Source: Alphaproteobacteria bacterium (GTDB taxonomy: Bacteria > Pseudomonadota > Alphaproteobacteria > Micropepsales > Micropepsaceae). Taken from it: a stretch of DNA of 32,869 bases. Positions within the stretch are counted from its first letter, which is position 1. Every line of letters starts with the position of its first letter. The stretch covers positions 1 through 32,869 of the forward strand of contig JAPUEF010000350.1 of NCBI GenBank assembly GCA_027492655.1, in the 5' to 3' direction. The notes beneath the pieces were generated by a model. The model searched no databases. It was not told where the DNA came from and worked only from the letters and a program-made list of their open reading frames with translations. Positions 1-32,869 of this stretch are shown piece after piece. A program made the translations under genes and the position numbers.

Positions 1-1127
1 TATTCCTTCATGCCGCGATAGCCGAGCACCTCGATCTCGCCGCCGGTCATGCCGGCGACAGGGAAATGGTTGTCGTCGTCGCCGCGCGGCTTGGGCGCGA
101 GCAGCATCGAGAGACCCTTATAACCGGGGGCATCGGGATCGGTGCGGACGAGGACGGTCATCACGTCGGCGCGGGCGGCGTGGGTGATCCAGGTTTTATT
201 GCCGGTGATTTTCCAGACATCGCCGTCGCGCGTGGCGCGGGTGCGGAGCGAGCCGAGGTCGGAGCCGGTATTGGGTTCGGTGAAGACGGCGGTGGGGAGG
301 ATTTCGCCCGACGCGATCTTCGGGAGCCATTCGTCCTTCTGTTCCAGCGTGCCGCCGCCGAGGATGAGTTCGGCCGCGATCTCGCTGCGCGTGCCGAGCG
401 AGCCGACGCCGATATAGCCGCGGCTGAGTTCTTCCGAGACGACGCACATGGCGGTCTTGCCGAGGCCGGCGCCGCCGAAGCCTTCAGGGATCGTGAGGCC
501 GAAGACGCCGAGCTGGCCCATCTCCTCGACGACGCTCATCGGGATGAACTCGTCGCGCATGTGCCAGCCATTGGCGAACGGCACGACCTTTTCGTCCGCG
601 AATTTGCGGAACTGGTCGCGGATCATCTCCATCGTCTCGTCGAGGCCGGTGACGCCGTGGCTGGCGGCATTGGGATGCGCGGCGATGAGTTCGGCGAGGC
701 GGGTCTTCTTCGTCTGATCCTGCGCGGCGCGGGCAGGGCCGGCGGCGACGGCCCAGAAGGCGGCGATGTCGGCGTCGGTGAGGCCGAGATCGTAGGGGCG
801 GACGATTTCGCCCTGGCTCATCGGGATGCCGCCGACGATCTGGAGCGCGTATTCGCCGACGCCGATTTCGAGGATCAGCGTTTCGATCTCGCCGAACTTG
901 CCCTCCGCCGAGACGCGGCCGCGCCAGTGATGGAGCTGGCGCAGCGCCTCCACATAGGTGGCGAGCCACGAGAAGCCATGCGCGGCATGCTGTTCGCGCT
1001 CCATCAGAGCGGCGGAGATTTTGCCCTTGTCGGAGAGCTTTTCGCGCAGGGCGGCGCGCGCGGCTTCGAGCAGGGTTTCGGCGGCTCCGACAAGGGCGGG
1101 CAGCTGGGCAAGGGTCTGGGAGCTCAT
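1..1127 (-). CDS. mcd: (2S)-methylsuccinyl-CoA dehydrogenase, C-terminus cut by window edge
   Basis: This FAD flavoenzyme oxidises (2S)-methylsuccinyl-CoA to mesaconyl-CoA in the ethylmalonyl-CoA pathway, in the cytoplasm. About 375 codons are visible from ATG 1127 (MSSQTLAQLPALVG) and the frame is still open at base 1. The diagnostic feature is an N-terminal helical extension of roughly 150 residues, containing HGFSWLATYVEALRQL and later GGIPMSQGEIVRPYDLGL, before the ordinary acyl-CoA dehydrogenase domain (GQLGVFGLTIPEGFGG, then AVFTEPNTGSDLGSL for flavin/substrate binding). Ordinary acyl-CoA dehydrogenases lack this extension; Mcd enzymes of about 550 aa have it. Finding ccr and ecm within 12 kb supports the assignment. 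It is divergent from the YihY gene across 95 bp. A general acyl-CoA dehydrogenase is the less likely alternative. Confidence 0.88.
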   Translation of the reverse strand, partial: MSSQTLAQLPALVGAAETLLEAARAALREKLSDKGKISAALMEREQHAAHGFSWLATYVEALRQLHHWRGRVSAEGKFGEIETLILEIGVGEYALQIVGGIPMSQGEIVRPYDLGLTDADIAAFWAVAAGPARAAQDQTKKTRLAELIAAHPNAASHGVTGLDETMEMIRDQFRKFADEKVVPFANGWHMRDEFIPMSVVEEMGQLGVFGLTIPEGFGGAGLGKTAMCVVSEELSRGYIGVGSLGTRSEIAAELILGGGTLEQKDEWLPKIASGEILPTAVFTEPNTGSDLGSLRTRATRDGDVWKITGNKTWITHAARADVMTVLVRTDPDAPGYKGLSMLLAPKPRGDDDNHFPVAGMTGGEIEVLGYRGMKE

Positions 1128-1172
1128 GCGGCGATCCTGAAGCGGCGGAATGGCGAAGGAAGGTGTGGTATG

Positions 1173-1187
1173 GCGCGCCCGGCGCGC
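1173..1187. promoter_or_regulatory. Inverted repeat in the mcd/yihY divergent spacer
   Basis: Two perfect 7-bp arms, GCGCGCC and GGCGCGC, are separated by a single C in the 95-bp region between divergent mcd and the YihY-type gene. Flanking bases are only partly symmetric. It could be an operator, but GC-rich palindromes arise easily in this genome. Confidence 0.25.
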
Positions 1188-1222
1188 GTATTCCATAGGC
1201 GCGATGCGGGATAATATTTGAA

Positions 1223-2071
1223 ATGCCGGGCGAAACCGGACAGCCGCGCGGCGTGCGCGCGGTGGTGATCGATGCGGTGAACCGCTTCGTGCTGAACGAC
1301 AACTGGGCGATCGCCAGCGACATCGCGCTGGCCGTTCTGTTGTCGCTGTTTCCGTTCCTGATCATCGTAACCGCGGTCGCTTCGCTGCTGGGCAGCGAGG
1401 ATCTGGCGCGCGAGGCGGCCGATCTGGTGCTGGCGAGCTGGCCCAAACAGGTGGGCGAGCCGCTGGCGAGCGAGGTGATGCGGGTGCTGACCGGGCAGCG
1501 GCGCGATCTGCTGACCATCGGTTCGGTGCTGGCGCTGGTGTTCGCCTCCAACGCCGTCGAATCCGTGCGGATCGGGCTCAACCGCGCCTATGGCGCACCT
1601 GAGCGCCGCAAATGGTGGCAGACGCGGCTGGAATCGATCGGCTTCGTGGTGGTCGGCGTGGCGGTGCTGCTGAGCCTCGCCTTCCTGATCGTGCTGGGGC
1701 CGGTGATCTGGCGCACCGTGACGGCCTATGTGCCGGATATGGGGGCGTTCTCGGGCCTCGTGACGACGCTGCGCTTCGGGATCGCGACGGGCGTGATCAT
1801 CGGGGCGCTGATCATCTCGCATTTCTGGCTGCCGGCGGGGTGGCGGCGCATGCGGGATATCTGGCCGGGCATTCTGGTGACGCTGATCGGATGGATCGCG
1901 GCGGGCGTGGGGTTCGGGCTGTATCTCGACAGCTTCGCGGGCAGTTACGTCTCGACCTATGCCGGCCTCGCGACCGGCATGATCGCGCTGGTGTTCCTGT
2001 ATTTCGTCGCGGTGATCTTCCTGTTCGGCGGCGAGCTGAACGCGGCGATCGGTCGGGCGCGGGCCGCGTAG
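1223..2071 (+). CDS. YihY/BrkB-family inner-membrane protein
   Basis: A 282-aa polytopic membrane protein of the YihY (UPF0761, formerly BrkB) family, whose transport function is not settled. Family features are the N-terminal stretch with WAIASDIALAVLLSLFPFLIIVTA (first membrane segment, around residues 30-50), the loop with FASNAVESVRIGLNRAYG, and the C-terminal LATGMIALVFLYFVAVIFLFGGELNAAI. About six hydrophobic segments can be counted. In this family the ribonuclease BN name was an early misassignment. It converges on the PepSY gene with 2 bp between the stops and diverges from mcd. Start ATG 1223 follows an AT-rich stretch (gggataatatttga) that may carry its promoter. Confidence 0.9.
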   Translation: MPGETGQPRGVRAVVIDAVNRFVLNDNWAIASDIALAVLLSLFPFLIIVTAVASLLGSEDLAREAADLVLASWPKQVGEPLASEVMRVLTGQRRDLLTIGSVLALVFASNAVESVRIGLNRAYGAPERRKWWQTRLESIGFVVVGVAVLLSLAFLIVLGPVIWRTVTAYVPDMGAFSGLVTTLRFGIATGVIIGALIISHFWLPAGWRRMRDIWPGILVTLIGWIAAGVGFGLYLDSFAGSYVSTYAGLATGMIALVFLYFVAVIFLFGGELNAAIGRARAA

Positions 2072-2073
2072 CA

Positions 2074-2781
2074 TCACGCCCTCCGCCGGCGGAAACGGGG
2101 ACGCAGCACGCTCCACCACAAGAGGCCGATGCCGCTGAGCGCGACGGCGAGGCCGCCGGCCGCGAAAAACACCATCCAGGGCGAGTTGAAGTTCTCGCGG
2201 GCGGAATAGTCCATGATGTGGAGCATCCAGAAGAAATCGTAGAGCCGCCAGGTGTCGCTGCGCCGCGCGCTGACGCGGCCATCATTGGCGGCGACGTAGA
2301 TGCGCGTGGTGTCGGGGTCGTCGAAGGCGATGCGCCAGGCGGGAAGGCGGCCGCGATAGTCGCCGCCCTCTTCCGTGACGAGGCTGGCCGAGGCGATGGC
2401 GGCTTCGGGCGCGAAATCGGCTTCGGCGATGCGGCGGGCGAGGGCCTCGGAAATGGGCGAGAGGATCGTGCCGGAGCGGGCGTCGATCAGCGCGGTTTTT
2501 CCATCGGCGGTCTTCACCTCATAGACCGGATCGCCCGCCAATCCGGTGAGCGCGATCGCGCTGGCTCCGCCGCCGGCGGCCGATGCCGCCTGGTCGGGCG
2601 CGATCACGGTCAGGCCATCAAGCAGCAGCGGCTCCTGCTTGGCGATGTTCTGTTCGCTGCGCACCGTCTCGATCGGCAGCACGGCCATGACGAGGCCGCT
2701 CAGCATCCACAGCACGACCTGGATGCCGACGACGAGCCCGATCCATTTATGGACCGCGATGAAGGCGCGCTTCAGCCGCAT
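2074..2781 (-). CDS. PepSY domain-containing membrane protein
   Basis: A 235-aa protein with one membrane segment near the N-terminus (about residues 12-36, HKWIGLVVGIQVVLWMLSGLVMAVL) and one near the C-terminus (about 203-225), ending in an arginine cluster. This two-helix layout with a periplasmic middle is typical of small PepSY proteins. The middle carries a PepSY-like pattern (VYEVKTADGKTALIDARSGTILSPISEALARRIA) and a second half-repeat ending in WRLYDFFWMLHIMDY. Related PepSY_TM proteins are often linked to iron uptake or membrane redox, but nothing here fixes a substrate. Its start lies 18 bp after the ccr stop on the same strand, so the two are probably cotranscribed. Confidence 0.82.
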   Translation of the reverse strand: MRLKRAFIAVHKWIGLVVGIQVVLWMLSGLVMAVLPIETVRSEQNIAKQEPLLLDGLTVIAPDQAASAAGGGASAIALTGLAGDPVYEVKTADGKTALIDARSGTILSPISEALARRIAEADFAPEAAIASASLVTEEGGDYRGRLPAWRIAFDDPDTTRIYVAANDGRVSARRSDTWRLYDFFWMLHIMDYSARENFNSPWMVFFAAGGLAVALSGIGLLWWSVLRPRFRRRRA

Positions 2782-2799
2782 CGGGAGGAGCGGAGGGGC

Positions 2800-4077
2800 C
2801 TAGCCCCCCGTCGCCTCGATGACGTCTTCGAAGGTGCGCAGGCCCGTGCGGGGGGCGTTCACCAGAACGGCCATGTTGCCGGGCAGATGTTCGTTGCGCA
2901 GCATCTTGGTGTGGGCCTTGGGGATGTCGGCCCACGAGAAGACTTCCGACATGCACGGATCGATGCGGCGCTCGACCACCAGCCGGTTGGCCTGGCTGGC
3001 CTGGAGATAGTTCGCGAAGTGCGAGCCCTGCACGCGCTTCTGGCGCATCCAGACATAACGCGCATCGAAGGTGAGGTTGTAGCCGGTGGTGCCGGCGCAG
3101 AAGACGACCATGCCGCCGCGCTTCACGACGAGGCAGGAGACCGGGAAGGTCGATTCGCCCGGGTGTTCGAACACCATATCGACATCGTTGCCCTTGCCGG
3201 TGATGTCCCAGATCGCCTTGCCGAACTTGCGGGCCTCTTTCGTCCAGGTGTCGTATTCGGGCGTGCCGACCTGAGGCATCTGGCCCCAGCAGTTGAAGTC
3301 CTTGCGGTTGATGACGCCCTTGGCCCCGAGGCTGAGCACGAAGTCGCGCTTGGTCTCGTCCGAGATCACGCCGATGGCGTTGGCGCCGCTGACCGCGCAG
3401 AGCTGGATCGCGAACGAGCCGAGGCCTCCGCTCGCGCCCCAGACGAGCACGTTATGGCCGGGGCGCAGGATGTGCGGGCGGTGGCCGAAGAACATGCGGT
3501 AGGTGGTGGCGAGGGTGAGCGTGTAGCAGGCGCTCTCTTCCCATGTCAGGTGACGCGGGCGCTCCATGAGCTGGCGGTCCTGCACGCGGCAGAACTGGGC
3601 GAAGGAGCCGTCCGGCGTCTCGTAGCCCCAGATGCGCTGGGTCGGCGAGAACATCGGGTCGCCGCCGTTACACTCCTCGTCGTCGCCGTCGTCCTGGTTG
3701 CAGTGAATGACGACCTCGTCGCCGACCTTCCAGCGCTTCACCTTCGAGCCGACCGCCCAGACGATGCCTGAGGCGTCGGAGCCGGCGACATGGACGGGCT
3801 GTTTGTGGCCGTCGAAGGGCGAGACGGGCGTGCCGAGGCCGGCCCAGACGCCGTTGTAATTGACGCCCGCCGCCATCACGAGGACGAGAACGTCGTGGCT
3901 GTCGAGCGTCCAGGTGGGGATCACCTCGACCTGGAAGGACTTTTCCGGTTCGCCGTGCCGCTCCTTGCGGATGGCCCACGCATACATGTTTTTCGGCACA
4001 TGGCCGAGCGGGGGAATCTCGCCGATCTCGTAGAGATCCTTCAGGCCGGTTTCCGGGCTGACGGCTGCATTCGACAT
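2800..4077 (-). CDS. ccr: Crotonyl-CoA carboxylase/reductase
   Basis: Catalyses NADPH-dependent reductive carboxylation of crotonyl-CoA to (2S)-ethylmalonyl-CoA, the defining step of the ethylmalonyl-CoA pathway. The product is 425 aa, the usual size for Ccr. It is a medium-chain dehydrogenase/reductase without zinc ligands. Family stretches include KNMYAWAIRKERHGEP at the N-terminus, VMAAGVNYNGVWAGLG, the substrate-side LTWEESACYTLTLATTYRM, the cofactor-binding loop VWGASGGLGSFAIQLC (around residue 210), and QGSHFANYLQASQANRLV. The Asn, Glu and His in these stretches lie where the family places its CO2-binding site. ATG 4077 is preferred to an upstream TTG because GGAGGGG sits just before it. 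A PepSY gene follows in the same operon. Confidence 0.96.
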   Translation of the reverse strand: MSNAAVSPETGLKDLYEIGEIPPLGHVPKNMYAWAIRKERHGEPEKSFQVEVIPTWTLDSHDVLVLVMAAGVNYNGVWAGLGTPVSPFDGHKQPVHVAGSDASGIVWAVGSKVKRWKVGDEVVIHCNQDDGDDEECNGGDPMFSPTQRIWGYETPDGSFAQFCRVQDRQLMERPRHLTWEESACYTLTLATTYRMFFGHRPHILRPGHNVLVWGASGGLGSFAIQLCAVSGANAIGVISDETKRDFVLSLGAKGVINRKDFNCWGQMPQVGTPEYDTWTKEARKFGKAIWDITGKGNDVDMVFEHPGESTFPVSCLVVKRGGMVVFCAGTTGYNLTFDARYVWMRQKRVQGSHFANYLQASQANRLVVERRIDPCMSEVFSWADIPKAHTKMLRNEHLPGNMAVLVNAPRTGLRTFEDVIEATGG

Positions 4078-4225
4078 GGAAAACCCCTCCAAAGCGCCCG
4101 CCGCAGGCCTTTTGGCCTTTACGGAAACGGCGGTGGAGGATTCGTCAGAATCAAGACAGTCGCAACAGGATTTTTGCGTCGCACAAGGAGAATGCGGTGA
4201 AATCCGTTCCGGATTGGTCAGAAAA

Positions 4226-4240
4226 CGACATTATATGTCG
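4226..4240 (-). promoter_or_regulatory. Palindrome with TATAAT box upstream of ccr
   Basis: In the 229-bp gap between the aidB-like stop and the ccr start there is a perfect palindrome, CGACAT-TAT-ATGTCG. Read on the ccr strand it contains TATAAT (plus-strand 4230-4235), about 155 bp before the ccr ATG. No good -35 hexamer lies 16-18 bp upstream, which would fit a promoter needing an activator or repressor bound at the palindrome. This is inference from sequence symmetry only. Confidence 0.4.
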
Positions 4241-4306
4241 AATTCTGGCCCGTCGCGGTCGTGAAGCGTCAATATATACCGCGCCGCACAATGTTTGGTC
4301 TCGACT

Positions 4307-5950
4307 TCAGGACGCCTTCTGGCGCGCCACGATCGCGCTGGTGTCGAGGCCGGCGGGATGCGCGCCGAAGCTGCGGCCCGTGCCGGCAAGGCGCGTCGCG
4401 ATGAAGGCGTCGGCCACGGCGCGGGGCGCGTGCCGCGCCAGCAGGGCGGCCTGAAGCGTCAGCGCCATGCGCTCGGCGACGAAGCGGGCTTCCGCCTCCT
4501 GCGGCAGGCCCTTGCCGAGATCGGCGAGGAGGCGGTCGATGGCGGCGTCGAGGCGGGCATCCGCGCCTTTGCCCCGCAGCAATTCGGCGGCGAAGGCGTC
4601 GCGCGCGGCGGGCTCGCGGGCGAGGGTGCGCAGGATGTCGAGCGCGATGACGTTGCCCGAACCCTCCCAGATCGCGTTCAGCGGCGATTCCCGGAAGAGG
4701 CGGGGCAGCGGGGATTCTTCCACATAACCCGCACCGCCCATGCACTCCATCGCCTCATAGACGAAATTCGGGCAGCGCTTGGTCAGCCAGTATTTCGAGA
4801 CGGCGACAGCGAGGCGGGCGAAGGCGCGGCTTTCTTCGTCGGCGCCGTCGAAGGCGGCGGCGACGCGCAGCGTGAGCGCGACGGCGGCTTCGTATTCGAC
4901 CGCGAGGTCGGCGATGACGGCCTCCATCAGCGGTTGGTCGATTAGCGTCTTCTGGAAAGCGCGGCGGCCGGAGACGTGATGCACTGCCTGGGCCAGCGCC
5001 ATGCGCATGATGCCGATCGTGCCGGCGATGGTGCCGAGGCGGGTGTGATGCACCATGTCGATGATGACGCTGACGCCGCGTCCCGGCTCGCCCAGCAGTT
5101 CGGCGGTCGCGCCGTGATATTCGATCTCGCTGGAGGCGTTGGATTTGTTGCCGAGCTTGTCCTTCAGCCGCATCACATGAATGGCGTTGCGTTCGCTTGT
5201 CCCCGTGATGCGGGAGACGAGGAAGCAGGAAAGGCCTTCCGGCGCATAGGCGAGGGTGAGGAAAGCATCGGACATCGGCGCGGAGCAGAACCATTTATGT
5301 CCGGTGAGGCGGTAGAGGCGGCCGCCAAGCGGTTCGGCCTTCGTCGTGTTGGCGCGGACGTCGCTGCCACCCTGCTTCTCGGTCATCGCCATGCCGATGG
5401 TGACGCCGGCCTTCTGGGCAAAAGGCTTGAGCGGCGCGTCGTAGTTTCCGCCGATGAGTTTCTTCAGCCAGGGGGCGGTGACGTCCGGAGTCGAGCGCAG
5501 CGCCGGGACGGCGGCGTAGGTCATGGTCATGGGACACATCGTGCCCGCTTCGGCCTGGGTGAAGAGCGCGAGGAGCGCCGCATGCGCGACATGGCCGCCG
5601 GGGCCTTCGGCGTCCCAGGCGATGCCGTGGATGCGGTGGCGCATCGCCGCGTCCATGAGCGCGTGATAAGCGGGATGGAAACGCGCCTCGTCCACCCGCC
5701 GTCCGTAGCGGTCGAAGGTGACGAGTTCGGGCGGGAAGCGGTTCGCCTGTTCGCCTAGATCGAGCATCGCTTCGGAGCCGGCCTCGGCTCCCAGTGCGGC
5801 GGCGCGCTTCGTCAGCCACGCGCCGGCATGGCGCGCGACGCCTTCGGCCAACGCCAGATCGGTGGTGAAGAGATTGCGCGGCGCGAACTCGCCCGGCTGG
5901 TTCGTGACCTCGTGGGTCTCAAGATGGGTCGCAGGCGCGAAACGGGGCAT
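4307..5950 (-). CDS. AidB-type acyl-CoA dehydrogenase
   Basis: A 547-aa flavoprotein of the AidB branch of acyl-CoA dehydrogenases, which is longer than the usual 380-400 aa because of extra N- and C-terminal segments. Diagnostic stretches are GHKWFCSAPMSDAFLTLA, the family-typical ERNAIHVMRLKDKLGNKSNASSEIEY, AMTEKQGGSDVRANTT for flavin and substrate binding, and CMGGAGYVEESPLPRLFRESPLNAIWEGSGNV near the C-terminal domain. E. coli AidB has weak isovaleryl-CoA dehydrogenase activity and binds DNA in the alkylation response; whether this relative does either is unknown. It sits upstream of ccr on the same strand but is separated by 229 bp, and it lies just after a strong terminator closing the tetR-glycosyltransferase operon. 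Start ATG 5950 gives the expected MPRFAPATHLETHEVTNQ. Confidence 0.9.
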   Translation of the reverse strand: MPRFAPATHLETHEVTNQPGEFAPRNLFTTDLALAEGVARHAGAWLTKRAAALGAEAGSEAMLDLGEQANRFPPELVTFDRYGRRVDEARFHPAYHALMDAAMRHRIHGIAWDAEGPGGHVAHAALLALFTQAEAGTMCPMTMTYAAVPALRSTPDVTAPWLKKLIGGNYDAPLKPFAQKAGVTIGMAMTEKQGGSDVRANTTKAEPLGGRLYRLTGHKWFCSAPMSDAFLTLAYAPEGLSCFLVSRITGTSERNAIHVMRLKDKLGNKSNASSEIEYHGATAELLGEPGRGVSVIIDMVHHTRLGTIAGTIGIMRMALAQAVHHVSGRRAFQKTLIDQPLMEAVIADLAVEYEAAVALTLRVAAAFDGADEESRAFARLAVAVSKYWLTKRCPNFVYEAMECMGGAGYVEESPLPRLFRESPLNAIWEGSGNVIALDILRTLAREPAARDAFAAELLRGKGADARLDAAIDRLLADLGKGLPQEAEARFVAERMALTLQAALLARHAPRAVADAFIATRLAGTGRSFGAHPAGLDTSAIVARQKAS

Positions 5951-5960
5951 GGCGGCGTCC

Positions 5961-6000
5961 GTCGAAAAGAAAGGCGGGAGAGGCTTACACCTCTCCCGCC
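5961..6000 (-). terminator. Rho-independent terminator of the tetR-glycosyltransferase operon
   Basis: Perfect 11-bp stem, GGCGGGAGAGG (5973-5983) with CCTCTCCCGCC (5990-6000), and a 6-nt loop. On the minus strand it is followed by TTTCTTTTC. It lies 27 bp past the glycosyltransferase stop and just ahead of the aidB-like gene. Confidence 0.88.
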
Positions 6001-6027
6001 TTTGCGGCCAATGGGCCGGGAGCCGCG

Positions 6028-7338
6028 TCAGGCCGCCGGCTGCAGGTCGAAGCGCGGTCTGGGCAGCGCGCCCAGCTCTTCGATCTCGGCCACGAAGGGC
6101 GACGCCGCGATGTCGCGCACCAGGCTGTCGCGCAGCCGGCGCGCCTGCGCGCGGAAGCCGGGTTCGGCGAAGACGCGGCGGATCGCCGCCTCGATCGCAT
6201 CCGGCGCGGCCGCCGCATCAAGCCGGATGCCGGCCCCGTGCCAATCGACACGGGCGGCGTTGTCGTTCTGGTCGCGCCCCATCGGCAGGCAGATGAGCGG
6301 CGCGCCATGCGTGAGGGCGCGGATCACCGTGCCGTGCCCACCATGGGTGATCACCAGCGCGGCCTCGCGCATCACCGCGTCGTGCGGCGCATGTGCGACG
6401 AGACGGATATTGGCGGGCACATCGTCGAAAGCGTCGGCCGAAATTGCGGGGCCGAGCGTCACCAGCCCGCGCGCGGAGGTGCGGCCGATGGCGTCGATCA
6501 CGTTGGCGATGGGGGCCTGCTGGGCCTGATAGGTGGTCGAAAACGAGACCAGGATGAGCGGCCGCACATCCTGCGGATCGAAGGGCGAGGTCCAGCCCGC
6601 CTCCGTGACCGGCGTGCCGGCCATCGGGCCGATATAGGCGAGACCGTCGGGCAGTTCGGCGGCGGGATAGTCGAAGGCGGCGCTGGTCGCGATCATCTTG
6701 CGCGCGGCGATGCGCATCTGGTCCATCATATCGGCCAGCGGATGAAGGCCGAACGCGGCGCGGGCGGCATTGAGCGCCGGCAGGCCGGCATTGAACATCG
6801 CGCGCGCGCCTTCGGTGATCTCGGCATGCAGGATGCGCTCGGCGTCGGTGACGGCGGGCGTGAGGCCTGGACCCATCGGCGGAATGCCGGGAATAGGCAG
6901 CATCGAGACATTGGCCATCAGGAGCGCAAGCGTCACGCCGCGCGCCTCGGCGGCCAGCATGCACCCCAGCAGCATTTCGCTGGAGACGACGAGGTCGTAA
7001 TCGCCGCGATCCAGCTCCGCAGCGGTGTCGCGGGCGAAGGCGAGCGCGCCGCCGGTCATCAGAACGTCGCGCACGCGCTCGATCGAGCCCATGGGGCCTT
7101 CGACGAGCCAGTCCTTCAACGGGTCGTTGTCGGGATCGGCATCGGGCCGGTGCGGCGCCTCGCGCCAGGGCGTGAAGGACGCGCCGGTGCGCTCGATGAC
7201 GCCGCGGACGGTTTCGTCGGCGATCACGCGCACGGCGTGTCCGCGCGCGACGAGCCGCGTGACGGCCTCGGCCGCCGGCGGAATGTTGCCGCCGCCGTCC
7301 CAGGTGGTGAAAAGAATGTTCAGTTTGCGCGCCGACAT
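6028..7338 (-). CDS. GT-B (UGT/MGT-like) glycosyltransferase
   Basis: A 436-aa cytoplasmic glycosyltransferase of the GT1 kind that moves sugar from a nucleotide donor to a small hydrophobic acceptor. The N-terminal acceptor domain begins with LNILFTTWDGGGNIPPAAEAVTRLVARGHAVRVIAD. The C-terminal donor domain has LVSFSTTYQAQ and the donor-binding signature APHDAVMREAALVITHGGHGTV followed by GAPLICLPMGRDQNDNAARV (about residues 320-370). This matches macrolide-type and sterol-type glycosyltransferases; the acceptor cannot be inferred. ATG 7338 is chosen because AAGGAG lies 6 bp upstream. It starts 11 bp after the tetR stop, so the two form an operon under the operator at 7961-7989, suggesting induction by a compound that this enzyme inactivates or modifies. 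Confidence 0.88.
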   Translation of the reverse strand: MSARKLNILFTTWDGGGNIPPAAEAVTRLVARGHAVRVIADETVRGVIERTGASFTPWREAPHRPDADPDNDPLKDWLVEGPMGSIERVRDVLMTGGALAFARDTAAELDRGDYDLVVSSEMLLGCMLAAEARGVTLALLMANVSMLPIPGIPPMGPGLTPAVTDAERILHAEITEGARAMFNAGLPALNAARAAFGLHPLADMMDQMRIAARKMIATSAAFDYPAAELPDGLAYIGPMAGTPVTEAGWTSPFDPQDVRPLILVSFSTTYQAQQAPIANVIDAIGRTSARGLVTLGPAISADAFDDVPANIRLVAHAPHDAVMREAALVITHGGHGTVIRALTHGAPLICLPMGRDQNDNAARVDWHGAGIRLDAAAAPDAIEAAIRRVFAEPGFRAQARRLRDSLVRDIAASPFVAEIEELGALPRPRFDLQPAA

Positions 7339-7349
7339 GACGCTCTCCT

Positions 7350-7967
7350 TCAGCTTGCCGCTGTTCCTGCGACGGCGGCGTTCAGTTTGTTGACGGTTTC
7401 GAGGATCAGGGCGGTGACGGCCTTGCGGTCCATCTCCATGTCGCGGCGGAAAACCTGCCAGACATAGACATCCGTGACGGCGATGAGCGACCTGAGATGG
7501 CGCTCTCGGGCCGCGCCCTTGAGCCGATCCAGCACGTCGCGAAAGGCGAGTTCGGTCTGCTCGCGGTGCTTGGCGCGGCCATGGGCGAGGACGGGCGTGA
7601 GCGCGGAATGGCGCAGCTCCTGCGCCAGGAGGCGTACGACCAGATCGCCGGTCATTTCGTAATCGTCGATCAGCGCGGCGATGGCGGTGGCGTGCGACGC
7701 CGAGCCGGCGCGGCGGCGCGCCTCGATCTGGGGGCCGACGGTCATGTTGAAGGCGGCGATGAGGCCGTCCTTGCCCCCGAAACGCCTGATGACGGTCTGC
7801 ACCGTGACGCCGGCAGCCGCCGCGATTTCGGCCAAGGTGATGTCGTCCAGCCATTTCGCGCGGGCGAGCGCCATGAAGGCGTCGAGGATGCGGCGGTAGG
7901 TCTCCTCCGCCGCCTCGGCCCTGGCGCCCTGTTCATAGGCGCGTGTCGATGGGGTCTTCGATTTCAT
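7350..7967 (-). CDS. TetR-family transcriptional regulator
   Basis: A 205-aa repressor. The N-terminal DNA-binding domain reads RRILDAFMALARAKWLDDITLAEIAAAAGVTVQTVIRRFGGKDGLIAAF (about residues 25-70), a standard TetR helix-turn-helix followed by the usual G-x-K-x-x-L-x-x-x-F. The rest is an alpha-helical ligand-binding domain with no recognisable ligand signature. ATG 7967 (MKSKTPST) is preferred because an earlier start would place the protein inside the operator palindrome. It is the first gene of an operon with the glycosyltransferase. Since the operator overlaps its own start codon, negative autoregulation is very likely. Confidence 0.92.
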   Translation of the reverse strand: MKSKTPSTRAYEQGARAEAAEETYRRILDAFMALARAKWLDDITLAEIAAAAGVTVQTVIRRFGGKDGLIAAFNMTVGPQIEARRRAGSASHATAIAALIDDYEMTGDLVVRLLAQELRHSALTPVLAHGRAKHREQTELAFRDVLDRLKGAARERHLRSLIAVTDVYVWQVFRRDMEMDRKAVTALILETVNKLNAAVAGTAAS

Positions 7968-7989
7968 GTTATTACGACTAACATGAAAT
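7961..7989. promoter_or_regulatory. TetR operator: 11-bp perfect inverted repeat over the start codon
   Basis: ATTTCATGTTA (7961-7971) and TAACATGAAAT (7979-7989) form perfect 11-bp arms around the 7-bp spacer TTACGAC. The tetR start codon (7965-7967 on the plus strand) lies inside the left arm. The AT-rich palindrome stands out from GC-rich surroundings and has the size expected for binding by a TetR dimer or a pair of dimers. Confidence 0.8.
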
Positions 7990-8079
7990 AAAGGCGCGCG
8001 CAAGCGACCGCCCACCGCGCTGCGACGATCGTCACAGCGGGCGTGCGGTCAGCCGGATTTCAGGGCAGTCGTGGCGGGA

Positions 8080-8979
8080 TCAGTGGCCTGCGGGCTTTTT
8101 CTCGCCGGCGGTGATGGCGAGCGCCACCCGGTCGACGGCGACGGGGCAGTTGTAATGCTCCGAGCGGGCGCAGTTCGGATTATAGAGATAGTTGAAGTCG
8201 ATGGTGACGGTCCTGGGCAGCGCGCCCTTGGCCACTTCGACATCGGTGTAGCGGCCGACGCCGTAGGTTTCCTTGCCCGTGGTGTCGTCCATTATGAAGG
8301 CGGCGAGGCTGTCGATTTCCTCCACCTTGTCGGTGCCGGCATACATCGGCAGGCGCGTCTCGACGCCCTTCAGCGTGAAGACGGCGTCGCCCGCGTAATA
8401 GAACTGCTTGTACCAGCCGCGCGAGGTCTGGAAGACCTTGGGCTCAAGCCTGGCGGCGGGTTCGAATTTCGCCTCGACCACGAACGAGGGATCGTAAGGG
8501 TAATAGTCGAGGCCGGTGAAGGCGGCGGCATCGGGATTGTCGTCGTTATAGACGGCGACGCGCATGCCGTCCTTGCCCGGCTCGATCTGCGCGACGCCGG
8601 CGCTGACGCGGATCTTCTCGCTGAGGGCATGTGGCGAGACGCCTTCGGCCACGAGATCCACGTCGCCGGCGAGGTCAGCGAATTTGGCGGACTTCAGGTC
8701 TTCGCCCGCCGTGACGCTGGGCACGCGGTTGGCCGGAGCGCTGAGCGACCAGTGATAGGCGCCGCCCGCCTGGGTCAGCCATGCGGTTTCGCCGGGCTTC
8801 AGATAGATCGCATCGTCGATCTTGAGGATGGCGGTCGGACGCCTGGCATAGGCCTCGTTGGCGTCCTCGATTTCCGACCTCCACTTGGTTTCGGCATTGG
8901 TCGGCATGGGCGGGGAGTCGGCGAACGCCGCCGCCGCGAGGGCGGTGGCGACGAGGGCGGCGGCGGTCAGGCGGCGCAT
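8080..8979 (-). CDS. Exported DUF1684-family protein
   Basis: A 299-aa protein with a clear N-terminal signal peptide (MRRLTAAALVATALAAAAFA, cleavage probably after residue 20), so it acts in the periplasm. The DUF1684 hallmark is at the C-terminus: YGVGRYTDVE, then TIDFNYLYNPNCARSEHYNCPV and a closing LAITAGEK. Two cysteines in that block are conserved in the family as I know it. DUF1684 proteins have no established biochemical role. The start at 8979 has GGAG upstream (GGAGTTTCCG). It is a single gene, divergent from the small exported protein at 9207 across 227 bp in which I see no further gene. Confidence 0.82.
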   Translation of the reverse strand: MRRLTAAALVATALAAAAFADSPPMPTNAETKWRSEIEDANEAYARRPTAILKIDDAIYLKPGETAWLTQAGGAYHWSLSAPANRVPSVTAGEDLKSAKFADLAGDVDLVAEGVSPHALSEKIRVSAGVAQIEPGKDGMRVAVYNDDNPDAAAFTGLDYYPYDPSFVVEAKFEPAARLEPKVFQTSRGWYKQFYYAGDAVFTLKGVETRLPMYAGTDKVEEIDSLAAFIMDDTTGKETYGVGRYTDVEVAKGALPRTVTIDFNYLYNPNCARSEHYNCPVAVDRVALAITAGEKKPAGH

Positions 8980-9206
8980 CGGAAACTCCGGTTGGATTTG
9001 GCGCTATTGTGACATGGGTGGCGGCTTCAGGCCATTGGCCGGGCTTTAATCCACACTTCAGCTCTGCACCTCGCGCGTCCAGACGAGAGACGGCTGGTCG
9101 CGGGATCGGCTTGCCTGCGGCCATCTTTGCGCCATCTGCGGCTTGCAATCTGCCGGGCCGGCGGACGAGGATTTGGGGCGCAGCCGGCGCCGGAGGGTAA
9201 GATCGG

Positions 9207-9617
9207 ATGAAGATTTGGATTTGCGCCATCGCCGCCGCAGCGGCGCTTTCGGTTCCGGCCGAGGCCGCGCGGGATCAGTATGTCGGCAAGTGGAACTGTC
9301 AGGTCGGCAACCAGCCCGGCCCCGGCGGCGATAAGTTCGGCCTCTGGATGTATACGTTCGAGATGAACGTGGTCGGCCAGGGCAGCTTCACCGCGAAAGG
9401 CACTTACGAGGCCGCGACCAACGGCTATGCCGATCCGTTCACGATGGACGACGGCACATGGCAGGAGGAAAACGGCGGTTTCTTCGGCCAGGGCAACGTC
9501 AAGAAGCAGTCGGGCGACGGGAAGTTGCTGATCGCCGGCGTGCCGCAGCAGGACGGCACGTTGAGCTACAGCCACACCTCCGAGCATGGGACGATGTCGT
9601 TCCTGTGCAAGCGCTGA
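9207..9617 (+). CDS. Small exported protein of unknown function
   Basis: 136 aa with a signal peptide (MKIWICAIAAAAALSVPAEA, cut near residue 20). The mature part is short, glycine-rich and predicted to be mostly beta. It has one cysteine near its start (KWNCQVG) and one at its end (SFLCKR), placed so that they could form a disulfide joining the termini of a small barrel, as in lipocalin-like or avidin-like folds. I do not recognise the family. AGGGT upstream supports the ATG. It is followed by a terminator-like hairpin at 9660, so it is probably monocistronic. Confidence 0.72.
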   Translation: MKIWICAIAAAAALSVPAEAARDQYVGKWNCQVGNQPGPGGDKFGLWMYTFEMNVVGQGSFTAKGTYEAATNGYADPFTMDDGTWQEENGGFFGQGNVKKQSGDGKLLIAGVPQQDGTLSYSHTSEHGTMSFLCKR

Positions 9618-9659
9618 GCGCCACCGGCGCATTGCAGGCGACCTGATATGATGGGTCTT

Positions 9660-9690
9660 GGGGCCGGCGGAATCTGCGCCGGCCCCTCTT
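9660..9690 (+). terminator. Terminator-like hairpin after the 136-aa gene
   Basis: GGGGCCGGCG (9660-9669) pairs perfectly with CGCCGGCCCC (9677-9686) around a 7-nt loop, followed by a weak T tract (TCTT). It separates the small exported gene from ecm. Confidence 0.7.
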
Positions 9691-9773
9691 GCATACAGAC
9701 TTTCGAAAAACGATGCTGCGCCGCAACAAAGATGCGCGGCTGAACCGTTTCCGGCCGCGTCCTGAGGTGGGCG

Positions 9774-11744
<1,971 letters not shown>

Positions 11745-11754
11745 AACGAGGCGC

Positions 11755-12084
11755 TTATGGGGCGTTAAGCGTGACCTCGCTGACCTCGCACAAATTAACC
11801 TGGCGCCAGTCGCCCGTGTCGCCGTCGCTATAGGTGACGCGGATGTCCCACATGCAGATGCTATCCGTGCGATCGAAGCTCACCTGAGCGGTCTCGCCAT
11901 TGGCCAGGACTTCGATGCCCAGAATGTCCGGACCCCAGCGGGTGTCGGAGGACGGCGAGACGTTCAGCGACACGATCACGAAACCGGTACGGTTGATGAC
12001 GTTGAAGTCCTGCTGCGCGGCGATGGCCGAGCCCGCGGTGAAAAAGGTCGCCAGCAACGCGCCGGCGAAAAGACCCGGTTTCAT
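11755..12084 (-). CDS. Small exported protein with paired cysteines
   Basis: 109 aa with a signal peptide (MKPGLFAGALLATFFTAGSAIA). The mature protein starts QQDFNVINRTGFVIVSLNVSPSS and contains WGPDILGIEVLANGETAQVSF, then CMWDIRVTYSDGDTGDW and LCEVSEVTL. The two cysteines could form a disulfide in a small beta-sandwich. The N-R-T-G-x-x-I and D-I-L-G patterns recall small alphaproteobacterial proteins that databases sometimes mislabel; no function is established. It converges on ecm with 10 bp between stops and is divergent from the alcohol dehydrogenase. Confidence 0.75.
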   Translation of the reverse strand: MKPGLFAGALLATFFTAGSAIAAQQDFNVINRTGFVIVSLNVSPSSDTRWGPDILGIEVLANGETAQVSFDRTDSICMWDIRVTYSDGDTGDWRQVNLCEVSEVTLNAP

Positions 12085-12252
12085 GACGTCTTGCTCCTAT
12101 ATTCGATCGAGCAAGGCTTATCGGGTTTCCACGGGCCAGCAACGGCCAAATTGGCGCAGCCCTTCAGAGCATGCGGGCGAGCCCCAGATTGCCGGCTTGC
12201 GGAGGGGGCGTATAGTCGCGGCGACAGTCACCTTCGCGGCGGAGCCTCCACC

Positions 12253-13317
12253 ATGACGAACGCCATCGGCTATGCGGCGCAGGGACCGGAAACCCCGCTG
12301 ACGCCGTTTCATTTCGACCGACGTGCGCTGCGGCCCGAGGATGTCCGGATCTCGATCCTCTATTGCGGCGTCTGTCATTCCGATCTGCATCAGGCGCGCA
12401 ATGACTGGGGCGGCACGATGTATCCGTGCTGTCCGGGGCACGAGATCGTGGGCGAGGTGTCGGCGCTGGGCGCAGCGGCGCGGAAGTTCAAGGTCGGCGA
12501 CAAGGTCGCGGTCGGGTGCCTGGTCGATAGCTGCCGCGCCTGCGACCAGTGCCTGAAGGGCGAGGAGCAGCTGTGCCGCAAGCGTGCGACCGGCACCTAT
12601 AACGGCAAGGACCGCGTCACCGGCGAAACGACCTATGGCGGTTATGCCGACAGCATCGTGGTGCGCGAGGAATTCGTCCTGCGCGTGCCGGACAGCCTGG
12701 ATATCAGGCGTGTCGCACCGCTGCTCTGCGCCGGGATCACCACCTATTCGCCGCTGCGCAAATGGAAGGTGGGGCCGGGAACGCGCGTGGGCGTCGCGGG
12801 CCTGGGTGGGCTTGGCCATATGGCGGTGAAGCTGGCGGCCGGGATGGGGGCCGAGGTGACGATGATCACCGGATCGGCATCGAAGGAGGTCGACGCGCGG
12901 GCGCTGGGCGCGCACAACGTCGTGCTGACAAAAGACAAGGAGGCGATGAAGGCGGCGCGATCGTCATTCGACGTCATCATCGATACGATCCCTGTCGCGC
13001 ATGACGTGACGCCGTATCTCAATCTTCTGGATATCGACGGCACGCTCGTGGTGGTGGGCGCTATCGACATGCTGCCGCCGTTCCACAGCGGCCTGCTTCT
13101 GGGCTCGCGGCGGCGGATTACAGGGTCGCCCATCGGCGGCATAGCCGAGACGCAGGAGATGATCGACTTCTGCGCGGCGAAGAACATCCTGCCGGACTGC
13201 GAGACGATCGCGATCCAGGACATCAACGCGGCCTATAAGCGGCTGGAACGCGCCGACGTCAAATACCGCTTCGTCATCGACATGGCGTCGCTGGCGAGGG
13301 ACCGCGCCGCCGCGTGA
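12253..13317 (+). CDS. Zinc-dependent NAD(P)-alcohol dehydrogenase (YahK/CAD type)
   Basis: A 354-aa medium-chain alcohol dehydrogenase of the cinnamyl-alcohol-dehydrogenase group, which reduces a range of aldehydes with NADPH. Catalytic zinc ligands are in YCGVCHSDLH (about residues 37-46) and PGHEIVGEV. The structural zinc comes from four cysteines in CLVDSCRACDQCLKGEEQLC. The nucleotide-binding loop is GVAGLGGLGHMAVKLA. Downstream stretches GSPIGGIAETQEMIDFCAAKNI and VKYRFVIDM are typical of this subgroup. ATG 12253 follows GGAG (GGAGCCTCCACC). It is a single gene; the physiological substrate cannot be read from sequence. Confidence 0.93.
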   Translation: MTNAIGYAAQGPETPLTPFHFDRRALRPEDVRISILYCGVCHSDLHQARNDWGGTMYPCCPGHEIVGEVSALGAAARKFKVGDKVAVGCLVDSCRACDQCLKGEEQLCRKRATGTYNGKDRVTGETTYGGYADSIVVREEFVLRVPDSLDIRRVAPLLCAGITTYSPLRKWKVGPGTRVGVAGLGGLGHMAVKLAAGMGAEVTMITGSASKEVDARALGAHNVVLTKDKEAMKAARSSFDVIIDTIPVAHDVTPYLNLLDIDGTLVVVGAIDMLPPFHSGLLLGSRRRITGSPIGGIAETQEMIDFCAAKNILPDCETIAIQDINAAYKRLERADVKYRFVIDMASLARDRAAA

Positions 13318-13454
13318 CGGGAGGGCCGGAGCGGGCGGGTTTCGTCTCGCTCATGCCCTATCGACGCGGTTCGGCGGGCGCGTGGCGGTCTTGCCGCGTG
13401 CATTTCCCGCAGGCATGAGAGCGCATCAAAGCCATTTCGCCTTCAGGACAGACC

Positions 13455-14630
13455 ATGATCGAACTTACCCGTGGCGCGCGCGAGACCGCGATCGCCGCTC
13501 GCGTCGATGCTTTCATCCGCGATGTCGTCATTCCCTACGAGCGCGATCCGCGCATCGGCCATCACGGGCCGAGCGACGCGCTGGCCTATGAGCTGAAAGA
13601 CAAGGCGCGCGCGGCGGGGTTGCTATCGCCGCATGTGGGCGAGGCGTTCGGCGGCATGGGCCTCAACCATCGCGAGATCGCGACGGTGTTCCGCGCGGCG
13701 GGATATTCGACGCTGGGGCCGGTCGCGCTGAACATCGCCGCCCCCGACGAGGGCAATATGGCGCTGCTGGAGAAGGTGGCGAGCGCCGCGCAGAAGGAGC
13801 ATTTTCTGCGTCCGCTGGCGGCGGGGCGCGTGCGTTCGGCCTTTTTCATGACCGAGCCGGACGGCGGCGCGGGCTCGGACCCGTCGATGATGAAGACGAC
13901 GGCGCGGCGCGACGGCAATCACTGGGTGATCTCAGGCCGCAAGACGCTGATCACCGGCGCGGACGGCGCGTCGATGGGCATCGTCATGGCGAAGACGGAA
14001 GAGGGCGCGACGCTGTTCCTGTGCGATCTGCCCGATCCCGCCATCCGCGTGGAGCGGGTGCTCGACACGATCGACCGCACCATGCCGGGCGGCCATGCGG
14101 TGATCAGCATCGACGAGCTGCGCCTGACGCCCGACGCCGTTCTGGGTGAGGTGGGGCAGGGGTTCAAATATGCGCAGGTGCGCCTGGCCCCCGCGCGGCT
14201 GACGCATTGTATGCGCTGGTGGGGCGCGGCGAAGCGGGCGCACGATATCGCGGCCGATTATGCGATCCGCCGCCACGCCTTCGGCAAGGCGCTGATCGAC
14301 CACGAAGGCGTCGGTTTCATGCTGGCCGACAACGAGATCGATCTGAAGCAGGCCGAGCTGACGATCGACTGGTGCGCCTGGGTTCTGGACAATGCCGGCC
14401 ACGGCGCGGGCACGGCGGAATCGTCCGTCGCCAAAGTGGCGGTGTCGGAGGCGCTGTACCGGATCGCCGACCGCTGCGTGCAGATCCTGGGCGGGACGGG
14501 CGTGACCGACGATACGCCGGTGCATCAGATCTTCCGCGATATCCGCGCCTTCCGCATCTATGACGGCCCGACCGAGGTGCACAAATGGTCGATCGCCAAG
14601 CGCATCAAGCGCGAAGCGAAGCAGGCCTAG
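13455..14630 (+). CDS. Acyl-CoA dehydrogenase family protein
   Basis: A 391-aa FAD-dependent acyl-CoA dehydrogenase of standard length. Visible are the FAD/substrate loop FFMTEPDGGAGSDPSMM, the domain-three stretch RHAFGKALIDHEGVGFMLADNEID, and the C-terminal RCVQILGGTGVTDDTPVHQIFRDIRAFRIYDGPTEVHKWSIAKRI. The position equivalent to the catalytic glutamate is D-G-P-T-E of the last block, as in several long-chain and bacterial members. Chain-length preference is unknown. It differs clearly from the Mcd and AidB-type paralogues in this window. Its stop overlaps the convergent SnoaL-like gene by 4 bp. Confidence 0.9.
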   Translation: MIELTRGARETAIAARVDAFIRDVVIPYERDPRIGHHGPSDALAYELKDKARAAGLLSPHVGEAFGGMGLNHREIATVFRAAGYSTLGPVALNIAAPDEGNMALLEKVASAAQKEHFLRPLAAGRVRSAFFMTEPDGGAGSDPSMMKTTARRDGNHWVISGRKTLITGADGASMGIVMAKTEEGATLFLCDLPDPAIRVERVLDTIDRTMPGGHAVISIDELRLTPDAVLGEVGQGFKYAQVRLAPARLTHCMRWWGAAKRAHDIAADYAIRRHAFGKALIDHEGVGFMLADNEIDLKQAELTIDWCAWVLDNAGHGAGTAESSVAKVAVSEALYRIADRCVQILGGTGVTDDTPVHQIFRDIRAFRIYDGPTEVHKWSIAKRIKREAKQA

Positions 14631-15070
14631 TCGGAATCCACTTCCGTCGTGTCGGCGTCGACGGCGATCTTCCAGTCGCCCTTCGCGTCCTTCTGCCAGA
14701 CCGTCACATAGGCGCCGGTCTGGTCGGGACTGCCTTCGGTGACGTAAATCCATTCGCCGATGGTGAAGCCCATCGTGCCGTCCTGCGACGCCACCGCTTC
14801 GCCCGGCGTCCAGGTGATCTTGCCGCCTTCGATATACTCATCCTCCAGCACCTTCCTGATGTTGGGGATGCCGCGCACGACGCCTTCGGCATCGTCGAAC
14901 ATGCGCACATCGGGCAAGGCGAAGGCGGCATAGGCGGCGGCGGGGCCTTTCTCGTGGGCGAGCTTCGCGAAGGCCCGGTCGGCGGCCAGCAGGCTGTCCT
15001 CGTGCGGGCCTGCGAAGGCGAGGCCCGCGAACGTGACGGCGGCGGCGATGGTCGCGATCGTACTGCGCAT
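14627..15070 (-). CDS. Exported SnoaL/DUF4440-like protein (NTF2 fold)
   Basis: 147 aa with a signal peptide ending near residue 20 (FAGLAFA). The mature part fits an NTF2/DUF4440 pattern: SLLAADRAFAKLAHEKGPAAAYAAFALPDVRMF, then GIPNIRKVLE, a central ITWTPGEAVAS and a terminal GAYVTVWQKDAKGDWKIAVDA. Such domains bind small ligands or have minor hydrolase activity; no catalytic set can be assigned. GGGAGATTTCT precedes ATG 15070. It lies 21 bp after gluQ on the same strand, so cotranscription is likely. Confidence 0.78.
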   Translation of the reverse strand: MRSTIATIAAAVTFAGLAFAGPHEDSLLAADRAFAKLAHEKGPAAAYAAFALPDVRMFDDAEGVVRGIPNIRKVLEDEYIEGGKITWTPGEAVASQDGTMGFTIGEWIYVTEGSPDQTGAYVTVWQKDAKGDWKIAVDADTTEVDSD

Positions 15071-15091
15071 AGAAATCTCCCTCGATCCCGA

Positions 15092-15919
15092 TCAGGCGAA
15101 GCCGAGCCGGACGCGCAAATCATCCGGCGAAACGCCGCGTGCGCGCAAGTCCCGCAGCGGCGGGGCGTTGTCGCGCTTGGCGAGGCGCTTGCCGTCGGCG
15201 TCGGCGAGAAGCGCATGGTGCCGCCATTCCGGGGCCGGCAGGCCCAGCAGGGCCTGAAGCAGGCGGTGGAGATGGGCGGCGGGCTTCAGATCGTCGCCGC
15301 GCGTCACCAGCGTCACGCCCTGCACGGCGTCGTCGAGCGTGACGCAGAGATGGTAGGAGGCCGGCGTTTCCTTGCGCCCGAGGACCGCGTCGCCGAACTG
15401 CGCCGGATCGGCCGCAATGCGCACGCCGCTTTCCACCAGCGTGAGCGGGCCGGACGCCGCCACAGCCTTGTCCATGTCGAGACGCAGCGCGAAGGGCGTG
15501 CCGGCGGCGATGCGGGCGGCGCGCTCGGCGGGTGCGAGGCGGCGGCAGGCGCCGGGGTAAAGCGGGCCGTCGGGGCCTTGGGGGGCGCCGGCACTGCGCG
15601 CGATTTCGGCGGCGATCTCCCTGCGCGTGCAGAAGCAGGGATAGGTCAGGCCGCGCGCCGTGAGGCTTTCCAGCGCCGCGCCGTATTCGGCGAAATGCTG
15701 CGACTGGCGGCGGACGGGCGTTTCCCATGCGAGGCCGAGCCAGGCGAGATCCTCGTAGATGGCGGCCTCGTATTCGGGGCGGCAGCGCGTGCCGTCGATG
15801 TCCTCGATGCGCAGCAGGACGCGTCCGCCAGCGGCGGCGTGTGCGGCGAATAGCGCGGAGAAGGCATGCCCCTCGTGGAGATAGCCTGTGGGCGAGGGGG
15901 CGAAACGGGTGACGATCAT
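15092..15919 (-). CDS. gluQ: Glutamyl-Q tRNA(Asp) synthetase
   Basis: Attaches glutamate to the queuosine base at position 34 of tRNA(Asp). At 275 aa it is a truncated glutamyl-tRNA synthetase lacking the anticodon-binding half, the hallmark of GluQ. The N-terminus MIVTRFAPSPTGYLHEGHAFSALFA holds the HIGH-type motif (HEGH). RIEDIDGTRC follows, then the zinc-binding CFCTRREI paired with YPGACR, and the KMSKS-equivalent ADGKRLAKRD near residue 250. ATG 15919 is chosen over an in-frame TTG 15 bp upstream because GGGAG is spaced correctly before it. It is divergent from the DUF1761 gene across only 29 bp. Confidence 0.95.
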   Translation of the reverse strand: MIVTRFAPSPTGYLHEGHAFSALFAAHAAAGGRVLLRIEDIDGTRCRPEYEAAIYEDLAWLGLAWETPVRRQSQHFAEYGAALESLTARGLTYPCFCTRREIAAEIARSAGAPQGPDGPLYPGACRRLAPAERAARIAAGTPFALRLDMDKAVAASGPLTLVESGVRIAADPAQFGDAVLGRKETPASYHLCVTLDDAVQGVTLVTRGDDLKPAAHLHRLLQALLGLPAPEWRHHALLADADGKRLAKRDNAPPLRDLRARGVSPDDLRVRLGFA

Positions 15920-15948
15920 GGCGTGCTCCCGCAAGCTAGGAGGGTGAT

Positions 15949-16344
15949 ATGCCCGAGATCAATTGGCTTGGCGCGTTGGTGGCCGGCATAGCCGGGTTCG
16001 TTCTGGGCGCGCTGTGGTACTCGGCGGTTTTCGGCAAGGTCTGGATGCGCGACCACGGGCTCAGCATGGAAGGGCCGTTCCGGTACCCCAGCTGGCTGCC
16101 GATGCTGGCGGCGATCGGCAGCTCGATCGTCGGGGCCATCGTGCTGTCGGCGCTGCTCGGTCCCGCGCCGGGCGTGCAGGCCGGCGTGATCTGGGGCGCG
16201 GTGATCGGCTTCCTGATGATCGCGCCGGCGATCAAGATGAACGGGCTGTTCGCGCAGGATACGCCCGCGCTGGTCGCCATCGAGGCGGGGTATCCGGCGG
16301 TGCAATATACGCTGATGGGGCTGATCCTGGGGCTCTGGTCTTAG
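15949..16344 (+). CDS. DUF1761 family membrane protein
   Basis: 131 aa, four predicted membrane segments. The family pattern begins INWLGALVAGIAGFVLGALWYSAVFGKVWMRDHGLS and ends with GYPAVQYTLMGLILGLW. DUF1761 proteins have no known function. The start is secure: AGGAGGGTGAT lies directly before ATG 15949. The stop codon is part of a hairpin at 16341-16362. Confidence 0.88.
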   Translation: MPEINWLGALVAGIAGFVLGALWYSAVFGKVWMRDHGLSMEGPFRYPSWLPMLAAIGSSIVGAIVLSALLGPAPGVQAGVIWGAVIGFLMIAPAIKMNGLFAQDTPALVAIEAGYPAVQYTLMGLILGLWS

Positions 16345-16362
16345 GCGGGTCTGCCCGCCTAA
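16341..16362 (+). terminator. Hairpin overlapping the DUF1761 stop codon
   Basis: TTAGGCGGG (16341-16349) and CCCGCCTAA (16354-16362) form a perfect 9-bp stem with a 4-nt loop. There is no T tract on the plus strand, so it may attenuate rather than terminate. The esterase start lies only 8 bp further on. Confidence 0.5.
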
Positions 16363-16370
16363 ACTGGGGC

Positions 16371-17060
16371 ATGACCCTTCAAAAGCTCGACGGCCCGCGT
16401 GTGCCGCCCAAGGACGGCGCGAAAGCCGACCGTCTCGTCATTTTCGTCCATGGTTACGGCGCCAATGGCGACGATCTCATCGGGCTAGCGCCCTATTTCC
16501 AGAAGGCGATGCCGACGGCGGCGTTCGTGTCGCCCAACGCGCCGGAGCGCGTGCCGGGGCAACCCTTCGGCTATCAGTGGTTCGGCATCACGCGGCTGGA
16601 CCCGCAATTGATGGCGGCGGGGGCGGACAGCGCCGCGCCGATCCTCAATCATTTCATCGACGAGGAACTGGAGAAGCTGGGCCTCGACGGGACGCGGCTG
16701 GCGCTGGTGGGCTTCAGCCAGGGAACGATGATGTCGCTGCATGTGGGGCTGCGCCGCACCGTGCAGCCGGCGGCGATCCTTGGCTATTCCGGCGCGCTGG
16801 TGGCCCCGGAGCGGCTGGCGGCGGAGATGACGGTGCGCCCGCCGATCGCGCTGGTGCATGGCGACAGCGATCCGATGGTGCCGGTGATGCGGCTGCAGGA
16901 AGCGGTCAACACGATCGGCGCGACCGGGCTGCCGGTGCGCTGGCATGTCTCGCGCGGCGTCGGGCACTCGATCGACCCCGAAGGCCTGCACCTCGGCATC
17001 GGGTTCCTGAAGGATGCGTTCGACGGTGCGCTGGTGGAGGAGCCGGCGGCGGAAGGCTGA
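16371..17060 (+). CDS. Phospholipase/carboxylesterase-family alpha/beta hydrolase
   Basis: A 229-aa cytoplasmic serine esterase of the carboxylesterase 2 / acyl-protein-thioesterase group. The oxyanion region is VIFVHGYGANGDDLIGLAP. The nucleophile elbow is G-F-S-Q-G (about residues 116-120), the acid Asp is in HGDSDPMVP and the catalytic His in GVGHSID. QPFGYQWFGI is also typical of this group. The substrate is unknown; short acyl esters are likely from the family. It begins 26 bp after the DUF1761 gene, behind a small hairpin. Confidence 0.9.
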   Translation: MTLQKLDGPRVPPKDGAKADRLVIFVHGYGANGDDLIGLAPYFQKAMPTAAFVSPNAPERVPGQPFGYQWFGITRLDPQLMAAGADSAAPILNHFIDEELEKLGLDGTRLALVGFSQGTMMSLHVGLRRTVQPAAILGYSGALVAPERLAAEMTVRPPIALVHGDSDPMVPVMRLQEAVNTIGATGLPVRWHVSRGVGHSIDPEGLHLGIGFLKDAFDGALVEEPAAEG

Positions 17061-17190
17061 CGTTCGCGTCAGGCCGCGCCTTCACACGGGCGTCATGGGG
17101 TGTAGAGTAGTTTCTGCGGGTCACTCGAATCGGGAATTACGGACTTCGTCAGCGCACGCCATCCCCAGTTGATCCTCGAAGAGGCGTGTC

Positions 17191-17751
17191 GTGCTCGCCG
17201 CTGAGCGCGCGCCCGATGCGTGTCCCGCGCTTGTCCTGAACGCCGATTACCGGCCGCTCTCGTATTTTCCGCTCTCGCTCTGGTCCTGGCAGGATACGGT
17301 CAAGGCCGTCTTCCTGGACCGCGTGACGATTCTCAGCCACTACGACAAGGTGGTGCGTTCGCCGGGCATGGAATTCCAGCTGCCCTCGGTGGTGTGCCTG
17401 AAGGAGTATGTGAAGCCGGCGCGCACGCCGGCCTTCACCCGGTTCAACGTGTTCCTGCGCGACCGTTTCCAGTGCCAGTATTGCGGCGACCGGCGCGAGC
17501 TGACCTTCGACCATGTCATCCCGCGCTCGCGCGGCGGGCGCACGACGTGGGAGAACATCGTCGCGGCCTGTTCGCCCTGCAATCTTCTGAAAGGTGGCCG
17601 GCTGACCCATCAGTGCGGCATGTGGCCGGCGCACAAGCCGGTGCGCCCGTCGATCCAGGATCTGCAGAAGAACGGGCGCGCGTTTCCGCCGAACTATCTG
17701 CACGAAAGCTGGCGCGACTATCTCTATTGGGATAGCGAGCTGGAGCCTTAG
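17191..17751 (+). CDS. HNH endonuclease domain protein
   Basis: 186 aa. After an N-terminal family-specific region (ALVLNADYRPLSYFPLSLWSWQDTVKAVFLDRV) comes an HNH domain: zinc cysteines in CQYCGD (about residue 95) and CSPCN, with DHVIPRSRGG and the N-I-V-A-A-C block supplying the H-N-H residues. This is a common single-copy chromosomal HNH protein in alphaproteobacteria rather than a mobile homing enzyme. GTG 17191 is the best start, with GAGG about 10 bp upstream. The 130 bp before it carry no gene. Confidence 0.88.
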   Translation: MLAAERAPDACPALVLNADYRPLSYFPLSLWSWQDTVKAVFLDRVTILSHYDKVVRSPGMEFQLPSVVCLKEYVKPARTPAFTRFNVFLRDRFQCQYCGDRRELTFDHVIPRSRGGRTTWENIVAACSPCNLLKGGRLTHQCGMWPAHKPVRPSIQDLQKNGRAFPPNYLHESWRDYLYWDSELEP

Positions 17752-17787
17752 CGCGCGTCGCTTAGGGTCATCGCAGGATTCTCCATC

Positions 17788-18234
17788 ATGTTTCGGCCCA
17801 TCTTCGCTGTTCCGATCGTTCTGGCCGCCGCTGCATTGCTGATGGCGGCGATGCCCGCCGCAGCCAATCTGCCGCCGTCGCCTTTGCCGGAGGCCATGGC
17901 AGCGGTGACGGGCGATTACGAGATGGCGATCGCGACCGGCGCGGCGCGCGGCGCGTGCCCGGTGCAGCTGAACAGCAAGTGGGTGGAAAGCGGCAACGAG
18001 GCGTACGCACAGTTCGGCATCGACGCCGCTTGCCTCGCGAGCGTGTTTGCGGCGCATGGCCTCGCTGAGCCGCTGCAGTGGACGGTTTTCGATGGCGGCG
18101 GCATCCGCGTGAAAAGCGGCGCGACAGAGCTGCGCTTCCGTCCCAATTACGAGCCAGGCAGCTATTTCGCCGAACGGCCCCAGGCAGAGGGCGCGCCGCC
18201 CGTCCAGTTCACGCTGAAGCGCGTCAAACCCTGA
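17788..18234 (+). CDS. Small exported protein, possible AprI/Inh-like fold
   Basis: 148 aa with a long signal peptide (cut near residue 27, MPAAANLPP). The mature domain has two cysteines (ARGACPVQL and DAACLASVF), an LQWTVFDGGGIRVKSG strand pair and a terminal FTLKRVKP. The spacing of GDYEM, C-P-V-x-L, C and W-x-V-x-x-G-G-G resembles periplasmic AprI/Inh metalloprotease inhibitors, but that is a weak, pattern-level resemblance. It sits between the HNH and VOC genes on the same strand. Confidence 0.68.
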   Translation: MFRPIFAVPIVLAAAALLMAAMPAAANLPPSPLPEAMAAVTGDYEMAIATGAARGACPVQLNSKWVESGNEAYAQFGIDAACLASVFAAHGLAEPLQWTVFDGGGIRVKSGATELRFRPNYEPGSYFAERPQAEGAPPVQFTLKRVKP

Positions 18235-18314
18235 GCGGACGCTGGCGCGGCGACGGGTTTTCCTTTTTAGTCCCGCCCATCAATATGCCGGCGAAGCCGG
18301 GAGGGAGAGACTGA

Positions 18315-18692
18315 ATGTTTTCGCACATTATGATCGGCACGAACGATTTGGATCGCGCCAAGACTTTCTACGACAAGCTGCTGGGCACGCTGGGCGTCGG
18401 GCCGTCGGTCGTCGACGGCCATCGCATGTTCTACCTGACCAAGACCGGCGTGTTCGCCGTGTCGAAGCCGATCGACGGCCAGCCGGCGACGCACGCCAAT
18501 GGCGGCACGATCGGCTTCGCCGCCTCTTCACCCGAGCAGGCCGACGCCTGGCACAAGGCGGGCGTCGAAGCCGGCGGCACGAGCATCGAGGAACCGCCGG
18601 GCGTGCGCGAAGGCAGCGTCGGCAAGATGTATCTGGCCTATCTGCGCGATCCGGACGGCAACAAGCTGTGCGCGATGCACCGCATGGGCTGA
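18315..18692 (+). CDS. VOC (glyoxalase/bleomycin-resistance) family protein
   Basis: A 125-aa single-unit vicinal oxygen chelate protein. The first half starts FSHIMIGTNDLDRAKTFYDKLLG and the second closes with GKMYLAYLRDPDGNKLCAMH, the two betaalphabetabetabeta modules of the fold. The His in FSHIMIG and the Y-L-A-Y-L stretch lie where metal ligands sit, so a divalent metal is plausible. The substrate is unknown. GGAGGGAGAG precedes ATG 18315. It is followed by a good terminator. Confidence 0.9.
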   Translation: MFSHIMIGTNDLDRAKTFYDKLLGTLGVGPSVVDGHRMFYLTKTGVFAVSKPIDGQPATHANGGTIGFAASSPEQADAWHKAGVEAGGTSIEEPPGVREGSVGKMYLAYLRDPDGNKLCAMHRMG

Positions 18693-18716
18693 GACGCATC
18701 GCAGCGTTTCGATGCG

Positions 18717-18743
18717 AAGGCCGGCGGTGACGCCGGCCTTTTC
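18717..18743 (+). terminator. Rho-independent terminator after the VOC gene
   Basis: AAGGCCGGCG (18717-18726) and CGCCGGCCTT (18731-18740) form a perfect 10-bp stem with loop GTGA, running straight into a T tract (CTTTTC). It lies between the convergent VOC and GNAT genes. Confidence 0.85.
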
Positions 18744-18751
18744 ATGTGCGC

Positions 18752-19402
18752 CTAAGGCTTTTTCGCGTCGCGCCACATGCCCCAGAAGGGCGGCGCGTCC
18801 TTGCGCGGGCGGTATTCGCTGACGACGCGGAAGCCGTGGCGCTCGTAAAGGCGCGTATTTTTGGGGTTCGAGTTGTCGAGATAGGCGGGCATGGCGTCGG
18901 CATCGACGCGCTGCAGCGTCGCGTCGAGGATCGCCGAGCCGAGGCCCTTGCCGCGCGCCGTCGAGGTGACGCCGATGAAGAACAGATACCAGTGCGGCGG
19001 CTCGGGCGGATGGTGTTTCTCCATCGCGTCGCCGGTCGCGATGGCGCGGGAAATGCGCGACCACCCGGTCAGACGCACGAGGCGCGGCAGCATCCGCAGC
19101 ATCTGCGCGGGCGGCGTCTTCAACGCCGAAAGGCCGGAAGGCGGCAGCCAGACTGCGCCCGCATGGCCGTCGGCGCTCATGAACATGGCGTCGTGCCGCA
19201 GGCATTGTTCGTTCAGAGCGAAGTCGAAATAGGTTTCGAGCGCGCGGGGAAAGCCGGCCCCGGCCCGGAAGGTCCATTGCAGGACGGGATCGTCGCGGAA
19301 GGCGTCGGTCAGCAAGGTCTGAAGCCGCGGGATGTCGGCGCGTCCCGCTTTCAGCGGCGCGGCGGCGTTGGTGCGAGCGGTGGCGGCCTGTTCGTGATCC
19401 AT
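18752..19402 (-). CDS. GNAT-family N-acetyltransferase (second of tandem pair)
   Basis: 216 aa from ATG 19402 (MDHEQAATAR); an upstream in-frame GTG at 19471 would overlap the preceding gene, and neither start has a strong ribosome site. The GNAT acetyl-CoA loop is TARGKGLGSAIL (Q/R-x-x-G-x-G/A type), followed by AYLDNSNPKNTRLYERHGFRVVSEY, where N-x-R-L-Y-E-R-x-G-F is the family hallmark. N-terminal features are LLTDAFRDDPVLQWTFR and YFDFALNEQCL. It is closely similar throughout to the adjacent upstream gene, so the pair arose by tandem duplication. The acceptor is unknown; detoxification or antibiotic acetylation is a family possibility only. Confidence 0.87.
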   Translation of the reverse strand: MDHEQAATARTNAAAPLKAGRADIPRLQTLLTDAFRDDPVLQWTFRAGAGFPRALETYFDFALNEQCLRHDAMFMSADGHAGAVWLPPSGLSALKTPPAQMLRMLPRLVRLTGWSRISRAIATGDAMEKHHPPEPPHWYLFFIGVTSTARGKGLGSAILDATLQRVDADAMPAYLDNSNPKNTRLYERHGFRVVSEYRPRKDAPPFWGMWRDAKKP

Positions 19403-19446
19403 GCGCGTATTGGCGCGCGGCGCGGCGCGTTGCGCAAGGGGCGAAG

Positions 19447-20094
19447 TCAGAGCGATCTGGCGTCGCGCCACATGCCCCAGATGGGCGGGGCGTCGTCGCG
19501 GGCGCGGTATTCGCTGACGACGCGGAAGCCGTAGCGCTCGTAGAGCGGAATGTTGCGCGGGTTGGAGTTGTCGAGATAGGCGGGCAGGCGCTCGGCATCG
19601 ACCATGGGAAGCGTCGCCTCCATCATCGCCGAACCGAGGCCGCGCCCCTGCGCATGCGACGCGACGCCGAGGAAATAGAGATACCAGTGCGGCTCGTGCG
19701 GGTGTTCGGCATCCATGACCATGGCCAGGGATTTGGCGCGGAACAGGCGCGAGACGCCGAGGATCGGCAGGAAGCGCGGAATGAGGCGCAGCATCTCGCG
19801 CGGCGGCGTCTCAAGCACATGCAGATCGGCGGGCGGCAGCCAGATGGCCGTGGCGCATCCATCGCCCGACAGCCACATCTGGTCTGACGGCACGCATTGC
19901 TCGGCCAGGGCGAAATCGAAATAGCGGCGCAGCGCTGCGGGATAGGCGCTGCCTTCGCGCAGCGTCCAGTGCAGGACCGGATCGTCCATGAAGGCGTCGG
20001 TCAGCAGCGCCGCCAGATCGTCCAGATCGGTGCGCGCGGCCTTGCGCGGCGCAAAGGCATTGCGCCGTAAAGCCTGCTTCGTAAGGGCAGCCAT
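19447..20094 (-). CDS. GNAT-family N-acetyltransferase (first of tandem pair)
   Basis: 215 aa from ATG 20094, preceded by AGAGGA. The start overlaps the coq7 stop as TGATG, so translation is coupled. The acetyl-CoA loop is HAQGRGLGSAMM and the C-terminal signature AYLDNSNPRNIPLYERYGFRVVSEYRARDDAPPIWGMW. Compared with the next gene, long identical runs include AYLDNSNP, GFRVVSEYR, YFDFAL and WGMWRDA; by eye more than half of the residues match. No acceptor can be inferred; the operon partners (DsbB, Coq7) do not indicate one. Confidence 0.88.
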   Translation of the reverse strand: MAALTKQALRRNAFAPRKAARTDLDDLAALLTDAFMDDPVLHWTLREGSAYPAALRRYFDFALAEQCVPSDQMWLSGDGCATAIWLPPADLHVLETPPREMLRLIPRFLPILGVSRLFRAKSLAMVMDAEHPHEPHWYLYFLGVASHAQGRGLGSAMMEATLPMVDAERLPAYLDNSNPRNIPLYERYGFRVVSEYRARDDAPPIWGMWRDARSL

Positions 20095-20681
20095 CAGATC
20101 CTCTCGCTCAGCCTTATCGCGAGACGGCAACCTGCCTTGATGACGGAGGTGAGAACGGGATAGGCGGGCGCTTCCTTCGCGCCCTCCGCCCGCGCCGTGT
20201 CGCGATGTTCGATCTCTTCGGCACGGAAACGGGCGACGACGTCTTCCAGCTCGCTATCGCGGCCTTTCAGACGATCCTGCTGGCGGGCGTAGTGTTCGTC
20301 GATGACCTCCTCGACCGCCTCGGTGCAGGCCATGGCGGCCTTTTCACCCATCAGCGCGGTCGCCGCGCCAAGCGCAAATCCGGCTGCGTGCCAGACAGGC
20401 GCGAGGATCGTGGGGCGCACGTCGCGCTCCGCGATCAGGCGGTCGAAGGTTTCGAGGTGGTGGTCTTCCTGGGCCGCCATGTGGCGCACCAGTTCAGCGG
20501 CGCGCGCCGTCGCCGGGCTCGCGCCCAGCACGGCCAGCTGACCGGCATAGATGCGCACGGCGCCATATTCGCCCGCCTGATCCACGCGGATCATGCCGGC
20601 GATGTCGGCGGGCGTCGCGCCCGGCTTCGCTTTGCGCCCCGGACGAGGCGGTTCGCGACGCGGCTTTGCTTCGGCGGTCAT
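20094..20681 (-). CDS. coq7: Demethoxyubiquinone hydroxylase (Coq7/UbiM-type diiron monooxygenase)
   Basis: 195 aa from ATG 20681. It hydroxylates demethoxyubiquinone in ubiquinone synthesis, at the inner face of the membrane. It is a ferritin-like carboxylate-bridged diiron enzyme; ligand-bearing stretches are MIRVDQAGEYGAVRIY, HMAAQEDHHLETFDRLI (E-x-x-H), AVEEVIDEHYARQ and FRAEEIEHRDTA (E-x-x-H), giving the two E-x-x-H pairs and the lone glutamates. GGATALMGEKAAMACTEAVEE-like helices between them match Coq7. Both its ends overlap neighbours (ATGA with dsbB, TGATG with the first GNAT), indicating a translationally coupled operon. Coq7 is the common alphaproteobacterial alternative to UbiF. 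Confidence 0.94.
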   Translation of the reverse strand: MTAEAKPRREPPRPGRKAKPGATPADIAGMIRVDQAGEYGAVRIYAGQLAVLGASPATARAAELVRHMAAQEDHHLETFDRLIAERDVRPTILAPVWHAAGFALGAATALMGEKAAMACTEAVEEVIDEHYARQQDRLKGRDSELEDVVARFRAEEIEHRDTARAEGAKEAPAYPVLTSVIKAGCRLAIRLSERI

Positions 20682-21193
20682 GCGCGGAAGCGTCCCTTGA
20701 GTTGACCCTGCACCATACCCCAGAAGGCGAACAGCGCGAGAAGGCCCGAGATGACGGCGTTCCAGCCGGCCATCGACAGTCCCCAGAAAACCCACGCCGC
20801 TTCGTCGCATCGGACGATCTTGGCCGTCTCCATGCCGCTCATAAGATCGCCGACATCGGTTGCGATTGGCTGAACGGCGCCGCCACATTCCGCAAGACCG
20901 GGCCAGAATTTCCATTCGACGCCGGCGTGGAACACGGCGATTGCGGCTCCGGTGAGCAGGGCGACCCCTGAGATCCCCAGAAATGCACGGGCGAGACCCT
21001 TGTGTCCGCTCAGGAAAGCGAGGGCCAGCAGGGCGGCGGCCACGGCCACGAAATGGGGCGGCCGCTGATAGAGGCACAGGATGCAGGGCAGAAGCCCCAT
21101 TTGATACTCGGCGAAGTAGGCGAAGCCGAGCATGGCGGCCGGAACGGCGGCGACGACGAGCGCGACAAGGCGCAGACGCTGGCGGACGGTCAT
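20678..21193 (-). CDS. dsbB: DsbB-family disulfide bond formation protein
   Basis: 171 aa with four membrane helices. DsbB passes electrons from periplasmic DsbA to membrane quinone. The first redox pair is C37-x-x-C40 in LLPCILCLYQRPPH, where the following Q-R-P-P is the family quinone-site pattern. The second periplasmic loop has cysteines in LAECGGA and KIVRCDEAAW. It heads an operon with coq7 (ATGA overlap), pairing a quinone-using enzyme with a quinone-making one. No strong ribosome site is visible before ATG 21193. It is divergent from ohr across 126 bp that I take as their shared promoter region. Confidence 0.9.
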   Translation of the reverse strand: MTVRQRLRLVALVVAAVPAAMLGFAYFAEYQMGLLPCILCLYQRPPHFVAVAAALLALAFLSGHKGLARAFLGISGVALLTGAAIAVFHAGVEWKFWPGLAECGGAVQPIATDVGDLMSGMETAKIVRCDEAAWVFWGLSMAGWNAVISGLLALFAFWGMVQGQLKGRFRA

Positions 21194-21319
21194 GGCGGGG
21201 ATATGCGCTTTTGGCCGGCGCTTTGGAACCCCCTTCGGCCGTTGACCCGTTCACAGGAGCGGGACAGGGTGCCGGCGCGCATCCCGCCCGGTGGTCCGGT
21301 ACAATGAGGAGAAAGTCAC

Positions 21320-21748
21320 ATGGTCAACAAGCTCGACAAGGTTCTGTACACCGCGCATGCCAAATCGACCGGCGGCCGCGATGGCCGCTCGGTGGCCGAG
21401 GACGGTCATCTGGACGTGAAGCTGGATCCGCCGAAGGCGATGGGCGGCAAGGGCGAGGGCACCAACCCGGAATCGCTGTTCGCGGCCGGTTATTCGGCCT
21501 GTTTCATCGGGGCGATCAAGGCGGTGGCCCGCGGGCAGAAGATCGACGTGCCGGCGGATATTTCGATCGAGTCCTCGGTCGCGATCGGGCCGATCAGCCA
21601 CGGTTTCGGCATCGCGGCCGACCTGAAAGTGCACATTCCGGGCATGGACAAGGCGGCGGCCGAGAAGCTGGTCGAGGCGGCGCATCAGGTGTGCCCCTAT
21701 TCCAACGCGACGCGCGGCAATATCGACGTGACCTTGAGCGTCGTTTAA
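21320..21748 (+). CDS. ohr: Organic hydroperoxide resistance protein Ohr
   Basis: 142-aa thiol peroxidase that reduces organic hydroperoxides with lipoyl or dihydrolipoamide electrons. The catalytic Cys61 is in AAGYSACFIGAIK and the resolving Cys125 in AHQVCPYSNATRGN. The N-terminal LYTAHAKSTGGRDG is the Ohr version (OsmC proteins differ there). GAGGAGA precedes ATG 21320. No OhrR repressor gene is in the window. It is the last backbone gene before tRNA-Leu. Confidence 0.95.
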   Translation: MVNKLDKVLYTAHAKSTGGRDGRSVAEDGHLDVKLDPPKAMGGKGEGTNPESLFAAGYSACFIGAIKAVARGQKIDVPADISIESSVAIGPISHGFGIAADLKVHIPGMDKAAAEKLVEAAHQVCPYSNATRGNIDVTLSVV

Positions 21749-21763
21749 GGCGGCCCACCGCCT

Positions 21764-21797
21764 CCCGCCCGCCGATCCGACGAGATTGACGGGCGGG
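21764..21797 (+). terminator. Long-loop hairpin between ohr and tRNA-Leu
   Basis: CCCGCCCG (21764-21771) and CGGGCGGG (21790-21797) are perfect 8-bp arms with an 18-nt loop. A smaller hairpin AGGCGG/CCGCCT lies directly after the ohr stop. Neither has a T tract; together they may act as a weak terminator. Confidence 0.4.
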
Positions 21798-21808
21798 TGC
21801 GGGGTCTT

Positions 21809-23419
21809 CTACATGCCGCCCGAGTGCCCCTGTGGTGGAATGGTAGACGCGGCGGATTCAAAATCCGTTGCCGCAAGGCGTGCTGGTTCGAGTCCGGCCA
21901 GGGGCACCACTTTGTTTTTCACGGTCTCTGCACCGAAAAGTCTAAACGGCAGACTGACTTGCGCGGTTCGATACCCTTCACCACGCGCATATTCTAATTG
22001 CCCCTGAAACGTGAGTGATATGACTGTCTGACGATCGATCAAACGGTCGGAAATCCAGAGATTCCACGGATTTTTTAAGAAGCCTAAGGCGGTTCGAGCA
22101 ACGTCCTGATAGCTGCTTGCTGGACTGCTTGAATCGGTGATCCGCTCGCGCATCACAGCCTTCTCGCCTTCCAGTTTTTCGATGCGGCTTTCGAACGCAG
22201 CGATGACGGACGGTGTGCTTGCACTCACAACGCGATCGAGCAGCTTGTCGGTCTCGTTTTCGATTTCGACCAGCTTTCTTTTCAGCGCGGCCACCCGCGC
22301 ATCTTCATGCGCAGAGCGCTTCGCCCAGATGTTTCCGAGCATGCGCTCCGCAACACCGAGTAAGCGCGGCGTTGGTTGAACTGATTTCAGCAGGTGTTCG
22401 AACTCGCCCTCAATCTGCTCCTTCTTGATCGACTTCCCGTAGGACGGGCATGATGCCTTTTGGCACACGTAATAGGCGTAAGACTTCGAACGCCCTTTAG
22501 ACCAACATGCCGTAAGCCGGTTTCCACATGTGCAGGTCACAAACCCACGCAGTGGAAAGTCATCGTTGAGGTTCTTGCGCATTGGCACACGATTGACGCC
22601 GTGCAAACGATCTTGAATTCGCTGCCACGTTTCGGCGCTGATGATCGGCGGATGGACGCCGCGTTGCATGTTGATGCCCCAATCAGGTTTGTGAATGAAG
22701 CCTGCATAAAATGGATTGTTCAAAAGCTCTTCGATATGGCTTGGCCGAACGATGCCAGTCTTGCTGCGCGGGAATAGTGGCTGATCTTGCAGCCAGTTTT
22801 TTACATCGACCTGACGATCAAAGCGGCCACTGGCATAACCTTCGAGCGCCTCCTTCACGACGAGCGCCACGTCTTGTTTGATGCGGACGACCTTGCCGCG
22901 ATAGCGCTCAGCCTCATAGAAGTAGCCGGGCGGGGTGTGAAAACACCAATAGCCATTGAGCATACGCCCGAGCATCCGGCTCTTGGTTGTCTCGACAATT
23001 TTGCGCCGTGTGTGTGCGCCAAAATTGACCAGAAGACGCTCGACGAAAATTTCGTCGGCACTGTTTCCGATCTTGATGGTCGTGGCTTCGAGGCTATTAC
23101 CGGACGCAAAGATGGCATCGCGGAGCGGCCAATAGACATCTTCATCGCGCCCGAGGCGGCTCAGATCGTCGATGATGACGACGATCCCCTTGCCACGATT
23201 TTTCTTCAAGAAGGCGAACAGCAGATGAAGTTCTGCGCGATTGCTCGTGCTGCCTGTGACATCGTCATGGAATGCACGCAGCACATGGTAGTTTCGGCGA
23301 GCGGCATACTCACGGCAGATGCGTTCTTGTGAATCGAGACCGTTCCCCTCACTTTTTTGCTTAGGGTCGGAAACGCGGCAGTAAATCACTGCCTCTTTGA
23401 TCGTCTCTTCGATACTCAC
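21809..23419 (-). CDS. Large serine recombinase (site-specific integrase)
   Basis: 536 aa. The N-terminal resolvase domain has the nucleophile Ser17 in VIYCRVSDPKQ and the arginine-rich active-site stretch IDDLSRLGRDEDVY. A recombinase domain follows (HTPPGYFYEAERYRG to LLNNPFYAGFIH), then a zinc ribbon (FVTCTCGNRL with VCQKASCPSYGK), a coiled coil (about residues 375-430) and a short tail. It would catalyse integration and excision of the island. The start is a GTG at 23419 with only a weak ribosome site. The last 30 or so residues (PLAGLEPARLAATDFE onward) are encoded by the antisense strand of tRNA-Leu, so the C-terminus crosses the integration junction. It is 46 bp behind the 92-aa gene and probably cotranscribed. 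Confidence 0.9.
   Translation of the reverse strand: MSIEETIKEAVIYCRVSDPKQKSEGNGLDSQERICREYAARRNYHVLRAFHDDVTGSTSNRAELHLLFAFLKKNRGKGIVVIIDDLSRLGRDEDVYWPLRDAIFASGNSLEATTIKIGNSADEIFVERLLVNFGAHTRRKIVETTKSRMLGRMLNGYWCFHTPPGYFYEAERYRGKVVRIKQDVALVVKEALEGYASGRFDRQVDVKNWLQDQPLFPRSKTGIVRPSHIEELLNNPFYAGFIHKPDWGINMQRGVHPPIISAETWQRIQDRLHGVNRVPMRKNLNDDFPLRGFVTCTCGNRLTACWSKGRSKSYAYYVCQKASCPSYGKSIKKEQIEGEFEHLLKSVQPTPRLLGVAERMLGNIWAKRSAHEDARVAALKRKLVEIENETDKLLDRVVSASTPSVIAAFESRIEKLEGEKAVMRERITDSSSPASSYQDVARTALGFLKNPWNLWISDRLIDRQTVISLTFQGQLEYARGEGYRTAQVSLPFRLFGAETVKNKVVPLAGLEPARLAATDFESAASTIPPQGHSGGM
21826..21909 (+). tRNA. tRNA-Leu (anticodon CAA)
   Basis: The acceptor stem GCCCCTG (21826-21832) pairs fully with CAGGGGC (21899-21905), followed by discriminator A and an encoded CCA (21907-21909). 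The anticodon arm is GCGGA-TTCAAAA-TCCGT, giving anticodon CAA (reads UUG). TGGTAGACGC is the D-arm part and GGTTCGAGTCC the T arm. The long variable arm (TGCCGCAAGGCG) is typical of class II leucine tRNAs. Its 3' end abuts the island, and the recombinase frame runs across it in antisense. Confidence 0.95.
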
Positions 23420-23465
23420 GATGATCTTCGCTTTCTGCCTTCGATGGTGGCTCCTTGAATTTCCA

Positions 23466-23744
23466 TCAAACCGATTCTAGCGCGGCAGAGTCCGCTTTCA
23501 TGTCGCCTTCGAGCATTTCTTCGAAATGCCCACAGATATCGACGGCGTAACCCAGCTCGACGAACTGGAGCATGATCGACCAAAGGGCTTTGAGCAATTC
23601 GATCGCCTGCGCTTCGTTCGTATCAAGCCCTTCAACGAGGTCGCGATACTCTTCAAAATCAAACTCGACTACGGGACGCGCAGCGTCGTCGGTGTTTTTC
23701 AGCGCCGCGCGCGCAAAGCGGGCAGCGGCATCTACAGTGTCCAT
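23466..23744 (-). CDS. 92-aa acidic protein cotranscribed with the recombinase
   Basis: Starts at ATG 23744 with an ideal ribosome site (AAGGAGG, 6 bp upstream). The protein is small and very acidic (for example EFDFEEYRDLVEGLD and FEEMLEGDMKAD) with an amphipathic middle helix (IELLKALWSIMLQFVELGY). No known domain is recognised. It lies downstream of a near-consensus promoter and immediately ahead of the recombinase gene. Position suggests a recombination accessory role, but directionality factors are usually basic, so this remains open. The same reading frame is open further upstream but without a start supported by a ribosome site. Confidence 0.75.
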   Translation of the reverse strand: MDTVDAAARFARAALKNTDDAARPVVEFDFEEYRDLVEGLDTNEAQAIELLKALWSIMLQFVELGYAVDICGHFEEMLEGDMKADSAALESV

Positions 23745-23780
23745 GCCGTCCTCCTTTTCGCGATGGCGTCTAACCTCGCG

Positions 23781-23810
23781 ATAATAGAACAATAAGCGAA
23801 CATCTGTCAA
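23781..23810 (-). promoter_or_regulatory. Near-consensus sigma-70 promoter for the 92-aa gene and recombinase
   Basis: On the minus strand, TTGACA (23805-23810) is followed after 18 bp by TATTAT (23781-23786). The match is 6/6 and 5/6 to consensus. Transcription would start near 23774, about 30 bp before ATG 23744. Its strength is unusual in this GC-rich genome and suggests expression of the recombinase in a broad range of hosts. Confidence 0.72.
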
Positions 23811-23967
23811 GGAAAATAATCCTAGTCGTCGCCTACCTTCGGCTAACCCTAGCTTTCGTGCGCACCGCTTCACAGCGCGCGGGCGGCGCTTTATACAAGC
23901 AAACGATGCAGCTCAGGCACGCCGACCCCGCCTATCTGCTTGCCGCGCCGAGATAATCGGTCGCCGC

Positions 23968-24621
23968 ATGGCTCGCTCACTTGCAAAATCGCGCAAGCCC
24001 GCCAATCGGTTTTATCGCTCCGCGAAAGTCAGCGAGTACCAGTTTAAGCGCGTCCTCTGGAGCTTTGTGCTCGATGAGAGCGTCGCCGCCGCCGCGAAGC
24101 GCATCAACCTGAGCGCCAACAGCATCAACGCGATTTACACAAAGCTCCGCCGCTTTTTCACCCAAGCTGGAACTTTTGAGGATATCTACGAGGGCGGCGA
24201 TCCTACCGATGGATATCGAGACGGTGACGCCGATGATGAAGCCTTCGAATTCGGTTTGCTCTCGTTTCATCTGGCGCGCCGAAAAGCAAAGCGCCGCATG
24301 GGAGACACGCAGCTTCAAGAAGTCGATTATTCGTGGTGTGAAAGCCACTGGCGTTTCGTGTGCTCGGCGATGACCGATGGCCGTGCGGATGAGAATGTTC
24401 CGCGTATGCTCTACTCGCAGCTCTTGGCCGTCATCCGCCTCTGCGGCCCCGTTGGCGCACCCGCTCGCCGCGTGGAAGACGGCAAGGAGCTAAGCCAACA
24501 TCATTTCAATCAGCGTTTGCTATGGATGGAGCGAAACCTTCCGAACTGGCGCGACGAGGCGAAGCGCCAGCGTGTCAGGAATTATCGTGCGCGCAACGCG
24601 ACGAAGTACGACAAGATATAG
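23968..24621 (+). CDS. 217-aa helix-turn-helix protein resembling IS1595 transposase N-terminus
   Basis: The N-terminal part, SEYQFKRVLWSFVLDESVAAAAKRINLSANSINAIYTKLRRFF (about residues 22-65), has the shape of the helix-turn-helix that precedes the catalytic domain in IS1595-type transposases (F-x-x-V-L-x-x-F, then K-R-x-x-L-S-x-x-S-I-N-x-I-Y). No DDE catalytic domain follows. Instead there is an acidic linker (GDADDEAFEFG) and a basic, tryptophan-containing C-terminus (WMERNLPNWRDEAKRQRVRNYRARNATK). It could be a domesticated DNA-binding relic used as a regulator. It is divergent from the recombinase operon and convergent with the small peptide after nhaA. The ribosome site is weak. Confidence 0.68.
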   Translation: MARSLAKSRKPANRFYRSAKVSEYQFKRVLWSFVLDESVAAAAKRINLSANSINAIYTKLRRFFTQAGTFEDIYEGGDPTDGYRDGDADDEAFEFGLLSFHLARRKAKRRMGDTQLQEVDYSWCESHWRFVCSAMTDGRADENVPRMLYSQLLAVIRLCGPVGAPARRVEDGKELSQHHFNQRLLWMERNLPNWRDEAKRQRVRNYRARNATKYDKI

Positions 24622-24653
24622 TCGGAACCTATCAGCTGCCATCACGACGACAA

Positions 24654-24746
24654 CTAGAATATTTTTGCATATCCGGTCAGCTTCCAGACGAGCATAAACA
24701 GGAAGATGGCAACAGCGGCGAAGAGAAAGATCGTCTCTTTCTTCAT
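24654..24746 (-). CDS. 30-aa single-span membrane peptide coupled to nhaA
   Basis: ATG 24746 overlaps the nhaA stop as ATGA, and the frame runs 30 codons to TAG 24654. The peptide begins [20 protein letters not shown] and ends [10 protein letters not shown]: charged start, about 20 hydrophobic residues, then W-K, a classic one-helix membrane peptide. No homologue is recalled. Translational coupling and a clean membrane-helix composition argue that it is a real gene and possibly a small subunit or regulator of the antiporter, comparable in layout to KdpF or CydX in their operons. Confidence 0.62.
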
Positions 24747-25993
24747 AATGCTGCACGCTTCGGCTTGAGCAGCAGGATCGCGCCGACAATGGCCGAGGCA
24801 ATTGATCCAATCAGAACGCCCAATTTTGTTTCGTCTTGTAAGACGGGACTACTCTCAAACGCGAGAAGGCCGATGAATAGGCTCATGGTGAAGCCAACCC
24901 CGCACAGAACGGAAACGCCATAGAGCTGCCGCCAGCTTGCGTGTGCGGGCAGCTCCGCAAATCCCATGCGGATGACGGCGGCAGCGAAAGCGAACACACC
25001 AATTTGCTTTCCCACAAACAGGCCGAGGGCCACGCCGAGAGGTACAGGGTCGGCAAGCTGGGTGAGCGACATTCCGGAGAAGGACACGCCCGCATTGGCA
25101 AAGCCGAACACAGGCACGATCAGGAACGTCACCCACGGAGCAATGCCGTGTTCGAGGATGTGCAACGGCGAATGTGCGTCGTCTGGCTTCGCGGGGCTGG
25201 CTCGCAGCGGAATACAAAATGCGAGCGCGACGCCTGCAAGAGTGGCGTGGACGCCTGATTGTAAAACGAAGAACCAAAGTGCGCCCCCTAAAGTCAGATA
25301 GGGCCACAGGCTCATGATGCGCAGACGGTTCAAGGCGATGAGTGCAACCAGCACAATTGCGGCCGCGCCAAGCGCGAGGGCATTGAGCGAGGCGGTGTAG
25401 AAAAGCGCGATGATGATCACCGCGCCCAGATCATCGATAATCGCAAGCGCGGTCAGAAAGACGCGCAGCGTCATCGGGACGCGCGGCCCCAGCAGCGACA
25501 TGACGCCAAGCGCGAAGGCAATGTCTGTGGCGGCCGGAATCGCCCAGCCTTTAGGCTGGCCGCCCTCGCCCATGTTGAATGCGAGGAATACGAAAGCGGG
25601 AACCGCCATTCCACCGAGCGCGGCAAAGCCGGGCAAAATCCGGCGAGGCCATGTTGAGAGCTGGCCGTCTAAAACCTCGCGTTTGATTTCGAGGCCGACC
25701 ATCAGGAAGAACACGGCCATCAAGCCGTCGTTGATCCAATGCAGGATCGACAGGCCGCCGACATAGAGATGCAGGCTCTCAAAATACGCCGCGCTGATGG
25801 GGGAATTCGCAATGACGAGCGCGAGCGCTGCGGCGACCATGAGGACAATTCCGCCCGAGGCAGAGTTGTCCAAGAAAGCGCGGATCAGAGAAACAGGGCG
25901 TTGCTGGTTCGGCTGCACAGGGATGACCCGCCTTCCAAAAAAGGTTTCGACATCTCCGTGGATTTTGGGGTGCACCCAAGGCGCACGCAGCAC
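24743..25993 (-). CDS. nhaA: Na+/H+ antiporter NhaA
   Basis: Exchanges cytoplasmic Na+ (or Li+) for protons across the inner membrane. From GTG 25993 the protein is 416 aa; E. coli NhaA is 388. The ion-binding aspartate pair is in [21 protein letters not shown] and the helix IV aspartate in [38 protein letters not shown] marks the first membrane segment and [14 protein letters not shown] a late one. The first 25 residues (to GRRVIP) are not NhaA-like; an internal GTG at 25918 would give a more normal start and make the upstream part an untranslated leader. A 30-aa membrane peptide is coupled downstream. It is carried on the island, so it may add salt or pH tolerance. Confidence 0.92.
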
Positions 25994-26457
25994 GCGCCAT
26001 AAGTGAAGTTAGTTTATAACAGGGGAGCTGATTGACCAACCCTTTTTCGAGCAATCAGATGGGCTGGGCGAGCTACTGCATTATCGGGTCGCGATGATCT
26101 AATGGGCGGATCGGACTTGGGGATTTATCGGTGACTGCAAGATGTGCGGGAGAATACCCCGCCATCTTGCCAGGGAGACGCTGCGCTCTCCCGTGGACCC
26201 TCTCGCCCCTGGCGCATCGATCGGCATTGAGCCGACGCTGCGCCATTGAACCGTGCGCCGGTTCATCGCGCTTGAGGGCGGGGCGTTCATAGCCCCTCCC
26301 CAAGACCCCAACCCAGACCAACGTCATCGCACGTTGGATCGCGATCGAGGCGTGTGCCGCCCCGAAGCCCCTGCACCATGGCATCGCCCATGGAGACGAC
26401 GAGGCGCGTTCCGCCCTTCGATCCCTGACCAACCCTGCACCGGATTGGATGCGGCTT
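25994..26457. other. 464-bp gene-less stretch between nhaA and the GIY-YIG gene
   Basis: No frame here has a supported start, a ribosome site or a protein-like composition on either strand. It holds AT-rich sequence next to nhaA (probable promoter, around 26000-26030) and a perfect 7-bp inverted repeat, CCAACGT (26318-26324) and ACGTTGG (26331-26337). The GC-rich middle (26150-26440) may be the remnant of a lost gene or an untranslated region past the operon end. Confidence 0.5.
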
Positions 26458-27642
26458 TTAAGTGCTGGAAGTTTTTTTCAAGGACGCCGACGCAGGATCG
26501 TATGCGTATCCCGTAATCGATCCGTCCTTGATCCGCTCGACGGCTTCATCGATCGCCTGGAGCGGCACCAAAAACCATTCGCGCGGTTTCACAGGCTGGC
26601 CGAACCGGTCGGGGATGGTGAGATCAAGCTGCACCGCCCCGAACAGCCTGTGAAATATCTTCTCAAGGCGCGTCCGGTTGATGTTGAAGAGCTTGTAAGT
26701 CGCGACAACCTCAACATCCGACAGAAGATATGTCGCATCATGCGCCGCATTCGCGATCCGCGCCTCCACCGCGCCGCCCGTCACCCCGATCTTGTGGATG
26801 ATGCTCCGGTGCTCGGCAACAGTGGGGTGCTGCGAATGACTTCGCAGAACGTAGATCGTCCCGCTCGCCAGATCGTCGGCTTCTTGCGCGCCGCCAAAGA
26901 GCGGCCCCGCCGATGGGTCCGTGATGCGCCGTCCCGCCTCGTCCTTATGAAGCGATCGCTGGAGCGAGCGCATCAGCAAGTTGCTCTCGGTTCCATTCGA
27001 AAACACCACGCGCAGGCGTGCATCGGTTCGCCCTTGCGCATTCGAATACACCTCACCCATCTCGGCGACGTAAGCCGTCTGACCGCCGACAATGAACCAG
27101 CTTCCAGGACGGATTTCGGCTTTGAGTTCGAACGGGCGGGTTTGCCGCACGCCGGTATCGATCTCGCGTTGCACCTGATCGAAGAGCGGCTTGAACCGCG
27201 CAAAATCAGGGCATGGCGTGCGGTTGGCGATCTCTTCGGCGGCGCGGCGTTCCTCGCGGCTGGAGACGTGCTTTAGAACCGTGATGTCGGTTTCCGTGAC
27301 ATCGTCAACACCAAGCTCTGCGAGCAATGCGTCGTCTTCTAGTTCCTCGCCCTCGCTTGCAGGAGATGCGCCGGTCAGAAGGCCGTGCACGTCCAGCTCG
27401 GCGAGCAGAGTTTGCGCCTCGGGAAGCTTGCGGATTTGATCGAGCCGCACGGCATAGAGCCGTTCGAAGATATCCCGTCCCTCGCCATGGAGCGGCGCGC
27501 GGCCATGCTCTTCGTGAAAGCGAAGAATATCTTCGAAGCCCGCAATGATCCGCTCTTCGCGCGGCGTGTGAGAGCGTGCCTTTTGCGGCTCGATCGTCGC
27601 GCCGAGTTCGGCCAGCAATTCGTCGTCTGTTAAATCAACCAT
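26458..27642 (-). CDS. GIY-YIG nuclease-family protein of the methyltransferase-helicase operon
   Basis: 394 aa from ATG 27642, overlapping the helicase stop by 8 bp. The C-terminal GIY-YIG domain (about residues 257-370, T5orf172/MUG113-like) shows GTIYVLRS as GIY and HKIGVTGG as YIG, then VEARIANA with the conserved Arg and RTRLEKIFHRLF with the metal-binding Glu; PREWFLVPL follows. The N-terminal half has a short repeated D-D-x-L-L-A-E-L-G element (residues 6-14 and 103-111, plus a degenerate copy at 76-83) and an HGRAP block (46-50). It is probably the nuclease or a DNA-nicking partner of the operon; whether catalysis is intact cannot be judged by eye alone. Confidence 0.82.
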   Translation of the reverse strand: MVDLTDDELLAELGATIEPQKARSHTPREERIIAGFEDILRFHEEHGRAPLHGEGRDIFERLYAVRLDQIRKLPEAQTLLAELDVHGLLTGASPASEGEELEDDALLAELGVDDVTETDITVLKHVSSREERRAAEEIANRTPCPDFARFKPLFDQVQREIDTGVRQTRPFELKAEIRPGSWFIVGGQTAYVAEMGEVYSNAQGRTDARLRVVFSNGTESNLLMRSLQRSLHKDEAGRRITDPSAGPLFGGAQEADDLASGTIYVLRSHSQHPTVAEHRSIIHKIGVTGGAVEARIANAAHDATYLLSDVEVVATYKLFNINRTRLEKIFHRLFGAVQLDLTIPDRFGQPVKPREWFLVPLQAIDEAVERIKDGSITGYAYDPASASLKKTSST

Positions 27643-29722
27643 TGGCGGTCTTCGCTGCGCGGTAACGCGCAAGTGCCGCCACGCCTTCGGCCAGTTTCTT
27701 CTCCCAGGCATCTTGGGAGGTGATGTCCGGCGCACGGCCACGCTCTTGCTTGAAACGAAGAGCCCGAACGGCAAGCTCGCGCGCTTCCTCGTAAGGAATG
27801 CTCACACGCTTGGCCGCGATCGCCGCCTGCACCTGGCGCAGGGTCTTTTCATCCATGGCCTTGCCGAGGACGGCATAGGCCGCATCGAACGGATTGATCT
27901 TGTCGATCATGTCGATATCCAGATCGCGCACATCCATGGCGATCTGGCGCACCCCATCCAGCAAAGCCGTGTTACCGCGCTGATCTCCGGTGCCGGTATC
28001 GATGCCGCTCGCAAGTTCCTTGGCGCGCTGGGTGAGGTTCAATGCCGCGATCGCATGCTGCCGGATCGCTTCCTGATCCGTTTCGCTCAAATCGGGATAA
28101 CGCTCGCGCACAATCTTGCCCATGCGCGCCTGCGTTAGCTCTTCGGGCAGAGTATTTTCACGATCAAAGAGACCGCGCTCCAGTGCCGTTTTATCTTGCA
28201 CGAACGCCGTGATGACCTCGTTCAAATCCTCTTTGCAGATGCGGGTCGCTTCCGGCGTCTCCGGCGTCACCAGCCCCTTGATCTCAAAATGGAATTGGCC
28301 GGTCTCTTCGTTGAAGCCGACATTTGTCTTGCCTTCTTCGTAGCCCTTCTCGCCGTAATCGAAGCCTGGCTTCGCGCCGGAATCTTTGGGTGTAAATTCA
28401 AAGCGCGGCGCAAGCACCTGCTCCATGAGAAGGCTGGCAGCGATCGCTTTGAGCGTATCGTTGATCGCATCGACCACCAGAGCTTCCGCCGCATCCGGCT
28501 CTGCAATCAAATTGGTGAAGCGTGCCCGCTCCTTGCCTGGCGCATCGCGGGTCGCGCGGCCAATGATCTGGATGACTTCCGTCAGGCTGGAGCGATAGCC
28601 GACCGTGAGCGCGTGCTCGCACCAAATCCAGTCGAAGCCTTCTTTGGCCATGCCCAGCGCGATGATGATATCGACATGATCGCGGTTGTTCTTCTGGGAC
28701 GGGTCTTTGAGCGAGGCCGCAACCTTGTCGCGCTTGGCCGGATCATCATCAACAAGGTCTGCAACCTTGATGACGCGCCCGCCAGCGATTTCGATCATGT
28801 GGAAGCCGGTCGCGGGGTCGATGCCCTTCCAGGTGCCAAGAGATTCCATGATCTCATCGACTTCCTTGTGCTTGTCCTTGGTGCTCTCTTTCGAGTTCAC
28901 ATTCGGAATGTGCACGATCGTTTTGATCGAAGGATCGAGCACCTTCATGATCGCGTCGAGATATCGCCCCGTATAGAAGAAGTAACCGATATCGAGCGAC
29001 TTCAGATGTTCATAGCCATTCAGCTGCTCATAGTAGGTATAAGTGACGGTGACGAACTTCGCTTCGTCGGATGGTGCGAGAACTGCCTCCGCATCGCCTC
29101 TGAAGTAAGATCCCGTCATCGCGACCAGATGCACCTTGTCGCGGACGATGAACTGGCCGAGCTGCGCGCCAAGCCGGTTGTCAGGATTGCTGCTGACATG
29201 GTGGAACTCGTCCACCGCAATCAGGCGGTTGTCGAACGCCTCAACGCCCAGCTCATCGACGGCAAAGCGGAACGTCGCATGGGTGCAGACTAAAACCTCA
29301 TCGTCGCTCGCCAGAAACTCGCCGACCGCCTTGACCTTTGATTTCGCGACCTTCGGCTCGTCAATGCCAGGCGCATTGCACAGATTCCATTGCGGCTTCA
29401 CTGTCCAATCATAGGGGAAGCCGTTCGCGCTCAGCTTTTCATCGGCAAAGCTGCCGCCGATCGAACGCTCCGGCACGACGATGATCGCTTGTTTGATGCC
29501 CTGATTGCGCAGCTTATCCAGCGCGATGAACATCAAAGCGCGGGACTTGCCTGATGCCGGTGGCGATTTGATGAGCAGATATTGCTCGCCGCGCCGCGCA
29601 TAGGCCCGCTCTTGCATCACTCGCATGCCCATGGCGTTTGCCTTGGTCGATGCGCCGGTGCGTGCTGTCGTGATGGACACGGACGGGATCGTCCGCTCGT
29701 TCGTCGGATTGTCGGTCGTCAT
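27635..29722 (-). CDS. SF2 DEAD/DEAH-type helicase of the methyltransferase operon
   Basis: 695 aa. The Walker A motif is SPPASGKS (residues 53-60), motif II is D-E-F-H at 171-174 (LIAVDEFHHVSS), motif III is MTGSY near 207, and motif VI is QIIGRATRD near 385. This architecture matches helicases of type I/III restriction systems, but no PD-(D/E)xK endonuclease block is visible at the C-terminus. The C-terminus instead ends in ALRFKQERGRAPDITSQDAWEKKLAEG, resembling a stretch in the downstream GIY-YIG protein. ATG 29722 overlaps the original methyltransferase stop (ATGA), and its own stop overlaps the GIY-YIG start. It probably translocates on or unwinds DNA for the system. Confidence 0.88.
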   Translation of the reverse strand: MTTDNPTNERTIPSVSITTARTGASTKANAMGMRVMQERAYARRGEQYLLIKSPPASGKSRALMFIALDKLRNQGIKQAIIVVPERSIGGSFADEKLSANGFPYDWTVKPQWNLCNAPGIDEPKVAKSKVKAVGEFLASDDEVLVCTHATFRFAVDELGVEAFDNRLIAVDEFHHVSSNPDNRLGAQLGQFIVRDKVHLVAMTGSYFRGDAEAVLAPSDEAKFVTVTYTYYEQLNGYEHLKSLDIGYFFYTGRYLDAIMKVLDPSIKTIVHIPNVNSKESTKDKHKEVDEIMESLGTWKGIDPATGFHMIEIAGGRVIKVADLVDDDPAKRDKVAASLKDPSQKNNRDHVDIIIALGMAKEGFDWIWCEHALTVGYRSSLTEVIQIIGRATRDAPGKERARFTNLIAEPDAAEALVVDAINDTLKAIAASLLMEQVLAPRFEFTPKDSGAKPGFDYGEKGYEEGKTNVGFNEETGQFHFEIKGLVTPETPEATRICKEDLNEVITAFVQDKTALERGLFDRENTLPEELTQARMGKIVRERYPDLSETDQEAIRQHAIAALNLTQRAKELASGIDTGTGDQRGNTALLDGVRQIAMDVRDLDIDMIDKINPFDAAYAVLGKAMDEKTLRQVQAAIAAKRVSIPYEEARELAVRALRFKQERGRAPDITSQDAWEKKLAEGVAALARYRAAKTANG

Positions 29723-29967
29723 GCGGCCTTCCTCCCTTTCTTTTTTGTGGGTTTGGGCTGATTGGCCGTCATCTTGGTGTAGAGATCGAAGAGCTTCTCC
29801 AGCCGTTCAGTGTCGTTCCTGAATCGCCGCCCGATGTAGATGCGCTCCAGCACCTCGTCGTTTTCGTCATGCGCGCGGCGCAGATCGTCCGGCATCTCTT
29901 CGGGGTAGTATAGATCGGCGATCGTCTTCGGGAAAATCGCCACGAGACCGAGCAAGAAATTGACATC
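29719..29967 (-). pseudogene. Detached C-terminal 82 codons of the methyltransferase
   Basis: In the same frame as the methyltransferase and directly after its TGA stop, 82 codons stay open to the TGA at 29719. The translation, DVNFLLGLVAIFPKTIADLYYP followed by DLRRAHDENDEVLERIYIGRRF and NDTERLEKLFDLYTKMTA, is the recognisable C-terminal end of MmeI-like methyltransferases (I-A-D-L-Y, A-H-x-x-N-D-E-V-L-E, F-x-N-D-T-E-R-L-E-x-L-F-x-L-Y). The natural stop overlaps the helicase start. Without readthrough or reinitiation it would not be made. Confidence 0.8.
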
Positions 29968-32523
29968 TCACCGCGGGAGATCCGCATTGGAATGGTCGGT
30001 GAGCTTGGGAAGAGGAAATGTGTTCCATCCGAGGGTGTTGGAATACCGGTACCGCGTCTCCAACCTGCCGCACACCGCCGCAATCCAAGCAAGATGGATT
30101 TTCGATCCGATGATAGACAGTGTCCACAGGGGCGCATCGTATAAAGCGAATGCTGAGTTGCTGACTATCGACCTCGGCGGTAGTAGACCGACAGGAAGAT
30201 AGCCCCTTCGTTCCGAACTAACGGCTGGAACAATTAGACTCCAACGCGTTCCAACGCCCTGGATCTGTCTGAACTTGTGAGGGTAACGAGCGGACGGACG
30301 GGTTTCAGCAGCTTTGCTTTCACTACGGAAAGCTGCAACGCGTTCGAAGCGCAGTCGCAGAGCTTCATGGCTTCGCGCGAGTTCTACATCCTCGTCCTCG
30401 ACCCAGATGCAATGTCGCTCCAAACCCTTGATGTACTCGGCTCCACCAAAATAGGGCCGCATGAACCTACGAGAACTTGGATCAGCTCTCAGGACTTCAT
30501 CCCGCTCGTGGCGAGTTAGAAGCAATCCACCACCATCGGTAGGTTTGTTCCCCCACAGCATTGCAGCTCGGCCATCTGGGGCTTGTGACGCAGTCGTGAC
30601 TATTACGTCAGTCGTTGGTGATAGGTACGCGTTAATTTCAGATACGGTTTTCTCTTGGAAAACCCCATCCTTGTCCTCGTAGAAAAGCTTGCGTCGTCGC
30701 GTGTGGTCATTACTGATCGCTACGATCGCAACGGTAACGCCAGCGTTGTGGCTCGCTAAGTTGGCCCACTTAAACGAGACGTGTGCAAATGTGATTTGAA
30801 AGCCGCTGCTAGCGATCAGCGGCCAAAGTATCGGCACTTGCTCGCCCTGACAGACCGAATTGGTGGTGACAAAGGCTGCAGTTACCTTTGAGCTTCGCCC
30901 AAAATCTGCAGCCTTCATGAACCACGCGCTGACGTAGTCCAGAGACTTCCACGCTTTTGTGCGTGTATCAAAAATGGAGGCCAGTTCTGCTTTTTGCTCT
31001 TGGGATTGCCACGTAAACCCGAGATACGGGGGGTTCCCGCAGATGTAGGTTTCGCCTCCCTCATTCTCGAAATCGATCTGCGCTTGATCGAGTGGCGAGT
31101 TGAAGAGATCGTCCGCGTGTAATTTCACGCCGGTGCCAGTAGGAGGACAAACCGATAGCCAATCGAGACCGAGCGCGTTGCCGCAGGTAATCCAGTTATC
31201 CGCATTGAGTGGTAAGAACTCGGCTAGTGCTTCTTTCTGTCCCCGATACAGAACGTCGCATTGATACTCTGCGATGATCAAAGCAAGCCTCGCGATTTCC
31301 GCAGGAAAATTGCGAAGCTCAATTCCCCGAAAACTCGTGAGCGGTATGTCAGATCGACGCTCTGACTCATCTCGCCGTTTGTTGATCTCAGCTTCGATGG
31401 CCCGCATTTCTTTGTAGGCGATGACGAGGAAGTTGCCCGAACCGCAGGCCGGATCGAACACACGTATTTTCGACATGCGCTTGCGGAGATTCAGCAGCGC
31501 ACGTCCGTTGTCGCCAGCTGCTTCCAGCTGTTCTCGTAGATCGTCGAGGAAGAGTGGATTTAGAACTTTCAGGATGTTCGGCACGCTCGTGTAGTGCATG
31601 CCGAGCGATCCACGCTCTTCGTCTTCGGCGACGGCCTGGATCATCGATCCGAAAATGTCGGGGTTGATCTGCTGCCAGTCGAGCTCGCCAGCGCGCAATA
31701 GGTATGAGCGCGCCATGCGGCTGAACTTCGGGCAATCGATCTCGCCTGAGAACAGGTGGCCGTTCACGTAAGGAAACTTGTCCGCCCAGCCCTTGATGTT
31801 CGCCGCTTTGCGGTAGCGATCATCCGGCGTGCCGTTGTGTGTGGTCGGCGTGTCCATCGCGCGGAACAGCTCTGACAGCACTTCGTGCGTGTTGCCTGAT
31901 TGGCCATCGCTCATTGTCTCGATGGTGCGGGTGAAGATGTTGTTCTGAAATATCCCCGTATCTTCGGCGAAGAAGCAGAAGATCAGCCGCGCCATGAAGT
32001 GGTTGAGCATGGGCCTCTTCTCGGCAGATGCCCAATCGGGATTGTCCTTGAGAAGCTCGACATAGAGTTTGTTCAGGCGTCCCGTCGCCTTCACGTCGAT
32101 CGGGTTGTTCTTGATCTCCTTGACCGTGGTGATGCCAGCCAGCGGCAGGAAGAACCCGAAATGCTCCGCAAATTTCTCGAACGGGGTTGAGAGCGGCTCG
32201 CCGCTGATCAGGTCTTCGGCTTCAAGTGTTTTGCCATCCGTCGCCAGGATGAATTTCGCCTTGGCGGCGGTCGTCTTCGGGCTTTGGCGCAGAGCGGCGA
32301 GCGTCTCGTTGACCTTGCCTTCATCGCAGGTGGCGATGTGAATGTTGTTTCGCTGAAGAACGCCTTCTGCGATGTCCGACGAATTCGACGCGCCCGAGCG
32401 CAGCTTCCTGATCGTCGTGTCCTTGTTGTCGAACGCTTTCAAAAAGGCATAAGGGAACTCGGCGCGGTCAAATTCCTGCGCCGCCAGTTCCGATGCTGCT
32501 TCCTCGATTTCAACTGCGTTCAT
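29968..32523 (-). CDS. MmeI-like class I SAM-dependent DNA methyltransferase, cut short by in-frame TGA
   Basis: 851 aa as read; restoring the frame past the TGA gives about 934, the usual size for this family. It methylates adenine in DNA using S-adenosylmethionine. Motif I is VFDPACGSGNFLVIAY (about residue 355) and the catalytic N-P-P-Y is in YICGNPPYLGF (about residue 497). The helical spacer stretch LIFCFFAEDTGIF, then FGSMIQAVAEDEERGSLGMHYTS and ILKVLNPLFLDDL, are family markers; the target-recognition domain follows from about residue 650. The N-terminus (GASNSSDIAEGVLQRNNIHI) occupies the place of the MmeI nuclease, but no convincing D-x(n)-E-x-K set is visible. ATG 32523 heads the operon. 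Confidence 0.88.
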   Translation of the reverse strand: MNAVEIEEAASELAAQEFDRAEFPYAFLKAFDNKDTTIRKLRSGASNSSDIAEGVLQRNNIHIATCDEGKVNETLAALRQSPKTTAAKAKFILATDGKTLEAEDLISGEPLSTPFEKFAEHFGFFLPLAGITTVKEIKNNPIDVKATGRLNKLYVELLKDNPDWASAEKRPMLNHFMARLIFCFFAEDTGIFQNNIFTRTIETMSDGQSGNTHEVLSELFRAMDTPTTHNGTPDDRYRKAANIKGWADKFPYVNGHLFSGEIDCPKFSRMARSYLLRAGELDWQQINPDIFGSMIQAVAEDEERGSLGMHYTSVPNILKVLNPLFLDDLREQLEAAGDNGRALLNLRKRMSKIRVFDPACGSGNFLVIAYKEMRAIEAEINKRRDESERRSDIPLTSFRGIELRNFPAEIARLALIIAEYQCDVLYRGQKEALAEFLPLNADNWITCGNALGLDWLSVCPPTGTGVKLHADDLFNSPLDQAQIDFENEGGETYICGNPPYLGFTWQSQEQKAELASIFDTRTKAWKSLDYVSAWFMKAADFGRSSKVTAAFVTTNSVCQGEQVPILWPLIASSGFQITFAHVSFKWANLASHNAGVTVAIVAISNDHTRRRKLFYEDKDGVFQEKTVSEINAYLSPTTDVIVTTASQAPDGRAAMLWGNKPTDGGGLLLTRHERDEVLRADPSSRRFMRPYFGGAEYIKGLERHCIWVEDEDVELARSHEALRLRFERVAAFRSESKAAETRPSARYPHKFRQIQGVGTRWSLIVPAVSSERRGYLPVGLLPPRSIVSNSAFALYDAPLWTLSIIGSKIHLAWIAAVCGRLETRYRYSNTLGWNTFPLPKLTDHSNADLPR

Positions 32524-32597
32524 TGCTTTTGTTCTTTGCGGTTTTCCTAGCGTCCCATTCTTCCAAGATTGGCGGCTCGGGCCACCCCTAAAACGCC

Positions 32598-32625
32598 GAT
32601 TGTCTGGCTCTATCCCCAGACAATC
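32598..32625 (-). terminator. Hairpin between the Fic gene and the methyltransferase
   Basis: GATTGTCTGG (32598-32607) and CCAGACAATC (32616-32625) are perfect 10-bp arms with an 8-nt loop. On the minus strand a short T run (GTTTTAG) follows. It may terminate the Fic transcript, or be an operator for the operon that follows. Confidence 0.55.
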
Positions 32626-32631
32626 ACGGGC

Positions 32632-32869
32632 CTACTCGTCTTCGCGTTTGTCAGGGAACAGCCCTGGCATCCAACGGCTGGCCAGCGTCGCCGGAAACGC
32701 CAGATGGATGGGGGCCTTGGTGGTCGCCGACTTGATCACGCCATGCTTGAAGAGAACTTCCGTGACGCGCCGCGCCTGACGATCGCCGGTGCCGACGATT
32801 TCGGCCAGCTCGCCACGGGGAAGCTCGCCGCGATATTGCAGAGCTTCGAGCACGTCCCTCGCCTTGGCC
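32632..32869 (-). CDS. Fic-family protein, C-terminal end only
   Basis: The last 78 codons of a gene running in from the right edge. The visible part is a winged-helix domain: VLEALQYRGELPRGELAEIVGTGDRQARRVTEVLFKHGVI, then SATTKAPIHLAFPATLASRWMPGLFPDK. This ending is typical of long Fic/DOC proteins that carry a C-terminal helix-turn-helix after an AMP-transferase core; the core itself is outside the window. Fic genes are often neighbours of restriction-modification loci. A hairpin separates it from the methyltransferase. Confidence 0.75.
   Translation of the reverse strand, partial: AKARDVLEALQYRGELPRGELAEIVGTGDRQARRVTEVLFKHGVIKSATTKAPIHLAFPATLASRWMPGLFPDKREDE

Follow-up and report, generated by a model that had tools for sequence, protein, structure and literature searches.

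DnmA-YeeB-YeeC clusters in the literature

In Bacillus subtilis, the DNA methyltransferase DnmA (YeeA) generates m6A at GACGAG (PMC7261158). According to the part of that paper which draws on Morgan et al. 2009, DnmA is one of the MmeI homologues without an endonuclease motif and is flanked by yeeB and yeeC, and a "Type I-like" restriction-modification (RM) role was proposed for this gene set. Across bacteria, the SF2 helicase YeeB is encoded at position +1 and the T5orf172/GIY-YIG protein YeeC at position +2 of DnmA homologues (PMC9973331), and the same paper, in a passage citing Makarova et al. 2011, proposes an antiphage function for YeeB and YeeC. Together, these two papers credit Morgan 2009 and Makarova 2011 with having noticed the cluster first. 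Restriction is unproven for the B. subtilis copy, since dnmA, yeeB and yeeC conferred no protection against three phages (PMC9973331) and loss of dnmA left plasmid transformation unchanged (PMC7261158, PMC9973331). In Vibrio crassostreae, deletion of the dnmA and yeeB homologues led to higher sensitivity to some phages, as reported second-hand in a passage of PMC9973331.

The locus analyzed here lies in a window of 32,869 nt, by which we mean the whole stretch of DNA under study, beginning at base 1 of contig C350. With a probability of roughly 78%, we read it as a member of the DnmA(YeeA)-YeeB-YeeC family, i.e., a Type I/III-like RM cluster on a mobile island that would operate along the lines of the working model given below. 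By family and published description, it matches the B. subtilis cluster in its three protein families and their order, and also in having a methyltransferase free of the nuclease motif and a mobile-element context. In contrast to B. subtilis, the window copy carries an interrupted methyltransferase, belongs to another host and resides on a serine-recombinase island. The window lacks the full-length methyltransferase frame of the published cluster, which marks it as a broken copy and leaves its membership standing.

The original prediction had called the set little-described; the same trio, with the same +1/+2 order, has been published as DnmA-YeeB-YeeC and discussed as Type I-like RM. A categorically new system is therefore rejected, and the candidate is instead tied to a published, mechanistically unproven cluster. 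For the same reason, the question of whether the trio is already catalogued, which would refute the original prediction, is largely answered in the affirmative by the DnmA-YeeB-YeeC papers, although no numbered restriction type for it was found. The new points of our analysis are modest, namely the natural breaks of the methyltransferase and a cargo slot, whereas the trio itself is already known.

Gene content and layout of the trio

All three genes are encoded on the minus strand, and Pfam domains together with sequence motifs support their initial assignment as an MmeI-like methyltransferase, an SF2 helicase and a GIY-YIG-superfamily protein. The DnmA/YeeA-type N6-adenine DNA methyltransferase (29968..32523) comprises 851 codons followed by a premature stop. 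A Pfam search identified MmeI_N, MmeI_hel, MmeI_Mtase and MmeI_TRD in this protein, and the MTase motifs FDPACGSGNF and NPPY are kept. The YeeB-type SF2 helicase (27635..29722; 695 aa) is DEAD/ResIII-like and retains the Walker, DExH and QxxGRxxR motifs; its ResIII similarity is weak and below the Pfam cut-off, and Pfam gave no match to a nuclease domain in this protein. The YeeC-type protein (26458..27642; 394 aa) carries at residues 261-371, according to Pfam, a T5orf172/MUG113 domain, which we take to belong to the GIY-YIG superfamily. The assignment in PMC9973331 agrees with this. Y264, HKIG, R295 and E327 are all kept.

Both the helicase and the GIY-YIG gene look intact by sequence: of the positions that at least 95% of relatives share, five internal ones are altered in the helicase, mostly conservatively, and one in the GIY-YIG protein. 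Predicted structure models were middling (mean pLDDT 79.6 and 71.1). A fold search with the helicase returned SF2 folds, including EcoR124I HsdR, with low TM-scores, and a search with the middling GIY-YIG model did not recover the GIY-YIG fold, its best matches being translation factor 5A/EF-P barrels.

In the window, the helicase gene is located directly downstream (+1) of the full methyltransferase frame, and the T5orf172/GIY-YIG gene at +2. Of the end-to-start overlaps that had been predicted between the genes, the 8-bp overlap of helicase and GIY-YIG genes (27635-27642) is present, but the methyltransferase ORF halts at a TGA (29968-29970), short of the helicase. Beyond this TGA the frame is open to 29719, and only through this continuation do the stop of the full-length methyltransferase frame and the helicase start share an ATGA. 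The premature TGA had escaped the original prediction.

A tRNA-associated island

As proposed initially, the cluster lies on an island inserted at a tRNA gene. A large serine recombinase (21809..23419, minus strand) abuts tRNA-Leu (CAA; 21826..21909, plus strand), and its last codons run antisense through the tRNA gene, so that the recombinase ends in GLEPARLAATDFESAASTIPP, translated from tRNA-Leu antisense. The GC content falls from about 0.66 (0.65-0.69 left of tRNA-Leu) to about 0.54-0.61 on its right. The tRNA-Leu gene is probably the integration site and marks the left end of the island. The window covers the left island boundary only, and searching the genome for a repeat of the tRNA 3′ end that would indicate the right end gave none.

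Linkage of the three genes among relatives

Among the 80 closest relatives of the window helicase, chosen by helicase similarity, 78 have a methyltransferase upstream of the helicase; in the remaining two, just 0.3 and 1 kb lie between the helicase and the contig end. The GIY-YIG gene is present in 76 of these 80; of the other four, three stop at or just past the helicase and one (L038) lacks the gene. The exact 8-bp overlap of helicase and GIY-YIG genes recurs in 64 of 76 measurable pairs. Because these relatives were picked by helicase similarity, we also searched 385 genomes that were sampled evenly across the class without such selection; they contained 18 helicase loci in 17 genomes. All 18 were accompanied by a methyltransferase, which was on the same contig and close in 17 cases and on another contig in one (G243), and 17 of the 18 by a GIY-YIG gene. 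The helicase and GIY-YIG genes therefore do not occur mostly without the methyltransferase, an outcome that would have refuted the original prediction; they are almost always found together with it (78/80; 18/18 loci). Moreover, the trio occurs widely on plasmids, including many conjugative ones; an intact plasmid-borne example is that of Polaromonas pH1NP1 (NZ_MG869619.1).

Loss of the MmeI nuclease motif and relation to known systems

The MmeI nuclease motif FID..ExK is absent from all 78 trio methyltransferases (the window and 77 relatives), whereas among 15 stand-alone homologues, which are distant (31-34% identity over the matched length), it was found in 14 by pattern and in the 15th by eye. 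Neither a helicase nor a GIY-YIG gene was detected near these 15 homologues within the stretches read. This distribution is consistent with the two extra genes having taken the place of the built-in nuclease. Alignment with the type IIL enzyme MmeI (PDB 5hr4) spans the methyltransferase, helical spacer and target recognition domains (residues 90-838, 430 bits), but the window protein is without the N-terminal PD-(D/E)XK nuclease and is joined by additional helicase and GIY-YIG genes. A stand-alone type IIL enzyme is rejected on account of the missing nuclease motif.

With type I and type III systems (HsdR, Mod-Res) the trio has in common an SF2 motor, a nuclease and a methyltransferase, and, as in type I, cargo genes can be found inside the operon. 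Unlike type I systems, the trio has no separate HsdS, its target recognition domain being part of the methyltransferase chain, and in contrast to both types its nuclease candidate is a separate GIY-YIG protein rather than a PD-(D/E)XK domain fused to the motor. The window methyltransferase is also weakly similar to PglX and DrmMI of BREX and DISARM, respectively, and neither the helicase nor the GIY-YIG gene of the window matched the helicase or partner proteins of these systems. Both the literature and our comparison agree with the initial view of a split type I/III-like RM system built on a type IIL-like methyltransferase. Absence of the trio from current defence-system models, also anticipated there, is borne out in part: neither the helicase nor the GIY-YIG protein is represented by a real PADLOC model, but the window methyltransferase is matched as REase_MTase_IIG. 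This label is misleading because there is no PD-(D/E)XK nuclease in the same chain, and scanners that call the trio methyltransferase a stand-alone type IIG enzyme mis-describe it.

In our working model, the target recognition domain within the methyltransferase would direct this enzyme to an asymmetric site, where it would mark one adenine on one strand. Where foreign DNA lacks the mark, the methyltransferase would recruit YeeB as the motor, and the GIY-YIG protein YeeC would provide the nuclease that MmeI has in its N-terminus. A one-strand mark would leave one daughter unmarked after replication, and we infer from RM enzymology that, as in type III, one unmarked site would then probably not suffice for cutting. 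Such a requirement would in turn give a role to a motor that moves by ATP hydrolysis.

An interrupted methyltransferase in the window

The in-frame TGA at codon 852 (29968..29970, minus strand) cuts off the conserved C-terminal end of the methyltransferase, i.e., 82 further codons plus stop (29719..29967, minus strand). When 72 relatives (908-958 aa) are aligned with the window protein, 63 have Cys at the position of the stop, four have Thr, three Ser and two Ala, and truncation there is seen in none. The TGA is located within a short diverged patch (residues 843-864), in which 12 of 18 well-conserved positions are altered compared to 27 of 465 elsewhere in the methyltransferase (Fisher p about 2e-10). 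The invariant residues beside the TGA are changed as well (R to L, E to V, A to G). The patch is free of indels and aligns codon for codon with the frame kept; a frameshift pair as its origin was rejected after comparing the codons by hand, as the in-frame, indel-free reading fits the relatives best.

Because of the premature TGA and the diverged patch, the window methyltransferase is probably non-functional, or else the assembly contains an error spanning about 20 codons; the truncated protein might still work. An assembly or sequencing error, which would mean that the methyltransferase is in fact intact, is possible but on balance unlikely. It would agree with damage limited to about 20 codons, followed by mismatches at only 2 of 45 well-conserved positions downstream, and with a 355-contig draft genome (92% complete) in which the locus is covered by a single draft contig. 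However, the patch keeps the frame without any indel, the genome search identified no second methyltransferase copy or repeat that could have merged in as its source, and in one relative (G092) the methyltransferase is independently interrupted by a TAG, next to open helicase and GIY-YIG frames. Recoding of the TGA, e.g., as selenocysteine, or a C-terminus made as a separate protein would be in line with the Cys in 63 of 72 relatives and with the frame being open up to the helicase start; it is nevertheless extremely improbable, given that adjacent invariant residues are altered too, that no relative shows such a stop, and that T, S or A can replace the Cys.

Partly deleted copies were found in two further relatives (G016 and G123). 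Together with the stops in the window and G092, they could also point to a defunct relic, in which a methyltransferase that was formerly an orphan regulator is now decaying here, and a relic was the conclusion drawn for B. subtilis in PMC9973331. We regard this as doubtful in view of the few deviations of the window helicase and GIY-YIG protein from conserved positions, the wide spread of the trio on plasmids, and the increased phage sensitivity of the Vibrio crassostreae deletion related second-hand in PMC9973331. Under the preferred Type I/III-like RM reading, the whole system would probably be off in the window copy if, by analogy with type I, restriction relies on an intact methyltransferase to recognize its target. 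Natural breaks of the methyltransferase next to intact partner genes are as compatible with simple decay as with a nuclease that depends on the methyltransferase. Loci with a broken methyltransferase and intact helicase and GIY-YIG genes represent natural test cases, and they suggest methyltransferase dependence of cutting, if cutting takes place at all.

A variable slot between methyltransferase and helicase genes

The gap between methyltransferase and helicase genes contains more than 250 bp of extra sequence in 38 of 78 loci, compared to 1 of 76 for the gap between helicase and GIY-YIG genes. Among the relatives, the slot harbors genes for a DUF1016/YhcG PDDEXK nuclease, an AlbA/RecG-like ATPase, GmrSD, RhuM, CcdAB, Fic and PDDEXK_4. 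Judged from gene content and spacing, it is a site of exchangeable cargo in about half of the relatives. Type I RM loci embed genes in a similar way: the PrrC gene is embedded in the EcoPrrI type I locus (PMC12707154), and in a type I locus of EPEC, DarTG is flanked by hsdS and hsdR (PMC12255303). This supports, and does not prove, a Type I-like operon. The variable slot ties the trio family to type I RM operons and supplies candidates for accessory defence genes.

It is conceivable, but very unlikely, that the helicase and GIY-YIG pair keeps a function without an active methyltransferase, e.g., in methylation-independent or modification-dependent defence, and that the slot genes act as second-line guards. 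In that case, the interruption of the methyltransferase in the window and in G092 would represent a functional state and not decay, and the slot genes could fire upon inhibition of the system, like PrrC for a type I enzyme.

Upstream of the window methyltransferase, the predicted Fic gene was recovered as the C-terminal end of a Fic family protein (32632..32869, minus strand) that is truncated where the window ends. The last 78 residues of this protein show up to 62% identity to proteins annotated as Fic family. Fic as a constant fourth member of the cluster is rejected, since the neighbors upstream of the methyltransferase are mostly mutually unrelated, and the gene is probably an accessory or an unrelated neighbor. 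Among 39 relatives, there is one clear case of an upstream Fic gene, in addition to L003 with a fragment 50% identical to that of the window.

Additional features of the methyltransferase–helicase–GIY-YIG cluster and its island

The diverged patch around the in-frame TGA of the window methyltransferase (29935–29996) contains near-palindromes recognized by eye, GATCTCCCGCGGTGAGATG and GGCGAT...ATCGCC, and, on this by-eye reading, the clustered changes in this patch could possibly have originated in a template switch. An independent interruption was observed in the relative genome G092, where the methyltransferase of locus L122 carries a TAG at codon 564, the position of a conserved Gln, next to open helicase and GIY-YIG frames. 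A distant methyltransferase homologue (L082; 26% identity, 1148-aa frame) is encoded elsewhere in the genome of the window, at G000:C247:1724–3778.

Among the loci of the 80 closest helicase relatives, about half harbor extra genes between methyltransferase and helicase, frequently DUF1016/YhcG, AlbA-type ATPase, RhuM, GmrSD or toxin-antitoxin genes, while insertions at the helicase/GIY-YIG junction are nearly absent. In the GIY-YIG protein itself (26458–27642), a weak fold-search match suggests that residues ∼165–225 may form a small barrel resembling EF-P/eIF5A domains. The island also carries an NhaA-type Na+/H+ antiporter gene (24743–25993), located between the large serine recombinase gene (21809–23419, minus strand) and the trio.

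What the first reader, a model, noticed from the sequence alone, without database searches (positions are those of the whole stretch)
27420..27770. Shared GRAP block at the end of the helicase and the start of the GIY-YIG protein
The helicase C-terminus has L-R-F-K-Q-E-R-G-R-A-P-D followed by D-A-W-E-K-K-L; the GIY-YIG N-terminus has L-R-F-H-E-E-H-G-R-A-P-L followed by D-I-F-E-R-L. The spacing is nearly the same. The GIY-YIG protein also repeats D-D-x-L-L-A-E-L-G. These could be docking or DNA-binding modules that hold the complex together, or traces of an ancient duplication or fission.
Basis: seen in the sequence. Interest (0 to 1): 0.5.

Follow-up and report, generated by a model that had tools for sequence, protein, structure and literature searches.

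The report
Shared hairpin docks helicase to nuclease
Two neighbouring bacterial genes, a DNA helicase and a DNA-cutting enzyme of a putative phage-defence system, share a small hairpin module, and family-wide co-evolution suggests that the helicase's hairpin grips two short tags on the cutter, holding the two enzymes together.

Summary
Helicase residues 644-694 and GIY-YIG residues 27-80 carry the same helix-GRxP-helix module. In the window alone the likeness is weak: full-length against full-length, 39 of 300 shuffles score as well. Family profiles make it significant. P and E are invariant in 46 aligned blocks, and AlphaFold gives the same helix-loop-helix in both. In 100 genomes the block profile matched strongly 14 times: twice in each of 7 genomes, on this gene pair.

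The genes belong to the known DnmA-YeeB-YeeC locus.

The helicase hairpin does not co-vary with the nuclease's hairpin. It co-varies with the nuclease's two DDxLLAELG tags. A second helicase hairpin type ('EGRY', 17 of 102 pairs) needs at least 8 changes on the helicase-core tree, and the tags follow it. Of 204 nuclease columns, the 8 with likelihood ratio above 15 lie in or beside the tags. In reverse, only helicase 640-695 exceeds 20, among 161 columns tested in helicase and methyltransferase.

Best reading: a plug-and-socket that recruits the nuclease to the translocase. Binding itself is untested. No fused helicase-nuclease ORF was seen.

The parts
27635..29722 (-). YeeB-like SF2 helicase, 695 aa
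   Evidence: DEAD/ResIII/Helicase_C below their cut-offs in Pfam; VIA-align Z about 15 to RIG-I-like and other SF2 helicases over residues about 30-500; many residues of the helicase core invariant in 61 aligned homologues
27641..27793 (-). helicase C-terminal GRxP hairpin (residues 644-694): helix 644-661, loop 662-671, helix 672-694; proposed socket
   Evidence: AlphaFold secondary structure, ten-residue means pLDDT 80-90 over 641-690 and 64 at the very end; P665 and E674 invariant in 61; columns 640, 648, 655, 681, 683-685, 691 exceed likelihood ratio 20 with tag 1 or tag 2
26458..27642 (-). YeeC-like GIY-YIG/T5orf172 protein, 394 aa, ATG start
   Evidence: PF10544 43.8 bits and PF13455 47.7 bits, above cut-offs
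27403..27564 (-). GIY-YIG N-terminal GRxP hairpin (residues 27-80): helices 27-46, 58-72, 74-80
   Evidence: AlphaFold pLDDT means 93-97 over residues 31-80; P50 and E60 invariant in 76 aligned homologues; profile homology to the helicase hairpin
27601..27627 (-). tag 1, DDELLAELG (GIY residues 6-14); proposed plug
   Evidence: short helix 6-12 in the model, pLDDT means 71 and 61; co-evolves with the helicase hairpin
27310..27336 (-). tag 2, DDALLAELG (GIY residues 103-111); proposed second plug
   Evidence: helix 103-109 in a low-confidence linker, pLDDT means 55 and 45; co-evolves with the helicase hairpin
26530..26862 (-). T5orf172/GIY-YIG nuclease domain (GIY residues 261-371)
   Evidence: Pfam match; Y264, K284, G286, R295, E355 invariant in 76; their reading as active-site residues is recalled from GIY-YIG knowledge
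27635..27642 (-). 8-nt overlap ATGGTTGA of helicase stop and GIY-YIG start
   Evidence: an 8-nt overlap is the commonest arrangement, 80 of 115 distinct helicase-GIY placements
29968..32523 (-). MmeI/DnmA-like adenine methyltransferase (C-terminal domain in another frame)
   Evidence: PF20473 E 1.4e-114 and MmeI TRD; MmeI 5hr4 E 1.4e-127
29719..29955 (-). MmeI_C domain ORF, 78 aa, split off from the methyltransferase
   Evidence: PF20467 E 9e-14; in relatives 140 of 144 ORFs matching this piece also match the methyltransferase

Best explanation
This is a docking device inside a DnmA-YeeB-YeeC type methyltransferase-helicase-nuclease system. The helicase ends in a two-helix hairpin closed by a conserved GRxP turn. 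The face formed by the first helix and the far end of the second helix is a socket. The GIY-YIG nuclease carries two copies of a short acidic-leucine helix (DDxLLAELG), one on either side of its own, homologous hairpin; one or both plug into the helicase socket. This tethers the nuclease to the ATP-driven translocase, so that cutting happens only where the helicase has been loaded, presumably on DNA that the MmeI-like methyltransferase finds unmodified. Two tags per nuclease would let one nuclease join two helicases. The nuclease's own hairpin came from the same ancestor and probably has a related binding role. Shown: homology, fold prediction, pairing in genomes, co-evolution. Inferred: physical binding, stoichiometry, recruitment, and the role of the nuclease's own hairpin.
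For: Homology of the blocks and matching predicted helix boundaries. The block profile hits strongly only this pair in 100 genomes: 14 matches in 7 genomes, next best E 0.04 (the profile includes blocks from four of those genomes, the window's among them). The GIY gene lies directly downstream in 122 of 124 helicase loci with enough sequence (L003 added by reading). Two docking types exist in 102 near-clade pairs. The EGRY helicase type has non-LG tag 1 in 17 of 17 (16 by regex, L066 misread) and non-LG tag 2 in 17 of 17. Other helicases have LG tag 1 in 84 of 85 and LG tag 2 in 80 of 85. The type needs at least 8, 11 and 9 changes on helicase-core, GIY-core and joint-core trees. Pagel likelihood ratios for helicase type against tag 1 / tag 2: 49/44, 54/50, 43/38 on the three trees. 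Scan of all 204 eligible GIY columns: the 8 above 15 are 5, 6, 10, 14, 15, 16, 103, 111, in or within two residues of the tags, and equivalent positions recur (6/103, 14/111); block 0 of 27, columns 121-394 0 of 147. Reverse scan: helicase 640-695 has 6 of 31 columns above 20 for either tag; helicase 560-639 0 of 32; helicase 1-559 0 of 49; methyltransferase 0 of 49. Mutual information: hairpin x tag 1 region 75 pairs above z 4 against 3.9 expected, x tag 2 region 24 against 4.7, x GIY block 10 against 15.4. The twin tags change together between clades: mean own-protein match 35 (near) and 28 (far), cross-clade 18-19, shuffled 18.6.
Against: No binding data and no complex model. The helicase hairpin and tag 1 are neighbours on the DNA, so a short recombining segment could carry both; only tag 2, beyond the GIY block, escapes that objection. 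Three Bacillota loci (L065, L073, L075), viral contig L119 and L041 have a non-EGRY helicase and LG tag 1 but a non-LG tag 2. L049 has a non-EGRY helicase with a changed tag 1. In the 21-pair far clade the signal is absent (Neff 20), and in 11 of 23 far-clade proteins the two tags match each other only weakly (score 25 or less). Charge covariation between the hairpins failed (contrast correlation -0.07). Tag helices have modest model confidence.
Confidence: 0.65

Rival explanations
1. Linked exchange: a short junction cassette (helicase tail plus nuclease N-terminus) is swapped by recombination, so its parts look co-evolved without touching each other.
For: The helicase hairpin and tag 1 are contiguous on the DNA; type-specific identity excess is largest in hel 620-695 and GIY 1-30; the type maps poorly on both core trees.
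Against: Tag 2 co-switches although the GIY block between shows little or no excess (0.01-0.04 over residues 21-70, 0.08-0.09 at 61-90); helicase 560-639, at a comparable distance from the junction, has 0 of 32 columns above 20.
Confidence: 0.2
2. The two homologous hairpins pair with each other (block-to-block docking) as a heterodimer.
For: Homology; opposite mean charge (+1.8 and -1.2 over 132 pairs); the charge sign is inverted in L173 and L178.
Against: Phylogenetic contrasts of charge -0.07, within the null of 989 window pairs; block x block mutual information below expectation; block columns 0 of 27 above 15.
Confidence: 0.15
3. Both hairpins are DNA-binding elements of the kind of HNH-associated or helicase-associated repeats.
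For: A few members weakly match PF18780 and PF03457 (2 of 46 each); the host proteins act on DNA (inferred from their families).
Against: Neither match was reported for the window's helicase block (table A) or for either full window protein; the GIY hairpin is acidic on average; the co-evolving columns are matched to tags in a partner protein.
Confidence: 0.1
4. The similarity is convergence on a common helix-GRxP turn with no shared ancestry.
For: PMBR (20 of 46 members, best E 2.1e-5), E1_4HB (6 of 46) and others show partial likeness; the window proteins alone are not significant.
Against: 48-column profile alignment, reciprocal HMM hits, the same two-helix frame, and pairing in genomes.
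Confidence: 0.1

Closest known systems
DnmA-YeeB-YeeC locus (Bacillus subtilis; homologues in Vibrio crassostreae), PMC9973331 and PMC7261158 (passages read)
   Same: MmeI-like methyltransferase, then SF2 helicase, then T5orf172/GIY-YIG protein in the same order; described there as a putative Type I-like or antiphage system, inactive under the conditions tested in B. subtilis
   Different: The passages read mention no shared hairpin, twin tags or helicase-nuclease docking. I could not obtain B. subtilis YeeB/YeeC; [quoted passage not shown] crassostreae, so whether they keep hairpin and tags is open
CglI (R.CglI + H.CglI, R2H2), PMC5737866 (passages read)
   Same: Separate DEAD-family ATPase and nuclease subunits that must assemble; works-like comparison only
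   Different: PLD nuclease with B3 domain, not GIY-YIG; no relation of the docking parts was tested
C-terminal/N-terminal docking domains of modular synthases (recalled)
   Same: Short modules at the end of one subunit and the start of the next, with cognate types
   Different: Unrelated proteins; no sequence relation tested
PF09373 PMBR, PF18780 HNH_repeat, PF03457 HA
   Same: Partial profile likeness; the PMBR match covers helix 1 and the GRxP turn
   Different: Helicase hairpin scores 22.9 bits against PMBR's cut-off of 24.9 and only its first half is matched; HA and HNH_repeat match 2 of 46 members each

Membership tests
DnmA-YeeB-YeeC locus | MmeI-family methyltransferase upstream | tested here: met
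   PF20473 1.4e-114, MmeI_TRD, MmeI_N; MmeI 5hr4; upstream in 95 of 112 homologous loci with enough sequence
DnmA-YeeB-YeeC locus | Methyltransferase lacks the N-terminal endonuclease motif of MmeI | tested here: inconclusive
   phmmer alignment to MmeI starts only at window residue 90 (MmeI 109), so the N-terminal part does not align; catalytic residues not tested directly
DnmA-YeeB-YeeC locus | SF2 helicase first downstream, T5orf172/GIY-YIG second downstream | tested here: met
   gene order in the window (the split-off MmeI_C ORF lies between), and GIY next to the helicase in 122 of 124 loci
DnmA-YeeB-YeeC locus | Active restriction or phage defence | not testable with these tools
   Experimental; PMC9973331 reports none in B. 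subtilis and cites some in V. crassostreae (passages)
GIY-YIG / T5orf172 nuclease | Domain above the family cut-off with conserved active-site residues | tested here: met
   PF10544 43.8 bits (cut-off 20), PF13455 47.7 (22.3); Y264, K284, G286, R295, E355 invariant in 76, their catalytic role recalled; activity not tested
PF09373 pseudomurein-binding repeat | Score above curated cut-off over the repeat | tested here: not met
   22.7 and 22.9 bits against 24.9 for the window's helicase; no match listed for the GIY protein; scores of other family members were not shown
PF03457 HA / PF18780 HNH_repeat | Score above curated cut-off | tested here: inconclusive
   No match reported for the window's helicase block (table A) or for the two full proteins at E 1; 2 of 46 members match each weakly (best E 0.097 and 0.0019), bit scores of members not shown
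CglI-type R2H2 complex | PLD/B3 nuclease subunit with Z1-helicase | tested here: not met
   Pfam gives T5orf172/MUG113 for the nuclease, and no PLD, B3 or Z1 domain was reported at E 1

The most novel reading that the evidence does not exclude
The hairpin-tag pair is a plug-and-socket with at least two mutually exclusive types (LG and EGRY), repeatedly exchanged as a cognate set. The types keep coexisting systems from cross-assembling. The nuclease's own hairpin, descended from the same ancestor as the socket, may bind a tag of a neighbouring nuclease to build a larger filament or ring.
Probability: 0.3. Interest if true: 0.65.

Novelty: new variant of a known kind. Interest (0 to 1): 0.5.

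Why it matters
In the papers I could open, YeeB- and YeeC-type proteins are linked by gene order and predicted function only. The result gives a specific, mutable interface for assembling this methyltransferase-helicase-nuclease locus, predicts which residues carry it, and offers a way to ask whether B. subtilis YeeB/YeeC are inactive because the link is broken. It also shows a short repeated motif and a shared C-/N-terminal block being explained together by co-evolution.

Tried and rejected
Block-to-block electrostatic pairing: the raw charge correlation of -0.30 (123 pairs) shrank to -0.07 with phylogenetic contrasts. Block x block mutual information: rank 291 of 2205 window pairs. A third copy of the block in the window's methyltransferase: none found; the LG tag pattern in methyltransferases or helicases: 0 of 90 and 0 of 124. 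Three weak genome hits of the block profile were read (by my reading a methylmalonyl-CoA mutase-like protein, a GGDEF-type protein and a junk frame) and taken as chance; four other weak hits (G010, G044, G068, G617) were not read. Fusion genes: none seen. PDB: no sequence match for helicase (E 0.01) or GIY protein (E 1), and five weak matches to the block, best E 0.12, none over the whole block. Foldseek on the GIY model gave nothing at E 0.001 or below. The structure searches did not test the hairpin alone. A search of 299 genomes of the phylum of L065 found the nuclease only in the starting genome.

Corrected on the way. residue labels are wrong (mafft --keeplength dropped window residues) and were replaced; its far-clade result is used only for absence of signal. 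regex miscalled L021, L053, L056 and L058 as non-LG tag 1 (they read LGVDLA, LGQDLA or LGIDLA), and miscalled L066 as LG. One search counted gaps as differences and used trimmed N-termini; one search repeats it untrimmed with gaps missing and is the one relied on. One search finished 161 of the 203 columns chosen from 631 eligible. One search timed out before its simulated null, so significance rests on the other columns as the empirical null. In the mutual-information runs N-termini were trimmed and gaps counted as a state. Rows dropped before the pair counts: 132 distinct block pairs became 124 with both proteins full length and 123 after removing one duplicate, of which 102 are near clade.

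Not in print, as far as searched: searches listed no paper whose title or abstract start describes the shared hairpin or docking. Those were listings; only PMC9973331, PMC7261158 and PMC5737866 were opened, passages only. The Morgan 2009 MmeI-family paper was not held and the V. crassostreae study was seen only as cited.
Full report
The window encodes, on the - strand, an MmeI/DnmA-like methyltransferase (29968-32523, its C-terminal domain in another frame at 29719-29955), an SF2 helicase (27635-29722, 695 aa) and a GIY-YIG/T5orf172 protein (26458-27642, 394 aa). The nuclease's likely ATG overlaps the helicase stop by eight bases, the commonest arrangement among relatives (80 of 115 distinct placements). 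The same three-gene order is described as dnmA-yeeB-yeeC in Bacillus subtilis, where it was concluded to be a non-functional relic, with phage-resistance effects cited for Vibrio crassostreae homologues (PMC9973331, passages; PMC7261158, passages).

Diverged and viral-contig loci were added. In 124 distinct helicase loci with more than 1,300 bases downstream, the nuclease gene is adjacent in 122 (121 flagged, L003 added by reading). The exceptions are L039, where the nuclease frame stops after about 27 codons, with tag 1 present and the hairpin cut off, and L166, where the helicase itself is cut short. A methyltransferase is upstream in 95 of 112. No ORF matched both helicase and nuclease.

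The shared block is real. In the window alone it would not pass: full-length shuffles reach the score 39 times in 300, though the picked-out blocks do so in only 12 of 20,000. With family profiles the best alignment between the whole helicase (82 sequences) and the whole nuclease (105) is this block: 48 columns, score 40.7, next 17.3, P 3.4e-4, probability 38%. The maximum of 200 local column shuffles is 30.2. Block HMMs find each other's proteins at 2.7e-5 and 8.7e-6 in 14,704 frames of at least 60 aa. Reversed frames give nothing below 0.01, and the only other frame below 0.01 is a shifted piece of a helicase, L186. Most single sequences stay above 0.01 (6 of 187 and 8 of 215 domain rows below it). 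In a joint alignment of 46 blocks one P and one E are invariant. They are also invariant in 61 aligned helicases (P665, E674) and 76 aligned nucleases (P50, E60).

Structure: AlphaFold2 gives helix 644-661, loop 662-671, helix 672-694 at the helicase C-terminus and helix 27-46, loop 47-57, helices 58-72 and 74-80 in the nuclease. The block profile was searched in 100 genomes of the phylum. Fourteen strong matches fall two each in seven genomes, on the helicase and the nuclease; the four others have E 0.04-0.1. Four of the seven genomes (the window's and those of L092, L096 and L098) had given blocks to the profile; three had not. Six more genomes, chosen because they carry the system, gave twelve strong and three weak matches. 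Of the seven weak matches in the two calls I read three, and they look like chance.

The repeated DDxLLAELG also generalises. In the diverged clade the nuclease tends to carry LDDIFxxDxLGLL-like tags at the same two places. Mean own-protein tag similarity is 35 (82 near) and 28 (23 far), while cross-clade similarity equals the shuffled level (18-19 against 18.6); 11 of the 23 far proteins score 25 or less. On average, then, the two tags change together.

Which surfaces belong together? Pairwise mutual information over 102 near-clade pairs singles out the helicase hairpin with the tag 1 region (75 column pairs above z 4, 3.9 expected) and the tag 2 region (24, 4.7 expected), not with the nuclease's hairpin (10, 15.4 expected). 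Reading the sequences shows two types. LG: tag 1 ..LLxxLGV, tag 2 LLAELG[VI], helicase mostly EGVA.... EGRY: tag 1 LDELxxELxDFAxP-like, tag 2 AEL without LG, helicase EGAAAFxRFKxEGRY-like. The EGRY helicase occurs in 17 of 102 pairs, each time with non-LG tags (tag 1 of L066 by reading). The other 85 have LG tag 1 in 84 (not L049) and LG tag 2 in 80 (not L041, L065, L073, L075, L119). The type needs 8, 11 and 9 parsimony changes on trees of the helicase core, nuclease core and both; shuffled labels need about 16.

Pagel's discrete test on these trees gives likelihood ratios of 49/44, 54/50 and 43/38 for helicase type against tag 1 / tag 2 (printed before the time limit). Over all 204 eligible nuclease columns, the eight above 15 are 5, 6, 10, 14, 15, 16, 103 and 111. 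The block has 0 of 27 (maximum 13.0) and columns 121-394 have 0 of 147 (maximum 12.9); column 17, beside tag 1, has 14.1. Positions 6/103 and 14/111 are equivalent in the two tags, an internal replicate. In reverse, with tag 1 or tag 2 as the trait, helicase 640-695 has 6 of 31 columns above 20; helicase 560-639 has 0 of 32, 1-559 0 of 49, and the methyltransferase 0 of 49 (161 of 203 chosen columns finished, of 631 eligible). The leading helicase columns (640, 648, 655 before and on helix 1; 681, 683-685, 691 on helix 2) lie away from the GRxP turn, which suggests a structural turn and a variable binding face (inference).

Limits. The helicase hairpin and tag 1 are contiguous on the DNA, so a swapped junction segment could link them. 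Tag 2 lies beyond the nuclease hairpin, which shows little excess, and is the main argument against that. The far clade (21 pairs) is too small to test and shows no signal. The idea that the two hairpins bind each other through opposite charge (+1.8 and -1.2 on average) failed under phylogenetic contrasts. Binding, stoichiometry and function were not tested. The system itself is known; the docking reading is new as far as the listed paper searches show.

Noticed in passing
window:29719-30000 (-): The methyltransferase is split: its MmeI_C domain lies in another frame (78-aa ORF), whereas in relatives 140 of 144 ORFs matching that piece also match the methyltransferase; either a real frameshift or an assembly error.
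   Followed up: partly
helicase residue 418 (window:28469-28471) with GIY residues 127 and 129 (window:27256-27264): Second strongest inter-protein covariation in the near clade (D418 with R129 z 13.0 and S127 z 12.2); a possible second contact, not pursued.
   Followed up: no
L173:7789-7923 and 7950-9122; L178: Two viral-contig loci with inverted hairpin charges (helicase -3, GIY +3 and +4) relative to the family.
   Followed up: partly
L065, L073, L075, L119: Mixed docking type: non-EGRY helicase and LG tag 1, but non-LG tag 2.
   Followed up: partly
GIY protein, middle region between tag 2 and the nuclease domain: Foldseek's best matches to the GIY model are eIF5A/EF-P, with a short good match to EF-P domain I (5wxk_B, 49 columns, rmsd 1.5, TMt 0.62, E 0.023); weak, perhaps an SH3-like domain (the listing gives no residue range, so the place is my guess).
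   Followed up: no
L039:2160-2513: Nuclease frame stops about 27 codons in, keeping tag 1 and losing the hairpin, while the helicase keeps an intact hairpin (the helicase tail was printed).
   Followed up: partly
window:21809-23419 (-): Large ORF that reads like a serine recombinase, near the system; also an NhaA-like antiporter ORF at 24743-25993 (my reading of the translations, not searched).
   Followed up: no
G000:C247:2480-3289 (-): A second MmeI_Mtase match (118 bits) in the window's genome, 1148-aa frame.
   Followed up: no

Follow-up and report, generated by a model that had tools for sequence, protein, structure and literature searches.

The window, by which we mean the whole stretch of 32,869 nucleotides analysed here, carries a methyltransferase gene that is cut short by an in-frame TGA. 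By its domains, the gene is classed as a broken member of the MmeI-like methyltransferase family of the DnmA/YeeA type. We consider a recent loss-of-function lesion in the cell to be the best reading, with a probability of roughly 0.55. On this account the DNA of the cell truly has the sequence of the window, and the truncated protein has lost its role. We infer a recent date for the lesion, since neither the tail past the stop nor the partner genes show decay. The most probable account is commonplace damage to a restriction cassette of a known kind, with an error in the draft assembly as a close rival. The locus looks like a damaged or misread copy of an already known cassette and not like a new genetic mechanism.

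The frame opens on the minus strand at the ATG at 32523 and runs for 851 codons to the TGA at 29970–29968. Beyond it the frame is unchanged and stays open for 82 further codons, ending at the TGA at 29721–29719. This natural stop overlaps the helicase ATG (29722–29720) as ATGA. The original prediction had described this in-frame TGA without a shift, the 82-codon tail and the ATGA overlap, and all of these were confirmed in the sequence. The features are as follows.

29968..32523, minus strand: truncated methyltransferase ORF, 851 aa, with MmeI_N, helical spacer, MTase domain (FDPACGSGNF, NPPY) and target recognition domain (TRD)
29926..29997, minus strand: altered patch, codons 843–866, core 852–866, with 8 of 12 near-invariant residues changed in 843–863, nearly all by transversion
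29968..29970, minus strand: in-frame TGA at codon 852, where 39 of 41 homologues have Cys
29719..29967, minus strand: rest of the C-terminal helical bundle, left untranslated, with 82 codons and the natural stop; codons 867–920 match the family
29769..29966, minus strand: possible restart ATG one base past the TGA in a different frame, giving a meaningless 65-codon ORF; speculative and read from the sequence
29731..29736, minus strand: GGGAGG, Shine-Dalgarno-like site of the helicase gene, 8 bases ahead of its ATG
27635..29722, minus strand: YeeB-type SF2 helicase, 695 aa, intact
26458..27642, minus strand: YeeC-type T5orf172/GIY-YIG protein, about 394 aa from an ATG overlapping the helicase end, intact

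MmeI_N, MmeI_hel, MmeI_Mtase and MmeI_TRD were found in the 851-residue ORF, and MmeI_C was found only in the frame past the TGA. The methyltransferase matches the MmeI structure (PDB 5HR4) at 1.4e-127. Motif I of the MTase domain occupies the invariant columns F356–F365, and motif IV occupies N497–Y500. Inspection of motifs in the invariant and near-invariant columns of the first 100 residues gave no conserved ExK of a PD-(D/E)XK nuclease. The translated C-terminal helical bundle is absent, as the TGA removes it, but the domain is still recognisable in the DNA. The 82-codon tail matches the Pfam profile MmeI_C (9.7e-14) and the PADLOC type IIG profile (5.6e-17); it is the C-terminal domain of the family rather than a chance open frame, and the gene is thus a split gene. 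The only second copy found in the genome is a distant paralogue with 26% identity. A restart at the ATG just past the TGA is a speculative possibility, and its ORF finishes 46 bases ahead of the helicase ATG.

The gene was compared with 41 full-length homologues of 59–67% identity. The residue at the position of the stop is Cys in 39 of these, Ser in one and Thr in one, so Cys, one of the prior states suggested for this codon, is the usual residue in the family. Aligning homologues at this codon had been proposed as a check. None of the 41 ends there naturally; all run through the position, and the stop is therefore specific to the sequence of the window.

The stop does not stand alone. We defined near-invariant positions as those with at least 92% agreement among the homologues. 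In codons 843–863, 8 of 12 such positions depart from the family, compared with 14 of 354 in the rest of the protein (Fisher p 2e-8). Because the stretch was picked after the data had been seen, p-values are descriptive here, and the leave-one-out comparison gives the fairer picture. The largest 21-codon cluster of departures contains nine in the window protein, at the patch, and at most seven in any of the 41 homologues, elsewhere in the protein. Near-invariant bases in codons 843–873 show 12 transversions and one transition, against 613:616 across the homologues. The ancestral state at each changed base was inferred from the family, as searches of genomes, plasmids and viral contigs, and of 96 genomes from the source family, found no homologue above 67% identity. 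Eight residues of the patch (D848, L849, R851, L857, L858, A862, F864 and P865) still match the family, from which we take the patch to derive from the family sequence by substitution in place and not from foreign DNA. Downstream of the patch, codons 867–920 are clean and family-like. The structure model predicts a helix for codons 843–863, and the stop is predicted to fall within the first helix of the C-terminal bundle; confidence in the C-terminal part of this model is low (pLDDT under 50).

These comparisons bear on the earlier proposal of a single nonsense change in an otherwise intact methyltransferase. The truncating stop stands, and the data support a gene that is otherwise intact. The single change is an incomplete description, because the stop is one of several changes in a local patch.

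Other origins of the patch were tried and rejected. A pair of frameshifts is disfavoured, as a profile alignment that allows for frameshifts favours the unshifted reading at all realistic penalties and gapped DNA alignments gain little. Copying from elsewhere in the genome gave only chance matches of 14–26 bases (best E 0.38). An inversion of the patch was set aside because its reverse complement, checked by eye, yields no family-like peptide. A recombinant TRD with its junction at the patch was also considered; the GC3 dip over the TRD is present in nearly all homologues and so is not a sign of a fresh swap.

The sequence of events that we favour would begin with a recent local lesion in the methyltransferase of a DnmA-YeeB-YeeC-type cassette. 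A cluster of changes, most of them transversions, would have struck the first helix of the C-terminal bundle over about 15–24 codons, and one change of this cluster would have created the TGA. Translation would then halt past the target recognition domain and yield a protein of 851 residues that lacks the bundle, and the helicase could still start from its own ribosome site. Losing the methyltransferase is tolerable in the best-studied relative, since deletion of dnmA in B. subtilis causes no growth defect (PMC7261158). The clean tail, however, implies that the lesion is either recent or absent from the cell altogether. True decay should spread across the whole tail past the stop, yet codons 867–920 are clean, and so tight a cluster also resembles a bad stretch of consensus.

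The same observations are therefore compatible with a sequence artefact, which we regard as a close rival, though less probable than a real lesion. A badly resolved or low-coverage stretch of the draft would contain several miscalled bases, one of them making the TGA, and the real enzyme would be normal with about 934 residues. The patch is tight with clean sequence on either side, its pattern is substitution-only and rich in transversions, and the tail, the helicase and the nuclease are all conserved. The draft assembly is fragmented, with 355 contigs and 10-N joins. Lone in-frame stops also occur in two more of its conserved genes, and internal stops in bacterial assemblies are often due to base miscalls at low coverage (PMC11017572). 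On the other hand, a dozen clustered wrong bases would be unusual for a consensus of overlapping short reads, and one of the two other stops, that in the arylsulfatase gene, is a lone change with no patch. Decay and sequence error, both among the options first listed for this locus, are thus the leading ones.

The two other genes are the clear further cases from a scan of about 0.95 Mb of the genome for lone in-frame stops within coding sequence. An rsmB-like rRNA methyltransferase gene (L140:5824, contig C141) has a TAG and is intact in relatives of the genus. An arylsulfatase gene (L207:12309, contig C60) has a TAG at a conserved Tyr, and an 86%-identical relative from the genus is intact. 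Both may be ordinary pseudogenes or miscalls.

Recoding of the stop, as selenocysteine or by programmed readthrough to a full-length protein, is very improbable. In its favour, relatives usually have Cys at this codon, which is also seen in many selenoprotein families, and the frame is open downstream of the stop. Against this, the genome (92% complete) gave none of the hallmarks of selenoproteins: selA was not found, the search for tRNA-Sec returned ordinary Ser and Leu tRNAs, and no SECIS-like hairpin follows the UGA, as the RNA past the stop is no more stably folded than shuffled sequences (z 0.03). Residues beyond the stop are altered too, and other genes of the window end with TGA. Readthrough, as raised in the original prediction, is accordingly unlikely. 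Phase-like inactivation finds no basis in the sequence, as the site contains no simple repeat.

The helicase and T5orf172/GIY-YIG genes are the first and second genes downstream of the methyltransferase in the window. With these neighbours, the locus is assigned by its sequence to the DnmA-YeeB-YeeC type of restriction cassette, made of an MmeI-like methyltransferase, an SF2 helicase and a T5orf172/GIY-YIG nuclease. Both partner genes are present in each of the 38 homologous loci whose downstream sequence is long enough. Departures from near-invariant positions are few in both (4 of 346 in the helicase and 1 of 113 in the nuclease). The suggested loss of translational coupling to the helicase goes too far. 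A strong Shine-Dalgarno site of its own is still present ahead of the helicase, and in 29 of the 38 loci the helicase lies 190–2515 bp from the methyltransferase, where coupling is impossible; loss of coupling is therefore not decisive by itself. Promoter and terminator scans around the stop gave nothing of interest above chance.

The methyltransferase gene belongs to a defence island. The cassette sits in a region of lower GC content (0.52–0.61, compared with about 0.66). A serine recombinase gene (21809–23419) overlaps with its 3′ end a tRNA-Leu (caa) on the opposite strand (21826–21909), where the GC content drops, and this overlap is the likely boundary of the island. An NhaA-type Na+/H+ antiporter gene (24743–25993) also lies within the low-GC island.

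Broken copies are not rare in this methyltransferase family. A homologue from Candidatus Nitrotoga sp. HW29 (L034) has a single in-frame TAA at 8602–8604 that replaces the near-invariant Tyr of ADLYDP in the C-terminal bundle. A second homologue (L004) has one TAG near codon 576. A third (L007, G016:C39) has an in-frame deletion of about codons 366–696, by which the greater part of its MTase domain and some of its TRD are lost.

It is conceivable, though unlikely, that the truncated protein works. Its MTase domain and TRD would methylate, it would not dock with the helicase and nuclease for want of the bundle, and the cassette would be modification-only. M.TaqI, of the same gamma class, is active and has no C-terminal bundle (PMC4833311), and B. 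subtilis DnmA is an active methyltransferase in a cassette that does not restrict (PMC7261158, PMC9973331). Outside the patch the main ORF is undecayed, and the stop of Candidatus Nitrotoga arose independently in the same domain. However, two cases may be a coincidence, few parts of the family are as conserved as the bundle, its dispensability for folding or methylation is an assumption, and its role in docking is a guess. A broader idea, that truncation of the bundle is a recurring switch of DnmA-type cassettes to modification only, with an enzyme that methylates and cannot recruit helicase and nuclease, is slightly more doubtful still; two independent stops within the bundle hint at a pattern but are not enough to assert one.

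If the lesion is real, both loss of methylation and methylation without restriction are possible outcomes. Loss of the methyltransferase need not be lethal, because a Type I-like mode in which cutting depends on the methyltransferase has been suggested for the DnmA cassette, and because the dnmA deletion is harmless to growth (PMC7261158). Were the truncated form active, it would offer an easy way to study the link between DnmA-type methyltransferases and their helicase and nuclease, a link that is only proposed in the papers cited here. The locus also has a cautionary use: when an in-frame stop is met in a draft genome, its surroundings should be compared with relatives, and not the codon alone.

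Three known systems can be set beside the window. The Candidatus Nitrotoga locus is likewise a cassette whose methyltransferase has a single in-frame stop within the C-terminal bundle, while the remainder of that gene and the neighbouring helicase and nuclease genes are intact, but its stop lies 20 codons further on, at the Tyr of ADLYDP, with no surrounding patch. MmeI, a type IIL enzyme (PDB 5HR4, PMC4833311), likewise joins a spacer, a gamma-class N6-adenine MTase, a TRD and a C-terminal helical bundle on one chain, with the bundle at 826–919, past the TRD. It differs in having its own N-terminal PD-(D/E)XK nuclease, whereas the family of the window uses separate helicase and nuclease genes. 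The arrangement of the window is that of DnmA (YeeA)-YeeB-YeeC, described in B. subtilis and many other genomes (PMC7261158, PMC9973331), in which the gene of an MmeI-like methyltransferase that lacks the MmeI nuclease motif directly precedes the SF2 helicase and T5orf172/GIY-YIG genes. There, too, the cassette lies within a low-GC island with a recombinase, and the authors of that work called the B. subtilis cassette a restriction relic. The B. subtilis methyltransferase is intact and active, in contrast to that of the window with its in-frame stop and altered patch in the bundle.
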